Source of the DNA: Burkholderiales bacterium
GTDB lineage: Bacteria; Pseudomonadota; Gammaproteobacteria; Burkholderiales; Casimicrobiaceae
NCBI GenBank assembly: GCA_025354165.1
Contig: JANXNI010000049.1
Span: 62,001 to 126,000 of the forward strand
Direction: 5' to 3'
DNA length: 64,000 nt
The position numbers and the translations under genes were made by a program. The notes under the pieces are model-generated. The model did not search any database. It was not told the origin of the DNA and saw only the letters and a list, made by a program, of their open reading frames with translations. Within the stretch, counting starts at the first letter, position 1, and every line of letters starts with the position of its first letter. Shown one piece after another: positions 1-64,000 of the stretch.

Positions 1-136
1 CTTTGAGAAACGCCTCATGCCGCTCACCGCCGCCCCACCACGAAAAGCGAAGCTCTTGCGCCGATGGCGATGTAGCGCCTAGAGCAAGCGCGACCGCCCC
101 CACCACGCCAAACGCCTTAAAGATCAATGACTTCAT
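1..136 (-). CDS. Sugar ABC transporter substrate-binding protein, N-terminal part
   Basis: The gene starts with ATG at 134-136 on the minus strand and runs off the left edge of the window, so only about 45 residues are visible. They form a signal peptide (MKSLIFKAFGVVGAVALALG followed by a small-residue stretch) and then the start of a mature domain, QELRFSWWGGGERHEAFLK, which is typical of family 1 extracellular solute-binding proteins for oligosaccharides. A good ribosome site (GGAG) lies about 8 bases before the ATG. It follows the ATPase gene with a 19-base gap, completing a binding-protein-dependent sugar importer with the three genes upstream of it. The ligand is inferred from the pectin context (galacturonide oligomers) and is not shown by the sequence. 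Confidence 0.8.
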   Translation of the reverse strand, partial: MKSLIFKAFGVVGAVALALGATSPSAQELRFSWWGGGERHEAFLK

Positions 137-155
137 CTGGTTCTCCGGGGAGGAT

Positions 156-1286
156 TTAGTGAGTTGAATTCAGATTGACGCCGGTCTCGGCGTCAAACAA
201 ATGTGAATGTAGTAGCTGCAGTCCAATGCGCGCTTTGTCGCCACGTTTCAAAGACGAAACGAGCGTCGCCTGACTTGCGGGCAAACGGCTGGTAATCGTC
301 GAGTCGCCCACGCGGAAATACGCGAAAACTTCACTGCCCATGTATTCGATGTGGCTGATTTCGCAGTCGATCCACAGCACGTCCTTCTCGTCACTTGCGT
401 TGACCAAAACGTTCTCTGGGCGCAAACCAAGCTTGATCGCCAGCTCAGTGCCGTGAACCGAAAGCTTGCTTTCAGGCAAACGGCTCTTGCCGCCCAGTAA
501 CGTGACCGTGCGCGCGTTGCCGTCCACTGACAAATGCGCATCGAGAATGTTCATCTCCGGTGAACCTATGAAGCTCGCCACGAAGGTGTTCGCGGGCTGG
601 TTGTAGAGCATAGACGGCGTATCGAACTGCTGGATGCGACCTTCTTTGAGCACGCAAATGCGCTCGCCCATCGTCATTGCCTCGATCTGATCGTGTGTGA
701 CGTAAATCACCGTACACGGCAGACCTGCCGCTTTCAATTGTTGATGCAGTTCGGTGATACGAACACGCATCGAAGCCCGCAATTTGGCGTCAAGGTTCGA
801 CAGCGGTTCATCAAACAAAAACACCTGTGGTTTTTTGACGATGGCACGACCCACCGCGACGCGCTGCGATTGCCCACCGGAGAGTTGACGTGGAAAGCGA
901 TCAAGCAGGGTTTCGATCTCAAGCAGCTTTGCCGCATCAAGCACCCGCGAATTCACTTCTTCCTTCGGCAACCCTTGCAGCTTCAAACCAAACGCCAGAT
1001 TTTCGCGCACCTTCATGTGCGGATACAGCGCATAGTTCTGAAACACCATCGCAGCGCCGCGATCTTTCGGCGGCGCGCGGTTGACCACTTTGTCGCCGAT
1101 TTTCAGTTCGCCCGAGGTAATGCTTTCAAGCCCAGCGACCATTCGGAGCAACGTGCTCTTGGCACAGCCAGACGGTCCGACCAGGACGACGAACTCACCA
1201 TCGTTTATCTTGAAATCAATATCGTGAACGGCCTTGAAACCGTTCGGATAAACCTTGGCGATTTTGTTGAGTGTGACGCTTGCCAC
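156..1286 (-). CDS. Carbohydrate ABC transporter ATP-binding protein (UgpC/MsmX type)
   Basis: This 376-residue cytoplasmic ATPase would drive import through the two neighbouring permeases. It has an N-terminal nucleotide-binding domain (about 1-235) and a C-terminal TOBE/MalK-like domain (about 240-370). Visible motifs are the Q-loop Gln83, signature LSGGQ (135-139), Walker B VFLFDE (155-160) and H-loop His198. The Walker A loop (37-45) reads GPSGCAKST, so the glycine that normally precedes the catalytic lysine is alanine (Ala42). The signature is followed by SQR instead of the usual RQR. It lies 12 bases after the MalG-like permease gene in a four-gene operon. The family call is secure; the substrate, perhaps oligogalacturonides, is inferred from adjacent pectinesterase. 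Confidence 0.93.
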   Translation of the reverse strand: MASVTLNKIAKVYPNGFKAVHDIDFKINDGEFVVLVGPSGCAKSTLLRMVAGLESITSGELKIGDKVVNRAPPKDRGAAMVFQNYALYPHMKVRENLAFGLKLQGLPKEEVNSRVLDAAKLLEIETLLDRFPRQLSGGQSQRVAVGRAIVKKPQVFLFDEPLSNLDAKLRASMRVRITELHQQLKAAGLPCTVIYVTHDQIEAMTMGERICVLKEGRIQQFDTPSMLYNQPANTFVASFIGSPEMNILDAHLSVDGNARTVTLLGGKSRLPESKLSVHGTELAIKLGLRPENVLVNASDEKDVLWIDCEISHIEYMGSEVFAYFRVGDSTITSRLPASQATLVSSLKRGDKARIGLQLLHSHLFDAETGVNLNSTH

Positions 1287-1298
1287 GTTGTTCCTTCT

Positions 1299-2198
1299 TT
1301 AACCTTTTAAGCCGGTGCTGGCTACACCATCGACGAAGTGTTTTTGCGCAGCGAAAAACACGGCAACTGAAGGCAACAGCGCCAGAACCGAGATCGCAAT
1401 CACGCTGCCCCACTCCACCTCTTCCGTGGCACCGATGCTGATTTTCAACGCAAGCGAAACCGGATATTTGTCAACGCTCGACAGATAAATCAGCGGCCCG
1501 ATAAAGTCATTCATCGTCCAGATGAACTGGAACACGATCACCGAAATAATGGCTGGCTTCAACAGCGGCACGATGATGTACCAGAGCATTTGTAACGAGT
1601 TGCAGCCGTCCATCTGAGCGGCCTCTTCCATGTCACGCGGAATGCCGCGCAGAAATTGCACCAACATGAACACGAAGAAGGTGTCAGTCGCAAATGCCGA
1701 CGGCAAAATCAGCGGCGTGTACGAGTCAAGCATGTCGAAATGCTGGAACATGATGTACTGCGGAATGCGCAGAACGATCTGCGGCAGCATCATGGTCGCC
1801 ACCATGATTGAGAACAAAATTTTCTTGCCCCAGAAATCAAAACGGGCAAAGGCGTAGGCCACGAGTACGCACGAAATCACAGTGACGATGATGCGCGGAA
1901 TGACGATCAAAAACGAATTGAAAAAGTAGCGCGTGAAGGTGTATTCCGTGCTCGTCTTCCAGCCCTTGATGTAGGGCGTGAAATCTAGTCGCGAAGGCCA
2001 GAAACCGACCTCAGTGAATATCTCAGCGTTGCTCTTGAACGATGCCCCGATCAGCCAGAACAGCGGATAGAGCATGATCAGCCCCATCGCGATCAGCAGC
2101 GTGTAGCGAACGGTGGTGTTTAGGCGTTCCTTGCGCAGTTCGTAGCGATCTACGACGCTTGGCGCTCCGACTGCGGCGGCGTTGGCGTTGGCGCTCAT
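1299..2198 (-). CDS. Carbohydrate ABC transporter permease (MalG/UgpE type)
   Basis: This 299-residue inner-membrane protein has about six hydrophobic segments and the cytoplasmic EAA loop (EEAAQMDGCNSLQMLWYIIV, about 190-212) that docks on the ATPase. It is the second permease half of the sugar importer. Its ATG overlaps the stop codon of the upstream permease by one base (TGATG), with an AAGGAG ribosome site inside the end of that gene, so the two are translationally coupled. The next gene, the ATPase, follows after 12 bases. The length and loop fit the MalG family; the transported sugar is not readable from the sequence. Confidence 0.93.
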   Translation of the reverse strand: MSANANAAAVGAPSVVDRYELRKERLNTTVRYTLLIAMGLIMLYPLFWLIGASFKSNAEIFTEVGFWPSRLDFTPYIKGWKTSTEYTFTRYFFNSFLIVIPRIIVTVISCVLVAYAFARFDFWGKKILFSIMVATMMLPQIVLRIPQYIMFQHFDMLDSYTPLILPSAFATDTFFVFMLVQFLRGIPRDMEEAAQMDGCNSLQMLWYIIVPLLKPAIISVIVFQFIWTMNDFIGPLIYLSSVDKYPVSLALKISIGATEEVEWGSVIAISVLALLPSVAVFFAAQKHFVDGVASTGLKG

Positions 2199-3082
2199 CA
2201 GCTGCGCTCCTTTTCACCGGCGTAGTACACCCAATATTTCGACGAATAGAACGCCACAGCACTCAAAGTTGCAACCAGCGCGAACAACACCCACGACAAC
2301 GCAGTGCCATAGCCTAGATTGAACAATTTGAAGCTCTGGTCATAAATGTAGAGTGACAGCAAATACGTCGAATGCAGCGGCCCGCCCTCGGTCACCATGT
2401 ACGGCCCATTGAACTCCTGAAACGCGTGCACCGTTTGCATGATGAGATTAAAAAAGATGACCGGCGTAATCAAAGGCACAGTGATACGGAAGAACACGGT
2501 CGTCTTGCCCGCGCCATCCATTGCCGCAGCTTCGTACAGCGATGTCGGAACGTTTTGTAGAGCGGCGAGAAAGATCACCATCGACGAGCCAAACTGCCAG
2601 ACGTTGAGCGTCACAATCGTCCACATCGAATAGCTCTCGTCGCCGAGCCACATGATGGGCTCAAATCCAACCGCGATCATCGCCTGATTGACCAGTCCGT
2701 TCTTGGCAAACACGAAGCGCCAGAGGATGCTGACAGCGATGGAGCCACCGAGGATGGACGGCAGATAAAACGCTGAGCGGAAGAAGTTGATGCCCTTCAG
2801 TTTGAAATTCAAAACTTGGGCAACCATCAGCGCGGCGGCCAGGCGCAGTGGTACGGTGAGCGCAACGAACATCAGTGTGACGCCCAGCGATTTCGGAAAC
2901 AACTGATCCGTCGTCATCATCTCGCGGTAGTTATCGAGTCCGATGTACTTCGGCGGCTCAATCAGGTCGAACTGCGTGAAGCTCAGCGCAAACGACATCG
3001 CGAACGGAAACAGCTTGAACAGCGCCACACCGATGACGAAGGGTAGACAGTAGAGCAGCCCTAACCGCTTGTTTTCATACAT
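2198..3082 (-). CDS. Carbohydrate ABC transporter permease (MalF/UgpA type)
   Basis: This 294-residue polytopic inner-membrane protein is the first gene of the operon running permease, permease, ATPase, binding protein. The EAA loop is present (YEAAAMDGAGKTTVFFRITV, about 188-208). It lacks the long periplasmic insert of enterobacterial MalF, so it is closer to the UgpA or TogM type. The start ATG at 3080-3082 faces a divergent promoter region shared with pectinesterase. Together with that enzyme it suggests uptake of pectin fragments, which is inference from context only. Confidence 0.92.
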   Translation of the reverse strand: MYENKRLGLLYCLPFVIGVALFKLFPFAMSFALSFTQFDLIEPPKYIGLDNYREMMTTDQLFPKSLGVTLMFVALTVPLRLAAALMVAQVLNFKLKGINFFRSAFYLPSILGGSIAVSILWRFVFAKNGLVNQAMIAVGFEPIMWLGDESYSMWTIVTLNVWQFGSSMVIFLAALQNVPTSLYEAAAMDGAGKTTVFFRITVPLITPVIFFNLIMQTVHAFQEFNGPYMVTEGGPLHSTYLLSLYIYDQSFKLFNLGYGTALSWVLFALVATLSAVAFYSSKYWVYYAGEKERS

Positions 3083-3295
3083 GGCGTGGCTCGCGACGCG
3101 CTAGATGGGCCACTCCGGCTCCGATCACCAAGGCGATCAGACGGCTGATCGAGACACTGTACGGCACGTTTCCTCCTGATAACTTCACTGGATCGTGCTT
3201 CTTAACCGGCCCGATGGAAAGAACTATATCATAGTTGTACTACGTCTGACATCTTAAAATCCTGCCGTCATTGGGCCTTGAAAAAGCAGATCGAT
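3083..3295. promoter_or_regulatory. Divergent promoter region, sugar ABC operon / pectinesterase
   Basis: This 213-bp gap must hold the promoters of both the ABC operon (minus) and pectinesterase (plus). At 3231-3240 an AT-rich tract runs into GTTGTACTAC (3234-3243), an imperfect palindrome around GTAC. It is followed at once by TCTGACATCT (3245-3254), the ten bases also found upstream of the TonB receptor (15279-15288) and the GntR gene (16421-16430). The shared word suggests one regulator for the pectin genes, but this is a visual match and not a tested site. Confidence 0.45.
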
Positions 3296-4459
3296 ATGAA
3301 TCACAAACGCCGCCACACACTCGGTCTTGGAGCCATCGCGCCGCTTCTGACGCACTCAATTCTGTTGAATGGTTGTGCCTCTGCTCCGGCGTCCGTACCC
3401 GCAACCAGCGCGGTGGTCGACGCTAATTACATCGGCCCGTCGGGCGCGGTAGTAGGAGGCGCGGCGCGTTACCAGACGATTCACCAGGCGCTCGACGCCG
3501 CTCCGGAGCACTCAAGCACGCCGTGGCGGATTGAGCTATGCAAAGGCCGCTATTACGAAAAGCTATATGTCACGAAGCCCAATATCCACTTGGTCGGCGA
3601 AAGCCGCAACGCGTCCGTCATCACCCATGACGCGTACGCCGGGCAAACCAAACCCACTGCATTCGGTAGTGGAAACTGGACGACAGGCCGCTGCGCCTCG
3701 CTCACGGTCAGCGCGCCCGGCTTTTCTGTTGAAAACATGACCATCGAGAACGGCTACGACTATCTGGCCAACGACGGCAAGCTGGCGACTGATCCCACGC
3801 GCACGAACGACCCGCAAGCGGTGGCGCTGATGCTAACGCGCGGCTCGGATCGCGCGCGCTTCAAGAACGTCACAATCATGGGCCATCAGGACACGCTGTT
3901 CGTCGACGCCGGCCGCAGCTATTTCCGTGATTGTCTGATCAGCGGTGGCGTCGACTTCATTTTCGGCGCGGGGCAAACGGTGTTTGAAGCGTGCGACATC
4001 GTGAGCCGTCCGCGCACCAAGCCGAACGTCCATCCCTTCGGTTACGTAACCGCACCCAGCACGCAAATCACCGAGCGCTACGGACTGGTTTTTTTGCGCT
4101 GCAAATTGCTCAAAGAAAACGCCAATGTCCCGTCGAATTCAACGGCGCTGGGTCGACCGTGGCATCCCGCGGTTAATCGGCTCGATGGTCGCTACGCCGA
4201 CCCCGACGCCATCGGTAGCAGTGTGTTCATCGAATGTTTCATGGACGATCACATCACGACCGAAGGTTGGTACTCCATGACTGGCCAGCAAAAGCACGGC
4301 CCGGATCGAACAGTTTTTTACCCGAAGGACTCGCGATTTTTCGAATACAGAAGCATCGGACCGGGCGCAAAGATCAATCAGCAGCGGCGACAACTGAGCG
4401 ATGAACAGACGGCGGGTTACACCGTCGCGAAATTGATGCGGGACTGGCTACCGCAGTAG
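3296..4459 (+). CDS. Pectinesterase, predicted exported lipoprotein
   Basis: It would hydrolyse methyl esters of homogalacturonan, opening pectin for depolymerisation outside the cytoplasm. The right-handed beta-helix family signatures are clear: GHQDTLF with catalytic Gln/Asp, GVDFIFG with the second catalytic Asp, and LGRPWHP with the conserved Arg and Trp. The N-terminus has paired arginines (HKRRHTLGL) before a hydrophobic run ending in LLNGC, so it may be a Tat-exported lipoprotein with Cys27 lipidated. An in-frame TTG at 3278 would add six residues; I prefer the ATG at 3296. Neither start has a strong ribosome site. The gene is divergent from the sugar ABC operon. The enzyme family is certain; the export route is inference. 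Confidence 0.92.
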   Translation: MNHKRRHTLGLGAIAPLLTHSILLNGCASAPASVPATSAVVDANYIGPSGAVVGGAARYQTIHQALDAAPEHSSTPWRIELCKGRYYEKLYVTKPNIHLVGESRNASVITHDAYAGQTKPTAFGSGNWTTGRCASLTVSAPGFSVENMTIENGYDYLANDGKLATDPTRTNDPQAVALMLTRGSDRARFKNVTIMGHQDTLFVDAGRSYFRDCLISGGVDFIFGAGQTVFEACDIVSRPRTKPNVHPFGYVTAPSTQITERYGLVFLRCKLLKENANVPSNSTALGRPWHPAVNRLDGRYADPDAIGSSVFIECFMDDHITTEGWYSMTGQQKHGPDRTVFYPKDSRFFEYRSIGPGAKINQQRRQLSDEQTAGYTVAKLMRDWLPQ

Positions 4460-4547
4460 CTCAGATCGAGCGGACGATGGAAGCATTTTCGAACAAGGCG
4501 GCGAATGCTGAATGTGCCGATTGATGTCCGGATGGTCGACAACGCAG

Positions 4548-5186
4548 CTACCCAATGGAAGTCTTGGAGTCGCGCGAATGCTGAAGACGCAACAACTCTG
4601 CCTCCAGCTCTGCGATGCGCCGATCGCGTTCGTCCAGCGCAGCCTTCACATCGGCCGCATCAAAGCGTTGTGGAATGTGTTGCGGACAGTTTTCGTCCCA
4701 GGCGGTCACGGTGAACAGAACCACCCGTTCCGGGCGGGCACGGTAGCCCGGCGGCATGAGTTTCGCCATCAGCGACGTATCGTCCTCGACCATGCGGGCC
4801 GTGCCCCAGATTTTGGTGCGGCGCTGGTGTGAGTAGTCGATCAAAAATAGTTGGGCTTTGGCGTTCTCCAACAAATTGCCCTGCGTGATGAACTGGCGGT
4901 TGCCAGCAAAGTCAGCAAACGCAATCGTCGTTTCGTCGAGGACGTGCAGGAATCCCCGTGGCCCGCCCCGATGCTGGATGTAGGGCTGCCCTTGCGCATT
5001 CGCTGTGGCCAGAAAAACACTGACCTGCGACTCGATCTCCACCTTCAACTCATCGGTGATCGTCGCCTGCCAGCCATCGCCGTGCTCCATACGCGAGTAA
5101 GCGTGGCGCGAGCCCTTGCGTGACTGAATCGCCTTCACCGCGTCGGTGAAAACCACATCACTCGGAAAGCGTTCGTTACCGTTCAT
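4548..5186 (-). CDS. Pyridoxamine 5'-phosphate oxidase-family flavin protein
   Basis: A 212-residue protein with the split-barrel FMN-binding fold; VFLATANAQGQPYIQHRGGP and the later AFADFAGNRQFITQGNLLEN are typical of the PNPOx-like family that reduces or binds small molecules with FMN. The C-terminus (about 180-205) is a charged heptad-like helix that could be a coiled coil. I chose ATG at 5186 because GGAG lies 9 bases upstream and because the longer frame would run into the preceding gene. It sits 19 bases after an AhpD-like gene and is probably cotranscribed with it, which hints at a redox role. The substrate is unknown. Confidence 0.8.
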   Translation of the reverse strand: MNGNERFPSDVVFTDAVKAIQSRKGSRHAYSRMEHGDGWQATITDELKVEIESQVSVFLATANAQGQPYIQHRGGPRGFLHVLDETTIAFADFAGNRQFITQGNLLENAKAQLFLIDYSHQRRTKIWGTARMVEDDTSLMAKLMPPGYRARPERVVLFTVTAWDENCPQHIPQRFDAADVKAALDERDRRIAELEAELLRLQHSRDSKTSIG

Positions 5187-5205
5187 GCTCGCCACTCCAT
5201 TTCGC

Positions 5206-5754
5206 TCAGGCCGCGAGCTCTTCGGCAACCGGAAAGTCGATCTCGGTGCCTGCCACTTCGTTGATGTAATTCGTCCACGTGTTCAGCGCGACGTGTTGAA
5301 CAATTTCGACAATCTGCGCATCGTCGTATCCGGCCGCGCGCACTGCCTGCACGTCACCGTCACCGACATGACCGCGCTCACGGGCCACCTTTGCCGCAAA
5401 GCGGACGGCGGCGTCGGCCTTCGGGTCGCGCGAGCCGCCGCGCCGGTTGGCAGCGATTTCGGCGTCCTCAAGCTTCGCCAGGTTTTTGCCCAAATAAGTG
5501 TGCGCCGCCAGGCAATAGCTGCATCCGTTAATCTGAGCGACCGCCAGCGCGATGCGCTCGCGCGTTTGCGCTGGCAAGCTGCCCTTGCCGAGCGCGCCAG
5601 TCATTCCGAGGTAGCCCTCCAGCGCTGCGGGGCTGTTAGCGACGACGCGGAACAGATTCGGCGCGACGCCTAGTTGCTTCTTGACGGCTTCAAGCATTGG
5701 GCGCGATGCTGGCGGTGCGTGGTCGATGGTGGCGGGTGTTGAGATGCGTGACAT
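5206..5754 (-). CDS. Carboxymuconolactone decarboxylase / AhpD-family protein
   Basis: A 182-residue all-helical protein with the AhpD-type redox centre CSYCLAAH (Cys78, Cys81, His85), as in alkylhydroperoxidase-like proteins. Family members act in peroxide detoxification or as carboxymuconolactone decarboxylases; the intact CXXC and His favour the peroxidase-like group. The start at 5754 is supported by GAAGGAG a few bases upstream; a longer frame to 5826 has no such site. It is divergent from a LysR regulator (ATG at 5875) and is followed by the PNPOx-like gene, so the LysR protein probably controls this pair. Confidence 0.85.
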   Translation of the reverse strand: MSRISTPATIDHAPPASRPMLEAVKKQLGVAPNLFRVVANSPAALEGYLGMTGALGKGSLPAQTRERIALAVAQINGCSYCLAAHTYLGKNLAKLEDAEIAANRRGGSRDPKADAAVRFAAKVARERGHVGDGDVQAVRAAGYDDAQIVEIVQHVALNTWTNYINEVAGTEIDFPVAEELAA

Positions 5755-5844
5755 AGTGAAAACTCCTTCGCTGCGTGATTTGGACCGGTTCATTCCGGTA
5801 AGGAGAATGTATTGACTTCCACCCAATTAAACTAGACGTGTAAT

Positions 5845-5864
5845 TATGGAATCATCCTTCCATA
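5845..5864. promoter_or_regulatory. Inverted repeat in LysR/ahpD-like divergent promoter
   Basis: TATGGAA (5845-5851) and TTCCATA (5858-5864) form a perfect 7-bp inverted repeat with a 6-bp spacer, 10 bp before the LysR start codon and 90 bp from the divergent gene start. Position and symmetry fit an autoregulatory LysR site. Binding is inferred. Confidence 0.45.
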
Positions 5865-5874
5865 TAATGAGAAT

Positions 5875-6786
5875 ATGGATCGCCTCGAAGCCATGTCTGT
5901 TTTCGCCGCCATCGTCGATGCTGGTAGCCTGTCCGCCGCTGGGCGAAAACTGGATATTCCCCTTGCCACCATAAGCCGCAAGCTCTCAGACCTTGAGGCA
6001 CACCTCAGCACGCGTTTGCTGACGCGATCCACCCGCCAGCTGGTGCTAACAGACGCCGGACGTGCCTACCTCGCATCCTGTCGCCAGATACTGGAGGACG
6101 TTGACGAGGCCGAGCGCACGGCGTCCGGTGCGTACGCCAATGCTCGGGGCGAACTGGTAATCGCCGCACCCATCGTCTTTGGCCGCCTGCACGTAGTTCC
6201 CATGGTCACCGCCTTCCTCGAACAGTACCGGGACGTGGATGTGCGTCTGGTGCTGGGTGATCGCAACGTCAATTTGCTCGAAGAGCACGTCGACGTGGCG
6301 CTACGCATTGGCGAACTTCCAGACAGCGGCCTCATTGCCAGACAGGTCGGCAGCGTTCGCAGTGTGGTGTGCGCGAGTCCGGACTACCTCAACAGGTTCG
6401 GCACTCCGAATTCACCCGATGAACTCAGCTCGCATCGCTGTGTCACATTCGAAGGCTTGATGTCGTCGTCGTTGTGGATATTCAAGGGCGCTGATTCGTC
6501 GTTACGCGTCCCCATTCGTTCAAGGTTAGCGGTGACCACTGCCGACGCAGCGATTGCGGCTGCTATCGCAGGCGTTGGCGTTACACGCGTCCTGTCGTAC
6601 CAGGTTGCGGACGCAGTGCGGGCGGGACAGCTTGTTCGTTTGCTGCTCGAGTACGAACCACCCTCGGTGCCGGTGAGCCTGGTCCACAAAGGGCAGGGCC
6701 GACTGCCAATGAAGAGTCGCGCCTTCCTTGACTTCGCAGCACCGCTTCTTCGGCAGAGTTTTGCCGCGTTGCCCGCCGGGTCCTGA
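5875..6786 (+). CDS. LysR-family transcriptional regulator
   Basis: A 303-residue regulator: an N-terminal winged helix-turn-helix (about 1-60, MDRLEAMSVFAAIVDAGSLS) and a periplasmic-binding-protein-like effector domain (about 90-295). It belongs to the subgroup beginning MDRLxAMxVF that often controls small oxidoreductase genes. It is transcribed away from the AhpD-like / PNPOx-like pair and is their likely regulator. A second LysR of the same subgroup lies at 62582-63472. The effector is unknown. Confidence 0.92.
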   Translation: MDRLEAMSVFAAIVDAGSLSAAGRKLDIPLATISRKLSDLEAHLSTRLLTRSTRQLVLTDAGRAYLASCRQILEDVDEAERTASGAYANARGELVIAAPIVFGRLHVVPMVTAFLEQYRDVDVRLVLGDRNVNLLEEHVDVALRIGELPDSGLIARQVGSVRSVVCASPDYLNRFGTPNSPDELSSHRCVTFEGLMSSSLWIFKGADSSLRVPIRSRLAVTTADAAIAAAIAGVGVTRVLSYQVADAVRAGQLVRLLLEYEPPSVPVSLVHKGQGRLPMKSRAFLDFAAPLLRQSFAALPAGS

Positions 6787-6950
6787 TTATTGTTTTCACC
6801 CGAAGATTCGCGTCACATCGAATGACTTGACGGTGCGTCCGGCGCAAATTTCAACGGACAACGGCGACAACTCACCCACTAAAACAGCTGTCCTCGTTGA
6901 CTGGGTAGACTTGGTCGTACAGCGGACCTTTCCGCAACAGCAAGGACGCC

Positions 6951-7640
6951 ATGAGACACATTGAACGACACAAGACCGCTCGCATCGGCTGGCTTCGCGC
7001 GGCCGTGCTGGGGGCGAACGATGGCATCGTGTCGACCGCGAGTCTGATGGTCGGCGTCGCCGCAGCGAGCGCCAGCCAGAGCAGCATTCTGTTAACGGGC
7101 GTCGCCGGACTGGTGGCGGGCGCCATGTCGATGGCAGCGGGCGAATATGTCTCTGTGCATTCGCAGGCGGACACCGAGCAGGCGGACATCGCACGCGAGG
7201 CGGCCGAGATCAGGAAAGATCCAACGGCGGAGCACAACGAACTCGCAGCGATTTATGTCAGTCGCGGCCTTGATGGCGAATTGGCGAAACGGGTCGCCGT
7301 GCAACTCATGAAGCATGATGCGATTGGTGCGCATGCGCGGGATGAATTGGGCATTTCCGACACCATGAACGCGAAACCGATTCAAGCGGCGTTGTCGTCT
7401 GCGGCGAGCTTTGCGGCGGGCGCAGCATTGCCGCTGGTGGTCACGGCGCTGGTTCCTGTTGGCTCACTGATCGCGTGGGTGACCGGAACTTCACTACTCT
7501 TCCTCGCGCTGCTCGGTGTGATGGCCGCCCGAGCGGGTGGCGCAAACGTACTCACAAGTGCATGGCGTGTGACGTTCTGGGGCGCGCTCGCGATGGGCAT
7601 CACCGCAGGCGTCGGCAAGCTATTTGGCGCGGTGGTTTAG
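6951..7640 (+). CDS. VIT1/CCC1-family membrane transporter (iron/manganese type)
   Basis: A 229-residue integral membrane protein of the vacuolar iron transporter (VIT) family. Typical features are the N-terminal LGANDGIVSTASLMVG segment, GAMSMAAGEYVSVHSQ with an acidic cytoplasmic domain (about 75-145), and three further membrane helices after residue 148. Family members export Fe2+ or Mn2+. The gene has 164 bp of upstream sequence without another gene and is convergent with 7663-8055, 22 bp away. Its substrate cannot be told from sequence alone. Confidence 0.88.
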   Translation: MRHIERHKTARIGWLRAAVLGANDGIVSTASLMVGVAAASASQSSILLTGVAGLVAGAMSMAAGEYVSVHSQADTEQADIAREAAEIRKDPTAEHNELAAIYVSRGLDGELAKRVAVQLMKHDAIGAHARDELGISDTMNAKPIQAALSSAASFAAGAALPLVVTALVPVGSLIAWVTGTSLLFLALLGVMAARAGGANVLTSAWRVTFWGALAMGITAGVGKLFGAVV

Positions 7641-7662
7641 CCCGGATTACACCGGCGTAGAC

Positions 7663-8055
7663 TTACTTTTTGTAGAAGTCGCGAACCTTCGCTGTGATCT
7701 GGTTATCGGTCATTTTATCGGTCGTTTCTACGCCGACAATTCGTTCGCCCAAGCCTTTGTGCTCCACGCGTTTTTTGAATTCGCCTTTCGCCTCGCCCGG
7801 TCCAAAAATCAGGATGGATTTCGCGTCGTGTAACTGCGCGATGACCTCGTCGTAGTATTGGTCGAGATGAACGTCGAACTGGTGATCGCGCCGGTCTTCT
7901 GCCGCGCCTTCGCTCGCGGCGTGACCGGAAAAGCGCACATGTTTTTCCATGCCGGAGTCCATGCGTTTTGTTTCTTCGGTCCCGCCCGATCGGGCTGCCG
8001 CGAAGACGATGACAGCTACCTTGTGGTCAATCCACAGTCCTGCGTTTCTGTTCAT
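7663..8055 (-). CDS. Small conserved protein with MNRNAGLWIDHK N-terminus
   Basis: This 130-residue soluble protein starts MNRNAGLWIDHKVAVIVF. I recognise the pattern as a small proteobacterial family annotated as hypothetical or translational-machinery (eRF1-domain-like) protein, with a later segment ILIFGPGEAKGEFKKRVEHK typical of the peptide-release-factor-like fold. No catalytic residues can be named. The start is set by GGGAG upstream of the ATG at 8055. The gene is convergent with the VIT transporter and precedes it on the opposite strand. The fold assignment is tentative; function is unknown. Confidence 0.7.
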   Translation of the reverse strand: MNRNAGLWIDHKVAVIVFAAARSGGTEETKRMDSGMEKHVRFSGHAASEGAAEDRRDHQFDVHLDQYYDEVIAQLHDAKSILIFGPGEAKGEFKKRVEHKGLGERIVGVETTDKMTDNQITAKVRDFYKK

Positions 8056-8223
8056 AATTTTGCTCCCAGATGTTTGCGATTGCCCGATGACAAGCGCAGC
8101 GTCGGCTCGACAGAGCGCCGTCACAAAAAGCTGGCGCGGCGATGAAGGACTGGCGTTGAAGAATTGAGTTTAAAGGCTTGCTGAGGCTAGCCCTCTCGAT
8201 GGACGGGTTAGCCCTCTGCGTGA

Positions 8224-8613
8224 CTACTGCTGCGGCTGGAGCATTGCACCCATCTTTTGATGGATCAAATTGATCGCCTTTAGAGGCCGAATGAGCACCT
8301 TGAGCTCGACGATCTCTCCCGCTTCGTTCCACTTGAGCATGTCGACACCGTTGACGGTAATGCCGTCAATATCCACCTGAAACTCCAGCACAGCGTCCCG
8401 GGGGCCAGTCACTTCTCGAACGTACTTGAAGGTTTCGTTGAAGAAGACGTGGAACGCCGCAGTGAGGTACTGGGTTGTGATGGCCTTTCCAACTTGAGGC
8501 GTATGAACAATGGGCGAATGGAAGACGACGTTTTCTGCGAGAAGTGCGGCGAGCCTCTTCGCGTTTCGTGACGAAACAACGTCGTGCCAAACAGAAAGCG
8601 TGGCGATAGTCAT
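8224..8613 (-). CDS. SnoaL-like / NTF2-like fold protein
   Basis: A 129-residue single-domain protein of the NTF2-like cone-barrel type. The opening helix SVWHDVVSSRNAKRLAALLA, the loop ENVVFHSPIVH and the end of the sheet (VDMLKWNEAGEIVELKVLIR) match SnoaL-like proteins annotated as polyketide-cyclase-like or steroid-isomerase-like. The start at 8613 has GGGAGC upstream; a frame open to 8748 has no support. It is followed by a 168-bp gap containing TAGCCCTCT twice. The ligand is unknown. Confidence 0.75.
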   Translation of the reverse strand: MTIATLSVWHDVVSSRNAKRLAALLAENVVFHSPIVHTPQVGKAITTQYLTAAFHVFFNETFKYVREVTGPRDAVLEFQVDIDGITVNGVDMLKWNEAGEIVELKVLIRPLKAINLIHQKMGAMLQPQQ

Positions 8614-9079
8614 TGGTTTGCTCCCGATGTGATGGATTGTTGACGCCTGACATTTGACATAAACGGTCGCGCAGGCATGGCGCCTAAAACCGCACTCGAT
8701 CAGCACATGCTCCGCTGTGAGGGCACCTTTATGAACGGGATGGCACACCCAACTTCGGGACCTTCATTGCATTAGCGTTGTCTTGTGGACGTTGATGCAG
8801 GAATTAATCATCGCTTCACACCCGTTCTTGTCAGGGCGCGGTGACGTCTTCGGAATTCATGCAGCAGAAGGATTGCGGCGCGTGTCTTGTGCGGCGTAAA
8901 GCACGATAAGTTTCCACAGCGAGTCTATATTTTTGTCCGCACATGGCCGGTTCTCAATAAAGCGTAGTTAGCGCACTTGTTTTTGTAACGGGACGTGTTG
9001 CGCATCGGCATGCCCGTCAGCGCGCAACAACCCGCGCGAATCACGCTTAGGCACACAACGCTGCTGGCGGCGCTGCGGC
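8614..9079. other. Long non-coding gap
   Basis: In these 466 bp I find no coding frame with a credible start or recognisable product. The stretch separates the end of an EamA-type exporter (minus) from the start of the SnoaL-like gene (minus), so the SnoaL-like promoter should lie in its left part. No strong hairpin followed by a T-run was seen. Confidence 0.4.
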
Positions 9080-10012
9080 CTACTGCCGTGCGGGAACCCG
9101 CTGCATTGCCGCTGCAACACCCAGCAACGTTGTCGCAGCCCCCACCGCATGGAACAGATGCAGTTGCTCATCTAGCAACGCCCACGCCGCAATCGCGACC
9201 AGCACAGGCAACAGATTCATGAACAGGCTGGCCCTCGCTGCGCCCAACTGCTTGACGCCAGTCATCCAGAAAAACGGCGCGCCGATGGACGCGGCGGAAC
9301 CTGCGTAAAGGATCAGCGGCGCGTTGGTGATTGTGATCGCCGACATCGGGCCCGCCAGCCAAAACGGTAGCAGCACCACTATGCCGAAGCCGATCTGAAC
9401 GTAGAGCTGTTGCCAGGTCGATAAAGGCAGCGCCCAGCGGCGCAGCAGCACGCCGTACAAGGCGTTCGAAGCGACAGCAATCAGCATGAGGCCATCACCA
9501 ACGTGTACGTCTGCACGCGCGAGCGCGAGCAGCTGACCGTGCGTCGTCAGCACGATCAGGCCGAACAGCGAGACAACAGCGCCGACAATTTGCCGCTTCG
9601 ATAGCGCCTCCGAAGCCAGCAAACTCGCGAGCAGCGCCGAGATCAGCGGCATTAGCGCCACAATCACGCCCATGTTCACAGCGCTGGTAGTTCTGGCGGC
9701 CTCGTAGGCCAGACCCTGATACATCGCCATCCCCAAGCCGCCGAGCACGGCGAGCTTCGGCCAATGCTGGCGGATGGCGGCTCGTTGCCGCCACGCTGCG
9801 CGGCCCACAAACGGCGTCAACACCAAAAATGCCAGCAGCCAACGGTAGAAAGCAATCGACGCCGGATCGATTGCGACGGCGGCCATTTTGGTGACCAGCG
9901 TATTGCCAGTCCAGATCAGCACGGCCCAAAGTGGCGCGAGTGCAAGGCCGGAAGCGGTGGCGTTTGATGGCGCTTTTGCCGCCGTAGCAAATGGGTTCGT
10001 TGCAGTATTCAT
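9080..10012 (-). CDS. EamA/DMT-family transporter
   Basis: A 310-residue inner-membrane exporter with ten predicted helices and two EamA repeats (about 28-155 and 165-300). The characteristic WAVLIWTGNTLVTK and PASIAFYRWLLAFLVL segments are present. Family members efflux metabolites or amino acids. I use the ATG at 10012; an upstream in-frame TTG at 10030 is possible. It is divergent from a LysR gene at 10129, the likely regulator. The substrate is not predictable. Confidence 0.9.
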   Translation of the reverse strand: MNTATNPFATAAKAPSNATASGLALAPLWAVLIWTGNTLVTKMAAVAIDPASIAFYRWLLAFLVLTPFVGRAAWRQRAAIRQHWPKLAVLGGLGMAMYQGLAYEAARTTSAVNMGVIVALMPLISALLASLLASEALSKRQIVGAVVSLFGLIVLTTHGQLLALARADVHVGDGLMLIAVASNALYGVLLRRWALPLSTWQQLYVQIGFGIVVLLPFWLAGPMSAITITNAPLILYAGSAASIGAPFFWMTGVKQLGAARASLFMNLLPVLVAIAAWALLDEQLHLFHAVGAATTLLGVAAAMQRVPARQ

Positions 10013-10128
10013 GACAGCGGAACAGTTCAAATGATGTCGATGCCGTCATTGTTCGCGAGTCCAACGATTGCGTACAGTGCATTTAACAAATACTATGAAT
10101 GCATAAAACGCATCTACAGGGACGCTCA
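10013..10128. promoter_or_regulatory. Divergent promoter region, EamA exporter / LysR
   Basis: This gap of 116 bp contains TGCATT and AATGCA half-sites (around 10078 and 10098) flanking an AT-rich centre, a layout compatible with a LysR site with autoregulation. The RBS AGGGACG for the LysR ATG at 10129 is at its right end. Operator function is inferred. Confidence 0.35.
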
Positions 10129-11067
10129 ATGGCCAAAGTGAATCTGAACCAACTGGAAGATCTGGAAGCGCTGCTGATCGAAGGCAGCGTCGTTGGCGCA
10201 GCGCAGCGTCTGCATTTGAGCGCGCCGGCGATGAGTCGCCGATTGACGCATCTGCGCGACACGTTTGGCGATCCGCTCTTCGTGCTTGCGGGTCGGCGAC
10301 TCGTTCCAACTGAGCGTGCTCTGGCACTGCGGGAGCGGATTCGGGCGGTGCTCGAGGACGCGCGCGGCATCGTCGTTCCGCCGGTCGTAGATTTCACGCG
10401 CCTGGAGCGCACGCTGACTGTGCGGGCCAACGACGGCTTCAGCGGCGTCTGGGCCGCGCAGTTAGCGGCCCGCATCGCCATTGATGCGCCGAGGGTCAGG
10501 CTACATTTCGTACCGCGCGCCGACAACGGCATGGAGGCTTTGCGCAGTGGCGAGGTTGATCTTGATCTCGGTGTGCTTGACGCGCCCGCGCCGGAAATTC
10601 ACAGTCAGTCGCTGTTGAAGACAGCGTTTGTAATGGTCGTCCGACGTGATCACCCGCTCCCCGAAGCGCGTGAGATTGATGTCGCGCGCTTCGTTCAATG
10701 GCCACACGTCACGGCATCGCGGCGCGGACATACGCAGGGTGCAATCGACGTCGCGTTGCGGGCGTTGGGGCTACAGCGTCATGTCGCGGTCGTGGTTCCC
10801 GGATTCCAGGCCGCGATGGCAATGGCCATGAATTCCAATTTGATTGCGGCGATACCGGAGGCGTTTGTGCAGTGGAGCGGCGAGCGTGAACGGCTGCGCG
10901 TGTTCCCGTTGCCCGTGGCCACGGCACCCGTCGATATCGCGATCAGTTGGCATCCGCGTTATCACGCCGACCCGGTGCATCGCTGGCTGCGGGAGCACGT
11001 CAAAGCTACGACGCGAGGTGCTTTTGACACTGCGGACATCGCTGAAGCGCCAGCAGCTTTAGGCTAA
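10129..11067 (+). CDS. LysR-family transcriptional regulator
   Basis: A 312-residue regulator, N-terminal HTH (MAKVNLNQLEDLEALLIEGS, about 1-65) and a substrate-binding domain ending HPRYHADPVHRWLREHV, a C-terminus typical of the NodD/NahR-like group. The start at 10129 follows an AGGGACG ribosome site; an ATG at 10099 lacks one. It is divergent from the EamA exporter. The last 14 bases of the gene are also the left end of a 116-bp palindromic repeat (11054-11169), so the final residues (AALG) are encoded by the repeat. Confidence 0.92.
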   Translation: MAKVNLNQLEDLEALLIEGSVVGAAQRLHLSAPAMSRRLTHLRDTFGDPLFVLAGRRLVPTERALALRERIRAVLEDARGIVVPPVVDFTRLERTLTVRANDGFSGVWAAQLAARIAIDAPRVRLHFVPRADNGMEALRSGEVDLDLGVLDAPAPEIHSQSLLKTAFVMVVRRDHPLPEAREIDVARFVQWPHVTASRRGHTQGAIDVALRALGLQRHVAVVVPGFQAAMAMAMNSNLIAAIPEAFVQWSGERERLRVFPLPVATAPVDIAISWHPRYHADPVHRWLREHVKATTRGAFDTADIAEAPAALG

Positions 11068-11169
11068 ACGCCATATTTCACTGGGGCTATGGTCTGATTT
11101 ATCAACATATCGACTATCCGCGATTTGTTTAGCTAGCCCCTGTTCACAGGTTCTTTCACGAAAAAGCTG
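11054..11169. repeat. 116-bp palindromic element, copy A
   Basis: The ends are CAGCTTT (11054-11060) and AAAGCTG (11163-11169). GGGGCTA at internal positions 30-36 is mirrored by TAGCCCC at 81-87, and TCGA occupies 57-60, the exact dyad centre. It overlaps the last 14 bp of the LysR gene and ends 4 bp from the stop codon of the convergent SGNH hydrolase. Ungapped comparison with the copy at 49754 gives about 57% identity by hand count. See the separate finding on the family. Confidence 0.85.
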
Positions 11170-11173
11170 AACC

Positions 11174-11941
11174 TCACTTCGTGAGTTTTTCCCGGTCGAA
11201 ATGGACGCCGAATTCGGGGATGGCGCGGCTCAATTCCCGCGCCATCATTTTCGCAAAAAAACTGGCCCCCTTCGGGCCGAGATGCGTGTGGTCGAACCGG
11301 CTCGGCGTGCTTTTGCCCGGCGGCTCTTCGGCGAGCGTGTCGGCCTCGACTGTCCCCATTGCTGCTACAGCGGCGGCGCTCTTCTCGTTCAAGTCAATCA
11401 GCGGCACTGATTTATTTTTTGCGACAAGGCGAATCGCGTCGGCCCACGGCACGAGATCGTTCTTCAACGCGCCGTCGTGGAAGCTGCGGCGCGTCAGTGG
11501 CGTAACGAGTACGGGCGTGCCGCCGAGCGCGTTCACCTCGGCGACATAACGCGCCATGTTCATCGGAAATTCCGTCGCCAGATCTGTTGACCGCTCCGCT
11601 TTTCCCGGCTGATCGTTGTGGCCAAACTGGAGCAGCACGTACGTCTCACGATAAGGTTCGCGGTCCTTGAGCAGCGTTTGTACGGTGTCCCAAAGGCCTT
11701 CAGCGCGGAAACTTTTTGAGCTGCGCCCGCCTTTCGCCAGATTGATGCATTTGACGTCCGGCTTGAACAGGGCGCACAGCGCGTCGCCATAGCCCGTCCT
11801 GGTATTCATCGTGGAATCACCCACCAGAACGACGCGAATCGGTTTTGTGTCAGCGGCTTGCACCGATTGCCCCACCAGCTGAATGGCGAGTGCAGCCGCC
11901 AGCAGAACGATTCTGAAAACACGGGAACCAGAAATAGGCAT
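11174..11941 (-). CDS. SGNH hydrolase, rhamnogalacturonan acetylesterase-like
   Basis: A 255-residue secreted esterase that would remove acetyl groups from the rhamnogalacturonan part of pectin. The signal peptide ends near VQAAD. All SGNH blocks are visible: GDSTM with the nucleophile Ser, KGGRSSKSF with the oxyanion Gly, FGHNDQ with the Asn, and DHTHLG with the catalytic Asp/His pair. The start is ATG at 11941 after GGAG; an ATG four codons upstream is possible. It lies 93 bp after the TonB receptor on the same strand. The SGNH family is certain; the rhamnogalacturonan specificity rests on the GRSSKSF/GHNDQ pattern and the pectin context. Confidence 0.88.
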   Translation of the reverse strand: MPISGSRVFRIVLLAAALAIQLVGQSVQAADTKPIRVVLVGDSTMNTRTGYGDALCALFKPDVKCINLAKGGRSSKSFRAEGLWDTVQTLLKDREPYRETYVLLQFGHNDQPGKAERSTDLATEFPMNMARYVAEVNALGGTPVLVTPLTRRSFHDGALKNDLVPWADAIRLVAKNKSVPLIDLNEKSAAAVAAMGTVEADTLAEEPPGKSTPSRFDHTHLGPKGASFFAKMMARELSRAIPEFGVHFDREKLTK

Positions 11942-12034
11942 GACGCTCTCCATTCACCACTTCACCAGAAAGAAAAAGGAGCGTGACGCTTGTAGGCACC
12001 ACGCTCCGAATGACGTTACGTCTGAGGACTGGGA

Positions 12035-15000
12035 CTAGAACTTGTAGCGGAACCCTGCGAGCACCTCGCGACCGGTGACCGTGTACGCCACCGAGCTGTT
12101 GCGAGCGCGGCTGATGAACTGGTCGTTCGCCTGATTGGTCAGGTTGACACCCTCAAGCGTCAGCTCAAGTTTGTCGTTCCATTTGTATGACACCGAGGCA
12201 TCCACGTTGAGCGACTTGTTGGTACCTTCAACGTCGTTGTTGTTCTGACCCGGCACGCGCGTCAGATACGAACTACGGTACGAGCCCGAGATGCGCGCGC
12301 TGAAGCGACCGTCGTCGTAGTAGAGCGTGCCGTTGTATGACTTTGGCGAAAGATTCAGCAGATCATCGGTGATCGTCGCTGTTCCGGTCGGGGAAACCAG
12401 ATACGCAATTCTTGATCGAACCTGCGTGTAGTTCAGCAGCACGCCGAAGTTCTTGCCAATACCCGGCAGGAACGTGAGCGGCTGCTGGTAGTTCAACTCA
12501 AACCCGGTGAGCTTCCCGCCCTCAGTGTTGACCGGTGTGGTGACCTGAAAGACCTCATCGCCGGTGAAATTGGCCGGGATCAGCGACAGTGGCAGGCCCG
12601 TCTGGTTGTACGGTACGTTGACGCGCAGACTTTGAATGTAGGTATTGATATTCTTCTGAAACAGGCCGAGGCTGACGATGGAATTCTTGTTGAAATACCA
12701 CTCGAAGCTGGCATCCATCGTTTTCGCCCGGAACGGCTTTAACAGCGGATTGCCTGTCGTGATCGAAAGCTGACCCGTGGTGTTGATCGAGCCACCGGGG
12801 CTGACGCTGCCCAAACCAGGACGCGACATCACCTTGGCGGCAGCAAAGCGCACGACGAAATCACGCGTGACGTCGATTGCCACGTTAGCAGACGGCAGAA
12901 AGTCGCTGTACTTGTTGTCAACCGTTACTTGTGTCCCACCCGCATTGGCCTGATAACCCGTCGCCGACATCTTGGTCTCGACATAGCGCGCGCCGATATT
13001 GCCACGTACGGGGCGACCAAACAGCGTGTGCGAGAAATCAGCCATGAACCAGCCACCGGTATCGGCTTCGCTCACGCTCTGGTTGTTGCCGCGTGCGTTG
13101 CCGTTGGTGATCGATGACAGCGTGAAATCGCCGGGGCCGCCTGCGGGGCCGCTGATGATGCAATTGCAGTAAATGTTGTACGCCTGCGAGATCGCGCTAA
13201 GGTTCGGAATGACCCACGAAGTCGTGCTGCCCGCTGGCAAACCTAATCCACGACCAAAGTTGTTGAGCGTTGTCGTCAAGCTCGACTGGCTGGTACCCGC
13301 AGCCGGCGCAAAAATGGTGTCGTTCTGGTTAACTCGACGGAACTCGTAGGTATCGAACTGATACTTTTTGTAGTCCGGCCCAGCCTTGAATGTAAGCTTG
13401 TCGGGGATCGCTTCCCAGGCCACGTTCAGTTGCGCAACGTCGTTACGGTTGGTCGTGCCCTGAGGGCGAATTCGGATCTCGCTCGTTGTGGTGTTGGCCA
13501 CTGTAGCCGACTGGGTGCCGGTAGTCGCCACTGGCACGCCGACCAAGCCAAGCGTGCCTGCCTGTGAAGTGTTGAACGGATAGGTGATCAACGGCAGGCG
13601 GTCGTTACCGCGAAAGTCGATGCTGTAGCCGTTGACGTTGAGCGCGTCGAGCGTTGTGGTTGTCTGGATAGGGTTACGGAAGCGCGACTCCGCGCGACCG
13701 ATTTTGGCGGAGACCTTGACCGATTCACCGATGTCCTGCTCCAGCGTCAGGGTCGGCTGCGTGAACTCGGTGGCAAGTTTGTCGAAGCGCGACTCGGCAC
13801 GAATATCCACACCGTTGTACGTACCGTAGAGCAGCGCGCCGTTCGGTGCGTAAGCCGTCGACACCACGCTGGTTTGCGGTTTGCCACCCTGCGCCAGAGT
13901 ACGGCTAAATGAGATCGCCTCAAGATAGTCCTCTTGCCGCGTTGCATCAAGCTTCGAATACATCATGTCGAAGGTTAATAGCGTGCCGTCACGAGGCCGC
14001 CACTGCAGCGCGCCGGTGAGACCAAAACGTTCCTGATCATTGGTCAGTCGTCCGTAGCGCGGCAGACGGGGATCAAAGTTGTTAGCGTTGTTCGCCGCGT
14101 TGTAGGCCGCGATGGTGTCCGTATTGCCCGTCAGACGTGGGACGCCCTGCGCAGCGGGACCGCAGGTCGTGGCGGTCGATGTGCTTGGATTAGCAGTGAC
14201 GCCCGTCGGTGCGCACCAACCGCCGGATGACGGACCATTGTCCCAGCGGACACTGCTGAAGCCTTCTTCGTTGACGCGACGCTGGGAGTAAGCGCCTGAA
14301 ATCAACGCACCGAATTTGCCATCACCCCAGGTGTTCGACAACAGAAACGCCGCGCGGGGATCGACCTTGCCCGACAAGTCGTTGTAGCGTTCTTTTGCCG
14401 AAAAAACAGCAGTCGCGCCTTTATAGTCAAACGGTCGCCCGGACTGCAAATCGACCGTGGCACCGAGTGAGCCCTCATCGACGTCAGCCGAAGAACTTTT
14501 GCGCACGGTAATTGAATTGAAGAGTTCCGAGGCAAAGACGTTGAAGTCGAAGCCGCGACCACGGTTGTTGCCGCCGGAACTGTCAGTGCCGCCGGTGGTC
14601 GCCAATGCTTCAATTCCATTGATGCGCACTCGGGTGAACTGCGATCCGAGACCACGGACAGTAATGTTGCGGCCTTCACCCCCGTCGCGCGAAATGACCA
14701 CGCCAGGTATTCGCTGCAGTGACTCTGCGAGGTTGGCGTCAGGGAATTTGGCGATGTCCTCCGCCTTCACCACATCGACAATCCCGTTGTCTTCGCGCTT
14801 CTTGTTCATTGCGCTTTCCAGCGACGCGCGGAATCCGGTGACCACGACGGTGTCGACGGCGGTCGTGCCAGCGGCTGGTTTGGCTGACTCGTTGGCGGGT
14901 TGCGCGGTGGGCGCTTGCGCAACTACGATGGGCTGCGCGGTTGCGGGCTGAGCCGTTGCGGGCTTTGCAGGCTCCGGGGTTTGTTGAGCCGATACCGGGC

Positions 15001-15061
15001 TCATCATGGCCAGCAACGCTAGCGCGATTGGCGACAGCAGCAACTTATTGTCGTGCTTCAT
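12035..15061 (-). CDS. TonB-dependent outer-membrane receptor
   Basis: A 1008-residue receptor for uptake across the outer membrane. Order: signal peptide (1-26, ending SAQQ), an Ala/Pro/Gln-rich linker (27-65), TonB box VDTVVVTG, plug domain with ESLQRIPGVVISRDGGEGRN and FTRVRINGIEAL, then a large beta-barrel ending in an aromatic residue (RYKF). Length and plug are typical of the Caulobacter/Xanthomonas-type carbohydrate receptors. The start ATG at 15061 has an excellent AAAGGAGGAGAG site; the frame stays open to 15154 without support. Neighbours make pectin oligosaccharides the likely ligand, which is inference. Confidence 0.93.
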   Translation of the reverse strand: MKHDNKLLLSPIALALLAMMSPVSAQQTPEPAKPATAQPATAQPIVVAQAPTAQPANESAKPAAGTTAVDTVVVTGFRASLESAMNKKREDNGIVDVVKAEDIAKFPDANLAESLQRIPGVVISRDGGEGRNITVRGLGSQFTRVRINGIEALATTGGTDSSGGNNRGRGFDFNVFASELFNSITVRKSSSADVDEGSLGATVDLQSGRPFDYKGATAVFSAKERYNDLSGKVDPRAAFLLSNTWGDGKFGALISGAYSQRRVNEEGFSSVRWDNGPSSGGWCAPTGVTANPSTSTATTCGPAAQGVPRLTGNTDTIAAYNAANNANNFDPRLPRYGRLTNDQERFGLTGALQWRPRDGTLLTFDMMYSKLDATRQEDYLEAISFSRTLAQGGKPQTSVVSTAYAPNGALLYGTYNGVDIRAESRFDKLATEFTQPTLTLEQDIGESVKVSAKIGRAESRFRNPIQTTTTLDALNVNGYSIDFRGNDRLPLITYPFNTSQAGTLGLVGVPVATTGTQSATVANTTTSEIRIRPQGTTNRNDVAQLNVAWEAIPDKLTFKAGPDYKKYQFDTYEFRRVNQNDTIFAPAAGTSQSSLTTTLNNFGRGLGLPAGSTTSWVIPNLSAISQAYNIYCNCIISGPAGGPGDFTLSSITNGNARGNNQSVSEADTGGWFMADFSHTLFGRPVRGNIGARYVETKMSATGYQANAGGTQVTVDNKYSDFLPSANVAIDVTRDFVVRFAAAKVMSRPGLGSVSPGGSINTTGQLSITTGNPLLKPFRAKTMDASFEWYFNKNSIVSLGLFQKNINTYIQSLRVNVPYNQTGLPLSLIPANFTGDEVFQVTTPVNTEGGKLTGFELNYQQPLTFLPGIGKNFGVLLNYTQVRSRIAYLVSPTGTATITDDLLNLSPKSYNGTLYYDDGRFSARISGSYRSSYLTRVPGQNNNDVEGTNKSLNVDASVSYKWNDKLELTLEGVNLTNQANDQFISRARNSSVAYTVTGREVLAGFRYKF

Positions 15062-15265
15062 TGGTCTCTCCTCCTTTGAATTGAATTTCTCTGACGCCTT
15101 CGCAGGTCGCGAGTCTCGCCACCTGTAGTTGCCTGACCTGTGCCTCGTTCGCATCGGTGCTGACAGCGGATCGATTGCATTGAATCGGCGCGTTTGACTG
15201 CAATGATGTGAACCGTCCGCTGGCGTCCTACTCCTCCACCAGCACGGGCGAAATGAAATGTATCA

Positions 15266-15288
15266 CAGACATCACATGTCTGACATCT
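15266..15288. promoter_or_regulatory. Palindromic operator candidate upstream of TonB receptor
   Basis: CAGACAT (15266-15272) and ATGTCTG (15276-15282) form a perfect 7-bp inverted repeat with a 3-bp spacer. It runs on into TCTGACATCT (15279-15288), giving a second overlapping palindrome ATGTC-T-GACAT. The ten-base word recurs upstream of pectinesterase (3245) and the GntR gene (16421). The site is about 205 bp before the receptor start codon. It is the most complete form of the word and a good candidate for binding by the local regulator. Confidence 0.5.
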
Positions 15289-15476
15289 ATTAACCCACGA
15301 CTTGATTTTACGAGTCCGGGTGTCGTTTTTTTGCGAAAGGTGAGGGTGCAAGCGGCAAACGCACACACGATCAGACGTGCTTTTACTCACGCGACATTGC
15401 CGCCACCAGCGGGAATACCGACCAGGTGAACGTCGCAACCGCACACGGAAAGCTACGTCGCCGAACTTACGGTCTA
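15289..15476. other. Non-coding part of TonB-receptor upstream region
   Basis: Together with 15062-15288 this makes a 482-bp gap between the TonB receptor and the GntR gene. I find no gene in it. The left part is the receptor leader with its ribosome site; the right part is GC-richer and ends in a hairpin at 15477-15497. Confidence 0.4.
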
Positions 15477-15497
15477 AATTCCCGCGTTCGCGGGTAT
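15477..15497. repeat. REP-like hairpin, candidate terminator of GntR gene
   Basis: CCCGCG (15481-15486) and CGCGGG (15489-15494) pair perfectly around TT, with flanking AATT and TAT extending the stem weakly. Read on the minus strand it begins GTCATACCCGCG, resembling the common GTCAT-C-CCGCG hairpin repeats of proteobacteria. It lies 47 bp past the GntR stop, so it could end that transcript. Confidence 0.55.
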
Positions 15498-15543
15498 GAC
15501 GGCCTATTTACCGGAAGAGGGTTGGCGATATGCGCGACGCCGG

Positions 15544-16278
15544 CTAAGACGCCTCTGCCACGCGGCGAAGACGCTCGCGGCTATTGGTCAGATGGATCCG
15601 CATGGCGGCTTTGGCGGAGTCCGAATCCTGACGCTCGATGGCGTCAAAAATAACGTTGTGCTCGCGATTCACCCGCTCCAGATACGCATTTTTTTCTTCT
15701 TTGGCCAATTGAGGCGAATTGACGCGCGCACGCGGAATCAGGGTCGTTCCCAGATGGCGCATCAGCTCAAAGAAATGGGGATTTTGTGTGGCTTCTGCAA
15801 TCGCCAGATGAAACCGGAAATCGGCTTCAATGGTGTCCGAACCGGTCGACGCGCAGTGAACAAAATCGTCAATCGCGGCTTGCATCTCGGCGAGCTGCCG
15901 CAGGTTACGCCGTGCAGCGGCAAGGCCCGCAGACTCGGTCTCCAGGCTCACGCGCAACTCAAGCACATTGACGATATCAACCACGGTCTCAACGTCCACC
16001 GGATCGATACGAAAGCCCGGCCCATCGGGCGGCGACTCACTCACGAAACTGCCAATTCCATGCTGCGTCACGACCAGCTGGGCTTGCTGCAAACGCGAAA
16101 TGGCTTCGCGAACGACGGTACGACTGACACCATGTTCGACCATGATTTCGGCCTCGGTCGGCATGCGCATTCCGGCGGCGTAAGTGCCGTCCTTGATGCG
16201 TGCTTGCAGCGTTGAAACGAGCTCTACGGCCAGACTGCGACTCTTGCGCAGCGTTCGTGATGCTAGTTGTGTGGTCAT
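15544..16278 (-). CDS. GntR-family regulator, FCD (FadR-like) type
   Basis: A 244-residue repressor-type protein. The N-terminal winged helix (about 10-80; MPTEAEIMVEHGVSRTVVRE) is followed by an all-helical FCD ligand domain with the usual metal-site acid and histidines (EADFRFHLAIAEA, VNREHNVIF, MRIHLTNSRERL). I chose ATG at 16278 because GGGGAAG precedes it; the frame is open to 16440 and an ATG at 16338 is possible. Members of this family control uronate, gluconate and aldarate genes. Between divergent uronate dehydrogenase and the TonB receptor it is the obvious local regulator. A FadR-type operator lies 26 bp upstream. Confidence 0.92.
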   Translation of the reverse strand: MTTQLASRTLRKSRSLAVELVSTLQARIKDGTYAAGMRMPTEAEIMVEHGVSRTVVREAISRLQQAQLVVTQHGIGSFVSESPPDGPGFRIDPVDVETVVDIVNVLELRVSLETESAGLAAARRNLRQLAEMQAAIDDFVHCASTGSDTIEADFRFHLAIAEATQNPHFFELMRHLGTTLIPRARVNSPQLAKEEKNAYLERVNREHNVIFDAIERQDSDSAKAAMRIHLTNSRERLRRVAEAS

Positions 16279-16303
16279 CCGCGCACTTCCCCAGTCATTG
16301 ACA

Positions 16304-16314
16304 TTGTTAGACAA
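16304..16314. promoter_or_regulatory. FadR-type operator in front of the GntR gene
   Basis: TTGTTAGACAA is a perfect TTGT-N3-ACAA palindrome, matching the T-N-GT-N3-AC-N-A pattern known for FadR-subfamily GntR proteins. It lies 26-36 bp before the chosen GntR start, which suggests autoregulation. Confidence 0.55.
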
Positions 16315-16420
16315 CCGACGTGCCTCTTCAACATTCATTCTAGTGCGCCACGCTGCAGAGGCTAAATCGGCGTGCACAACCGTCTGCTCTGCTCCACCTA
16401 CGCAGGCAACAGGGACGCAA

Positions 16421-16432
16421 TCTGACATCTCT
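16421..16432. promoter_or_regulatory. Shared TCTGACATCT word upstream of GntR gene
   Basis: TCTGACATCT recurs here 143 bp before the GntR start. Identical ten-base words lie upstream of pectinesterase (3245) and the TonB receptor (15279). No second half-site is obvious at this copy. Confidence 0.35.
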
Positions 16433-16559
16433 GCCATCACCTTGCAGCGCGAGAAGTTTAGCTAGCAGGAGTAGCTGATCGTCGGACACGGTTAACTACG
16501 TTCACCCACTCAACACCGTAGCGACGATAAAACTGCTGTTGACTCTTGCCCGTGATGTA

Positions 16560-16589
16560 CTAACATTGCGGCAAATGTTAGCGCTACCA
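16560..16589. promoter_or_regulatory. Inverted repeat and LacI-type operator in GntR/udh divergent region
   Basis: CTAACATT (16560-16567) and AATGTTAG (16574-16581) are a perfect 8-bp inverted repeat around GCGGCA. Overlapping its right arm, TGTTAGCGCTACCA (16576-16589) is a 14-bp palindrome with one mismatch pair and central CG, the form of LacI-family operators. The two overlapping symmetries lie about 135 bp before the udh start. No LacI-family gene is in the window, so a regulator would be encoded elsewhere. Confidence 0.5.
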
Positions 16590-16723
16590 TATTTTCCTCC
16601 ATACCTCATTTTGTTGTCGACGATCGCCAACATACAGGGTAGTCGCGCCGTACAGGTCACGACAAAGCACAATAATTTACTTGTTGTATGATAACTGACA
16701 AATAATCACGTATCAACTCAAAA

Positions 16724-17533
16724 ATGTCGAACAAAATCAATCGCTTATTACTCACGGGAGCCGCAGGTGGTCTGGGTAAAGTTCTACGTCCACGCCTTGC
16801 CCCCCTCGCCAACAAGTTACGCCTGTCCGATGTGGCGAACCTTGGTGACGCTGGCCCGAATGAGGAGCTAATGCCGTGCGATCTGGGCGACTTTGACGCG
16901 ATGCTCACGCTGCTGGACGGTGTGGATTCCGTGGTTCATCTGGGGGGCATGTCGATCGACGGCGCGTTCGAACCCATTCTTAACGCAAACATTCGCGGCG
17001 TGTACAACCTGTACGAAGCGGCGCGGCTCAAGGGCACAAAGCGTATCTTGTTTGCCAGCTCGAACCATGTGGTCGGCTTTCATAAACAGTCCGAACGTCT
17101 CGACGCGGACGCCCTCCTCCGCCCTGATGGCAATTACGGCATTAGCAAAGTGTTTGGCGAGGCGGCATCACGTTTCTACTTTGATCGCTACGGCATTGAG
17201 ACGGTATGCATGCGTATCGGCTCGTCGTATCCCAAGCCGATTGATCGGCGCATGATGTCTACGTGGCTGAGTTTTGACGATCTCACCAACCTTGTGACTT
17301 GCGCGCTGCACGCCCCGGAAGTTGGGCACACCATTGTCTACGGCGCATCCGACAATACGCCGTCCTGGTGGGATAACAGCAAGGCCGCGCATCTCGGCTG
17401 GACGCCGAAAGATTCTTCGGAACCGTTCCGCGCCGAAATGGAGGCAAGCGCCGTCCATTTACCTGCCGACGACCTTGCGATGCAGTATCAGGGCGGTGGC
17501 TTCGTCAAACTTGGCCCGTTTCCGCACAAATAG
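16724..17533 (+). CDS. udh: Uronate dehydrogenase
   Basis: A 269-residue short-chain-type NAD+ dehydrogenase that oxidises galacturonate or glucuronate to the aldarolactone. The Rossmann motif is TGAAGGLG (11-18); the catalytic set is Ser112/113 with Tyr138-x3-Lys142 (NYGISK). Segments LRLSDVANL, VVHLGGMSIDGAFEPILNAN, FASSNHVVGF and STWLSFDD align closely from memory with the Agrobacterium enzyme. It opens a plus-strand operon with a lactonase (25 bp away), a TRAP transporter and a DapA-family gene, as in oxidative uronate pathways. The gene is divergent from the GntR regulator. Confidence 0.93.
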   Translation: MSNKINRLLLTGAAGGLGKVLRPRLAPLANKLRLSDVANLGDAGPNEELMPCDLGDFDAMLTLLDGVDSVVHLGGMSIDGAFEPILNANIRGVYNLYEAARLKGTKRILFASSNHVVGFHKQSERLDADALLRPDGNYGISKVFGEAASRFYFDRYGIETVCMRIGSSYPKPIDRRMMSTWLSFDDLTNLVTCALHAPEVGHTIVYGASDNTPSWWDNSKAAHLGWTPKDSSEPFRAEMEASAVHLPADDLAMQYQGGGFVKLGPFPHK

Positions 17534-17557
17534 CCACGTAGCAAACCGATTCAAGCA

Positions 17558-18448
17558 ATGTCGAACGCAGAACTGATTTTCGATGGCAAACATGGGACGG
17601 GTGAAAGCCCTGTCTGGGTGCCGGAGGAACAAGCGCTTTACTGGGTCGATATCCCCGCGCGAAACATCTGGTGCTGGCGCGCTGACACGCAAACCACGCG
17701 CTCGTGGGCGCTGCCCGAGATGGTCGGTTGCATCGCTCACATTACTGGCAACCATTGGGTGGCGGGGATGGAAACCGGCGTGTTCCGGGTGACGCTGAAT
17801 GACGATGGTAGCGCCAACACTGAAATGCTATCGCCAGCGCACCATGCCGCCCCAACCATGCGCTTTAACGATGGTCGCTGTGATCGTCAAGGCCGTTTTC
17901 TGGCTGGCACCATGTTTCTCAGCATGGGCGACGCGAAAGAAGTTGGTGCAGTCAGTAGTTTCGACGGAACGGGCGATCAGCATGTTCTGTTTGAGCACAT
18001 GATCGTGCCAAACGGAATGGCATTCAGCCCGGACGGCCAGACGATGTATCTTTCCGATTCGCATCCGACCGTGCAGATGATCTGGGCATTTGATTACCAC
18101 ACTGACTCCGGTACTCCGTCCAACAAACGCGTTTTTGTCGACATGAATCCCCTACCCGGCCGCCCCGATGGCGCGGCGGTTGACATCGACGGCTGCTACT
18201 GGATCTGCGGCAACGACGCTGGCCTCATCCATCGTTTCACGCCGCGGGGGAAGCTCGACCGCTCGCTTGCTGTTCCCGTCAAAAAGCCCGCTATGTGCGC
18301 CTTTGGTGGGGTAAACCTTGACACCCTTTTTGTCACCTCAATACGACCGTCGGGCGTTGACCTGTCGGATCAGCCGCTGGCAGGTGGCGTATTCGCGCTC
18401 AGTCCAGGCGTGCGCGGCCTGCCCGAGCCGAAGTTCCTGTCCTCTTGA
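17558..18448 (+). CDS. SMP-30/gluconolactonase-family lactonase
   Basis: A 296-residue six-bladed propeller. SMP-30 landmarks are GESPVWVPEEQALYWVDI with the metal-binding Glu, MRFNDGRCDRQGRFLAGTM, VPNGMAFSPDGQTMYLSDS and PDGAAVDIDGCYW. It should hydrolyse the aldarolactone made by the uronate dehydrogenase just upstream. This step assignment follows from family and gene order. The end of the gene is followed by a 51-bp gap holding ACTGACAAATA (18458-18468), also present at 16694-16704 before udh. Confidence 0.9.
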   Translation: MSNAELIFDGKHGTGESPVWVPEEQALYWVDIPARNIWCWRADTQTTRSWALPEMVGCIAHITGNHWVAGMETGVFRVTLNDDGSANTEMLSPAHHAAPTMRFNDGRCDRQGRFLAGTMFLSMGDAKEVGAVSSFDGTGDQHVLFEHMIVPNGMAFSPDGQTMYLSDSHPTVQMIWAFDYHTDSGTPSNKRVFVDMNPLPGRPDGAAVDIDGCYWICGNDAGLIHRFTPRGKLDRSLAVPVKKPAMCAFGGVNLDTLFVTSIRPSGVDLSDQPLAGGVFALSPGVRGLPEPKFLSS

Positions 18449-18499
18449 AACTCTGTTACTGACAAATATTTACTCACAACCACTAAAGGAGACCTTAAC

Positions 18500-19477
18500 G
18501 TGAAATTCAAACTCAAAACACTGGCAGCGATGACGCTGGCAGGCGCATTGTCGTTCGGCGTGAACGCGCAAAACGTCGTACTCAAAGCGTCTGACACCCA
18601 CCCAGCCGGTTACCCGACCGTTGTTGCGGTTGAAAGCATGGGCAAAAAACTTGACGCGGCCACCAATGGCCGCATCAAGATTCAAATGTTCCCGGGCGGC
18701 GTGCTTGGACAGGAGAAAGAAGCTGTCGAACAGGTTCAGCTCGGTGCGATCCAGATCGCGCGCATTTCGCTGGGCGTAGTTGGCCCGGTCGTTAACGACG
18801 TGAACGTGTTCAACATGCCGTTCGTGTTCCGCGATGAAACACATATGCGCCACGTGATCGACGGCCCGATTGGCGATGAGCTGCTGGCAAAAGTGACGGC
18901 CAGTCCGTCGCGCCTGGTAGCACTGGGCTGGATGGATGGCGGATCGCGCAGTCTGTACACCAAGAAGCCAGTGAAAACACCGGCCGACCTTAAAGGCGTC
19001 AAAGTTCGCATGATGGGTAACCCCCTCTTCGTCGACACCATGAACGCGATGGGCGGCAACGGCATCTCGATGGCGTATGGCGAAGTATTTAGCGCCCTGC
19101 AAACCGGCGTGGTCGATGGCGCAGAAAACAATCCACCGAGCTACTTCACGTCTAATCACTATTCGACGGGCACCAAGTACTACTCGCAGACCAACCACCT
19201 GATCATCCCGGAAATCTTCGTGATGTCAAAAATCGCGTGGGACAAGTTCTCGAAAGAAGATCAGGCGCTGATCAAGAAAATTTCGCGTGAGACCCAGCTT
19301 GAGCAGCGCGCGTTGTGGGACAAGAGCGTTGCAGACTACTCGGCCAAGCTCAAAGCATCCGGCGTTGAGTTCATTCCTGTCGATCAAAAAGTTTTCTTTG
19401 ACGCTACCGCACCCGTTCGCGCAAAGTACGGTTCTCAGTTCACCGATCTGATGAAACGAATTGGCGATACGAAGTAA
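18500..19477 (+). CDS. TRAP transporter substrate-binding protein (DctP type)
   Basis: A 325-residue periplasmic protein with a clear signal peptide (MKFKLKTLAAMTLAGALSFG, cut near VNAQ). DctP-family features include KIQMFPGGVLGQEKEAVEQV, VRMMGNPLFVDTMNAMGGN and FSALQTGVVDGAENNPPSY; the conserved arginine that binds the ligand carboxylate lies in the VRMMGN strand. It is the first of three adjacent TRAP genes after a lactonase, so galacturonate, glucuronate or an aldarate is the likely cargo. The start has AAGGAGA upstream. Confidence 0.93.
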   Translation: MKFKLKTLAAMTLAGALSFGVNAQNVVLKASDTHPAGYPTVVAVESMGKKLDAATNGRIKIQMFPGGVLGQEKEAVEQVQLGAIQIARISLGVVGPVVNDVNVFNMPFVFRDETHMRHVIDGPIGDELLAKVTASPSRLVALGWMDGGSRSLYTKKPVKTPADLKGVKVRMMGNPLFVDTMNAMGGNGISMAYGEVFSALQTGVVDGAENNPPSYFTSNHYSTGTKYYSQTNHLIIPEIFVMSKIAWDKFSKEDQALIKKISRETQLEQRALWDKSVADYSAKLKASGVEFIPVDQKVFFDATAPVRAKYGSQFTDLMKRIGDTK

Positions 19478-19561
19478 CCAGTCGCTGGCTTCGCCCTGCG
19501 GTTATCGAGGTAATCGCAGGGTCGATCTGATCTGTTGAAAAAGTCACAAGGGGGAATACTC

Positions 19562-20104
19562 GTGCGAGAAACTTTTCTTAACGCCATGGACACGCTGTAC
19601 CTGGTGTGTATCTGGGTGGCTGGTGCTGCCATTTTTTTTATGTCGCTGATCATTCCCTGGGGAATTTTCGCGCGCTACGTTTTAGGCACGGGTTCGCGTT
19701 GGCCTGAGCCAGTTTCTATTTTGCTGATGGTGGTGTTCACCTTCGTCGGTGCAGCGGCCAGCTATCGCGCGGGTGCGCACATCGCGGTCGCGATGGTCAC
19801 CGACCGCCTGACACCAGTGCTAAAAAAGTACGCTGCCGTCGTCGTGCATATTGTGATGTTCCTGCTGAGTCTGTTCATGCTTTATTACGGCACCAAATTG
19901 TGCCTGGAAACGATGGGCCAAACCATCAGCGACCTTCCCTGGATGGCGGTCGGTATCAGCTATTCACCAGTACCCGTCGGTGGCCTGCTGACATTGTTGT
20001 TTGTCATCGAACACATTCTGTACGGACCACAAAATTCTCGCGCTGTTGTGCGCTTTGACCACGACGTTGATCACGGGATCGACGCAACCACGGCGGCAAA
20101 CTGA
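19562..20104 (+). CDS. TRAP transporter small permease (DctQ type)
   Basis: A 180-residue protein with four membrane segments, as expected for the small TRAP subunit that supports the large DctM permease. The GTG at 19562 is chosen because AAGGGGGAA lies 6-7 bases upstream; an in-frame TTG at 19535 would place this ribosome site inside the coding region. The gene lies 84 bp after the binding protein and its stop is one base before the DctM ATG, so the three form one operon. The cargo is inferred to be a uronate or aldarate. Confidence 0.88.
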   Translation: MRETFLNAMDTLYLVCIWVAGAAIFFMSLIIPWGIFARYVLGTGSRWPEPVSILLMVVFTFVGAAASYRAGAHIAVAMVTDRLTPVLKKYAAVVVHIVMFLLSLFMLYYGTKLCLETMGQTISDLPWMAVGISYSPVPVGGLLTLLFVIEHILYGPQNSRAVVRFDHDVDHGIDATTAAN

Positions 20105-20105
20105 C

Positions 20106-21386
20106 ATGGACGCACTCGTACTACTCGGCAGCTTTGCCGTACTCATGATGCTTGGCGTGCCGGTTGCGTATGCGCTCGGTGCTTCCGCGCTAATTGGCGC
20201 ATGGTGGATCGACATACCACTCGACGCGTTGATGATCGCAATTGCTGGTGGCGTCAATAAATTTTCTCTACTGGCGATTCCGTTTTTCGTACTCGCGGGT
20301 GCGATCATGGCGGAAGGCGGCATGTCACGACGACTGGTCGCGTTTGCCGGTGTATTCGTGGGATTCATTCGCGGCGGTTTGTCGCTGGTAAACATTCTTG
20401 CGTCGACGTTCTTCGGCGCGATATCGGGTTCATCGGTGGCGGACACGGCGTCGATCGGCTCGGTGCTCATCCCGGAAATGGAAAAAAAGGGCTATCCGCG
20501 TGATTTCTCAACCGCTGTCACGGTGAGCGGTTCGGTACAGGCCATTCTGATCCCCCCCAGCCACAATGCGGTGCTCTACTCGCTTGCTGCGGGCGGATCG
20601 ATCTCGATCTCGGCCCTCTTCATTGCTGGTGTGTTGCCGGGCCTGCTCCTCGGATTGACGCTGGTGATGCTTTGTCTTTACACCGCTAAAAAGCGCAACT
20701 TCCCGAAAGGCGAAGTAATTCCGTTCAAGCAAGCCGTGAAGATTTGTGTTGAAGCGCTTTGGGGACTGATGACTATGGTCATCATCCTCGGCGGCATTCT
20801 GTCTGGCGTCTTTACCGCGACCGAGTCGGCGGCAATCGCTGTGGTCTGGGCGTTCTTTGTCACGATGTTCATCTATCGCGATTACAAATGGAAAGACCTG
20901 CCAAAACTCGTTCACCGCACGGTCAAAACCGTCACCATCGTCATGATCCTGATTGGCTTTGCGGCCGCGTTTGGCTACATGCTCACACTGATGCAGATTC
21001 CGCTCAAGATTACCGAACTGTTCTCTTCACTGTCCGACAACAAATACGTGATCTTGTTGTGCATGAACGTCATGATGCTGGTTCTCGGCACGATGATGGA
21101 CATGGCTCCGCTGATCCTGATTCTCACGCCGATTCTGCTGCCTGTGGTCAAGTCGCTTGGTGTTGATCCCGTACATTTCGGCATGATCATGATGGTGAAT
21201 TTGTCCATCGGGCTGCTGACACCGCCGGTGGGCGCGTTGCTGTTCGTGGGGAGCGCAGTGGGCAAGGTGACCATCGAGGTGCTGGTGAAAGCGTTGATGC
21301 CGTTCTTCGGTGTGCTACTTTTCGTGCTTGCTGTCGTGACCTATGTGCCTGCGGTATCGCTCTGGTTGCCACGACTTCTGCTGTAA
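20106..21386 (+). CDS. TRAP transporter large permease (DctM type)
   Basis: A 426-residue polytopic protein with about 12 membrane segments; it carries the ion-coupled transport path. DctM signatures include FVLAGAIMAEGGMSRRLVAF, GAISGSSVADTASIGSVLIP and MIMMVNLSIGLLTPPVGALL. The reading frame is open upstream to 20001, but MDALVLLGSFAVLMMLGVPV at 20106 is the normal N-terminus and starts one base after the DctQ stop. It is followed 21 bp later by the DapA-family gene. Confidence 0.93.
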   Translation: MDALVLLGSFAVLMMLGVPVAYALGASALIGAWWIDIPLDALMIAIAGGVNKFSLLAIPFFVLAGAIMAEGGMSRRLVAFAGVFVGFIRGGLSLVNILASTFFGAISGSSVADTASIGSVLIPEMEKKGYPRDFSTAVTVSGSVQAILIPPSHNAVLYSLAAGGSISISALFIAGVLPGLLLGLTLVMLCLYTAKKRNFPKGEVIPFKQAVKICVEALWGLMTMVIILGGILSGVFTATESAAIAVVWAFFVTMFIYRDYKWKDLPKLVHRTVKTVTIVMILIGFAAAFGYMLTLMQIPLKITELFSSLSDNKYVILLCMNVMMLVLGTMMDMAPLILILTPILLPVVKSLGVDPVHFGMIMMVNLSIGLLTPPVGALLFVGSAVGKVTIEVLVKALMPFFGVLLFVLAVVTYVPAVSLWLPRLLL

Positions 21387-21407
21387 CGCATCGCCAAGGA
21401 CATTGCC

Positions 21408-22331
21408 GTGAAAACTACGCCCGTTACCCCCGACGATCTGGCCGCTTCAGTGCTCGCAGTGCCTCCTATGGCGCGGCATCCGGATTATTCGCTGAACATC
21501 GCCGCCAACAAGGCGATGATTCGTCATCTCGAAGCGGGGGGCGTGCGTACGCTCATGTATGGCGGCAACGCGAACTTCTACAACATCGGCGTTCGCGACT
21601 ATCACAAAGTGCTCGAAATGCTCGAGAACCTTGCAGGCGAAGACAGCTGGGTCATCCCCTCCATTGGCCCCGATTTCGGCAAGGCGATTGATCAGGTTGA
21701 TCTGCTGCGAAACCGCACGTTTCCGACAGCGATGGTGCTGCCGCTGCCGTTTCCGTCGACCGACGAAGGTCTGGCGATTGGCATTCTGCGACTCTCAAAG
21801 TTCTACAAGAAACCGTTGATCGTCTACATCAAATCGGACAACTATCTTGAGCCGAAAACGGTCGCCAAACTGGTGGCCGATGGCGTCGTCGCCGCGGTGA
21901 AATACGGTACCGTGCGCAAAGACCCGTCGAACGACCCGTACCTGAAGGAACTCACGCAGCACGTCGATCCCAAGATGATTTTGAGCGGCATCGGCGAAAC
22001 ACCAGCGATCATTCATCTGCGCGATTTTGGCTTGCAGGGGTTCACGTCTGGATCGGTCTGCATCGCGCCGCGTGGTTCGATGCAGATGCTTCAGCACATT
22101 AAAGCTGGCGAGTACGACGAAGCCGCCAAGATTCGCGAAGCCTACTTGCCGATGGAAGATTGCCGTGACAGCATCAGCCCGATTCGCACGCTACATGAGG
22201 CGGTCACGCTGGCGGGCATCGCCGACATGGGTCCGATGCTGCCGATGCTCACCAACATTGGCGCAGAGCACCACGAGCGGGTGGAGGCTGCGGCGAAGGC
22301 CCTGCTGGCGCACGATCAGGCGCTCGCTTAA
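21408..22331 (+). CDS. DapA-family lyase/dehydratase of the uronate operon
   Basis: A 307-residue Schiff-base TIM-barrel protein. Lys165 in VAAVKYGTV is the expected imine-forming lysine and Tyr140 in LIVYIK the partner tyrosine. The usual substrate loop (GTTGE in dihydrodipicolinate synthase) is replaced by YGGNANFYNI, so it is not a lysine-pathway enzyme. Family members act on 2-keto-3-deoxy sugar acids or 5-dehydro-4-deoxyglucarate. As last gene of the udh operon it would handle a downstream intermediate, but no aldarate dehydratase is visible to feed it. The GTG start has AAGGA upstream. The exact reaction is open. Confidence 0.82.
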   Translation: MKTTPVTPDDLAASVLAVPPMARHPDYSLNIAANKAMIRHLEAGGVRTLMYGGNANFYNIGVRDYHKVLEMLENLAGEDSWVIPSIGPDFGKAIDQVDLLRNRTFPTAMVLPLPFPSTDEGLAIGILRLSKFYKKPLIVYIKSDNYLEPKTVAKLVADGVVAAVKYGTVRKDPSNDPYLKELTQHVDPKMILSGIGETPAIIHLRDFGLQGFTSGSVCIAPRGSMQMLQHIKAGEYDEAAKIREAYLPMEDCRDSISPIRTLHEAVTLAGIADMGPMLPMLTNIGAEHHERVEAAAKALLAHDQALA

Positions 22332-22403
22332 AGCAAAAACTGCCGCCAGCAACAGCAAGGCTGCGTCACGCCGTCCAAGCCAGGAATTGCAGCAAAAGAT
22401 TGT

Positions 22404-22424
22404 CTTTCAGCTTTATGCTGAAAG
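22404..22424 (+). terminator. Hairpin after the uronate operon
   Basis: CTTTCAGC (22404-22411) and GCTGAAAG (22417-22424) pair perfectly over a 5-base loop, 73 bp after the DapA-family stop. There is no T-run, so an intrinsic terminator is only possible. The hairpin overlaps the left end of repeat copy B and is partly formed by it. Confidence 0.4.
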
Positions 22425-22523
22425 CTCTATTTCACGGGGGCTAGACCGTCAAAATCCTAATTGTCGACTTAAGCAAAAACGTGAGGCTATCTCCGATGCA
22501 GCAGTACTTTAAGCCAAAAGTCA
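22408..22523. repeat. 116-bp palindromic element, copy B
   Basis: Same register as the other copies: CAGCTTT at the left end, GGGGCTA at 30-36 (here with an extra G before it), TCGA at 57-60 and a degenerate mirror TATCTCC at 81-87. The right end AAAGTCA differs from AAAGCTG. It directly abuts the stop codon of marC (22524-22526) and starts 76 bp after the DapA-family stop. This is the most diverged of the four clear copies. Confidence 0.7.
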
Positions 22524-23174
22524 TTACGATTTCAATCCCGGAAATAACCCCGTCAACCCCGACGCCAGTATCTCAATGGCGATCGCTGCGGTAATCAGAC
22601 CACCGACGCGGGTTGCGACGTTCATCCCGGTGATTCCGAGGGCTACAGACACTCTCTGAGCCGCACGCAGCGTAATCCACGTGATCAGCGCCACCACCGC
22701 GATGACGACCAGCATCATGCCCAGATGCAGGATGGTGCCCAAGTGCTTGATCGCCGGATGCGACTGCCCGAACACGATCACCATCGAGATCGCGCCTGGG
22801 CCTGCCAATAGCGGAATCGCAATCGGCACCACGGCCACGGCGTGCTTGTGATACGCCTCCTCTTCTTCTTCCGGTGTTTGCCGTGATCGCCCGGGCGCAG
22901 CATTAAAACTATCCATCGCAGAAATCAAAAGCAACAGCGCCCCGGCCACCTTGAACGCCGAGAGCGAAATCCCGAACAACTCCAGCACCGGCCCCCCCGC
23001 CAGCAAACCAATCGCCAGCACGCAAAACACCGCCACCGCCGCGATTCGCGCAATGCGGAAACGATCCTGAGCGGTCGCCGTGGGCGTCAATGCCAGAAAC
23101 ATCGGCACCGCAATGAACGGGTCAACAATGGCCAGGAGACCGAGGAAGGATTTGAGATATGCAGCAAGTTCCAT
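22524..23174 (-). CDS. MarC-family integral membrane protein
   Basis: A 216-residue protein with six membrane segments. MarC family features are LGLLAIVDPFIAVPMFLALT near the N-terminus, HAVAVVPIAIPLLAGPGAIS in the middle and the end helix VGGLITAAIAIEILASGL. A charged loop with five consecutive Glu (PEEEEEAYHK) lies between. MarC proteins have no settled function. The frame stays open to 23642, but the ATG at 23174 begins the family N-terminus. A damaged second copy of this gene's middle and 5' parts lies at 28803-28962, on the other side of the hpa operon. Confidence 0.88.
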   Translation of the reverse strand: MELAAYLKSFLGLLAIVDPFIAVPMFLALTPTATAQDRFRIARIAAVAVFCVLAIGLLAGGPVLELFGISLSAFKVAGALLLLISAMDSFNAAPGRSRQTPEEEEEAYHKHAVAVVPIAIPLLAGPGAISMVIVFGQSHPAIKHLGTILHLGMMLVVIAVVALITWITLRAAQRVSVALGITGMNVATRVGGLITAAIAIEILASGLTGLFPGLKS

Positions 23175-23241
23175 CGCTCGATTATCGCCGCACGGCAGGC
23201 CTGCGCAGATCGGGCGGCAGGGCAAATTCGACAGGGGATAT

Positions 23242-23262
23242 ATTGTTATCGTAACGAACAAT
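23242..23262. promoter_or_regulatory. Palindrome at the hpa operon start
   Basis: ATTGTT (23242-23247) and AACAAT (23257-23262) are a perfect 6-bp inverted repeat with a 9-bp spacer, 17 bp before the chosen start codon of the first hpa gene. hpa operons are often controlled by MarR-type HpaR; none is encoded nearby, so binding by such a protein is conjecture. Confidence 0.4.
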
Positions 23263-23278
23263 GAGATTACGCGTAAGC

Positions 23279-23974
23279 ATGCACAATCTGGATATTTCCT
23301 TTGAAGTTGCGCCGTGGCGCTTGTCTGGCGTGGTCTACGGCACACTGATGAATGATCGCGCCGCGCTTGCCGAATTGGGCGATGCGGTTGATCGTCCTCC
23401 TTACAATGCGCCGCCGAAAGCGCCAGTACTCTACGTGAAGCCGCGCAATACGTTGGCAGCTTCGGGCGCAAGCGTGAGCGTACCCACCGATGCGGGCGAA
23501 TTTGAAATTGGCGCATCCATCGGCCTGGTCGTTGGCCGCACCGCCTGCCGCGTGAGCGAATCTGAAGCGCTATCCTGCCTTGCCGGTTATACGTTGGTCG
23601 CCGATCTGAGCGTGCCGCATGACAGTTTCTATCGCCCTTCAATCCGATTTAAAGCAAGGGATGGCTCGTGCTTCATTGGGCCGAAAGTGGTGTCGGGCAA
23701 TGAAATTCGCGAACCCGATCGTTTGACGCTGCGCGTTTTGCTGGACGGCAAGCTCGTGCATACGGCCAGCACGTCCAGCATGCTGCGCCCGGCAGCTCGT
23801 TTGATTGCAGCGGTGACTGATTTCATGACGCTTTCGCCCGGTGACATTCTGATGCTAGGTGTGGCCACCGGTGCGCCGCGAGCCCGTGCCGGACAGCACT
23901 TCGCGGTAGAAACTTACACTATCGGCCTACTTGAAGGCACGTTGCTCGCCGAGTCCGAGGCGGTGTCCGCATGA
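23279..23974 (+). CDS. hpaG1: Homoprotocatechuate pathway decarboxylase/isomerase, N-terminal half homologue
   Basis: A 231-residue FAH-fold protein equivalent to the N-terminal half of E. coli HpaG, which acts on 5-oxo-pent-3-ene-1,2,5-tricarboxylate and its isomer. Matching segments are GVVYGTLMNDRAAL, PPKAPVLYVKPRNT, LVADLSVPHDSFYRPSIRFK and GDILMLGVATGAPRARAGQ. I use ATG at 23279, which gives the usual distance to GVVYG; an ATG at 23261 is possible, and neither has a clear ribosome site. Its last four bases (ATGA) overlap the start of hpaG2, so the two halves are separate but coupled polypeptides. Confidence 0.85.
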   Translation: MHNLDISFEVAPWRLSGVVYGTLMNDRAALAELGDAVDRPPYNAPPKAPVLYVKPRNTLAASGASVSVPTDAGEFEIGASIGLVVGRTACRVSESEALSCLAGYTLVADLSVPHDSFYRPSIRFKARDGSCFIGPKVVSGNEIREPDRLTLRVLLDGKLVHTASTSSMLRPAARLIAAVTDFMTLSPGDILMLGVATGAPRARAGQHFAVETYTIGLLEGTLLAESEAVSA

Positions 23975-24738
23975 GGACCGCGCGAGTCGCCTACGGTGGG
24001 GCGCTACATGAGGCGACACCCCGTGCGCAGGGCTTACGATTGAACGATGGTCGCATCGTTGCCGAACATGACGTGGTGTGGCTACCGCCGTTCGACGTCG
24101 GCACGATCATCGCGTTGGGACTTAACTACGCCGATCACGTCAAGGAACTGTCAAAGGAATTGACCCTCACCAGTCAGGACGAGCCTCTGGTTTTTCTCAA
24201 AGGACCCGGCGCGTTAATCGGCCATCGCGGCTTCACGCGCCGACCCGCCGACGCGACGTTCATGCACTACGAATGCGAGCTGGCTGTGGTGATCGGAGCG
24301 ACGGCAAAGAACGTCAATCGCGCCGATGCAATGAAGCACGTGGCGGGCTACACCGTCTGCAACGACTACGCGATTCGCGATTATCTTGAAAACTGGTATC
24401 GCCCCAATTTGCGTGTCAAAAATCGTGATGGCGGCACCGTACTGGGACCGTGGTTGGTTGACGCGGCGGACGTGTCTGATCCACATAATCTGAGCTTGCG
24501 CACTCTGGTCAATGGCAAGGTGACGCAGCAGGGCAACACCGCCAACATGATCAACGACATTCCCGCGTTGATCGAATATTTAAGCGGATTCATGACGCTG
24601 CAAGCAGGCGACGTGATTCTCACCGGCACGCCCGATGGCGTGGTCAATGTGAACATCGGCGACGAGGTTGTGACCGAAATTGACGGCATTGGTCGGTTGC
24701 TGAACACCATAGTTGGTGATGCGGTGTTCGGTCGATAA
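23971..24738 (+). CDS. hpaG2: Homoprotocatechuate pathway isomerase/decarboxylase, C-terminal half homologue
   Basis: A 255-residue FAH-family metal enzyme equivalent to the C-terminal half of HpaG. Landmarks are LGLNYADHVKEL, PLVFLKGPGALIG, MHYECELAVVIG with metal-binding acids, AGYTVCNDYAIRDYLENWYR and the family end GDVILTGTPDGV. It decarboxylates and isomerises the open-chain product after HpaE and HpaF. It overlaps hpaG1 by ATGA and precedes hpaE by 16 bp. Confidence 0.9.
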   Translation: MRTARVAYGGALHEATPRAQGLRLNDGRIVAEHDVVWLPPFDVGTIIALGLNYADHVKELSKELTLTSQDEPLVFLKGPGALIGHRGFTRRPADATFMHYECELAVVIGATAKNVNRADAMKHVAGYTVCNDYAIRDYLENWYRPNLRVKNRDGGTVLGPWLVDAADVSDPHNLSLRTLVNGKVTQQGNTANMINDIPALIEYLSGFMTLQAGDVILTGTPDGVVNVNIGDEVVTEIDGIGRLLNTIVGDAVFGR

Positions 24739-24754
24739 CGTTGGAAGAAAAAAT

Positions 24755-26212
24755 ATGCGCATAGATCACTTGATTAACGGCAAAGCAGCCAGTAGCCGCG
24801 ACTATTTCGAAACGATCAATCCCGCGACGCAAGAGGTACTTGCCGAAGTTGCATCTGGCGGCGAAGTGGAGGTCACCGCCGCAGTCTCCGCAGCCAAAGC
24901 AGCGTTCCCGAAATGGGCTGGCCTGCCCGCGACCGAGCGCGCTCGCCTCGTGCGCAAACTCGGCGAACTCATCGCCCAGCACGTTCCCGAAATCGCGCAC
25001 ACCGAGACGATGGATTGCGGTCAGACCATTTCACAAACCGGCAAACAACTAGTGCCTCGCGCGGCGGACAATTTTTCTTACTTTGCCGAGATGTGCACGC
25101 GCGTTGACGGCCACACGTATCCAACGCCGACGCATCTGAACTACACGCTGTTTCATCCGGTCGGCGTGTGTGCGTTGATCAGCCCGTGGAACGTTCCGTT
25201 TATGACCGCAACGTGGAAAGTCGCGCCGTGTATTGCGTTCGGAAACACGGCCGTATTGAAGATGAGCGAACTCTCGCCCTTGTCCGCTGCACGACTGGGC
25301 GAATTGGCGATGGAGGCAGGCATCCCGGCAGGCGTGCTCAATGTGGTGCATGGCTACGGCAAAGAAGCGGGAGAGCCGCTATGCAAGCACCGTGATATCC
25401 GTGCCATTTCTTTCACGGGTTCTACGGCCACCGGTAACCGAATCGTGCAGACGGCAGGACTTAAGAAATTCAGCATGGAGCTCGGCGGTAAAAGTCCGTT
25501 CGTTATTTTTGAAGATGCTGACCTGGATCGCGCTCTGGACGCCGCTGTCTTCATGATCTTCAGCAACAACGGCGAGCGTTGCACTGCAGGCAGTCGCATC
25601 CTTGTCCAAAAAAGTATCTACGCCGACTTCGCCGCAAAATTCGCCGCCCGTGCGCAACGTATTACCGTCGGCGATCCGCTGGATGAAAACACGGTCATTG
25701 GACCAATGATCAGCCAGGGCCATTTGGCGAAGGTGCGCGGCTACATTGAATTGGGTTCGAAAGAAGGAGCATCATTACTCTGCGGCGGCCTCGGCGCGCC
25801 AAACTTGCCCGCACATGTCGCAAAAGGAAACTTCGTCCTGCCCACCGTTTTCGCCGACGTGGACAATCGCATGCGCATCGCACAGGAAGAAATTTTCGGC
25901 CCGGTCGCCTGCCTGATTCCGTTCGATGACGAGGCAGACGCCATCGCAAAAAGTAACGACATCGACTACGGTTTGTCGAGCTACGTGTTCACCGAAAACC
26001 TCGGTCGCGCACATCGCGTGGCCGCAGGGATTGAGGCTGGCATGTGCTTCGTCAATAGCCAGAACGTGCGCGACCTGCGACAGCCGTTTGGCGGCACCAA
26101 AGCGAGCGGCACTGGACGCGAAGGCGGCACCTGGAGCTACGAAGTCTTCCTTGAACCCAAGAACGTCGCGGTGTCATTGGGGAGCCATCACATTCCTCAT
26201 TGGGGTGCGTGA
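24755..26212 (+). CDS. hpaE: 5-carboxymethyl-2-hydroxymuconate semialdehyde dehydrogenase
   Basis: A 485-residue NAD-dependent aldehyde dehydrogenase that oxidises the ring-cleavage product of homoprotocatechuate. Catalytic residues are Cys276 (NNGERCTAGS), Glu242 (MELGGKSP) and Asn146 (ISPWNVPF). The start at 24755 has GGAAGAAA upstream; the frame is open from 24713, overlapping hpaG2, without support. Assignment to HpaE, among many aldehyde dehydrogenases, rests on its position between hpaG and hpaF homologues plus the N-terminal style (MRIDHLINGK). Confidence 0.9.
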   Translation: MRIDHLINGKAASSRDYFETINPATQEVLAEVASGGEVEVTAAVSAAKAAFPKWAGLPATERARLVRKLGELIAQHVPEIAHTETMDCGQTISQTGKQLVPRAADNFSYFAEMCTRVDGHTYPTPTHLNYTLFHPVGVCALISPWNVPFMTATWKVAPCIAFGNTAVLKMSELSPLSAARLGELAMEAGIPAGVLNVVHGYGKEAGEPLCKHRDIRAISFTGSTATGNRIVQTAGLKKFSMELGGKSPFVIFEDADLDRALDAAVFMIFSNNGERCTAGSRILVQKSIYADFAAKFAARAQRITVGDPLDENTVIGPMISQGHLAKVRGYIELGSKEGASLLCGGLGAPNLPAHVAKGNFVLPTVFADVDNRMRIAQEEIFGPVACLIPFDDEADAIAKSNDIDYGLSSYVFTENLGRAHRVAAGIEAGMCFVNSQNVRDLRQPFGGTKASGTGREGGTWSYEVFLEPKNVAVSLGSHHIPHWGA

Positions 26213-26214
26213 AA

Positions 26215-27195
26215 ATGTCGCACAAACTCACACGTAGGACGCTGCTTAAAGCCGCCGCCCTCACGGCGCTACCGACGTGGGCGCAGACCAGTCAAAACTG
26301 GCCGAACCGCCCCCTGCGCTGGGTCGTTCCCTTCCCGCCAGGCGGCACGACGGATGCCATCACGCGACTGCTGGCGGCTGAGCTAACGAAAGCGCTTGGT
26401 CAACCCGTGATCGTCGATAACAAGCCCGGTGCGGGCACGGTGATTGGTGTCGATACAGTCGCCAAAGCACCAGCCGATGGCTACACGCTATTGACGGTAG
26501 CTAACAGTTTTTGCGTAAACCAGACGCTGGTCAAAAATTTACCGTATGACGGCGCACGCGACTTCAAACCGGTCGCACTGATGGGGCAAAGCGAACACGT
26601 GTTGGCGGTAAACCCGTCGCTAGGCGTCAAGACGCTCGCGGAACTGCGTGCGTTGGCGCGCAAGCAACCGGGCAAGTTGAGCTACGCAAGCTTCGGCAAT
26701 GGCACCTCCGCGCACCTCGCAGGCGCAATGCTGGAAGCGGCGCTGAAAGGCGGTTTCATCCATGTTCCGTACAAAGGACAAGCCCCTGCACTTACCGATT
26801 TACTAGGTGGACAGGTCAGCATGATGTTCGGCAACTGGCCCGAATTCAAAGGCCATGTGCTGAGCGGCAAGCTCGTAGCGGTTGGCATGGCCACTGCGCA
26901 ACGTTCGCGCTACGCACCCGACGTGCCGACACTCGCCGAGCAGGGTTTGCCGCTTGAGTCCAACACATGGACCGGCATGCTCGTGCGCAGCGGCACCAAT
27001 GAGGCCGTCGCGACGCGGCTCAACGCTGAAATGCAGGGGGCGCTGCAAATGCCTTCCGTTATGAAAGCGTTTCAGGACGGCGGAATTGTCGCTATGCCGG
27101 GATCGTCGGAGCGCTTTGCAGCCTTCATCGCGAGCGAAATCAGCAAGTACGGCGACATCATCAAGAAGGCGGGCATCGCCTCTGAAAGCGCATAG
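26215..27195 (+). CDS. Bug/TctC-family periplasmic binding protein
   Basis: A 326-residue solute-binding protein of the Bordetella uptake gene family. The signal (MSHKLTRRTLLKAAALTALP) has a twin-arginine motif TRRTLLK. Family marks are NRPLRWVVPFPPGGTTDAIT, VDNKPGAGTVIG and HVPYKGQAPALTDLLGGQV. The ATG at 26215 is two bases after the hpaE stop, so it is an operon member and probably binds an aromatic acid or pathway intermediate. No TctA/TctB membrane subunits are here; in this family many binding proteins are orphans. Confidence 0.92.
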   Translation: MSHKLTRRTLLKAAALTALPTWAQTSQNWPNRPLRWVVPFPPGGTTDAITRLLAAELTKALGQPVIVDNKPGAGTVIGVDTVAKAPADGYTLLTVANSFCVNQTLVKNLPYDGARDFKPVALMGQSEHVLAVNPSLGVKTLAELRALARKQPGKLSYASFGNGTSAHLAGAMLEAALKGGFIHVPYKGQAPALTDLLGGQVSMMFGNWPEFKGHVLSGKLVAVGMATAQRSRYAPDVPTLAEQGLPLESNTWTGMLVRSGTNEAVATRLNAEMQGALQMPSVMKAFQDGGIVAMPGSSERFAAFIASEISKYGDIIKKAGIASESA

Positions 27196-27206
27196 GCGAG
27201 TCGTCC

Positions 27207-27533
27207 ATGAGCCTTTACGCGATGCAGAAATTCCTCTACCACTTAAACCGGGATGCGGGTGTGCAAACGCGCTTCAAGACCGATCAGGAAGCCTTGCTCG
27301 GCGAGTACCCGTTCACCGATGAAGAACGTAGTGCCATCGCAAGCGGCGACGTCGGACTCATCTATGTACTCGGCGCGAACGGGCAGCTCCTGATGCACTT
27401 TGCCGCCTACCTTGGCATGCCGTGGCCCGACTACATTGCCTCGATGCGCGAAGGCGTGGCGAAGCACGGTCCGGTTCGCGCCGGTGTGTATGCCATGACA
27501 ACTGCGATGAACGAAAAGGTAGCGGGCGTATGA
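27207..27533 (+). CDS. LigA-like small subunit of an extradiol dioxygenase
   Basis: A 108-residue helical protein similar to the alpha subunit of protocatechuate 4,5-dioxygenase (LigA): FLYHLNRDAGVQTRFKTDQE and the helix MPWPDYIASM are typical. It has no metal ligands of its own and covers the active site of the LigB partner. Its stop overlaps the ATG of the LigB-like gene (ATGA), and the two should form an alpha/beta enzyme cleaving homoprotocatechuate. Confidence 0.85.
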   Translation: MSLYAMQKFLYHLNRDAGVQTRFKTDQEALLGEYPFTDEERSAIASGDVGLIYVLGANGQLLMHFAAYLGMPWPDYIASMREGVAKHGPVRAGVYAMTTAMNEKVAGV

Positions 27534-28348
27534 GCCTTGTGTTTGCGGGCGTTTGCAGCCATGCGCCGGGGATCACCGGCCGCGCTCATTTGGCCGACCC
27601 AGCGCTGCGCGACCCGTTCCACGCCGCGTTTCGCGCGATGGGCGATGAGCTGCGTGCAACTAAACCTGATGCTTTAGTGCTGGTTGGAGCCGAGCATTTC
27701 GGCAACTTTTTTATGAACAACATGCCCGCTTACGCGATCGGCATGGGCGCAGAATATTCGGGCCCGATTGAAGACTCGGCATGGATTGGTATTGCCAAAA
27801 CCCGCATTCCTGGTAACCCGGATTTGAGCCAACGCCTCATCACCGAAGTGTTGCAAACAGTGGACGTCTCGTTCGCCGAAGAATGGCTGCTTGATCACGG
27901 CCTGATCGTGCCGCTCAACTTTTTGACACCGAATTACGACCTCAACATAATTCCCGTCAACATTAATTGTCAGGGACCACCGCTCACGCCGCTGCACCGC
28001 GCGTGGGCGTTTGGCGAGGCGTTGCGTCGCGCGGCGGACAGCGTGCCCGAGCGCATTGCCATCATTGCCACTGGCGGCATCAGCCACTGGCCAGCCACGC
28101 CCGATTCTGGCAAGATCAACGTGGAATGGGATCGTGAATTCATGGCGCGCTGGGCGCGCAATGATCGCGAAGCCTTGCTCGCCTACAGTGACGCAGACAT
28201 ATACCGCGATGCCGGGCAAGGCGGTTTTGAAATTCGCACCTTCATTAGCCTAGCCGCTGCCGCACGCGGTGCGGGCGCGATCAGGCACTTTCAACCGATC
28301 CCAATTTTTTCCGTAACTTGCACGCTCGGCGTGATGGAAGTCATTTGA
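27530..28348 (+). CDS. LigB-type class III extradiol dioxygenase, probable homoprotocatechuate 2,3-dioxygenase
   Basis: A 272-residue Fe(II) ring-cleavage enzyme. MSLVFAGVCSHAPGITGR carries the first iron-binding His11; LVLVGAEHFGNFF and LLDHGLIVPLNFL hold further conserved histidines. It would open 3,4-dihydroxyphenylacetate to carboxymethyl-hydroxymuconate semialdehyde, the HpaE substrate. The frame extends upstream into the LigA gene, but the ATG at 27530 in the ATGA overlap is the natural start. Substrate choice is inferred from the neighbouring hpaE, hpaF and hpaG genes; gallate or protocatechuate would be alternatives. Confidence 0.88.
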   Translation: MSLVFAGVCSHAPGITGRAHLADPALRDPFHAAFRAMGDELRATKPDALVLVGAEHFGNFFMNNMPAYAIGMGAEYSGPIEDSAWIGIAKTRIPGNPDLSQRLITEVLQTVDVSFAEEWLLDHGLIVPLNFLTPNYDLNIIPVNINCQGPPLTPLHRAWAFGEALRRAADSVPERIAIIATGGISHWPATPDSGKINVEWDREFMARWARNDREALLAYSDADIYRDAGQGGFEIRTFISLAAAARGAGAIRHFQPIPIFSVTCTLGVMEVI

Positions 28349-28349
28349 C

Positions 28350-28781
28350 ATGCCGCATCTGGTCATCCTGTACACCCCGAATCTCGAAGCGCAGACGAAC
28401 ATGACCGCGCTTTGCCGCGCGCTCGCCGACACGATGCTCGCGCTGAAAGACGAGAGTGAAAAACCGGTGTTCCCGACCGGTGGGGTGCGCGTGCTGGCCT
28501 ATCCCGCGGCGCACTTCGCAGTCGCAGACGACGGGACGGCGGGCAAGGCAGCCGGAGGCGACGGCGACTACGCCTTCGTCTACCTGAATCTACGTATGGC
28601 CCGCGGCCGCAGTGCCGCGACGCAGCAGAGCGCGGGAGAAGCGCTCATCGCTTCTGCACGTTCCCATTTCGCAGCGCTGTTTGAAAAGCGTCATCTCGGA
28701 TTGACGCTTCAGATCGACGAAGGCCCGGAGGTGTTTGACGCCAGACAGAGTAATCTCCATCCAATTTTTCAGAAAGGCTAG
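28350..28781 (+). CDS. hpaF: 5-carboxymethyl-2-hydroxymuconate delta-isomerase
   Basis: A 143-residue tautomerase-superfamily enzyme with catalytic Pro2 (MPHLVILYTPNLE). The central FVYLNLRMARGRS carries the conserved arginines, and the end KRHLGLTLQIDEG matches HpaF. It isomerises the HpaE product before decarboxylation by HpaG. It is somewhat longer than the usual ~126 residues because of a Gly/Ala/Asp-rich loop near residue 70. It begins one base after the dioxygenase stop and ends the operon. No hpaH or hpaI follows, so hydratase and aldolase steps must be encoded elsewhere. Confidence 0.9.
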   Translation: MPHLVILYTPNLEAQTNMTALCRALADTMLALKDESEKPVFPTGGVRVLAYPAAHFAVADDGTAGKAAGGDGDYAFVYLNLRMARGRSAATQQSAGEALIASARSHFAALFEKRHLGLTLQIDEGPEVFDARQSNLHPIFQKG

Positions 28782-28802
28782 CCCTTACCGCCACGCGGCC
28801 CG

Positions 28803-28962
28803 GTTAAAACGATCCATCGCAGAAATCAGCAACAACAGCGCGCCGACCACCTTGAACGCCGAGAGCGAAATCCCGAACAACTCCAGCACCGGCCCCCCCG
28901 CCAGTACACCAATCGCCAGACGGCCAAGGAATGATTTGAGATAAGCGGCGAGTTCAATGACG
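28803..28962 (-). pseudogene. Decayed marC fragment
   Basis: Bases 28803-28919 match 22904-23018 inside marC at roughly 90% by eye, including an identical stretch from the CTTGAACGCC word to the run of seven Cs and beyond. Bases 28920-28962 match the 5' end of marC (about 23127-23176). About 110 bp between the two parts are missing, and the region lacks an open frame. It keeps the same orientation as the intact gene, so the hpa operon is bracketed by directly repeated marC sequence. Confidence 0.85.
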
Positions 28963-29069
28963 ACATTTTTTCATCGCCCTCGCAGATCATCACGCCACGC
29001 ACCAAAACATAGCCGATTCATGCCCATGTCATACACTCAAGACAGCATTACATCGAGACGTTTTTAGCT

Positions 29070-30584
29070 ATGTCCCCAATCAATTCGCATCGCCAACTGC
29101 CAAAACACCTCACCCGATTATCTCGCGCCGCAACCAGCGTGCTGGCTGCGGCCCTCCTCGCCACTTCGGCTTGCGCCAACGTCGTTCACCTCGCCGCCAA
29201 CGGCATTGGGCAAGTGCTCATATTCCCGTACTACACAACTCGCGCGGGCACGGTCAGCCTTGTTTCGCTGGTGAACACCACACTAGAGGCCAAAGCCGTG
29301 CGCATCAACGTGCGTGAGGCCCGGCGTGGCGCGATCGTTGCCAGCGTCAATCTCTACCTTTCGGCGGCGGACGTCTGGACCGGAGCGCTGATTGACGACG
29401 GCGAAGGTGCGAGTATCTTCAGCAATGACACCTCGTGCACCGCGCCGGCCATCTCATCGTCATCGTCGCTGAAACTGAGCAACGCCGAGTTTGTCAACGA
29501 CAGCCCCACGCCAAATCTCGCGCGCGACTCGCGCGACCGGACGCGCGAAGGCTATCTCGAAGTCATCGAAATGGCCGCCATTCCCAATGTCACGGCCACC
29601 GGAAAAAATGTGACGCACGTAGCGGGCAAACCAGCGTGCGCAGCGGGAATCACGGGGCTCGCTTTCGAGCCGCCCGTTGCCGACTTGAAAGCGGCCACGG
29701 GTGGTCTCATGGGCACTTTGTCGTTCGTCAATGTCAACAAAGGCATGCTCGCAAGCACGCCCGGCACGGCTCTTGACGGCTTCTGGCTCACCGGGCCTGC
29801 CGCTCCCGCGCCGCGGGTTTGGGCTGCCAATTCCAGCGACATCAATCTCACGTCAGGCAAGAACACTTCTGTCGCGCACAGCGCGCAAGGTAATCGCTAC
29901 ATCTCGCGGTTTGCCAACTCGATTGATGCGGTTTCAGCAGCAATGATGTCTGACACCATGAACTCGGAATATGCGTTCACAGCAGATGGCGTGATCGCCG
30001 GCACGATGGTGGTCAATATGCCGACCAAGCCGTACTACATTTTGACCAGTTCACCGGCACCATTCACGCGGACTTGGGACGGCAGCAGCGGGAAGTCTTG
30101 CGACGATATTGCCAGCAGCTCTTTCGATCGTGAGGAATTTGCCTTCGCTCCCGAGGGCGGCTTTCCAGAGCCACCGCCCGGGTTGGTGTATCCGTCTGCA
30201 TGCTACGTTGCGAATGCCATCGTACCGGGGTTGGACAGCACCTCGACGCCCGACTTGTCGCTATTCGCATCGACGCTCGCTATTGGTAAATTGGCCGGCC
30301 AAAATCAGGGACTTATGGTCGTAACGCCTGGCAAAGAAGGGGGCCATATTCAGATCACGCCGACGAATAGGAACGCTGCCTTAAAGCCACTAGCGTCGTC
30401 GGTGTTGCAACGAACCAGCGCCGGGACGTTCGCGTGGACGCCCGTTTCCGCCGCACTGTATGGCTTACCCATCATCGGTTTCACGCTCTCTCAGGCGGCC
30501 TATCAAACCGGTTCACCGCAACAGAACTATGGTGACGCCACACCGCTTCGATCCACCGCTATTGTCATTACTACAGGGCAGTAA
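29070..30584 (+). CDS. Exported protein of unknown function, tandem paralogue 1
   Basis: A 504-residue protein with a long N-terminal signal region (hydrophobic VLAAALLATSACA near 25-36). I do not recognise a characterised family. The opening GIGQVLIFPYYTTRAG, then SLVNTTLEAKAVRINVREAR and VNLYLSAADVWTGALIDD, looks like a conserved surface or secreted protein group of proteobacteria. Six or so cysteines are spread along it. The next gene codes for a similar protein throughout its length, with the same blocks in the same order. The two lie 5 bp apart and are probably cotranscribed. No enzyme motif was found. Confidence 0.8.
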   Translation: MSPINSHRQLPKHLTRLSRAATSVLAAALLATSACANVVHLAANGIGQVLIFPYYTTRAGTVSLVSLVNTTLEAKAVRINVREARRGAIVASVNLYLSAADVWTGALIDDGEGASIFSNDTSCTAPAISSSSSLKLSNAEFVNDSPTPNLARDSRDRTREGYLEVIEMAAIPNVTATGKNVTHVAGKPACAAGITGLAFEPPVADLKAATGGLMGTLSFVNVNKGMLASTPGTALDGFWLTGPAAPAPRVWAANSSDINLTSGKNTSVAHSAQGNRYISRFANSIDAVSAAMMSDTMNSEYAFTADGVIAGTMVVNMPTKPYYILTSSPAPFTRTWDGSSGKSCDDIASSSFDREEFAFAPEGGFPEPPPGLVYPSACYVANAIVPGLDSTSTPDLSLFASTLAIGKLAGQNQGLMVVTPGKEGGHIQITPTNRNAALKPLASSVLQRTSAGTFAWTPVSAALYGLPIIGFTLSQAAYQTGSPQQNYGDATPLRSTAIVITTGQ

Positions 30585-30589
30585 TCGCC

Positions 30590-32098
30590 ATGCGATCACT
30601 GCCTGCCAATCATCAAATTTTCATCCGCATGAAGCACTATTTTTTCCGCAGCGTCCTCGCGCTCATCACCACATTCATCTGCATCGGCAGCGCATCAGCA
30701 ACGACAATGCAACTGGCCCTTGGCGGCATTGGACAAGTGTTGATCTTTCCGTATTACACCGCCCGCAACGGCACGGTAAGCATTGTTTCGATTGTGAACA
30801 CAACCGTTTCTGCCAAGGCCGTACGCATCAACGTGCGCGAAGCACGCGGTGGCTTCGTTGTGGCTCAGCTTAACGTTTACATGTCGGCGAAGGACGTATG
30901 GACGGGAGCCATCTTTAATGATGCCGACGGGGCGACACTTGTCAGCAACGACAAGTCATGCACGGCCCCCGCATTGGGCAGCGGCTTGCAATTGACTAAC
31001 ACCCAATACCTCGCCGACCTGCCGACGATTGGAGCTGACCTCGGCGCGCTCGGTTCACGCGACCGCTCCCGCGAAGGTTATGTCGAGGTGATTGAAATGG
31101 CGTCAATTCCGAATCAGAGTGTGACTGGTAAGAACATCACGCATGTCGCGGGCGTGCCAGCGTGTCGCGAAGTGACCGATGCCAACTATTCGCCGCCAGT
31201 GGCAGATCTGACCGCACCCAGCGGTGGCCTGTACGGCACGCTGTCGCTCGTCAACGTTAATCAAGGGATGCTTGCGAGTACGCCAGCGACCGCGATAGAA
31301 AACTTTTGGCTAACGGGCACCGATGCGCCAACGCCGCGCGTCGCGGCAGCTAACGCGGTGGGCGTCGATTTGACCTCTGGGAAAAACACCGGCGTGTCGC
31401 TCATCGTGCGCGGCGAGCCCTACGTTGCGCGATTTGCCACGTCGATTGATGCCGTGTCGGCGTTATTGATGAGCACGGACGCTAACGGCGAATACGCCAC
31501 AACGCAAGACGGCGTCATCCAAACGCTCGTGGTAGCAACCATGCCAACCAAGCCCTACTACACCCGTGGTGCGACGCTCGGTCCGTTCGAAAAAGCGTGG
31601 GAACCGGCCGGGGCAAAGTCGTGTGATAGTTTTAACGTGGCCGCGATAGATCGTGAGGAGTTTGTGTCTGCGGTCAACGACGACTTCGGACTTCCGCCTC
31701 GCCCGCAAATTGGTAACTGCTACGTAGCAAATCCCATGGTTCCTCGCGATTTCATATCCAACAGAGCGCCTATTGCAGACAACTCCTACTTTGGGTCAAC
31801 ACTCGCAGTGTCCGTAACTGCCTCTCAGAACCAGGGACTCCAAGTGCGCAGTCCCGGCAAAGAGGGAGGATGGTCAGCCATCAGCTGGATTGGAAAACTA
31901 TCCGCCGTCGACGCATCCGTCATGCGTCGCAACGCGGCAGGCGAGCTTGCCGCAACGCCGGTGTCGATCACATTGAACGGTCTTCCCGTTCTTGGCTTTA
32001 CGCTTGCGCAATCGGCCTACAAAACCGGTTCGCCGCAACAGAATTTCGCGGACGCAACGGCGCTGCGGACGTCGGTGACAGTGACTGAGGGCAAGTAG
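30590..32098 (+). CDS. Exported protein of unknown function, tandem paralogue 2
   Basis: A 502-residue homologue of the preceding gene product; shared blocks include GGIGQVLIFPYYTARNG, KAVRINVREARGG, SREGYVEVIEMASIPN, NITHVAG and the end LGFTLAQSAYKTGSPQQNF. The signal peptide is best seen from Met14 (MKHYFFRSVLALITTFICIG, cut near SASA), an ATG at 30629; the first ATG at 30590 has AGGG upstream. Identity to its neighbour looks near half over the full length. Function unknown; the pair suggests a recent duplication with divergence. Confidence 0.8.
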   Translation: MRSLPANHQIFIRMKHYFFRSVLALITTFICIGSASATTMQLALGGIGQVLIFPYYTARNGTVSIVSIVNTTVSAKAVRINVREARGGFVVAQLNVYMSAKDVWTGAIFNDADGATLVSNDKSCTAPALGSGLQLTNTQYLADLPTIGADLGALGSRDRSREGYVEVIEMASIPNQSVTGKNITHVAGVPACREVTDANYSPPVADLTAPSGGLYGTLSLVNVNQGMLASTPATAIENFWLTGTDAPTPRVAAANAVGVDLTSGKNTGVSLIVRGEPYVARFATSIDAVSALLMSTDANGEYATTQDGVIQTLVVATMPTKPYYTRGATLGPFEKAWEPAGAKSCDSFNVAAIDREEFVSAVNDDFGLPPRPQIGNCYVANPMVPRDFISNRAPIADNSYFGSTLAVSVTASQNQGLQVRSPGKEGGWSAISWIGKLSAVDASVMRRNAAGELAATPVSITLNGLPVLGFTLAQSAYKTGSPQQNFADATALRTSVTVTEGK

Positions 32099-32125
32099 GC
32101 ATCGCGACGCCCACGTCAGGCCGTT

Positions 32126-32146
32126 ATCCTCGGCGCAGCCGGGGAT
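32126..32146 (+). terminator. REP-like hairpin after the tandem paralogues
   Basis: ATCCTCGGC (32126-32134) and GCCGGGGAT (32138-32146) pair over a GCA loop with one G-T wobble. It lies 28 bp past the second paralogue's stop. The ATCCTCG...GGGGAT form recurs at 56513-56537. There is no T-run, so terminator function is likely only in part. Confidence 0.5.
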
Positions 32147-32290
32147 TCATGCGGTGATAAACGATGAGCGCGTACGCGGCGATAGCGTTTGCAACCTTTC
32201 TCGATTCCTGGCTGCGGGAACGGCGGCTTACGCTGTACATGATGACGGCCGAGAATGACGGCGCGTTGGTTGAACTCCGTCGCTCAGGCG

Positions 32291-34324
32291 CTAACCCGCA
32301 CCTGCATGGCCCACACCAAACATCTCTTCTTTGAGTTTGGTCAGCTGATCGCGCATCTCGGCCGCCTTCTCAAATTCCAGATTGCGCGCCGCATCAAGCA
32401 TCGCTTTTTCCAGTGATTTGAGCGTTTTCTCGCGGCTTTTTTCGTCCATTGCACCGAACTCGCGCTTGGCTTTGGCGTCCTTGGCGAGGCGGTTTTCTTC
32501 GTCGGGATCGTAGACGCCATCGATGATGTCCTTGATCGCTTTTTGCACGCCCCTCGGCGTGATGCCGTTGGCGAGGTTGAAGGCGATTTGTTTGTTGCGG
32601 CGACGTTCGGTTTCGTCGATGGCTTTTTTCATCGAATCGGTGATCTTGTCGCCATACAAAATCGCGGTGCCGTTAATGTGGCGCGCGGCGCGACCGATGG
32701 TTTGAATCAACGAACGTTCGGCACGCAAAAAGCCTTCTTTGTCGGCATCGAGAATCGCCACCAAGGAAACCTCGGGCAAGTCCAGCCCTTCGCGGAGCAG
32801 GTTGATGCCAACCAGCACGTTGAACTCGCCGAGCCGCAAATCGCGCAGTATTTCCACCCGCTCCACAGTGTCGATGTCCGAGTGCAGATAGCGCGCCTTG
32901 ATCCCGTTTTCGTTCAGGTAGTCGGTCAAGTCCTCGGCCATACGTTTGGTGAGCGTCGTGACCAACACGCGCTCATCCTTGGCGACGCGCAAATTCGCCT
33001 CCGCGAGCAAGTCGTCGATCTGTGTTTTCACCGGCCGCACGATCAATATCGGATCGACCAGACCCGTCGGGCGCACGAGTTGTTCGGCGACCTGATCGGC
33101 GTGTTCCTGCTCATACTTCTGCGGCGTCGCGGACACAAAGATTGTCTGCGGCATCAGCCGTTCAAACTCTTCAAATTTGAGCGGACGATTGTCGAGCGCG
33201 CTGGGCAAACGGAACCCGTAGTTCACCAGATTTTCTTTGCGTGAACGATCGCCGTGATACATGCCGCCGACCTGACTCACGGTGACGTGCGATTCGTCGA
33301 TGAACATGAGCGAATTGCGCGGCATGTAATCGATCAGCGTCGGCGGCGGCTCGCCCGGTTGTCGCCCGCTCATGTGTCGCGAATAGTTCTCGATACCTTT
33401 GCAGAAACCGATCTCTGCCATCATCTCAAGATCGAACCGCGTGCGCTGCTCGATGCGCTGCGCCTCCAGCAATTTCATCTGCGAGACGAAGAAATTTTTC
33501 TGCTCATGCAGCTCCACCTTGATCGCCTCGACGGCCTTCAGCACGCTTGAACGTGGCGTCGCGTAATGCGAGCCGGGGAACACGGTGAAGCGCCCGATTT
33601 TTTGCTTGATGTGGCCCGTGAGCGGATCGAACAGTTGCAACTGCTCAATCTCGTCGTCGAAGAACGTGACACGCACCGCCGTCTCAGCATGTTCTGCCGG
33701 AAAAATATCGAGCACTTCGCCGCGCACGCGAAAGCGCCCGCGCGCAAAGTCGGTGTCGTTCCTGTCGTATTGCATCTCGGTGAGTCGACGAATGGAGGCG
33801 CGCTGATCGAGCTTGTCGCCCTCACGCAAATGCAAAATCATCGAGTGGTAATCGACCGGATCGCCGATACCGTAAATGCACGACACCGAAGCGACGATGA
33901 TGCAGTCCTTCCGCTCCATGATGCTCTTGGTCGCGGACAGGCGCATCTGCTCGATGTGCTCGTTGATCGCGCTGTCCTTCTCGATGAACATGTCGCGCGA
34001 CGGCACATACGCCTCGGGCTGGTAGTAGTCGTAGTACGAAACGAAATACTCGACCGCGTTGTCCGGGAAAAACTCACGGAACTCGCTGTAGAGCTGCGCC
34101 GCCAGTGTTTTGTTCGGTGCCATGACGATGGCGGGCCTGCCGGTACGCGCGATGACGTTGGCCATCGTAAAAGTCTTGCCGGAGCCGGTGACGCCCAAGA
34201 GCGTCTGATACTGCAAACCGGAGTCGATGCCGTCCACCAGAGTAGCAATGGCGGTGGGCTGGTCGCCCGCTGGCGGGAACGGTTGTTCAAGGGAATACGG
34301 AGAATTCGGAAAGGTAACGCGCAT
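32291..34324 (-). CDS. uvrB: Excinuclease ABC subunit B
   Basis: A 677-residue helicase-like damage-verification subunit of nucleotide excision repair, close to the usual length. Visible are Walker [11 protein letters not shown], the beta-hairpin region [19 protein letters not shown] (motif II), QTIGRAARH (motif VI) and a C-terminal UVR domain ([18 protein letters not shown]). ATG at 34324 gives the family N-terminus ([20 protein letters not shown]); a TTG at 34360 would add 12 residues and lie within the operator. A LexA box 30 bp upstream predicts SOS induction. Confidence 0.97.
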
Positions 34325-34353
34325 CGCGGGATTATCGCTTGCGCGCCAACTAA

Positions 34354-34369
34354 CTGTCAATGTATACAG
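34354..34369. promoter_or_regulatory. LexA (SOS) box of uvrB
   Basis: CTGTCAATGTATACAG is a perfect CTGT-N8-ACAG site, the LexA consensus of beta- and gammaproteobacteria, 30 bp before the uvrB ATG. Confidence 0.85.
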
Positions 34370-34469
34370 TTGTAGGACACAACTTGCCGCTATCGGATCA
34401 TTAGGCGCGGAGTCCTACAAACGCTATCCTCTGGCAGTTTGCGACGTTTGAAACAATAGAGCTTTTCAT

Positions 34470-35084
34470 ATGCACCCTACCCTCCCGCTGGTTGTTTTGG
34501 TTCGCCACGGCGAAACTGCGTGGACATTAAGTGGTCAGCACACTGGGCTTTCCGACATCGCCCTGACCGATGCGGGCTGTGATAGCGCCAAAGCACTGAA
34601 CACAACGCTTAAAAGTTTCAAGTTTGCCGCCGTGTTCACCAGCCCGCTCAAGCGCGCTCGCCAAACGGCTGAGTTAGCGGGCTACGGAGCCGTCGCTTCG
34701 CTGGAGCCCGATCTGAGCGAATGGGATTACGGCGATTACGAGGGCATCACCACCGCTGCGATCCGCGCCGAACGCTCCGACTGGAGGCTCTTCGAGGATG
34801 GCTGCCCGAATGGTGAATCGCCTGCCGCCATCAGCGAGCGTGCTGATCGCGTGATCGCACGGATTCAGCAGGTTCACGCCGAGCCGGGCAATGTGCTCAT
34901 CTTCGCTCACAGCGACATTTTGCGGGTGCTCGTTGCGCGATGGCTGCGGCTACCGGCGCTTGAAGGTCGCCGCTTTTTGCTGGCGACAAGCTCAATAAGC
35001 GTGTTGGGCTACGACCATGACTTGGAGGAGCCTGCGATTAGACGGTTGAATCAGGCGGCTTCGGATGTTTTGGCATCGCCGTAA
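34470..35084 (+). CDS. Histidine phosphatase family protein (phosphoglycerate-mutase-like)
   Basis: A 204-residue cytoplasmic phosphatase. LVRHGETAW holds catalytic Arg12-His13-Gly14-Glu15; TSPLKRARQTAEL, LSEWDYGDYEG and FAHSDILRVL give the second Arg, Glu and His. The compact size and LSEWDYGDYEG favour an acid-phosphatase-like or sugar-phosphatase role over glycolytic mutase. It is divergent from uvrB, and its substrate is unknown. Confidence 0.9.
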   Translation: MHPTLPLVVLVRHGETAWTLSGQHTGLSDIALTDAGCDSAKALNTTLKSFKFAAVFTSPLKRARQTAELAGYGAVASLEPDLSEWDYGDYEGITTAAIRAERSDWRLFEDGCPNGESPAAISERADRVIARIQQVHAEPGNVLIFAHSDILRVLVARWLRLPALEGRRFLLATSSISVLGYDHDLEEPAIRRLNQAASDVLASP

Positions 35085-35093
35085 AGCGGGACG

Positions 35094-35357
35094 TCATTCG
35101 TAGTGACTCCACATGCGAAGCACTTTCACGATTTTTTGATCGGCGAGCGCTTCATAAACCAGTCGATGCTGAATGTTGATGCGCCGCGAGTACGCGCCAG
35201 CGAGATCGCCCACCAGTTTTTCGTAAGGCGGCTGATTTTGAAACGGGTTTTCGGCGAGCACGCCGAGCAGCGCCTGAGCGTTCGCTTTCAACCCGCTCGC
35301 CGCTAATTTTTTGGCGTCCTTCTGGGCATGCTTCGTATAAATGAGCTGCCAGCTCAC
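35094..35357 (-). CDS. yoeB: Toxin of a YefM/YoeB-type system (ribosome-dependent mRNA interferase)
   Basis: An 87-residue RelE-superfamily toxin of the Txe/YoeB group. The catalytic set known from E. coli YoeB is matched: Glu46, Arg65 and the C-terminal His85-Tyr86. The N-terminus MSWQLIYTKHAQKDAKKL is typical. Its ATG overlaps the antitoxin stop by 4 bp. It would cleave mRNA at the ribosome when free. No sign of damage, so the pair is probably active. Confidence 0.92.
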   Translation of the reverse strand: MSWQLIYTKHAQKDAKKLAASGLKANAQALLGVLAENPFQNQPPYEKLVGDLAGAYSRRINIQHRLVYEALADQKIVKVLRMWSHYE

Positions 35358-35599
35358 CAGTCCAGCTCTTTCGCGAGCGCCTCGGGCGCTTGTGCCATAC
35401 CCTCTTTAATCGACTCACGCATGCCTTTGATCGACAGTAGGTAGAGCGTCTCTTGCATCGCGTTCCAGTCACTCTCAGAAACGAGCACCGCGTTCGCACG
35501 CTTTCCAGTGATAGCGATGGGCTCATGCGACTCCGCCGTCTCGTCGATGAGGCGATAAAGATTTGCGCGCGCTTCGCTTGCGGTTAGAACAGTTGCCAT
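35354..35599 (-). CDS. yefM: Antitoxin of a YefM/YoeB-type system
   Basis: An 81-residue Phd/YefM protein: an N-terminal DNA-binding and dimer part (MATVLTASEARANLYRLIDE, then HEPIAITGKRANAVLVSESD) and a C-terminal tail (after about 55) that neutralises the toxin. It comes first in the operon, as is usual, and overlaps yoeB by 4 bp. Two CGTACG palindromes immediately upstream are candidate operators for autorepression. Confidence 0.92.
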   Translation of the reverse strand: MATVLTASEARANLYRLIDETAESHEPIAITGKRANAVLVSESDWNAMQETLYLLSIKGMRESIKEGMAQAPEALAKELDW

Positions 35600-35607
35600 T
35601 TGTGTAG

Positions 35608-35625
35608 CGTACGTTTTTGCGTACG
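35608..35625. promoter_or_regulatory. Twin CGTACG operator of the yefM-yoeB pair
   Basis: Two CGTACG palindromes at 35608-35613 and 35620-35625 have a centre-to-centre distance of 12 bp and lie 8 bp before the yefM start. E. coli YefM-YoeB binds two palindromes with TGTACA cores at similar spacing, so this looks like the matching operator with a changed outer base pair. Confidence 0.6.
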
Positions 35626-35745
35626 TTTAGTCAAGTAGCTTTGAGAACCGCCGCGCTCCTGAGCATTTGCGAATCGAACCAGTTTTGCGAGAGTCGAGCC
35701 TTCGGCGGAAATCGCGGGAGCCCGGACGCGCTGCGTTTCTCCGGA

Positions 35746-36363
35746 CTACTGCGCGTAACGACGGCCCCAATAGGTGTGCGTGTGATCGCCAATTAGTCCG
35801 TGATCGACTAAGAACATCACCCCCTCAGGCCTAATGCGCCAAAGCGAATGTGCGTCCTCCTTGCGGGATCGCTTTTCAATCGACAAACCAATTTTTTTCA
35901 GCCGCGCTAAGGAAGCCTCAATTTCAAGACGTGAAAACTTGTCAGACTCTAAATCAAAAATCGTGTATCCAGTGTTTTTCTGAAAGCCCACGAGTTCACG
36001 TAGCACCCAAACCGACGTGTCATCCAACGCATGTGATTTGGGAGCATCACCAGGAACAAACAGTACATCGCCGTCGGAGAGCGAATCAAAAATATCCTTA
36101 GCTGCACGACGTAAAAATTCAGACGCACGCCCCTTGAAGAATTCTCGATTGCCTACAAAACGACATGACCCAAAAAGTTCATGCAAACGCTTTTCCAAAC
36201 CGGGAGCATCAGACACCAAAAAGCACGCGAACAATTCGAAGGCGGCGGGAACGCCTGTGGAATTAAGCTGGCGAATTCGATCAACCACATCACCCGCCGT
36301 GTGTCCGATCTTCACGAGATCGGGCATAGCGCGATTGGTAAGAAAGTAAACGTATCCTTTCAT
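35746..36363 (-). CDS. GIY-YIG nuclease-domain protein (T5orf172/MUG113-like)
   Basis: A 205-residue protein. The first ~95 residues carry a GIY-YIG-type core: MKGYVYFLTNRAMPDLVKIG supplies the Y-x-Y and KIG elements, followed by RIRQLNSTGVP and the helix LEKRLHELFGSCRF ending NREFFK, the pattern of T5orf172-like domains in phage and mobile-element proteins. The remaining half (about 110-205) looks like a winged-helix or other small domain (LEIEASLARLKKIGLSIEKR). It may bind or cut DNA. The neighbours are a toxin-antitoxin pair and smpB. Function unknown. Confidence 0.75.
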   Translation of the reverse strand: MKGYVYFLTNRAMPDLVKIGHTAGDVVDRIRQLNSTGVPAAFELFACFLVSDAPGLEKRLHELFGSCRFVGNREFFKGRASEFLRRAAKDIFDSLSDGDVLFVPGDAPKSHALDDTSVWVLRELVGFQKNTGYTIFDLESDKFSRLEIEASLARLKKIGLSIEKRSRKEDAHSLWRIRPEGVMFLVDHGLIGDHTHTYWGRRYAQ

Positions 36364-36417
36364 TCGTAATCCCCATCCAGAATCTATCTACGCAAAGGCC
36401 AGCACAAGGTCAAACCG

Positions 36418-36885
36418 CTACTCCTCCCCGCCCTTCCCCCGCATCGCCTTCTTCATCGCCGCCTGCGCATCGCGCTGGCCTTCTTTCTCTTTGAGCACAT
36501 CACGCTTATCGTGATCTTTTTTGCCTTTGGCGAGACCGATGTCGAGCTTGACGCGGCCTTTTGAAAAATGCAGGTTGATGGGGACGAGCGTGTAGCCGCG
36601 CTCTTTGACCTTGCCGATCAATTTGTTGATTTCTTCGCGGTGTAGCAGGCAGCGGCGCATGCGGATCGTGTCGGGTGTGATGTGCGTTGACGCGCTGTTG
36701 AGCGGGCTGATATGTGCGCCGACTAGCCACACCTGACTGCGAATCACGCGGACGTACGCCTCTTTGATCCCGGCGCGACCGGCGCGGATGGCCTTGACTT
36801 CCCAGCCTTGCAGCTCAAGTCCGGCCTCATAGCGATCTTCAATGAAATAATCAAAGAATGCTTTTTTATTGTCGACGATGCTCAT
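36418..36885 (-). CDS. smpB: SsrA-binding protein
   Basis: A 155-residue tmRNA partner for rescue of stalled ribosomes. Segments [58 protein letters not shown] and [18 protein letters not shown] are classic SmpB, with the basic C-terminal tail. The ATG at 36885 is the family start although the frame is open to 37446. It is divergent from ratA, 60 bp away, a common betaproteobacterial arrangement. The ssrA RNA gene itself is not in the window. Confidence 0.97.
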
Positions 36886-36945
36886 GATGATGATTGTAGG
36901 GATGCGGGTGCGGATGCCTGTGGCGTTGGGTTCGAGGAAACCGGC

Positions 36946-37374
36946 GTGAAGCGTGTTGTGCGCAGCATTCTCGTGCCGCATTCGGCGGCGACGATGTATG
37001 TGCTGGTGAACGACGTACCGTCGTACCCGAAGTTTTTGCCGTGGTGCGGCGGCGCGCGCATTCTTGAGCAAACCGAAACGCAGATGCAAGCCGCCGTCGA
37101 CATCGCTTATCTCGGGGTGAATCAGACGTTTACAACGCGAAACACACTGGCGGCCAACGAGCGGATCGATCTCGCGCTGGTGAGCGGGCCATTTTCCAAG
37201 TTGTCGGGGCAATGGCGATTTACGCAGTTGGGCGACGCGGGCTCTAAGGTCGAATTCGAGCTGCACTACGATTTTGACGGCCTCATCGGAGTCATCATCG
37301 CACCGGTGTTTGATCGCATTGCCGCGACGTTTGTCGATGCGTTCGTGCGACGCGCTGAACAGTTGTATCCATGA
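36946..37374 (+). CDS. ratA: RatA-family START/SRPBCC protein
   Basis: A 142-residue START-like protein: [31 protein letters not shown] and the last helix ([14 protein letters not shown]) match RatA/YfjG, which is linked both to 50S ribosome interference and to ubiquinone handling (Coq10-like). The GTG at 36946 is preceded by GAGGAAA; a longer frame overlaps smpB. It is coupled to rnfH by overlapping stop and start. Confidence 0.9.
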
Positions 37375-37688
37375 TGCGGGTAACCCTGATTTCCGCGTGG
37401 GCGGATCGTGTGGAGGAGCGGCCGATTGAGCTGACTGATGGCGCAACGCTTTACGATGCGCTCGTTGCGCTAGGCATCAAAGACCCGTCAAAAGCCGACG
37501 TTGGCATTTGGGGGAAATCCTTGCCGCTCGATACGCTGCTGAAAGACGGTGATCGCATCGAGCAATATCGCCCGCTGATTGCTGATCCGAAACTGGCGCG
37601 CCATCGTCGGGCCAATGAGCAAGGCTATCGCTGGCAGGGACGCACACGACGAGCCGCTAGGGCGTCGCCAACTAAGCCTGAGATCTGA
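37371..37688 (+). CDS. rnfH: RnfH/UPF0125-family protein
   Basis: A 105-residue ubiquitin-like-fold protein; [20 protein letters not shown] and [18 protein letters not shown] are diagnostic. Function in the cell is not settled. The ATG overlaps the ratA stop. Its own stop is followed two bases later by the left end of repeat copy C, and the usual downstream neighbour is replaced by the SARP-like gene. Confidence 0.93.
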
Positions 37689-37690
37689 TA

Positions 37691-37806
37691 CAGCTTTCTC
37701 ATTTAAGCCTTATCTAACTTGGGCTAGAGCCACATTACGCTTTAAGTCGATTTAAGCCACTTTATGCTTGTTACCCCAGTTGAATGGTGACTTCGACGCA
37801 AAGCTG
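37691..37806. repeat. 116-bp palindromic element, copy C
   Basis: Ends CAGCTTT (37691-37697) and AAAGCTG (37800-37806) are perfect. The internal block is TGGGCTA at 30-36 and its mirror TTACCCC at 81-87; TCGA sits at the centre (57-60). It begins two bases after the rnfH stop and ends 77 bp before the SARP-like start, the only copy lying between two genes of the same direction. Confidence 0.8.
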
Positions 37807-37883
37807 ATGGACCCGATTACTTTGAACCACGGCCCGTTTTCGCGTTTAGAACACGCCGATCCCTCGTGCCACAATTGAGTGAT

Positions 37884-39884
37884 ATGTCAACACGTCGAAC
37901 TGAGCTGAACCGCGCGGTCTTCCTGACAAATGTAATTCTGCAATCGCTCGAGGACGAACGCGGGGCTCTGGCGACGCTAGACGCGGCGTTTTTTTCAACG
38001 CAGACAGCAGGCGACGCGGGCCAAGCTGCTGCCATCGCTGGCACGGCACTACTGATCATCGGATCAAGCTGGGCCGATCTTGCGCCTTGCCAGACTTGGA
38101 TTCCTCGCATCCGCAGCGCCACCTTGCCCGAAGAAGATGAGGTATCGCTTGCCCTCTTCCTTGCGGGCTGGTTGCAGCAACATAGCCTCGACCAGCGGAC
38201 GGAAGACAAGGCGCAGGCGCTCGATTTCTCGGCGCGGCTCAATCGGTTGTTGCGCACGAGCGCAGAGCGTTTGCCGCCCGACATCACCGTGCTGGCGAGT
38301 GAGCCTTTGTTCGACGTGCTGGCGCAGGCTGGCGAAACTGCCGCCTTCGAAGACATCGCCACGCTATGCGAACCGGCGCTCGCCTCAGCTGACAAGCGCA
38401 TCGCCAGCAAGCATCTTTTCTGGCGCGGCAATCACCGGCGAATACTCGACATGCCAGCCGATGCGCAGCGCTGCTTCGACCAGGCGCGAGCCTACGGCGA
38501 GCAGACGCAGTGGTACTGGATTCGTCTGCAACTGCTACGCGCCTCGCTGCGTCCCGCGATTGAAAGCCGCGACAGTACACGAATCGAAACGTTGCTTGAA
38601 GAAAACCGTCAATTGCTGCGTGCCGAGCGCCCGATGGATTGGGGCGATTACCATCACTTGCGCGGCTGGGATGCACTCTTGCGGCAGGATGGTCGCAGTG
38701 CGTTGTCACACTACCGGCAGTGCATCGAGAACTATCGCGCGGCGTCGCTACCCCCACACCAGCTAGGCGTGATGCTGGGCGGCGAAGCCTCCGCGCTTGT
38801 GTTGCTCGGCCGTGCAGACGAGGCAGCCACCCTCTTCGCCAGCGTGCCAACAATGGCCAATGATCGTGCCCACAAGGTGAAGCTCGCGAACGTCGCATTT
38901 GCTAGCGCTGTGTTTGCGCGACAGACGCAACAGCCGGATTATTTAGACCACTTGCGCACCGGATTTGCTGCGGCCGCGGCATTCGACCTCGTGCAGATTT
39001 TTCGTTCGCTACCGAAGCAGGTGGCCGAGCTTTGCGCCGACGCTTTGCAAAACGATATTGAGCCTGTGTTCGTGCGCAAGATGATCCTGGCTCGTCACTT
39101 GACCGCCCCAGCCGATGCGGGCGGCGCTTGGCCGTGGCCGCTAAAGGTGTATACGCTCGGCACGTTCAAACTGTCGATTCGTGGCGAGCCGCTGGAGTCC
39201 ACAGGCAAAGCGCAAAACAAGCCGCTTGAGCTCTTGCATCTGCTTGCGAGCAATGATGGTCAACCGCTGTCGGCGGCATCGGTAATAGATGCCTTGTGGC
39301 CAGATTCGGAGGGCGGCACCGGTCGAAAGGCGTTTGACACGACGCTGGCGCGGCTTAAAAAGCTGATCACTTCGGACGAGTGGATCGCAGTCGTTGGCGG
39401 CAAGCTTGTGCTCGACAGCACCCAAGTTTGGATCGACACGATGGAGCTTGCTCGAATCGCCATCCGCATTGACGCCCTAGCCTTGCCCGCGCTCGGCAAT
39501 GGCGAGCTGCAACGGCTGACCAACGGCGTTCTGCATCTGTATCGTGCGCCGTTCCTGGCGCAAGAGCCCGAGACCTCGTGGCTCCTGGAGGCGCGGCAGA
39601 GAAACAAGAACCGCTTCGTGCGCACCGTCGAACGACTGGGCAGCGAGTTCGAGCGTCGCGGCCTCACAGCCGATGCGATGCGCCTGTTCGAGCGAGGAAG
39701 CGAGATCGAACCGATTGCCGAATCGTTTTATCGTCGGCTCATGCTCGCCCATGAACAGCACGGCGACAAGGCCGAGGCGCTGCGTGTTTTTCGGCAATGT
39801 CGCGACATGCTCTCGCTGATCCTCGCCGTCGCACCCTCGCGCGAAACCCGCGCCATCGCCGAGCGCTTGCAGCTAGCGGAGTAG
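37884..39884 (+). CDS. SARP-like transcriptional regulator with C-terminal winged helix and BTAD
   Basis: A 666-residue regulator. The N-terminal ~400 residues are helical and TPR-like. Residues ~415-515 form an OmpR-type winged helix that begins LKVYTLGTFKLSIRGEPLES and contains ELLHLLASNDGQPLSAASVI and GRKAFDTTLARLKKLI. The bacterial transcriptional activator domain fills the C-terminus (LARIAIRIDALALPALGNGE onward to about 660). Classical SARPs carry this DNA-binding unit at the N-terminus; here it is C-terminal, and no ATPase motif is seen. The ATG at 37884 follows GAGTG; a GTG at 37866 would add six residues. Two downstream promoters carry SARP-style heptamer repeats. Confidence 0.85.
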   Translation: MSTRRTELNRAVFLTNVILQSLEDERGALATLDAAFFSTQTAGDAGQAAAIAGTALLIIGSSWADLAPCQTWIPRIRSATLPEEDEVSLALFLAGWLQQHSLDQRTEDKAQALDFSARLNRLLRTSAERLPPDITVLASEPLFDVLAQAGETAAFEDIATLCEPALASADKRIASKHLFWRGNHRRILDMPADAQRCFDQARAYGEQTQWYWIRLQLLRASLRPAIESRDSTRIETLLEENRQLLRAERPMDWGDYHHLRGWDALLRQDGRSALSHYRQCIENYRAASLPPHQLGVMLGGEASALVLLGRADEAATLFASVPTMANDRAHKVKLANVAFASAVFARQTQQPDYLDHLRTGFAAAAAFDLVQIFRSLPKQVAELCADALQNDIEPVFVRKMILARHLTAPADAGGAWPWPLKVYTLGTFKLSIRGEPLESTGKAQNKPLELLHLLASNDGQPLSAASVIDALWPDSEGGTGRKAFDTTLARLKKLITSDEWIAVVGGKLVLDSTQVWIDTMELARIAIRIDALALPALGNGELQRLTNGVLHLYRAPFLAQEPETSWLLEARQRNKNRFVRTVERLGSEFERRGLTADAMRLFERGSEIEPIAESFYRRLMLAHEQHGDKAEALRVFRQCRDMLSLILAVAPSRETRAIAERLQLAE

Positions 39885-40002
39885 TGCAGCAACGCAGTCG
39901 CGCGGTCATGAGCATGCGCTGATTGTGTCGTCTTCCCGTTAAGTCGCTTCGCCTTGAGCGAGGTGAACTGCTTTTTTTGTTGCGCGCCAAATATTTTCGG
40001 AT
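39885..40002. other. Gap after the SARP-like gene
   Basis: First part of a 329-bp gap between the SARP-like gene and the peptidoglycan-hydrolase gene. I see no gene here; the heptamer repeats and candidate promoter follow at 40003-40047. Confidence 0.4.
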
Positions 40003-40047
40003 CGTGGGAAATCTGTGGGATATCCGTGGGACGGCCGACTTTACGCT
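40003..40047 (+). promoter_or_regulatory. SARP-type operator and promoter of the peptidoglycan-hydrolase gene
   Basis: Three heptamers CGTGGGA (40003-40009), TGTGGGA (40014-40020) and CGTGGGA (40025-40031) are spaced exactly 11 bp apart with 4-bp spacers AATC and TATC. Ten bases later TACGCT (40042-40047) could be a -10 box. The same arrangement, with two heptamers, stands at 41278-41311. SARP activators recognise heptameric direct repeats at 11-bp period next to the -35 region; this is established for actinobacterial members and inferred here. Confidence 0.65.
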
Positions 40048-40213
40048 TCATTCATGCCCGATCCGGATGAAGGCGACCGGCGAAACGCTACTCAACCGAT
40101 TCAGGGCGTTTCACATGGCGGCATCGCAAAAAATGCCGTCCGGGATGACGGCACGTTCGATTGACACACAACGGACAGTGCAATAGCAAAACATAAATTT
40201 TCATGAGGCCAAC

Positions 40214-41146
40214 ATGCTTCCATTTCCACTTCGAACTCTGCGCATTGGCATGCGCGGCGCTGACGTCGCGCAGGCGCAGGCCATGCTCAATCTGATTGCA
40301 AAGACGCTGCTGCCGCTGCTCAATGCCGACGGCGCGTTCGGCCTGAAGACGCAACACCGTGTGCAGGAGTTTCAGCAAGTCGCGCGGGTGATGGTCGACG
40401 GCGTGATTGGGCCACAGACTTGGGCAACACTCGATCAGCTGGCAAACGGCATCGTCAAGATGGCCTTCCCGCCGCCGCCACGTTGGGAAGATGATCCGTT
40501 TCGTGCCGATGTCGTGCAATTTGCTATTGGCGAGGCCTATCCGATGTCCAAGGTGGGTGATGATCGCGATGCTCCGCCGGAACCAGAGCCGGACCCGCCG
40601 CTTGTGCTGCTCGGAAAAGGCCCTGTAGAACGGCCAACGCGCCTGCGTTACGGATGGCCGAGGCTGAAGCAATACTTTGACGAAACCGTCATCGGCGTCT
40701 GCGATCGCTGGTGGCGACAAACCGGTGACATTAGCGTTCACGGCGAGCCCAAGCAAATCATGTTTCTCGACGGCGTTCGTGGACACGACTGGCGTGTGCC
40801 GCAATCGGGGTTAGCTGGTGGCATGAACTGGTGCGGCATCTTCGCCACATGGTGCTGGATTCAGGCGGGCGTCATGACGCGCTGGCATGGCGGCGCACCG
40901 ACAGGCGCGAAGAAGCACGCGTTCACCCCGACATCGCCGCCAAAACCAGGCGACATCATCGTAATTAACAACGCGATATCCCACCATTGCGTGTTGTTGC
41001 CAGAAGACGTCGGGGATGCGTACTACCGTGTCGTGAGCGGCAATTCGCTGTACCAACAAAATAGGGTTGAACGAATCACGCGCAATTCAATTGGCGCGTA
41101 TTACAGCCTGAACGACCGGCGCAATGACGCAAGCATCAGCACTTGA
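40214..41146 (+). CDS. Predicted peptidoglycan hydrolase: PG_binding_1 plus CHAP/NlpC-like domain
   Basis: A 310-residue protein without a signal peptide. Residues ~8-75 are a peptidoglycan-binding type 1 domain (LRIGMRGADVAQAQAMLNLI, DGAFGLKTQHRVQEFQ, DGVIGPQTWATL). After a Pro/Glu linker (about 118-130) the C-terminal part has GGMNWCGIFATWCW with candidate nucleophile Cys207 and KPGDIIVINNAISHHC with candidate His257/258, in CHAP or NlpC/P60 order. The start has GAGG upstream. Absence of a signal suggests phage-like or contractile delivery, lysis, or a non-canonical export. It lies under the heptamer-repeat promoter, so SARP control is likely. Confidence 0.78.
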   Translation: MLPFPLRTLRIGMRGADVAQAQAMLNLIAKTLLPLLNADGAFGLKTQHRVQEFQQVARVMVDGVIGPQTWATLDQLANGIVKMAFPPPPRWEDDPFRADVVQFAIGEAYPMSKVGDDRDAPPEPEPDPPLVLLGKGPVERPTRLRYGWPRLKQYFDETVIGVCDRWWRQTGDISVHGEPKQIMFLDGVRGHDWRVPQSGLAGGMNWCGIFATWCWIQAGVMTRWHGGAPTGAKKHAFTPTSPPKPGDIIVINNAISHHCVLLPEDVGDAYYRVVSGNSLYQQNRVERITRNSIGAYYSLNDRRNDASIST

Positions 41147-41277
41147 GTCGACATTGCCCATCCGAAGCCGAACCGCCGCACCAGAGCGTGCGCCCAATGC
41201 AACCGATCCGCCGCAATTTATCCCGCGAGCGGTTTGGACACTGCAAATGATGCAGATGGCAACCATTTTCCCGAATC

Positions 41278-41311
41278 TGTGGGACATCTGTGGGATGCCG
41301 GGGCCTACGCT
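41278..41311 (+). promoter_or_regulatory. SARP-type operator and promoter of the delta-60 gene
   Basis: Two TGTGGGA heptamers (41278-41284, 41289-41295) at 11-bp period with the spacer CATC; TACGCT (41306-41311) follows after exactly 10 bp, as at 40042. Aligned with the first site, the match continues through TACGCTTC and then fades. The site is 78 bp before the delta-60 ATG. Confidence 0.65.
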
Positions 41312-41388
41312 TCGTTGGAGTCAATCCGCTTCAGTCGCCATTCACCACTGGATGCTCCGCTCGGTTAGTTCCGCAAAAGGTAACCCTC

Positions 41389-42921
41389 ATGATTTCTTTG
41401 CTCCGCCCACTTGCACGCGCCGCCGCACTAATCTGCTTAGGTATCGCAATTCTGGCCCATGTCACGCAGGCGACTCCGGGGCAGCCGGGCACGCTCGACG
41501 CGACATGGGCATCAATGGGTCCGCTTGGCCCGGGTAAGCTAATCGGCCCGGTCGGTCCTGGGGCCGACACCGCCAACGCTTTGCTATTGCAACCCGACAA
41601 CAATATTGTCCTGGCGGGTCAGTGCTACAACGGCAGCACCTATGATTTTTGCGCGATGCGCTTCCTGCCAACGGGCGTCCCGGACACCAGCTTTGGCAGC
41701 ACCGGCAAAGTCACAACACCAATGGGTACGAGTAGCGGCTACGCGAACGCAGTGCTGCAGCAACCCGATGGCAAGATCCTGCTAGCAGGATCTTGCATCG
41801 GCACCAGCAACAGTGATTTTTGTATTGTGCGCTACATGCCCAATGGCGCGCTGGACGCGAGCTTTAACGGCAACGGCAAAGTAATTACTTCGGTCGGTGC
41901 GAGCACCGACAACGCCGCTGCCGCGCTGTTGCAACCCGACGGCAAAATTGTGCTTGCGGGCCAATGCGTTAATGGCGGCAACCTGGACTTTTGCGCAGTA
42001 CGCTACCTGCCCAGCGGCGTGCTGGACATGAGCTTTAACGGCACAGGTAAAGTCATTGCTGCGGTGGGCTTAAGCGACGACATTGCCACTACCGCTCTGT
42101 TGCAACCCGACGGCAAAATCGTGGTGGCTGGCTATTGCGTGAACGGTAGCAATTTTTTTGATTTTTGCGCCGCGCGCTACCTTGCCAACGGCTCGCTTGA
42201 TTCAAGCTTTAACGGCATCGGCACCATCATCACACCGGTGGGTACGAGTTTCGACTACGCCACTGCCGCGTTGCTGCAACACGACGGCAAGATAGTGGTG
42301 ACAGGCCGTTGCTTCAACAGCGTCAATGACGATTTCTGCGCTGTGCGCTACCTGAATACCGGCGCGCTGGACACAAGCTTTAACGGCACCGGAAAAGTCA
42401 TCACCCCGGTGGGCGCAGGCGACGATAGCGCCACAGCTGCGCTGCTGCAACCTGACGGTAAGCTCGTGCTGACAGGCTATTGCAACAACGGCAGCAACAC
42501 CGATTTTTGTGCGCTGCGCTACCTACCCACGGGCGCACTGGATGTGACCTTTAACGGCACCGGCAAAGTCACCACAGCAGTCGGCGACGGAAACGACAGC
42601 GCCTTTGCCGCGCTGCTGCAACCTGACGGTAAGCTCGTGCTGGCGGGCAGTTGCAATTACGTTAACGCCAGCCTCGCCGTTTTTTGTGCCGTGCGCTACG
42701 ACGGTGGGCCATTGGGGAACCAAAATTGCATGCCTGACCTTGACGGCGACGGTCGGTTCCTTGCTACTACGGATGCGCTTATCTATACGCGTGTTGCGCT
42801 AGGCATCACTGGTCCAGCCGTGATTAGCGGTGTCACATTTGCACCTAACGCCACGCGAAACACTTGGCCGCTAATACGTGATTACTTGATAACACAGTGC
42901 GGACTAACCCTTTTGCAGTAG
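41389..42921 (+). CDS. Secreted delta-60 repeat protein, probable seven-bladed propeller, dockerin-like C-terminus
   Basis: A 510-residue exported protein: signal peptide (1-29, MISLLRPLARAAALICLGIA), then seven repeats of about 58-60 residues with the core LLQPDGKIVLAG-C...DFCAVRYLP-G-LD-SFNGTGKV. Each repeat has a Cys pair 8-10 residues apart (for example QCYNGSTYDFC), suggesting one disulfide per blade. The C-terminus (about 445-510) is dockerin-like, with DLDGDG and TRVALGI and a closing W-x5-YL-x3-C. The ATG at 41389 has AAAGG upstream; the frame opens at 41290. Under the second heptamer promoter. Ligand unknown. Confidence 0.85.
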   Translation: MISLLRPLARAAALICLGIAILAHVTQATPGQPGTLDATWASMGPLGPGKLIGPVGPGADTANALLLQPDNNIVLAGQCYNGSTYDFCAMRFLPTGVPDTSFGSTGKVTTPMGTSSGYANAVLQQPDGKILLAGSCIGTSNSDFCIVRYMPNGALDASFNGNGKVITSVGASTDNAAAALLQPDGKIVLAGQCVNGGNLDFCAVRYLPSGVLDMSFNGTGKVIAAVGLSDDIATTALLQPDGKIVVAGYCVNGSNFFDFCAARYLANGSLDSSFNGIGTIITPVGTSFDYATAALLQHDGKIVVTGRCFNSVNDDFCAVRYLNTGALDTSFNGTGKVITPVGAGDDSATAALLQPDGKLVLTGYCNNGSNTDFCALRYLPTGALDVTFNGTGKVTTAVGDGNDSAFAALLQPDGKLVLAGSCNYVNASLAVFCAVRYDGGPLGNQNCMPDLDGDGRFLATTDALIYTRVALGITGPAVISGVTFAPNATRNTWPLIRDYLITQCGLTLLQ

Positions 42922-43107
42922 TGGAACAGCTAGCCAAAGTTCTAGTTTTCTATTTTGAGATATCAGCTTGACCACTTATCGCGTTGTCAAATAAGTCTGG
43001 TCGAAACTAATTTGTTGATATTTAAATAAATTCGCGTCCAGCTCCTGCTTAACAGCGGATTGACGTGAAAGCCGTATGGCAAACTCAGCATTAAACACGG
43101 CAAAAAA

Positions 43108-45624
43108 CTACGGCAGCAGCATCGCGCAGGCACCGTTGAGATAAGCCTTCACATCGCTCCAGCTTTGCCGCGGCGCGCCTGCGGCTGTGGCGTTGGCGGT
43201 CACTGCGTCGCCGGTCAGCCCGAGCGCAACGCGCAGTAACATCAGGCCGTCGGTCGCTGGCAGTACGAGCCCGTCGCCATCAAAATCAAGCGCGATCACG
43301 CCGCTCACCGGCTGCCGTTGTGCATCGATAAACGAGGCGATGTTTGCGCCCGTCGTGCGCGTGGCGCAGGCACGAAAGCTGGTATTTGCAGTGATCGCCA
43401 CATCGCTAAATCCGAGCAATCGCCGCACAAGCATTTGCGCGTCGCTCACATCAAACACGCCGTCGCCGTCGGAGTCCACGTTGCATGTCGCGCCGGGTAT
43501 GTATGTTCCGCAGCCATACAAATGCACGGTGTAAGTGCCCGTGGCGTCGGCGCTGCTGCCCCAGGTGGTCACGTCGATGTAGTGCGTGCCGGAGGTGGTG
43601 AGCTGAAACTGCTGGATGCGTGAATCGCGAATTTTCCCGGAGACAATATCGTCGTTTTCAGCCAATATTTCGCGGTTTGGCCCCAGCAGATAGATGTACG
43701 GATCAAGCACAGGCGGCGGGGCCGTCGTGCTGTTGACGTCAATTGAAATGACGTCGCCCGCCGTCGCACTAAAGCTGTAGCGAACCGTATTGAATTCTGG
43801 TCCGCGCACCCCGCCTCGGCAATAGGTTCCCAGCGGCGCCGACGATGCAAGCGTGCCAGACAGCGTTTGCCCCATTGCGATGGGCGTGACCGCCGCGCAA
43901 TCGACCTCGGTGATACGCACTGAAACCGCGTTCGGGGCGACCACCTGCGTTGCACCAGAAGGAGCGCTCAAGCGCAGAGAAAACGCGCGCGCGCCTTGCT
44001 CTCCCGAACGATAAATAATCGGTACAGTCACCGTGCGATCCGTCGCGTCGTTCGCCGCCCAATTGAGCGTTGCCGGCGAAGGTGACGAAAAATCAATGCC
44101 CGCCTGCGCCGTGCCATTGTCGGCAACGACGCCAACGCTAACGGACTGCGCAAGCCCACCGATACGGCTAACGGTAAAGCTCACCGTGCCGTCGTTCTCG
44201 CGTAGCGTTGCCGACTGTTCGTTCCAGCCGATACGAGCGGCGGGCCCGGTGACCCCAGTGATCGAATTCCCCACGTCTAGCAATCCGGCACCGCAAATCG
44301 CCGTGGTGCAAGTGCTGCCACTGGGGAACGCTCGCGCGCCCGCCCGCAAGGCCAGATGCGTCTGATTGACGGTGAGCGTCGGTACCACCGCTTGTAACAG
44401 CGCCGCAGCCGCAACGACGTGTGGCGTCGCCATCGACGTGCCGCTCTTTAGGCATGATCCGCTGACGGGCCCACCGGTTGAGAGGATGTCGACACCGGGC
44501 GCGGTAATCGCAACGCCAGTACCGATATTGCTAAACGCAGCGAGCCCGCCGTTGATGTCCGACGCCGCAACGGCGAATGCCCCTCGACAGTTTGCAGGAG
44601 CGAACGAACTGACGTCAGCTCCATATGAATTGCCCGCGGCCACGACCGGCAGGATGCCTTTGCCTCGCAACGTATCAAAGGCATCCTGATATGCACCGCC
44701 ACACGCGCCCGAACCACCAAAGCTCATGTTGATCATGCGCACCTGATTCGGATTAACCGCAACGCCGACGATAGTTTCCCCACCTAGCCAAAGCATCGCG
44801 TCAATCGCGTCAGCATCCGTGCCGTCGCGCAGACCCAACGCCCGCGCCATAAGAATTTTTGACGATGACGCGCCGCCCGCAACTCCGACACCCGGCCCAT
44901 CCGCACCAAACGACGTTGCGGCGGCAATGGTGCCCGACACATGCGTCCCATGTCCACAGCTTGCATTGGCATCAGTCGGATCATTGTCGCGACCATCACC
45001 GTCGCCGGAACTCACGGAATCGCTGACGAAATCGTAACCACCCAGCGGAAACGCCGGATCAACGCGCAACTGCGACGCCAGGTCTTCCTGACCAAGCGCG
45101 ATACCGGTGTCAACTATGCCAATCGTTTGCGCTGCGTCGCCGGTGGTGATATCCCACGCCCCCACAAAATTGGCGCCCTCGACGGTGCCGGGCGAATACT
45201 TGAAGCCCCATTGACCCACATTGGAAAAAAGCGGATCGTTCGGAACCTTTTGCGTGCGGATGATGCGATTGGGCGCAGCATAGCGAACACCAGCGGTACG
45301 CGACACCGCGGTGGCCATCGCAGTGGCATCCGCCAGCGACATCGAACGATCCAGCGTGAGCAACTCCGCACCGCTCGCCAGCGTTCGCGAATAACTCAGA
45401 GCGACACCGAACCGCGACGCGGCAGCGTTAGCCGTAGCCACGTGCGCTTGTCGTGCAGCGACCAGAGACATCTCGTCAATCTTTGCAGGCTCAAACCTGA
45501 TGATCAGTGACGACACCGGGTCAGTGTTCGCGCCGAGTTTCGCCACGTCAACGGGTGGCTCTGCGATCGCTGGAAAAACAACACTAAACACTAGCGCGGC
45601 GATAGCTGCCGATACAAACTTCAT
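43108..45624 (-). CDS. Secreted S8 (subtilisin-like) serine protease with PPC and dockerin-like domains
   Basis: An 838-residue protease: signal peptide (1-21), inhibitor I9-like propeptide (about 35-125), S8 catalytic domain (about 130-480) with Asp172 (GIVDTGI), His225 (CGHGTHVSG) and Ser397 (SGTSMATPH), plus the oxyanion Asn332. A Calx-beta-like domain (about 490-600), a pre-peptidase C-terminal domain (about 605-725) and two dockerin-like modules (VDSDGDGVFDVSDAQMLVRR, then DFDGDGLVLPATDGLMLLRV) follow. ATG at 45624 after AGGGAAAA. It is 14 bp after the metzincin gene, so the two proteases form an operon. Confidence 0.93.
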   Translation of the reverse strand: MKFVSAAIAALVFSVVFPAIAEPPVDVAKLGANTDPVSSLIIRFEPAKIDEMSLVAARQAHVATANAAASRFGVALSYSRTLASGAELLTLDRSMSLADATAMATAVSRTAGVRYAAPNRIIRTQKVPNDPLFSNVGQWGFKYSPGTVEGANFVGAWDITTGDAAQTIGIVDTGIALGQEDLASQLRVDPAFPLGGYDFVSDSVSSGDGDGRDNDPTDANASCGHGTHVSGTIAAATSFGADGPGVGVAGGASSSKILMARALGLRDGTDADAIDAMLWLGGETIVGVAVNPNQVRMINMSFGGSGACGGAYQDAFDTLRGKGILPVVAAGNSYGADVSSFAPANCRGAFAVAASDINGGLAAFSNIGTGVAITAPGVDILSTGGPVSGSCLKSGTSMATPHVVAAAALLQAVVPTLTVNQTHLALRAGARAFPSGSTCTTAICGAGLLDVGNSITGVTGPAARIGWNEQSATLRENDGTVSFTVSRIGGLAQSVSVGVVADNGTAQAGIDFSSPSPATLNWAANDATDRTVTVPIIYRSGEQGARAFSLRLSAPSGATQVVAPNAVSVRITEVDCAAVTPIAMGQTLSGTLASSAPLGTYCRGGVRGPEFNTVRYSFSATAGDVISIDVNSTTAPPPVLDPYIYLLGPNREILAENDDIVSGKIRDSRIQQFQLTTSGTHYIDVTTWGSSADATGTYTVHLYGCGTYIPGATCNVDSDGDGVFDVSDAQMLVRRLLGFSDVAITANTSFRACATRTTGANIASFIDAQRQPVSGVIALDFDGDGLVLPATDGLMLLRVALGLTGDAVTANATAAGAPRQSWSDVKAYLNGACAMLLP

Positions 45625-45638
45625 TAAAAAATTTTTCC

Positions 45639-46994
45639 CTAGAAAGTGCTGCCGCAGGTCGTGTTTAGCCAGCTTTGAATCGCCGACCAAGTGGTGTTGG
45701 TCGAACCCGGCTCGTTGGCAAGACCCAGTCCTCCGTTGACCGAAGCATCGGACTTGGCGCCGTTCATCACGCGGACGATCACCGCTCCGTCAGTCGCCGC
45801 GCGGGTCGCAGCGCCACCCGTGACGCTGTAATTGCTGGAGGTCGCACTAAAAATTGCCGCGCTGGTGGTGTTAGCGGCACACGTTCCCGCGAGCCCGCCA
45901 AACGCAGTGGCGTCAAAACCCAGCATCCGACGAACGATAGCAGCGCCGTCGGTCGCAGCTTCGATCAGGCCGTTATTGTCGACGTCGAGATTGCAGCTCG
46001 GAATGCCCGAAAGCGCCGTGACATTTCTGGTGACGTTCGTGGTTACCGCAGTAAACGTTTGCGGGGGAATTCGATTGTTGGCGACACTCGGCGAATGTAG
46101 AGTTCCGGCCCATCCGTTCGGCACGGTGCAGCTATAAGCGCCGCTGCTGACGGACGCCGTGCAGCTAACGCCAGCAGAAGGGCGAGCGCAGAACGTTACA
46201 CCTGCGATACCGCCACCGTTGGTGATACTGCCGTTAATCGTACGTGCCGTAGAGACCGGCGGACCGTATAGATTTTGACAGCCGGCGATATCGTCAGCGG
46301 TAAGCGTGCTGAGTGATACATAACTCGTCAGCGGTGGACCGGACATCACGGCATTCTGGACGTCAGAATGATTAAGGCCGATCATGTGACCCACCTCATG
46401 CACCAGCGTGACATCAAGGTTAGGGTTGAAAGCGTAGTTAATGGCCATGTCGCCCTCGTTAATCGTATACGGGCCACCGGATGGGCCGCTAGCGCTAACG
46501 TAGGTAATACCCGTTGTATTCCCTGACAGAGACCCGCCCGTCCCCCAAGCGATGACATTTAGAAAATCGCGGGGTCCGCCGCCGGTAAAGTTCGTTCCGG
46601 AGAGGCTAGGACCAGAGGCGGTTGCGCCGTCGTAGACAAACTGAATGTTGCACACCGCCGACCATTTGCTCATTGCAGCTTGAATGCTAGCCACGGCTGC
46701 AGCGGGGGTCGCAGAAATTCCGGAAGGGCGATTGGCATCGTTGTACAGCCAATGAATCACCTTGGGCGACCACCCGAGCCAGCCGAATGTAACGAATTTA
46801 GATTCGTCACCTGATGGACTCAAGAATCGAATAAAAAAATCATTTGTGCGAGATGTCGACACGTCGATTTCGGTTGCGCTCAACGCCTGTCGAGCCTCGC
46901 TCGCATCGAGCGCGGCGGCATAAGTCGAAAGGCTCGTGCCAGCGATCAACGCAATACAAAAAATCGTCCTCAATAGCGGATAAAACACACGCAT
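45639..46994 (-). CDS. Secreted matrixin-like zinc metalloprotease with dockerin-like C-terminus
   Basis: A 451-residue metzincin. The signal peptide ends near TYAAA. The zinc site is His199-Glu200-x2-His203-x5-His209 (HEVGHMIGLNHSD), with the Met-turn Met217 (NAVMSGP). Residues ~230-320 look like an Ig-like repeat region (SITNGGGIAGVTFCARPSAG). Two dockerin-like modules end it: DVDNNGLIEAATDGAAIVRR is intact, while the second has lost its acidic loop (SVTGGAATRAATDGAVIVRV) but keeps the helix and the W...C tail. The ATG at 46994 gives the signal peptide; the frame is open to 47120. It leads the two-protease operon. Confidence 0.9.
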   Translation of the reverse strand: MRVFYPLLRTIFCIALIAGTSLSTYAAALDASEARQALSATEIDVSTSRTNDFFIRFLSPSGDESKFVTFGWLGWSPKVIHWLYNDANRPSGISATPAAAVASIQAAMSKWSAVCNIQFVYDGATASGPSLSGTNFTGGGPRDFLNVIAWGTGGSLSGNTTGITYVSASGPSGGPYTINEGDMAINYAFNPNLDVTLVHEVGHMIGLNHSDVQNAVMSGPPLTSYVSLSTLTADDIAGCQNLYGPPVSTARTINGSITNGGGIAGVTFCARPSAGVSCTASVSSGAYSCTVPNGWAGTLHSPSVANNRIPPQTFTAVTTNVTRNVTALSGIPSCNLDVDNNGLIEAATDGAAIVRRMLGFDATAFGGLAGTCAANTTSAAIFSATSSNYSVTGGAATRAATDGAVIVRVMNGAKSDASVNGGLGLANEPGSTNTTWSAIQSWLNTTCGSTF

Positions 46995-47164
46995 GTGGAT
47001 AAGTGCCTTACTGTTTTTGGTAATCCCCGTGCTGTCAAACACTGTTCGTACCCGCGCATTTGGGTGCTCGACCATCGGATGAATTGTATTTGCATCGATC
47101 TCAAACAGATCCTGCAACATGCCTAGCGGATAAACTGCCTGTACAGCCGTTTTGAACCGATACC

Positions 47165-48334
47165 GTGATCATTCGTTCCCTCCTCGACACCGACCTCTAC
47201 AAATTCACCATGATGCAGGCGGTGTTGCATCAGTTTCCGGGCGCACAGGTGGAATACCGCTTCAAGTGCCGCAACGCGGGCATCGTGTTGTCGCCGCTGG
47301 CCGACGAGGTGAATCGCGAAATCGATGCGTTATGCGAATTGCGATTTAGCAACGACGAGCTGGATTACCTGCGCAGTCTTCGCTATGTAAAAAGCGACTT
47401 CGTGGATTTTCTGGCGCTGTTTCATTTCAACCGCACGCACATCACCGTTCGCCCGTCTGGCGACGATCTAGAGATTCTGATCAACGGGCCGTGGCTGCAT
47501 ACGATCCTGTTTGAGGTGCAGGTGCTCGCCATCGTCAATGAGGTGTATTTCCGGCGTACGCAACCGCAACCCGACTACGCTGAGGGCCGCAAGCGCTTGA
47601 ACGCAAAGCTTGATCTCGTGCATGCGCTGCCGGTCGATTTGGGATTTTCATTTGCTGATTACGGTACTCGGCGTCGTTTTTCGCATGACTGGCAACGCGA
47701 GGTTCTGGCGACCGTCAAGGCACGCGAACCGCATACCTTTGTCGGCACCAGCAACGCATTTTTTGCGAAGGAACTGGGCCTGCTCGCCGTAGGCACAATG
47801 GCGCACGAGTGGCTGCAAGCCGCGCAGGCGCTGGGCCCGCGGCTGCGTGACTCGCAGCGCTGGGCGTTTCAGAAGTGGGCGGACGAGTATCGCGGCGACC
47901 TGGGCATCGCGCTGTCAGACGTGGCGGGACTCAAGGCGTTCATGGGCGATTTCGACATGTATTTCTGCAAGCTGTTTGATGGCGCGAGGCACGACAGCGG
48001 CGAGCCGATTGCATGGGGCGACGCGATCATCAATCACTATCTCGCCAACCGCGTCGATCCGAAAACCAAATCGCTAGTGTTCAGCGATGGACTCTCGTTC
48101 CCGCGCGCCATCGAGATCGCGAAATACTTCCAGGGTCGAGTGAAAACGGCGTTTGGTATCGGCACCAATCTGACCAATGATCTCGGCTACACACCCTTGC
48201 AAATCGTTCTGAAAATGGTTCGCTGCAATGGGCAACCCGTTGCGAAACTCTCGGACACACCCGCGAAAACGATGTGTGACGACGCGTCGTATCTGACGTA
48301 TTTAAAGCAGGTATTCGAGATTGATCAAGCATGA
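47165..48334 (+). CDS. pncB: Nicotinate phosphoribosyltransferase
   Basis: A 389-residue enzyme of NAD salvage that joins nicotinate to PRPP with ATP. Characteristic segments are [20 protein letters not shown], the Tyr/Arg-rich strand [28 protein letters not shown] with the phosphorylated His region, [13 protein letters not shown] and [10 protein letters not shown] for PRPP. The GTG start at 47165 begins the family N-terminus. Its stop overlaps the start of an MFS gene by ATGA. Confidence 0.96.
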
Positions 48335-49524
48335 GTTTCACGCCTGATCATCGCCGCACTGTCACCCTGCTCGCGCTCTGTCAGGGCCTGTTACTCACCA
48401 ACACTGTGATCCTGATGGCGGTGAATGCGCTGACGGGCTTCATGCTGGCGGAAAACAAAATCTTTGCGACTTTGCCCGCGATGACCTATGTGATCGGCTC
48501 GGCGATGACCGCCATGCCGGCCTCCGCCTTCATGCGTAGGCGTGGCCGTCGGCGCGGCTTCATGACCGGCAGCGTGCTGGCGATTTTTGGAGCACTGATT
48601 TGCGGTGCGGCCGTGATGATGAAGAGCTTTGGCGGCCTGTGCCTCGGCACATTTTTCATCGGCTGTTACAACGCCACGGGCGGTTTTTATCGCTTTGCAG
48701 CGGCGGACGCGGTGGTCGGCAGCGACAGGGCGCGCGCGATCTCGCTGGTGCTGGCGGGCGGCATCGTTGGCGGCCTGATCGGCCCGGAGAGCTCCAAACT
48801 CACAAAGGACTGGCTGCCCGTAACGTATGCAGGAACGTATCTGTCGCTAGTGGCGTTTGCGTTGGTGGCGATGACCATTCAGTCGCGCCTCAAACTCCCT
48901 GCGCTCGCGACAGAAACGCACAATAGACCCGCACGTCCGCTACGCGAAATTGCAAGGCAACCAAAGTTCATCGTCGCCGTGATGTCTGCCGCACTGGGTT
49001 ATGGCGTGATGAATTTGTTGATGGTCGCCACGCCGCTCGCGATGAACTTCTGCGGACATCCGTTCAAGGAAGGCGTGTTCGTATTGGAATGGCACGTCGT
49101 AGGCATGTTCCTGCCGAGCTTTTTCACCGGCGATCTGATCAAGCGGTTCGGCGTGATGAAAATTATCATCACGGGAACTTTAGTTAATTTCGTGGCCATC
49201 GGTATCGCGCTTTCGGGTACGGAGGTTTCCCATTTCTGGTTTGCTTTGGTGACGCTTGGCATCGGCTGGAATTTCATGTTCATTGGCGGCACGACGCTGC
49301 TCACCGAGACCTACGAAGCGCACGAAAAGACACGCGTCCAGGGCTTCAACGACATGTTGGTCTTCGCCACGATGGCGGTCTCGTCGTCGAGCGCGGGCGT
49401 CCTGGTCAATGCCAAAGGCTGGGAAACCGTGAATTACACCGCGATTCCGTTCATTGCGATTGCGCTATGTGCGGCTGGTTGGCTGGCGACTCGACCGGCC
49501 CCCAAGCGAGCCGCGATTACCTAG
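48331..49524 (+). CDS. MFS transporter
   Basis: A 397-residue major-facilitator protein with 12 predicted helices. The cytoplasmic [12 protein letters not shown] after helix 2 is a motif A-like segment, and [20 protein letters not shown] begins the second half. It overlaps pncB by 4 bp, so cotranscription is expected and a pyridine-related substrate is possible; nothing in the sequence proves it. It resembles the YfkF/drug-transport-like MFS proteins. Confidence 0.88.
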
Positions 49525-49753
49525 CAGGCCGGTCAAATTCGCACCTGCGCTGACTGCTACGACGGGCTTGTAGTTGAAGACTGGGGCAAAGACCCCAACG
49601 GTCGATCGCGGGATGAAAACTGACGTTGAAGCAAAGCCTGCTTTGATTCGAAGCGATTGGCAAACCGCTGAAACCTTCGCACGGTCGTGCTGGAACTCAT
49701 CAAAATCGGACGTCGGCGCAAGTTTGATCAGAACTAGTACTGGCCGGCAACAA
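49525..49753. other. Gap between MFS gene and repeat copy D
   Basis: The left two thirds of a 345-bp gap between convergent genes (MFS, plus; purL, minus). No gene and no clear hairpin were found here; the 116-bp element occupies the rest. Confidence 0.4.
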
Positions 49754-49869
49754 CAGCTTTTCGCGCTATCCCATAGTTTACTGGGGCTACATCGCAAAAA
49801 GCGTGAATTTCGACTATTGCCGTTTTTATAGCTCAGCCCCAATGCCGTGGGCGTTTTAGCCAAAAGCTG
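49754..49869. repeat. 116-bp palindromic element, copy D
   Basis: Ends CAGCTTT (49754-49760) and AAAGCTG (49863-49869), GGGGCTA at 30-36, CAGCCCC at 81-87 (TAGCCCC in copy A), and TCGA at 57-60 within a TCGACTAT word shared with copy A. The right end directly abuts the purL stop codon (49870-49872). With copy A it is the best-preserved member. Confidence 0.85.
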
Positions 49870-52800
49870 CTACCCCAACCACACTCGCGCGTTCTCAAAC
49901 ATCCTAAGCCACGGCGAGCGCGTCCAGCCGTCGGGATGCCACGAAAAATTCTCGACGCGATGGGTGCGTTCGGGGTGCGGCATGATTACGTTGAAGCGAC
50001 CGTCTTCTGTGGTCAAACCGGTGATGCCGCCCGGTGAACCGTTCGGATTCAGCGGATAGTTTTCGGTGGCGATACCGTTGCTGTCGACGAAGCGCATCGT
50101 GACAAGTGGTTGCGCCGCTTCGTATTGCTCATCGTTCTTGAATTGCGCGAATCCTTCTCCGTGCGCAACCACAATCGGCAGGCGGGTTTTCTCCATGCCT
50201 TTGAAGAAAATCGACGGGGTTTCCATCACTTCAACCAGCGCGGTGCGGCATTCAAATTGCTCGCTGCCATTGCGAATGAACTTCGGCCAGTGCGCCGCGC
50301 CGGGAATGATCGGGGCCATCTGCGCGAGCATCTGACAGCCGTTGCAGATGCCGAGCGCGAAGGTGTCATCCTCGCCGAAAAATTCCTGAAATTGCGTGCG
50401 CAATTCAGTATTTAGCAGAATGGATTTCGCCCAGCCAGCGCCCGCTCCGAGCACGTCGCCGTAACTGAATCCACCGCAAGCGACGAAGCCTTTGAACTCG
50501 TCCAACGTGTGGCGACCCGACTGCAAATCAGTCATGTGAACGTCATACGCATCGAAGCCTGCCATCGTGAAAACGTGACCGGTTTCGATGTGTGAGTTGA
50601 CGCCCTGCTCTCGCAAAATCGCGACCTTGGGTCTCGCGCCTGTGGCGATAAATGGCGCAGCAACATTCTCTTTCGGATCGAACAACACACGCGGCACGAG
50701 GCCCGCGTCATCATCATCGAACACGCGGTCGAACTCGGAGTCGACGCAATCCGGGTTGTCGCGCAGACGCTGAATTTCGATGCTGGTGGCGCTCCACGCG
50801 GTGTGCAACGCTTGTCGCGCTTCGTCGAAGATCGTTTTTCCGGCGTGCTCGATGACAAATTTTCCGTCAGTGCGAACGCTACCGATTTGATGAACGGGAA
50901 CGCCGTTGAAGGCGGCTTGCACTTTCGCGATATCGGCGCTGCGGATTTGAATGACTGCGGCGAGTTCTTCGTTGAACAGCGCGGCGAGCGCATCACTACC
51001 CAACGCATCCAGTGAAACCGACAGTCCCGAGCGCGACGCAATCGTCATCTCCACAAGCGCAGCAAACAGACCACCGTCCGAGCGGTCGTGATATGCGAGT
51101 AGCAGGCCGTCGGCATTGAGCGATTGCACGCCCGCGAAAAACGATTTCAAGTCCTCCGCCGAATCGCAATCAGGCACTTCCGTGCCCATCGCCGAATGCA
51201 CCTGCGCGAAGATCGAACCACCGAGACGCTGCTTGCCGCGAGCGATATCGACGAGCAACAGAAGGGTCTCGCCTTCAGATCTCAGTAGCGGCGTCAACGT
51301 CTTCTTCACATCCGTCACATTGGCAAACGCCGTGACGATCAGCGACACCGGCGAATGAACCGATCGCTGCATCGAATGATGCGCATCGTGGTGCTCGCCG
51401 TGATGCGTGCCACCATGCGCCGTCCATGTCGTGCGCATGCTCATCGAATCTTTGCCGACGGGGATTGACACGCCAAGCGCCGGGCACAGCTCCATACCAA
51501 CTGCATGTACCGCGTCAAACAGCGCGGCGTCTTCACCGGTCGTGCCAACAGCGGCCATCCAGTTGGCGGACAGCTTGATGTCTTTGATCGATGCAATCGA
51601 AGCCGCTGCGATATTGGTGATCGCCTCAGCAACTGCCATTCGGGCCGACGCCGGTGCGTTGAGCACCGCCAGCGGCGTGCGTTCGCCCATCGCCATTGCC
51701 TCACCCGCGGGGCCGACGAAGTCGCGCAAAGTTACCGCGCAATCAGCCACCGGCACCTGCCACGGGCCAACCATTTGCTCGCGCGCGGTGAGTCCGCCCA
51801 CGAAGCGGTCGCCAATCGTGATGAGGAAGGTTTTGTCGGCAACGGTGGGATGTTGCAGCACGCGGTAAGCCGCATCGCGCAGCTTGATTTTTGTGGTGTC
51901 GAATGCGGAAACCGGCGCTGCTTTACGAACGACATTGCGCTCCATTTTTGGCGGTTTGCCAAGCAGCACGTCGAGCGGCATATCGACCGGCTTGTTGCTG
52001 AATTTTGCGTCGGCAACCGTCAAATTGCCCGAGCCGTCTGCGACCCCAACGACCGCAAACGGACACCGTTCGCGCACACAAAACGCTTTGAACTGTGTGA
52101 GACTTTTCGGCGTGATCGCGAGCACGTAGCGCTCCTGCGATTCGTTGCACCAAATCTCGGCGGGGCTCATGCCGGGCTCCAGAGTCAATACGGTGCGCAG
52201 GTCAAACAACGCGCCGCGTGGATCGTTTTCATTGCCTGCGCCGTAGACCAATTCAGGCAACGCATTCGACAAACCGCCCGCGCCAACGTCGTGAATCGCG
52301 AGGATCGGATTGGCCTCGCCTTGCCGCCAGCATGCATTGATCACTTCCTGCGCGCGCCGCTCCATCTCCGGGTTGCCGCGTTGCACCGAATCGAAGTCGA
52401 GATCGGCGGTGTTCTGGCCCGTCGTCATCGAGGACGCAGCACCTCCGCCCATGCCAATGCGCATGCCTTCGCCACCGAGCTGAATCAAAAGCGTGCCCGC
52501 CGGGAATGCAATCTTGTGAACGTGCGCATCAGACACCGCGCCAATGCCACCCGCGATCATGATCGGCTTGTGATAGCCATACACCGTGCCGTCGACCGCT
52601 TGCTCAAACGTGCGGAAATAGCCACCGAGATTCGGGCGACCGAATTCATCGTTGAACGCCGCACCGCCAATCGGCCCTTGAATCATGATGTCGAGGGCGG
52701 ACGAAATGCGGTCCGGTTTACCGACATGCACAGTCGCCACTTCCCACGGTTGCGGCAGGCCGGGTAGTCGCAAATTCGACGTTGTAAATCCCGTCAAACC

Positions 52801-53784
52801 AGACTTCGGAACCGCACCGCGACCCGTGGCTCCCTCATCACGAATCTCACCCCCAGCGCCCGTTGCAGCCCCGGCGAACGGCGCAATTGCGGTCGGATGA
52901 TTGTGTGTTTCGACTTTAGCGAGGTAATGCGTGCGATCCGCATGCGGCGCATAAAGGCCTTCCGCATTCGGATAGAAACGCAGCGCGTCGCCTCCGGTAA
53001 GAATCGCCGCGTTGTCGGAATACGCGATCTCGGTGCCTTCCGGCGCTAATTTGTGTGTGTTGCGGATCATCGCGAACAGCGACATGTCCTGAGCGACACC
53101 GTCAATCGTCCAGCTTGCATTGAACACTTTATGACGGCAATGCTCGGAGTTCGCCTGTGCAAACATAAGGAGCTCGACGTCGGTCGGATCGCGATCCATC
53201 TTGTCAAAGGCAGCGACTAGGTAATCAATCTCTTCGTCGGACAGCGCCAGACCCAGCTCGCTGTTTGCCACTTTGAGCGCGGCGACATTGCGATGAATCG
53301 TGTTCATTTTCTTCGCGTGTTGCGGCTCAAAAAGCACCTCCGCCTCGGCAACGGTCGCGAGCACCGTCTCCGTCATGCGGTCATGACACACCGCCTCGAC
53401 GGCACGTCGTGCCTCTTTCGATAACGGCTTCTCGGCGCTAACCCAGAACCAGATGCCACGCTCAAGGCGCTGCACGACCGCCAGTCCGCAGTTATGCGCG
53501 ATGTCGGTCGCCTTCGAAGACCACGGCGAAATCGTGCCGAGTCGCGGCACCACGAGAAACGCATGTTCATGCTCCTCGCTGGGCTCGGGGTCAAGCCCGT
53601 ATGCCAGCAAGGCTTCGAGCTGCAAGCGTTCGTCGCGCGTGACTTCGCGCGTAGTCGAGGCAAAGTGCCAGTATTCCGCGTCAACGTCAGTCACGCCGAA
53701 ATCGGCGAGCGCCGCCACGAGTTTGTCTTGACGGAACTGGGAGAGCGCGGCGGAGCCGTGCAGGGACAGGAAGTTAGCGGGCAT
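49870..53784 (-). CDS. purL: Phosphoribosylformylglycinamidine synthase, large single-chain form
   Basis: A 1304-residue enzyme of step four of purine synthesis, using glutamine and ATP. The N-terminal domain, FGAM synthase core (DRTHYLAKVETHNHPTAIAP, GGAASSMTTGQNTADLDFDS) and C-terminal class I glutaminase (FALGICNGCQMLA with the nucleophile Cys; the His-x-Glu near HPERTHR) are all present. Length fits the proteobacterial type. Odd: a histidine-rich insert (HGGTHHGEHHDAHHS, about residues 788-802) interrupts the segment between SMSMRTTW and VHSPVSLIVTAFA. The stop codon abuts repeat copy D. Confidence 0.97.
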   Translation of the reverse strand: MPANFLSLHGSAALSQFRQDKLVAALADFGVTDVDAEYWHFASTTREVTRDERLQLEALLAYGLDPEPSEEHEHAFLVVPRLGTISPWSSKATDIAHNCGLAVVQRLERGIWFWVSAEKPLSKEARRAVEAVCHDRMTETVLATVAEAEVLFEPQHAKKMNTIHRNVAALKVANSELGLALSDEEIDYLVAAFDKMDRDPTDVELLMFAQANSEHCRHKVFNASWTIDGVAQDMSLFAMIRNTHKLAPEGTEIAYSDNAAILTGGDALRFYPNAEGLYAPHADRTHYLAKVETHNHPTAIAPFAGAATGAGGEIRDEGATGRGAVPKSGLTGFTTSNLRLPGLPQPWEVATVHVGKPDRISSALDIMIQGPIGGAAFNDEFGRPNLGGYFRTFEQAVDGTVYGYHKPIMIAGGIGAVSDAHVHKIAFPAGTLLIQLGGEGMRIGMGGGAASSMTTGQNTADLDFDSVQRGNPEMERRAQEVINACWRQGEANPILAIHDVGAGGLSNALPELVYGAGNENDPRGALFDLRTVLTLEPGMSPAEIWCNESQERYVLAITPKSLTQFKAFCVRERCPFAVVGVADGSGNLTVADAKFSNKPVDMPLDVLLGKPPKMERNVVRKAAPVSAFDTTKIKLRDAAYRVLQHPTVADKTFLITIGDRFVGGLTAREQMVGPWQVPVADCAVTLRDFVGPAGEAMAMGERTPLAVLNAPASARMAVAEAITNIAAASIASIKDIKLSANWMAAVGTTGEDAALFDAVHAVGMELCPALGVSIPVGKDSMSMRTTWTAHGGTHHGEHHDAHHSMQRSVHSPVSLIVTAFANVTDVKKTLTPLLRSEGETLLLLVDIARGKQRLGGSIFAQVHSAMGTEVPDCDSAEDLKSFFAGVQSLNADGLLLAYHDRSDGGLFAALVEMTIASRSGLSVSLDALGSDALAALFNEELAAVIQIRSADIAKVQAAFNGVPVHQIGSVRTDGKFVIEHAGKTIFDEARQALHTAWSATSIEIQRLRDNPDCVDSEFDRVFDDDDAGLVPRVLFDPKENVAAPFIATGARPKVAILREQGVNSHIETGHVFTMAGFDAYDVHMTDLQSGRHTLDEFKGFVACGGFSYGDVLGAGAGWAKSILLNTELRTQFQEFFGEDDTFALGICNGCQMLAQMAPIIPGAAHWPKFIRNGSEQFECRTALVEVMETPSIFFKGMEKTRLPIVVAHGEGFAQFKNDEQYEAAQPLVTMRFVDSNGIATENYPLNPNGSPGGITGLTTEDGRFNVIMPHPERTHRVENFSWHPDGWTRSPWLRMFENARVWLG

Positions 53785-53982
53785 CGGCTTGCTTGAAACG
53801 CTTTGCGGCGATCATCAGACCAGAGAGTGTGTGGCTTGACGAAGCCGCGAAAGCTTGTGCGGGAAAGCTCGATTTTAGCGATTAGGTCGCGCAAGCGTCA
53901 GGAACCTTTGTTCCCGAAGCACGGGCGAAGTACCAAAGCCATTCGGTACACGCTTTTTTCAGTCTTCTCCGCCCTGAAACTC

Positions 53983-54038
53983 ATCCTGTCACGGATTTTT
54001 CAGCCGGGACAGGATCGCGAGTAGGGCGCCGAAGCGCC
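53983..54038. terminator. Two hairpins between gltI-like gene and purL
   Basis: ATCCTGTC (53983-53990) and GACAGGAT (54008-54015) pair perfectly around a 17-base loop, and GGCGC (54025-54029) and GCGCC (54034-54038) form a second hairpin with a CGAA loop. On the minus strand both lie just past the stop of the amino-acid-binding gene (54072), in order small hairpin then large one. They may end its transcript before purL. No T-run directly follows either stem. The rest of this 287-bp gap shows nothing else. Confidence 0.45.
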
Positions 54039-54071
54039 GCACAGCACAATCGGCGCGGATTCCGACGACGA

Positions 54072-54962
54072 CTACTGCACGCCGTACTTGTTTGGAATCT
54101 TGACGTTTTCTTTCATGTACTGGTTCATGGGTAACTTAAAGCTACCGCTCTCAAACCATTTCGCATAAATACTGCGAATCTGCCCACTAGAAAACAAAGC
54201 TGAGAGCGCCACGTCGACAACTTTCGCAAATGCAGGATCGTCCTTGCGCAGCATGATGCCATAGGGCTCGACGGATACGTATTTGCCGACAAAGTCGTAC
54301 GCGCCCGGATCTTTCGATTTGGTCACGAGGCCAAACAACAGAGCGTCATCGTTGGCAACGGCCGCCGCCTCTCCGGACACCAAGCGAGAAAAACCCTCAG
54401 CGTGATCCTTCGCAACAATGAGCTTCAAATCGAGATTGCGCTCAGTGTTTATTTGTCGGAGTACTTTCTCTGTCGTCGTCTTTTCAGTCACCACCACTGA
54501 TTTGCCACGCAAATCCGTCAACTCCTTGAGGTTGTCAGCTTTTTTGGCGAGCAATCGGGCACCCGCGACAAAGGTCGTGTAGCTGAACGCTACGTCCTTC
54601 TGTCGATCAACAGTGTTGGTAGTCGAACCACACTCCACGTCGACACGCCCAGTTTTCACCGCAGCAATGCGATCCGCAGGCTTCAGAGAAACGTACTTTA
54701 CTTTGAGGTCAGGTCGTTTCAAGTCCTTTTTGACCTGCTCATAAATTTTCAGGCAGATATCGACGGAATAACCCACCGCCTCATTCTGCTCATTGACAAA
54801 CGAAAACGGCGACGAACTCTCGCGGTGGCCCAACAAAAACTCGCCCCGGTCACGGATATCCGATAGCGTATCGGCATGAGTCCATGCGCTAAGTGGCAAC
54901 AGCGCACCAGCGAGCAGCGCGCGACCTAAAACTTTCGGCTTAAACAAAATATATCCCCTCAT
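54072..54962 (-). CDS. Amino-acid ABC transporter substrate-binding protein (GltI type)
   Basis: A 296-residue periplasmic protein, family 3 solute-binding type. DTLSDIRDRGEFLLGHRESS, ADRIAAVKTGRVDVECGSTT and the repeated KDDPAFAKVVDVALSALFSS match GltI-like glutamate/aspartate binding proteins. The signal peptide ends at SAWTHA. An ATG at 54962 is used; a TTG at 54947 has a better ribosome site (AGGGG, 7 bases away) and gives the cleaner signal MFKPKVLGRALLAGALLPLS. No permease or ATPase is adjacent. Divergent from glutamate dehydrogenase, consistent with glutamate use. Confidence 0.88.
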   Translation of the reverse strand: MRGYILFKPKVLGRALLAGALLPLSAWTHADTLSDIRDRGEFLLGHRESSSPFSFVNEQNEAVGYSVDICLKIYEQVKKDLKRPDLKVKYVSLKPADRIAAVKTGRVDVECGSTTNTVDRQKDVAFSYTTFVAGARLLAKKADNLKELTDLRGKSVVVTEKTTTEKVLRQINTERNLDLKLIVAKDHAEGFSRLVSGEAAAVANDDALLFGLVTKSKDPGAYDFVGKYVSVEPYGIMLRKDDPAFAKVVDVALSALFSSGQIRSIYAKWFESGSFKLPMNQYMKENVKIPNKYGVQ

Positions 54963-55201
54963 TGCGAGGTTGTGCGGCTGGACAGTCGCATGACATCGCA
55001 CTAACACTTTATGTTCCTATCGCTTCGCCGTGCTGTGGCGCAAAAGCGGTCTTATGACAAATTGTCCGGCAACCCCCATTTAAACGCAATGAGGGCTTTT
55101 CCGTAATGGCGTTATTGCATGATTGATGCCAGGAACAGCATGATCGAAGTTCAGTGGATCGCCTACATTGCCAGCTTCGCACAACGAACTCTGGATCATT
55201 C

Positions 55202-56479
55202 ATGGCCTCACCGGGTCTCTCATACGTTCCTAATCACACCAACAGTCCGTGGCAAATGTATTTGCTTCAGGTTGATCGCGTCGCGCCTCACCTGGGTCAC
55301 CTTGAGCGCTGGGTAGAAACACTCAAGCGCTGCAAACGCGTGCTGGCAGTCGATATTCCCATCAACCGTGACGACGGCACGGTTGCCCACTTCGAAGGTT
55401 TCCGCGCGCAACACAACTTGTCGCGTGGCCCAGGGAAAGGCGGCGTCCGTTTTCACCCTGACGTGACGATCGATGAAGTGATGGCGCTCGCGGGCTGGAT
55501 GACAGTGAAAAACGCTGCATTGAATCTGCCCTACGGCGGTGCCAAAGGTGGCATTCGGGTCGATCCAAAGACGCTGACACGCCCTGAACTGGAACGTCTC
55601 ACGCGCCGTTATACGAGCGAGATTGGCCTCATCATCGGGCCGGACAAAGACATTCCGGCCCCAGACGTCAACACCAACGACCAGATCATGGCGTGGATGA
55701 TGGACACCTATTCAATGAATACCGGGGCAACGGCGACGGGTGTCGTGACCGGAAAACCGATTGCGCTGGGCGGTTCGCTAGGACGCAAAGAAGCCACCGG
55801 GCGCGGCGTTTATATCGCAGCGCGCGAAACTGCGCGTGCGATGGGCTTTGACATCACAGGCGCACGTATTGTGGTGCAGGGCTTCGGAAACGTCGGCGGC
55901 ATCGCGGCCAAGTTGTTTAAAGCCGCGGGGGCTGTTGTGGTCGGCTTGCAGGACGCCAGCGGCTCGGTCGCTAACGAGGGCGGCATTGACGTGGATGCAG
56001 CGCTTGATTTCGTCGCGGGTGGCGGTGCGCTTGTTGATTTCAAAGGCGTATCAAAGATCACCGAAGGAGAATTCTGGGCGCTCAAGAGCGACATCTTCGT
56101 GCCGGCTGCGCTGGAAAATCAGCTCACAGAAACGCGCGCAAGAGCAATCTCAACAAAGCTTGTCGTCGAAGGCGCGAACGGCCCAACGACGCCCGCTGCG
56201 GACGACATCCTTCATGATCGCGGAATTAAAGTGGTTCCCGACGTCATCGCCAATGCGGGAGGCGTCACCGTTAGCTACTTCGAATGGGTGCAGGACTTCT
56301 CCAGTTTCTTTTGGTCTGAAGCGGAGATCAATGATCGACTCGAACGCATCATGGTCGAGGCGTTAAAAGCGGTCGTACACACCGCTGAGAAACACAATGT
56401 GTCTCTGCGAACAGCGGCGTTCATCATTGCTTGTACACGCGTACTCGCCGCGCGGGAATTGCGCGGGTTGTACCCGTAA
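55202..56479 (+). CDS. Glutamate dehydrogenase (GLFV family)
   Basis: A 425-residue enzyme converting glutamate to 2-oxoglutarate and ammonia. The substrate site is [15 protein letters not shown] with catalytic Lys, the [14 protein letters not shown] block follows, and [16 protein letters not shown] is the dinucleotide fold. VNTN, GLQDASG and the length fit the hexameric group close to NAD-linked GDHs; coenzyme preference is not certain. ATG at 55202 ([16 protein letters not shown]) is chosen; the frame is open from 55154. Divergent from a GltI-like binding protein. Confidence 0.95.
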
Positions 56480-56512
56480 ATTCTCCATTCGCGGTTAGAT
56501 TTTCGAGCCGTC

Positions 56513-56537
56513 ATCCTCGTGCCACACGTGCGGGGAT
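56513..56537 (+). terminator. REP-like hairpin after glutamate dehydrogenase
   Basis: ATCCTCGTGC (56513-56522) and GTGCGGGGAT (56528-56537) pair with three G-T wobbles over CACAC, 33 bp after the stop. It has the same GTCATCCTCG...GGGGAT form as the hairpin at 32126. A role as terminator is possible though no T-run follows. The remaining 210 bp up to the acyltransferase remnant show no gene. Confidence 0.45.
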
Positions 56538-56750
56538 CCGGTTCGTTAGTCCCGTGAAACGCAAGGCGATGCGCTCGCCCCCTTGCGGGATGAGCCCTTT
56601 GCTGGCGTTGGCGTCGGGATGAAGGGGAGATAGAGCCCGCAGTCGCTAGCCGCAAACGCACGGGCAAGGCATTGATGCGCTACATTCGCAGAAGACTCCG
56701 CAGCATTCCTGCAGCGGCGGCACAGACGCTCAATCTACCCAACGAAACGC

Positions 56751-57936
56751 ATGATTCCCGGCACTAAAAACGTGAGCCGCGTAGACGGCTTGAACACGCT
56801 CCGCGCGCTGGCAATCCTGCTCGTGTTCACATATCACTACATGGTATTTGTAAGCCGCACGCCCACGTTTGGCTGGGCAAGCACGGTCGGCTGGATCGGG
56901 GTTGATTTGTTCTTCGTGCTTAGCGGCTATCTGATCGCAAATCAGATTTTTGTCGGAATCGCCGAAGGACAGACGCTATCACTCAAGGCGTTTTATCTGC
57001 GCCGGGAGCTACGGACACTGCCAAATTTCTACGCCGTTCTCGGCTTGTATTTTTTTGTTTCCGGCGGTGATGGGCGGACGCGAACCACCGGCGCTGTGGC
57101 GTTTTCTTAAGTTTACGCAGAACTACCAGTTGCCGCCAGGCACCGCGTTTTCTCACGCGTGGTCGCTGTGTATCGAAGAGCAGTTCTATGTGTTGTTGCC
57201 CGCGCTGGTACTGCTGGCCGTTCGCTTTGGGCGGTCGATCACGCTCGCGTGGGTGCTACTTGTCGTGGCAATCATCGCGGCGATCGTCACCCGGGGCGTG
57301 CTCTGGGCACAGTTTGGACGTGAGGCCGACGGTGCGATCAGCGGCTATCACCCCAACATCTACTACTCGTCGTTTTGTCGGGCTGATGAATTTCTGCCCG
57401 GCGTTGCTGTCGCAATGGTCAGGAGCTTTCACCCGCGAGCGTGGGAGCGAATGATGAATTGGGGACCGGCAATCCTCGTGTCTGGCATTGCGGCGTGCAT
57501 GGGTCTTGTCTATCTGCTGCTCAATTTCTACGAGATCGACGGCTACGGTTACGGCTTTTTTATGACCGCGTTTGGCTATTCGTTGATCGCGGTTTGTTTC
57601 GCCATTCTCACGGTTGCCGCGCTCAGCCCAAGATCATCCTTACACAAAATTCGCGTTCCCGCTGCTGCGCAACTGGCGGCCTGATCGTATGCAATTTATC
57701 TGTCGCATAAAGCCGTCGCCTTCATCTTGCAGTGCGAACTGGCCGACATTGGGATCGGCGTGAATTCGGCACTCGCTGCACTGGTAATCACGCTCGCCTG
57801 TGTGCTGGCGGGTTGGCTACTTTATCGCGTCGTGGAAACACCGTTTATGCAACTGCGTGATCGTCGCTACCCGACCAGTTTTCCGGATCGCACCACCAGC
57901 GATGCCGACGGAATCCGAGCGGTTGGGTCGCGCTAA
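56751..57936 (+). pseudogene. Acyltransferase 3-family gene broken by a frameshift and a stop
   Basis: This would be a ~390-residue inner-membrane acyltransferase (OafA-like), modifying a surface polysaccharide. N-terminal RVDGLNTLRALAILLVFTYH and VDLFFVLSGYLIANQIF are typical. Frame is lost in a run of seven T (57050-57056); dropping one T joins ...LGLYF to LFPAVMGGREPPALWRF in the next frame. That frame ends at an in-frame TGA (57682-57684) and then continues as SYAIYLSHKAVAF, the family's conserved histidine segment, to 57936. With two lesions it is probably dead; the T-run alone could have been a slippage switch or a sequencing error. Confidence 0.85.
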
Positions 57937-58010
57937 GTTCTAGCGCTGGGCAAATGAGTGGATTTCACAAGTACCGGGGTGAAAATCCGCCGGACGAGAG
58001 TCACCAACCG

Positions 58011-58853
58011 TCAAATGAACTCACTCTCCCGCAACCATTTCGTCGCCACGTATTTTTCTCCCAGTGTTACCGGCGTGCCGCCATGCAACGTCTTGGTGTC
58101 CGGATGAGGCCGGTCATAACTAAAGAACACCCCTGAGCCTTTCACCGGCTGCACTTCGAGCCCGATGTCGGGGAACACGGTAGCGCCACCGCGATCGGGA
58201 GTGCGCAGATACATCACAACGGTGGCGACGCGCTGGCCGCCTCGCTGCACAATCTTGGCCGTTCCGGGTTGCGCCGGATCGAAATAGTCGTAGTGCGGCA
58301 CATATTGCGCGCCCGTCCGGTAGCGCAGCACTTGCAGGCCCTCTCCATTTTCGAAGGGCCAATTCAGGAGTTCTGCGAGGCGTCTTTCGACGCGTTCACA
58401 CACCGGATTTTCGGAGCGAGTGAAGAACATGCCGTCGCTGGTGCGCGCGCTGTTCACCTCTTCGCCTCCGGTCTGGTTATCGACAGTTTGTGAGCGCGCG
58501 AGCTTGGGTTGCGCCAGCTCAATCAACGATTCGCATTCTTCGTCGGAGAGCAAATTTCCAAACACGACAACGCGTGGATGTTTGACGACAGTCAGGATTT
58601 CGACGCGACGATCCGTGGTCTGAATGAAGGTCGGCGATTGCGTCATGTCAGGCTCGGGTAACGAACCACCCGGTGTGCGAACCACTGCGCGATTGGCGAT
58701 TAATTCGCGTCCCACCGCTTCAGCGACGGTCGCTCGCACAACATCGGCATTCCAGCCTGACTGCAACGCCGTGGCAGTCAGGCTCGCCGAAGAGTGCCCA
58801 CGCGCTAGGCATTCGTTAAGCCATTTCAGCAAGTCAGTATTCGCCGATGTCAT
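58011..58853 (-). CDS. 2OG-Fe(II) oxygenase, prolyl-4-hydroxylase alpha-like
   Basis: A 280-residue protein whose C-terminal ~200 residues are a P4H-type dioxygenase domain. Iron ligands are His and Asp in PHYDYFDP and His in KTLHGGTPV; the 2-oxoglutarate-binding Lys lies in GEKYVATKW. LSDEECESLIELAQPKLARS begins the domain. The N-terminal ~90 residues are an unrelated helical segment. It probably hydroxylates a protein, but the target is unknown. It stands between the acyltransferase remnant and a small lipoprotein gene. Confidence 0.9.
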   Translation of the reverse strand: MTSANTDLLKWLNECLARGHSSASLTATALQSGWNADVVRATVAEAVGRELIANRAVVRTPGGSLPEPDMTQSPTFIQTTDRRVEILTVVKHPRVVVFGNLLSDEECESLIELAQPKLARSQTVDNQTGGEEVNSARTSDGMFFTRSENPVCERVERRLAELLNWPFENGEGLQVLRYRTGAQYVPHYDYFDPAQPGTAKIVQRGGQRVATVVMYLRTPDRGGATVFPDIGLEVQPVKGSGVFFSYDRPHPDTKTLHGGTPVTLGEKYVATKWLRESEFI

Positions 58854-58884
58854 CGCGCTTGAATCCTATCCGCAATCAAATCAT

Positions 58885-59373
58885 TCATTGTGCGGTCACG
58901 ACCCGACAAGTCGTGCTTTCGTTCACACGAATTTCGTTCTCGCCTGATCGCCGCGCGACCCAGAGCGCGGGCTGACCGTTCCCAACGTCGCCGCAGTTGC
59001 GCGTGACCCACACACGGCCATCGACCGCGCCGAAACGGTCAGGCGCGATGGCAACTACCGATGCGGTTGCGATGTCGTCAGCACGGCGCGCGTTCGCGGC
59101 AGACGCAGATGCGCTTACGATGAGACTACCGGCAGCAAGCGCAGTGCTGGTCGTTGCCACGGCGACACCTGCTGTGGTGACAGCGACTGTTTTGGCGACA
59201 CCTGCGCTCGTAACGGCGACGCCCGCAACAGTGCCAGCAACGCCGACGGTGGTGCCGACGACCGACGCGCCCGCCTTAACCACGTTGACTCCGGTATCGA
59301 CAACAGCACAGCCGTGCAGGCTCGAAATTAAGAGCGCAACGAGTGCCCTGCGCTGCATTAAGAAAGATGTCAT
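58885..59373 (-). CDS. Small predicted lipoprotein with glycine-zipper-like helix
   Basis: A 162-residue protein. The signal MTSFLMQRRALVALLISSLH is followed by a Gly-Cys that could be lipidated. The centre (about 25-85) is a long low-complexity Gly/Ala/Val/Thr stretch with repeating GVAxT and VAGVAVTSAGVAKTV, like a glycine zipper that inserts in or lies along a membrane. The C-terminus (RVWVTRNCGDVGNGQPALWV) has two further cysteines. The ATG at 59373 is chosen over a frame open to 59466. Function unknown; similar proteins are seen as small cell-envelope components. Confidence 0.65.
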   Translation of the reverse strand: MTSFLMQRRALVALLISSLHGCAVVDTGVNVVKAGASVVGTTVGVAGTVAGVAVTSAGVAKTVAVTTAGVAVATTSTALAAGSLIVSASASAANARRADDIATASVVAIAPDRFGAVDGRVWVTRNCGDVGNGQPALWVARRSGENEIRVNESTTCRVVTAQ

Positions 59374-59416
59374 GGCGCAATTATGACCAACTGCGTCATC
59401 GGTCGCGACCACGGTT

Positions 59417-61297
59417 TTACTTGCCGAGCGCAGCCCGGATTTGCACGAGCGCCGCCGGGTCTTCAATCGTGGTCAGATCGCCGGGGTCGCGGTCTTCGGC
59501 AATCGCCTGAATCGTGCGCCGCAGCAGTTTTCCGGAACGCGTTTTGGGCAGGGCCGTTACCAGATGCACGGCTCCGGGTCGAGCAATCGCACCGATCTCT
59601 TTATCGACTGTTTGCGCGATGGCGATTTTGGTCGCTTCTGACGCGTTGGACGGATCTTTCAGCACGACAAAGGCGACGGGAATCTGCCCTTTCAACGCAT
59701 CGGCCACGCCCACCACAGCGCATTCCGCCACCATCGAATTCGCCTGCAACGCTTCTTCGATTTCACGGGTTCCGAGGCGATGGCCCGCTACGTTGATTAC
59801 GTCATCTGTGCGACCGAGAATGAAGTAATAGCCTTCCGAGTCGCGCGTTGCCCAATCGAAGCTTGAGTAAACCTGTTCGTCCTTAAACGTATCGAAATAG
59901 GTGCTCACGAAGCGCTCGTCGTCACCCCACACGGTCATCATCGCGCCCGGGGGCAACGGCGGCAGAATCGTCAACACGCCTTTCTCATCGGCCTTCGTCG
60001 TTCCGCCCGTCACTTCATCTTTCAGTTTCACATTGAAGCCGTAAACCGGGAACGACGGCGAACCGAATTTACGTGGCGTGTCTTCAACGCCGATTTGCGC
60101 CGAGATGATCGGATAGCCGCTCTCAGTTTGCCAATAGTTATCGATAATTTTTACACCGCCCAGTGCGCCGCTCACCCAGCGTGCAGTTGGCTCATCTAAA
60201 GGCTCGCCGGCGAGGAACAAATACTTTAGATTTGGCAGCGGGTATTGCTGCATGAATTTCGGATCCTGCTTCTTGAGCACGCGGATCGCAGTGGGCGAAG
60301 AGGACATCGTTTTCACGTTGTTCTCGGCACAAATCTTCCACCAGATCGCGGGGTCGGGCCTGAGCGGAACGCCCTCGTACATGATGGTGGTACAGCCCGC
60401 AAGCAGTGGGCCGTAGACGATGTAGCAATGACCGACGACCCAGCCGATGTCCGAAGTACAGAACATAGTCTCGCCTGCTTTGAGGCCGAAGATTTTGTAC
60501 ATACTGGTGGTCAGCGTGACCGCGTATCCGCCGGTGTCGCGCTGCACGCCTTTAGGCTTGCCCGTCGTACCGCTGGTGTAGAGGATGTAGCTCGGATGCG
60601 ATGACTCGACCCATTCGCACGGCACTTTTTTCATCATGTGCGAAGCGCGGAAACTAGCCCAGTCGACATCGCGTCCCGGAGTCGTTTTCATCGGTTCAAG
60701 ACCCCGGTTGAACAGCAACACTTTCTCGGGCTTGTTCACAGCTAGATCAATCGCCGCATCAAGCAGAGGTTTGTACGGCACGACCTTGCCCATGCGCATA
60801 CCGGCATCGGCGGACACGATCACTTTTGGCTTGGCGTCGTCAATACGGGTCGCCAACGACGCAGAGGCGAATCCACCGAAAACCACCGAGTGAATTGCAC
60901 CAATGCGCACCGTCGCCAGCATCGCGAACACGGCCTCTGGAATCATCGGCATGTAGATCAACACGCGATCACCTTTTGCCACGCCGAGGCTCTGCAGCAT
61001 GGCGGCGACGCGGTTCACTTCGTCGTGCATCTGCGCGTAGGTGTATTTGGTTTCGGTGTCGGTCTCGGACGAGATGAAGTGCAAGGCAACTTGATCCCCG
61101 CGCGTGGCGACGTGCCGATCAATCGAGTTGTGACACAAGTTGGTCGTGCCGCCGACAAACCACTTGGCAAACGGCGGCCGCGAGAAATCGCAGACCTGCG
61201 TGAACGGCGTGTGCCAGTCGATCAGCTTCGCCTCCTCTGCCCAAAACGCGTCCCGCGCGTTGATCGACCGATCAAAGTGTTCCCTATAAGCACCCAT
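59417..61297 (-). CDS. prpE: Propionate--CoA ligase
   Basis: A 626-residue acyl-CoA synthetase of the acetyl/propionyl group. MGAYREHFDRSINARDAFWA and DWHTPFTQVCDFSRPPFAKW are typical of PrpE. Motifs are YTSGTTGKPKGVQ (P-loop), YWQTESGYP, GRTDDVINVAGHRLGT (hinge) and KTRSGKLLRR with the acylation-regulated lysine. ATG at 61297 has a perfect AAGGAGGAAC site; the frame is open to 61576. No other prp gene is adjacent. Propionate over acetate is chosen from the N-terminus and the 626-residue length. Confidence 0.93.
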   Translation of the reverse strand: MGAYREHFDRSINARDAFWAEEAKLIDWHTPFTQVCDFSRPPFAKWFVGGTTNLCHNSIDRHVATRGDQVALHFISSETDTETKYTYAQMHDEVNRVAAMLQSLGVAKGDRVLIYMPMIPEAVFAMLATVRIGAIHSVVFGGFASASLATRIDDAKPKVIVSADAGMRMGKVVPYKPLLDAAIDLAVNKPEKVLLFNRGLEPMKTTPGRDVDWASFRASHMMKKVPCEWVESSHPSYILYTSGTTGKPKGVQRDTGGYAVTLTTSMYKIFGLKAGETMFCTSDIGWVVGHCYIVYGPLLAGCTTIMYEGVPLRPDPAIWWKICAENNVKTMSSSPTAIRVLKKQDPKFMQQYPLPNLKYLFLAGEPLDEPTARWVSGALGGVKIIDNYWQTESGYPIISAQIGVEDTPRKFGSPSFPVYGFNVKLKDEVTGGTTKADEKGVLTILPPLPPGAMMTVWGDDERFVSTYFDTFKDEQVYSSFDWATRDSEGYYFILGRTDDVINVAGHRLGTREIEEALQANSMVAECAVVGVADALKGQIPVAFVVLKDPSNASEATKIAIAQTVDKEIGAIARPGAVHLVTALPKTRSGKLLRRTIQAIAEDRDPGDLTTIEDPAALVQIRAALGK

Positions 61298-61412
61298 CAC
61301 GTTCCTCCTTGAACTGCGCAGCGCCTGACGGCTTTGCGAATAAGCGGATTGTGCCAGAGGAATGCTTACGTGAACCTTAGGTCTTATATAAGACCAACAT
61401 AAAAATGAGATA
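61298..61412. other. prpE leader and promoter region
   Basis: Part of a 304-bp gap between the MBL-fold gene and prpE (both minus). It has an AT-rich stretch, GTCTTATATAAGAC (61381-61394), which is a perfect 14-bp palindrome and may be an operator or part of the promoter. Confidence 0.45.
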
Positions 61413-61529
61413 TGGCTTTTTGCTGTAAGCACCACTGCGTTTGGGCGGAGCAGATATTTCGACGAAAGTCGGCTTTCGACAAAATTCGCTCCAAGCCCTC
61501 GTTCAGAAAGAGAAAAACGGAAAAAGCTG
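61413..61529. repeat. Possible degenerate fifth copy of the palindromic element
   Basis: The right end AAAGCTG (61523-61529) is perfect and the left end GGCTTT (61414-61419) partial, giving a 116-117 bp unit. Its centre has CGAAAG and CTTTCG arms (61463-61478) around TCGG, close to the TCGA centre of the other copies. The internal GGGC blocks (61443 and, mirrored, AAGCCC at 61493) sit near the expected positions. Similarity in the arms is weak, so membership is uncertain. Confidence 0.35.
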
Positions 61530-61601
61530 ATTCGAGGCGATACCGCTCCGCGAAGCGGGCCGCAGCCCGCGTCCAATCAACAGTCTTCGTTAATCAACCA
61601 C

Positions 61602-62465
61602 TTACCACTTCATTTCGCCCTTGTTGACCTTGGCCCCGATGTCGAGCGAGAGCGCGCCGGGCGCATCCGGGAAGGCCTTTTTCATGGCCTCGATCAACTC
61701 GGCGCTGGTCTTTGTCGACGCTGCGTTTTTCTCAAAAGCGGACAGGTAATCGCGGGTGTAGTTGATGGCGCTGGCGTCAATGCGGCTGCCAGCCTTCATG
61801 TGGCCAGGGACGACCACCTCTGGCTTGAGCGCGTTCATTTCCGCGAGTTGTGCGACCCAGGCGCTGCGTTCAGCGACGGTTTGGGTGTCGGCTGTCCACA
61901 CGTGCATATTGCCGAAAACAGCGATGTTGCCGACCACCGCCTTGATCGACGGAATCCATGCGTAAGGGCGATGCGCGAGCAGACCTTGCGTGCCGCGAAT
62001 TTCAACGGTTTCACCGTCAATGTTCAGGGTATTGCCCTGTAGCGCCTTGGGTAGCACTGGCACCCGTGGCGCATTGGCACCCATCTTCGGGCCCCAGAAC
62101 GCCACTTTTCCGGCGACTTTGGCGCTTAATTTTTCGAGTACGGCAGGCGTGGTCACAACTTCTGCATTCGGGAAGATTTCCTTCAGCACTTCCACGCCGA
62201 AGTAGTAGTCCGGGTCAGCCTGACTCACGTAAATGGTCTTTAACACTTTGCCGCTGTCGAGCACGTTGGCGGCGATGCGTAGCGCGTCGGCACGGGTGAA
62301 ACCGGCGTCGATGACCATCGCCTCTTTCTCGCCGTAAACGAGCGTTGAATTGACATTGAAGCTGTTGTCGCCGGCGTTGTAGACCTTCAGTTGAAGCGGT
62401 TGTGCGGCCTGCGCGTTGGCGAAAAGTACGGTCAGGGTTGCGGCGGTGAGTGTGGTGCGGATCAT
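61602..62465 (-). CDS. Exported MBL-fold protein with substituted metal-binding motif
   Basis: A 287-residue periplasmic protein with a signal peptide (MIRTTLTAATLTVLFANAQA). It has the metallo-beta-lactamase fold order (VIDAG with Asp53, then the first metal motif and GHM at 221-223). But the HxHxDH motif reads QADPDY (82-87), so all three histidines are replaced by Gln, Asp and Tyr. The later His165, His188 and His222 remain. It may have lost one metal site or act as a non-catalytic binder. It is divergent from the LysR gene at 62582, its probable regulator. Confidence 0.85.
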   Translation of the reverse strand: MIRTTLTAATLTVLFANAQAAQPLQLKVYNAGDNSFNVNSTLVYGEKEAMVIDAGFTRADALRIAANVLDSGKVLKTIYVSQADPDYYFGVEVLKEIFPNAEVVTTPAVLEKLSAKVAGKVAFWGPKMGANAPRVPVLPKALQGNTLNIDGETVEIRGTQGLLAHRPYAWIPSIKAVVGNIAVFGNMHVWTADTQTVAERSAWVAQLAEMNALKPEVVVPGHMKAGSRIDASAINYTRDYLSAFEKNAASTKTSAELIEAMKKAFPDAPGALSLDIGAKVNKGEMKW

Positions 62466-62581
62466 GGTCTGTTTCCTTTGAATAAGTGACGGATAAAAAC
62501 TACAGACCGAAGTTTAGTTTCGTAAAACGATAAGAAAAACACCTTAAAATAGCTAATACTGTTGCATAAAACGAGCAAATA
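62466..62581. promoter_or_regulatory. Divergent promoter region, MBL-fold gene / LysR
   Basis: A 116-bp AT-rich gap. TCGTAAAACGA (62520-62530) is a small palindrome (TCGT-AAA-ACGA) in its middle and might be a LysR half of a T-N11-A site. Confidence 0.35.
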
Positions 62582-63472
62582 ATGGACAGACTAACTGCGA
62601 TGCAGGTGTTTTCAGAAGTCGCGGCAAGCGGCAGCTTCACTGCGACGGCGGACAAACTGGAGATGTCGCGCGCCATGGTGACGCGATACGTGGGCGAGCT
62701 GGAGCGCTGGCTGGGCTCGCGGCTGTTGCAGCGAACCACGCGAAGCGTGACGCTCACCGACGCGGGAGAGCAGTGCCTGCGCCGCAGTCAGCAGATGCTG
62801 GCGCTGGTAGATGCCGTACAGGACGAAACGGTGAGTCGCGATGGCGCGTTGCGTGGGCAACTGCGGGTGGCGACCAGCGGCTCGTTTGGCTTCTCGCATC
62901 TGGCTCCGGCGATTGCCGAATTTCTGGCTTTGCATCCGCAGTTGAAGATTGATCTGAACGTCAGTGAGGGCGCGGTCAATCTGGTTGAGGCGCGCATCGA
63001 TCTCGCGATTCGCATCAGCAGCGAGCCCGATCCGATGCTGGTGGGGCGACCGCTGGCAACGTGCGAGTCCGTGCTGGTGGCGTCCGCCGGCTATCTGGCG
63101 CAGAACGGCACACCGCCAACGCCCCAGGGGCTTATGCAGCACACCTGCCTGAGCCATGCCAATGTGGGGCGGAGCGTCTGGCGGCTGACGCGCGGCAGCG
63201 AATCGGTGCAGGTGAGCGTGACAAGCCGGTTTAGCGCGAATGATTCGACGATCCTGCTGCACGCCGCGCTGGCGGATGGTGGCATCGCGCTGGTGCCGAA
63301 CTTTCTGGCCAGTCAGAGCCTGAGCTCTGGCGCTTTGGTTCAGGTGTTATCCGACTGGCAACCACCTGTGATGCAGATATTTGCGCTGTACCCGTCGCGG
63401 CGAAACCTGTCACCAGCGGTGCGTGCGATGGTGGATTTTTTGGTGATTCGGTTTTCTGAGCGTCGGTGGTGA
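62582..63472 (+). CDS. LysR-family transcriptional regulator
   Basis: A 296-residue regulator, MDRLTAMQVFSEVAASGSFT (HTH) and a binding domain ending ALYPSRRNLSPAVRAMVDFL. It is the same subgroup as the gene at 5875. It diverges from the MBL-fold gene and is its likely regulator. Effector unknown. Confidence 0.92.
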   Translation: MDRLTAMQVFSEVAASGSFTATADKLEMSRAMVTRYVGELERWLGSRLLQRTTRSVTLTDAGEQCLRRSQQMLALVDAVQDETVSRDGALRGQLRVATSGSFGFSHLAPAIAEFLALHPQLKIDLNVSEGAVNLVEARIDLAIRISSEPDPMLVGRPLATCESVLVASAGYLAQNGTPPTPQGLMQHTCLSHANVGRSVWRLTRGSESVQVSVTSRFSANDSTILLHAALADGGIALVPNFLASQSLSSGALVQVLSDWQPPVMQIFALYPSRRNLSPAVRAMVDFLVIRFSERRW

Positions 63473-63503
63473 TTGGGGTTTCCGCCCTTTATGTAGTGCT
63501 TAT

Positions 63504-64000
63504 TTATTCAGCCGGAAGCACCACTTTCGGTTTGCGCCGAAAGCGCTCTCCAACCCAAATCGATGCGCGCCTGATCACGTGCTCGATGTCGTCAAACAAC
63601 GTGAACACGGGCGGAATAACCAGTAGAGACAGGAACGTCGAAGTGATCAAGCCACCGATCACAGCGACCGCCATCGGTGAGCGAAAACTTGGGTCGGCGG
63701 TCCCCGTTCCGATGGCAATTGGCAGCATACCGGCCGCCATCGCGATGGTGGTCATGATGATCGGTCGTGCGCGTTTGTGGCAGGCGTCGAGCAGCGCATC
63801 CAGCCGCGACAAGCCGTGATCGCGGCGCGCCACGATGGCGTATTCCACCAGCAATATCGAATTCTTGGTCGCTACACCCATGAGCATAATGAGGCCGATA
63901 AATGACGGCATCGACAGACTCTTTCCGGTCACCAGCAAGCCAAGAAACGCACCGCCAAACGACAGCGGCAAGGCGGCCAAAATGGTGAACGGATGCAGCA
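63504..64000 (-). CDS. RND efflux pump subunit (AcrB/HAE1-like), C-terminal part
   Basis: The last 165 residues or so of a large inner-membrane proton-driven exporter; the rest lies beyond the right edge. Four hydrophobic helices fit the end of the second transmembrane bundle. GLIMLMGVATKNSILLVEYA and ARPIIMTTIAMAAGMLPIAI are hallmark segments of helices 10 and 11, followed by PMAVAVIGGLITSTFLSLLV and VIPPVFTLFDD. The tail is basic. The family is clear; drug or solvent class cannot be judged from this part. Stop 31 bp from the LysR stop (convergent). Confidence 0.9.
   Translation of the reverse strand, partial: LHPFTILAALPLSFGGAFLGLLVTGKSLSMPSFIGLIMLMGVATKNSILLVEYAIVARRDHGLSRLDALLDACHKRARPIIMTTIAMAAGMLPIAIGTGTADPSFRSPMAVAVIGGLITSTFLSLLVIPPVFTLFDDIEHVIRRASIWVGERFRRKPKVVLPAE

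Follow-up and report, generated by a model that had tools for sequence, protein, structure and literature searches.

Within a window of 64,000 nucleotides from a Burkholderiales bacterium (Casimicrobiaceae; contig JANXNI010000049.1), two genes that follow a putative regulator of SARP type are each preceded by short direct repeats with a period of 11 bp. The question that this locus raises is whether these repeats are operators, whether the neighbouring protein reads them, and how far such an arrangement extends beyond the locus. We conclude with high confidence that the neighbour is an activator with a C-terminal SARP domain, binding the repeats at both promoters and controlling a local regulon of two promoters. 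The conclusion is built on the repeats, their phasing and uniqueness, their spacing to a -10-like element, the SARP domain, the layout found behind related regulators and the association of helix with operator; from these, by analogy with AfsR, we infer binding, activation rather than repression, and contacts with RNA polymerase.

Phased repeats and the genes behind them

The features of the locus are as follows.

37884..39884, + strand: regulator gene (P0001, 666 aa), with a weak N-terminal TPR match and a C-terminal SARP domain (winged helix plus BTAD)
39318..39365, + strand: predicted recognition helix, holding KAFDTTLARLKKLI, from the structure model and alignments
39528..39869, + strand: BTAD domain (Pfam PF03704, residues 549-662, E 5.2e-16)
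39944..39966, + strand: terminator-like hairpin followed by a T run, in the gap between regulator and operator 1, which would separate transcription units
40003..40031, + strand: putative operator 1, a triple repeat phased at 11 bp, its final two ATCYGTGGG units beginning at 40011 and 40022
40042..40047, + strand: -10-like hexamer TACGCT of site 1, beginning 20 nt past the first base of the last unit
40214..41146, + strand: target gene 1, with a peptidoglycan-binding domain and a CHAP-like domain (CHAP below Pfam's cut-off)
41278..41295, + strand: putative operator 2, two 11-bp-phased repeats, with ATC units starting at 41275 and 41286
41306..41311, + strand: -10-like hexamer TACGCT of site 2, likewise 20 nt past the first base of the last unit
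41389..42921, + strand: target gene 2, a delta-60/DUF5122 repeat (beta-propeller) protein (TIGR02608, E 1.8e-93; DUF5122)

All of the positions given in an earlier note on this DNA were confirmed: CGTGGGA at 40003 and 40025, TGTGGGA at 40014, 41278 and 41289, and TACGCT at 40042 and 41306, in each case exactly 10 bp past the last heptamer. Both sites are intergenic, and each lies before a gene on the same strand. The pattern YGTGGGA-N4-YGTGGGA occurs three times in the window (two overlapping matches at site 1 and one at site 2) and not once in 100 shuffles of it, while single YGTGGGA heptamers number 11 on the + strand, five of them being those of the two sites, and three on the - strand. A three-copy family with at least 19/21 identities was found once in the window, at period 11 on the + strand, and at none of eight other periods tested on that strand alone; its count on the other strand is the same place once more, since a direct repeat reads as such on either strand.

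Across the whole genome (4.72 Mb in 97 contigs) the exact pattern has three forward matches and no reverse match, and its reversed-letter control has none. The exact pattern thus stands only at the two intergenic sites. With up to two mismatches there are 59 matches against 49 in the reversed-letter control, which is noise, and [TC]ANNNT is at the expected place in none of 27 mismatch loci (L004-L030, 27 of the 56 other matches, turned to their own strand); a wider regulon in this genome therefore cannot be claimed, and by the exact pattern it comprises only the two promoters of the window. That the repeats arose by chance, or as a copied segment without function, is very improbable. Both copies do lie in one locus and share TACGCTTC on the 3' side of the repeats, but the pattern is unique in 4.72 Mb and absent from the shuffles, the stretches that separate the repeats from TACGCT differ between the two sites, and other regulators are followed by the same layout, there ahead of unrelated genes.

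The earlier note had proposed two adjacent target genes. Both do stand on the same strand behind repeats, although the start of the second had to be moved to a likely ATG at 41389; the longer frame, from a GTG at 41290, would start within the repeat. Export is probable for the product of the second gene, for which a signal peptide was judged by eye, but the first lacks a trusted signal peptide; from its domains, target gene 1 likely encodes a cell-wall hydrolase. A paralogue of it in the same genome (contig 60, 49% identical) lacks such an operator within 1.5 kb of upstream sequence, and an orthologue in another genome (G006, 51%) begins at a contig end. The hairpin at 39944..39966 is weak, because seven such sites are found in the stretch and 7.5 are expected by chance. 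A further hairpin, at 40133-40154 in the presumed 5' leader of target gene 1, is terminator-like on the minus strand.

Further along, three neighbouring genes, encoding the DUF5122 protein (its end at 42700-42918, +), a subtilase (43108-45690, -) and a matrixin (45639-47120, -), end alike. Dockerin was named in no scan of the three proteins, and the segment of the DUF5122 protein has no Pfam match; by eye, their C-terminal D-x-D-G-like segments resemble dockerin.

The SARP domain of the regulator

The assignment of a SARP-type winged helix and BTAD to 37884-39884 is upheld by Pfam, by a sequence match to AfsR and by the predicted fold, which agree. The winged helix (Trans_reg_C) is matched by Pfam at E 2e-4, below Pfam's own cut-off. 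Against solved structures, a seven-domain profile matches AfsR (8hvr) over positions 21-265 with E 1.3e-15 and EmbR with 1.2e-10, and P0001 alone matches AfsR (8hvr) over residues 423-662 with E 6.1e-6; designed TPR proteins were also matched in these structure-sequence searches, through the TPR-like BTAD part. Structure prediction of the SARP domain from a 20-row alignment (pLDDT 94.4) gave a fold for which all six matches with E <= 0.001 are AfsR and EmbR chains (TM 0.60-0.66), among them AfsR 8k60 with E 6.9e-12 and TM 0.64. The window protein thus has the succession of OmpR-type winged helix and BTAD that marks the SARP family.

AfsR of Streptomyces coelicolor, a host from a different phylum, has been solved on the afsS promoter (PDB 8hvr, 8jke, 8k60) and likewise combines an OmpR-type winged helix with BTAD. 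It also has TPR and a STAND-type ATPase, as do long relatives of the window regulator, whereas in the window protein nothing matches the STAND ATPase domain, a feature of the MalT family. EmbR of Mycobacterium tuberculosis (2fez, 2ff4) shares the winged helix and BTAD fold. The order of domains differs: according to passages of PMC10936776 and PMC3367932 the SARP domain is N-terminal in AfsR and PimR, and in EmbR an N-terminal SARP part is followed by a C-terminal FHA domain (PMC10936776), whereas the window protein and all six relatives scanned have it at the C terminus.

The residues by which AfsR contacts DNA are Q48, W74, P79, T88, R92, R94 and K95 (passages of PMC10936776). At these seven places the window protein has Q, W, G, T, R, K and K in a pairwise alignment, so that five are identical; Asp485 aligns with AfsR R87 and Arg490 with R92 (AfsR numbering as in the passages of PMC10936776). 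Two of the seven differ, which speaks against our reading, and at one of the two Lys stands in place of the Arg that 129 of 131 relatives share. Among those relatives (an alignment of 131 rows, one row below the E-value limit having been left out) the R92 place is Arg in 130 and the R94 place Arg in 129.

Known SARP operators offer a second comparison. In the passages of PMC3367932, PimR, SanG and PolR have two or three heptamers with 4-bp spacers, as in the window (three in the case of PimR), but their heptamer, CGGCAAG, is actinobacterial and differs from that described here. The PimR box stands beside its own gene, as the window's does, and PimR has a single target; unlike the window's, it does not overlap the -35 region (same passages). 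In the open-licence literature, to which the search was confined, subscription papers being outside its scope, no paper dealing with SARP operators of Burkholderiales was found. Domain, repeats and mode of action are already known from actinobacteria; within that literature, what is new is a C-terminal proteobacterial family with MalT-like long members, a common operator and a fixed -10, together with the association between helix and operator. Among proteobacteria, the HilA box of Salmonella is made up of hexamers repeated at 11-bp intervals close to the -35 place.

Putative operators behind homologous regulators

A relative of the regulator was found in 77 of 399 genomes of the order, with up to 24 profile matches in a single genome (G189). 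The sample comprised 100 stretches around the best regulator matches and 20 around motif sites (19 new loci); regulator rows left unfetched were those with stop codons (e.g. G283:C22:78578, G283:C40), partial or distant rows, some at contig ends and a few others. Exact 7-mer repeats were counted, free of any motif, within 400 bp downstream of 111 regulator ORFs; the rest of the original 114 had been dropped as duplicates or for having less than 200 bp downstream. Period 11 gave 45 pairs in 18 loci, against five pairs in three loci of the coding control; period 10 gave 12 pairs in nine loci, period 13 one pair in one, and period 12 gave 23 in 13, similar to its coding control (22 in nine). Many of the period-11 repeats have a common core, ATCYGTRR, of which ATCYGTGGG in the window is a variant.

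From the discovery set a score was built of two ATCYGTRR units 11 bp apart and a -10 hexamer. Scores of at least 20 occur behind 46 of 132 discovery regulators (the number after removal of duplicates and short downstream ends) and behind one of 132 in each of the reversed, reverse-complement and coding controls. Among named records, a Methylococcaceae MAG (L246, score 22) and Cognatazoarcus halotolerans (L251, score 19) have a site of this kind. Fifty-five further loci were held out, of which 54 were scored unchanged, L259 being a duplicate; these loci are new but their lineages are not, since they come from the genomes already used for discovery. Here scores of at least 20 occur behind 10 of 54 regulators (controls 0, 0 and 0) and of at least 19 behind 20 of 54 (controls 2, 0 and 0). 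Only one held-out locus reaches 22, so the held-out sites are weaker than those of the discovery set. Counting against our reading are the 86 of 132 discovery regulators below 20 and the 34 of 54 held-out regulators below 19, whose sites may be diverged, elsewhere or absent.

Two exact ATCYGTRR cores 11 bp apart occur at 31 sites in 24 of the 399 genomes, and their reversed-letter control matches 15 times in eight; as this is only about a twofold excess, it is position and not number that carries the signal. The regulator is present in 18 of the 24 genomes with the exact pair, compared with 59 of the 375 without (Fisher p 1e-9), and in none of the eight genomes with control matches when the lists were compared. 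By profile, the six pair-bearing genomes that at first appeared to lack it resolved into three with none, two marginal cases and one clear one (G042). Ten of the 31 sites lie 11-129 bp behind a regulator stop codon, on the strand of the regulator, four just before a regulator start codon and two near a regulator in another arrangement (L162, L223); one is the second site of the window, and for the other 14 the fetched stretch contains no regulator.

In six loci of this last kind (L220, L221, L224, L225, L229 and L232) TANNNT stands at offset 20 from the last unit, and these are possible targets in trans. In four loci (L149, L151, L156 and L228) the operator is directly 5' of another regulator gene of the same family, with the start codon 29-32 nt past the place of the offset-20 hexamer; regulator cascades or self-activation are possible there.

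The direct-repeat operator with an 11-bp period, a feature of the SARP family, is thus found both in the window and family-wide, and the reading of the repeats as operators gains comparative support from a phased repeat and fixed -10 that stand behind many homologous regulators, those held out included. The proposal in the earlier note of a SARP regulon outside actinobacteria is supported to the same extent, although in this genome the exact pattern limits that regulon to two promoters. Boxes of the OmpR/PhoB type are also 11-bp direct repeats, and another winged-helix regulator, either of this type or a SARP paralogue encoded elsewhere, might bind the repeats in place of the product of the neighbouring gene. 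Four more homologues are encoded in the same genome, and the 14 exact sites with no regulator in the fetched stretch also point this way, but the same layout directly behind many homologous regulators, the manner in which repeat bases track the recognition helix of the adjacent regulator, and the different repeats behind two of the paralogues in the same genome (L106, L107) make it an improbable alternative to control by the neighbour.

The -10-like hexamer is fixed in its spacing. When 32 sites (the 31 exact ones and one in L121) were aligned on the last unit, TANNNT was found at offset 20 in 15 and at any other offset from 11 to 39 in two at most. When sites behind regulators were picked by their repeats alone, [TC]ANNNT stood at offset 20 in 33 of 58 in the discovery set and 13 of 18 in the held-out set; second in the discovery set comes offset 31, one repeat further, with seven of 58, and among the held-out sites no other offset exceeds one of 18. 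Judged by sequence and offset, the TACGCT of the window is this putative -10 element.

The geometry can be laid over that of AfsR, whose box comprises two 11-bp repeats at -40 to -30 and -29 to -19, makes specific contacts at T-38 and the base pair at -36, and is no longer bound after a change to A at -27 (passages of PMC10936776). As in the window, the two repeats overlap the -35 place (same passages). The AfsR box is centred at -29.5, and so is the window box if its -10 spans -12 to -7, a placement which is an assumption and is not stated for the afsS -10 in the passages of PMC10936776. Given this placement, the YGTRR of the window unit would occupy -29 to -25 with its T on -27, the place at which AfsR is sensitive to mutation, and in the upstream repeat the C and T of YGT would fall on C-40 and T-38 of the AfsR box (same passages). 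The afsS -10, CACTGT, is of the CANNNT type found in this family (same passages). For SARPs the 3' repeat is given as lying 8 bp from the -10 (passages of PMC10936776), against 10 bp measured from the window heptamer, a distance that varies with the choice of the end of the repeat.

The neighbour, once bound to the repeats, might instead repress or block transcription: operator and promoter overlap, and sequence alone leaves the sign unfixed. No sigma-70-like promoter with a consensus -35 was found on the + strand between 37500 and 43200, however, and the fixed -10 spacing and the agreement with the AfsR activation complex favour activation, so that we regard repression as unlikely, a little more so than binding by another regulator. 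In the activator reading that we prefer, two copies of the regulator would bind side by side on adjacent 11-bp repeats (YGTGGGA-N4), and the bound repeats would replace a -35 box. The SARP domains would contact RNA polymerase and sigma as AfsR does, holding the polymerase on a weak -10, and the two promoters with the -10 TACGCT would be opened, switching on the cell-wall hydrolase-like gene and that of the probably exported DUF5122 protein. The N-terminal part perhaps senses a partner or a state.

The recognition helix and the wider family

Recognition helix and operator were compared across 45 regulators less than 55% identical. Regulators with similar helices tend to have similar operators (Mantel r 0.24, 0 of 2000 permutations), and similarity of the domain overall is barely predictive (rho 0.06, p 0.07). 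The strongest of 99 residue-base pairs scanned joins position 87 (AfsR numbering) to base 8 of the repeat (0 of 200 shuffles), a base that lies outside the operator score. In 44 representatives, G is at base 8 in 22 of 26 units with Asp87 and all 10 with Glu87, and C in all eight with Lys87 and six of eight with Arg87. Counted by regulator, base 8 is G in the majority for 18 of 19 discovery regulators with an acidic residue and none of eight with a basic one, and for four of four and none of five in the held-out set (score at least 18); both sets contain near-identical rows, such as L254 and L297, and L273 has the operator of L149. With Ala87, 13 of 14 discovery units have C or T, and the 16 held-out units are mixed (seven C, seven G, one T, one A). 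The window, with Asp and G, fits the association.

In AfsR, R87 is reported to contact the backbone near this place and not a base (passages of PMC10936776). On a tree that is itself poorly supported the class of residue 87 changes seven times, with only one independent pair on supported branches, and therefore no significance can be claimed for the rule, which, as read from these sequences, is an association. A fragment with no real helix (L173_2) was left out of the representatives and the tree, and L291 also out of the tree. Asn88 goes with CT in place of GT in the core in five of nine such regulators (L106, L133, L097, L240 and L251), the other four having no convincing site. A rule for position 91, His with GTA and other residues with GTG, was rejected as weak (G in 3 of 24 with His against 9 of 21 others, p 0.04) and has no support on the tree.

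Some relatives are considerably longer than the window protein. An N-terminal match to a STAND-type ATPase (AAA_16, mostly below Pfam's cut-off) was found in five of six relatives scanned, with lengths of 1,061-1,099 aa in four and 1,114 aa in the fifth; the sixth, L086 (742 aa), the one relative scanned among those with frames of about 580-790 aa, has none. Residues 30-431 of L142, the one long relative tested with NCBIfam, match MalT (NF003420) with E 3.7e-39 and 134.5 bits, below the NCBI cut-off of 537. MalT is a STAND ATPase-TPR activator which resembles L142 in its N-terminal part; its output domain is a LuxR-type helix-turn-helix, and that of L142 a SARP domain (winged helix plus BTAD). 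By these matches, the C-terminal SARP domain of some long relatives would be coupled to an ATPase-TPR sensor resembling that of MalT.

The window regulator is best read as a local activator and member of a paralogous family. We lean, somewhat beyond even odds, towards a general reading in which Burkholderiales and some neighbours hold a large paralogous family of C-terminal SARP regulators with their own downstream 11-bp operators, an adjacent and often exported target, and a code that is partly readable (acidic 87 with G and basic 87 with C at base 8; Asn88 with CT for GT). If so, these regulators would form a naturally occurring collection of switches orthogonal to one another, and SARP activation, actinobacterial in the passages of PMC10936776 and PMC3367932, would extend to a proteobacterial family of reversed domain order, with some long members joined to a MalT-like sensor. 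Since many relatives have repeats of their own behind them, such self-contained gene switches may form a large set that has been little described. Because many of these uncharacterised regulators adjoin a presumed operator, the DNA that they read would be predictable from the genome, their targets could be named and a code of protein-DNA recognition could be directly tested.

Targets across the family were taken as the longest nearby frame behind 51 sites with a score of at least 19, some of which are wrong frames. By a crude test, 26 of the 51 have a signal-peptide-like stretch, a count that includes target gene 1 of the window, where it is not trusted. Pfam families among 41 targets, two of them the window's, include alpha/beta hydrolases, periplasmic binding proteins, RTX, CsgG, amidase, ECF-type sigma factors and DUF5122 among the 25 commonest of 46 families, and from this variety it would seem that the regulators control neighbours of many kinds, a good number of which are exported.
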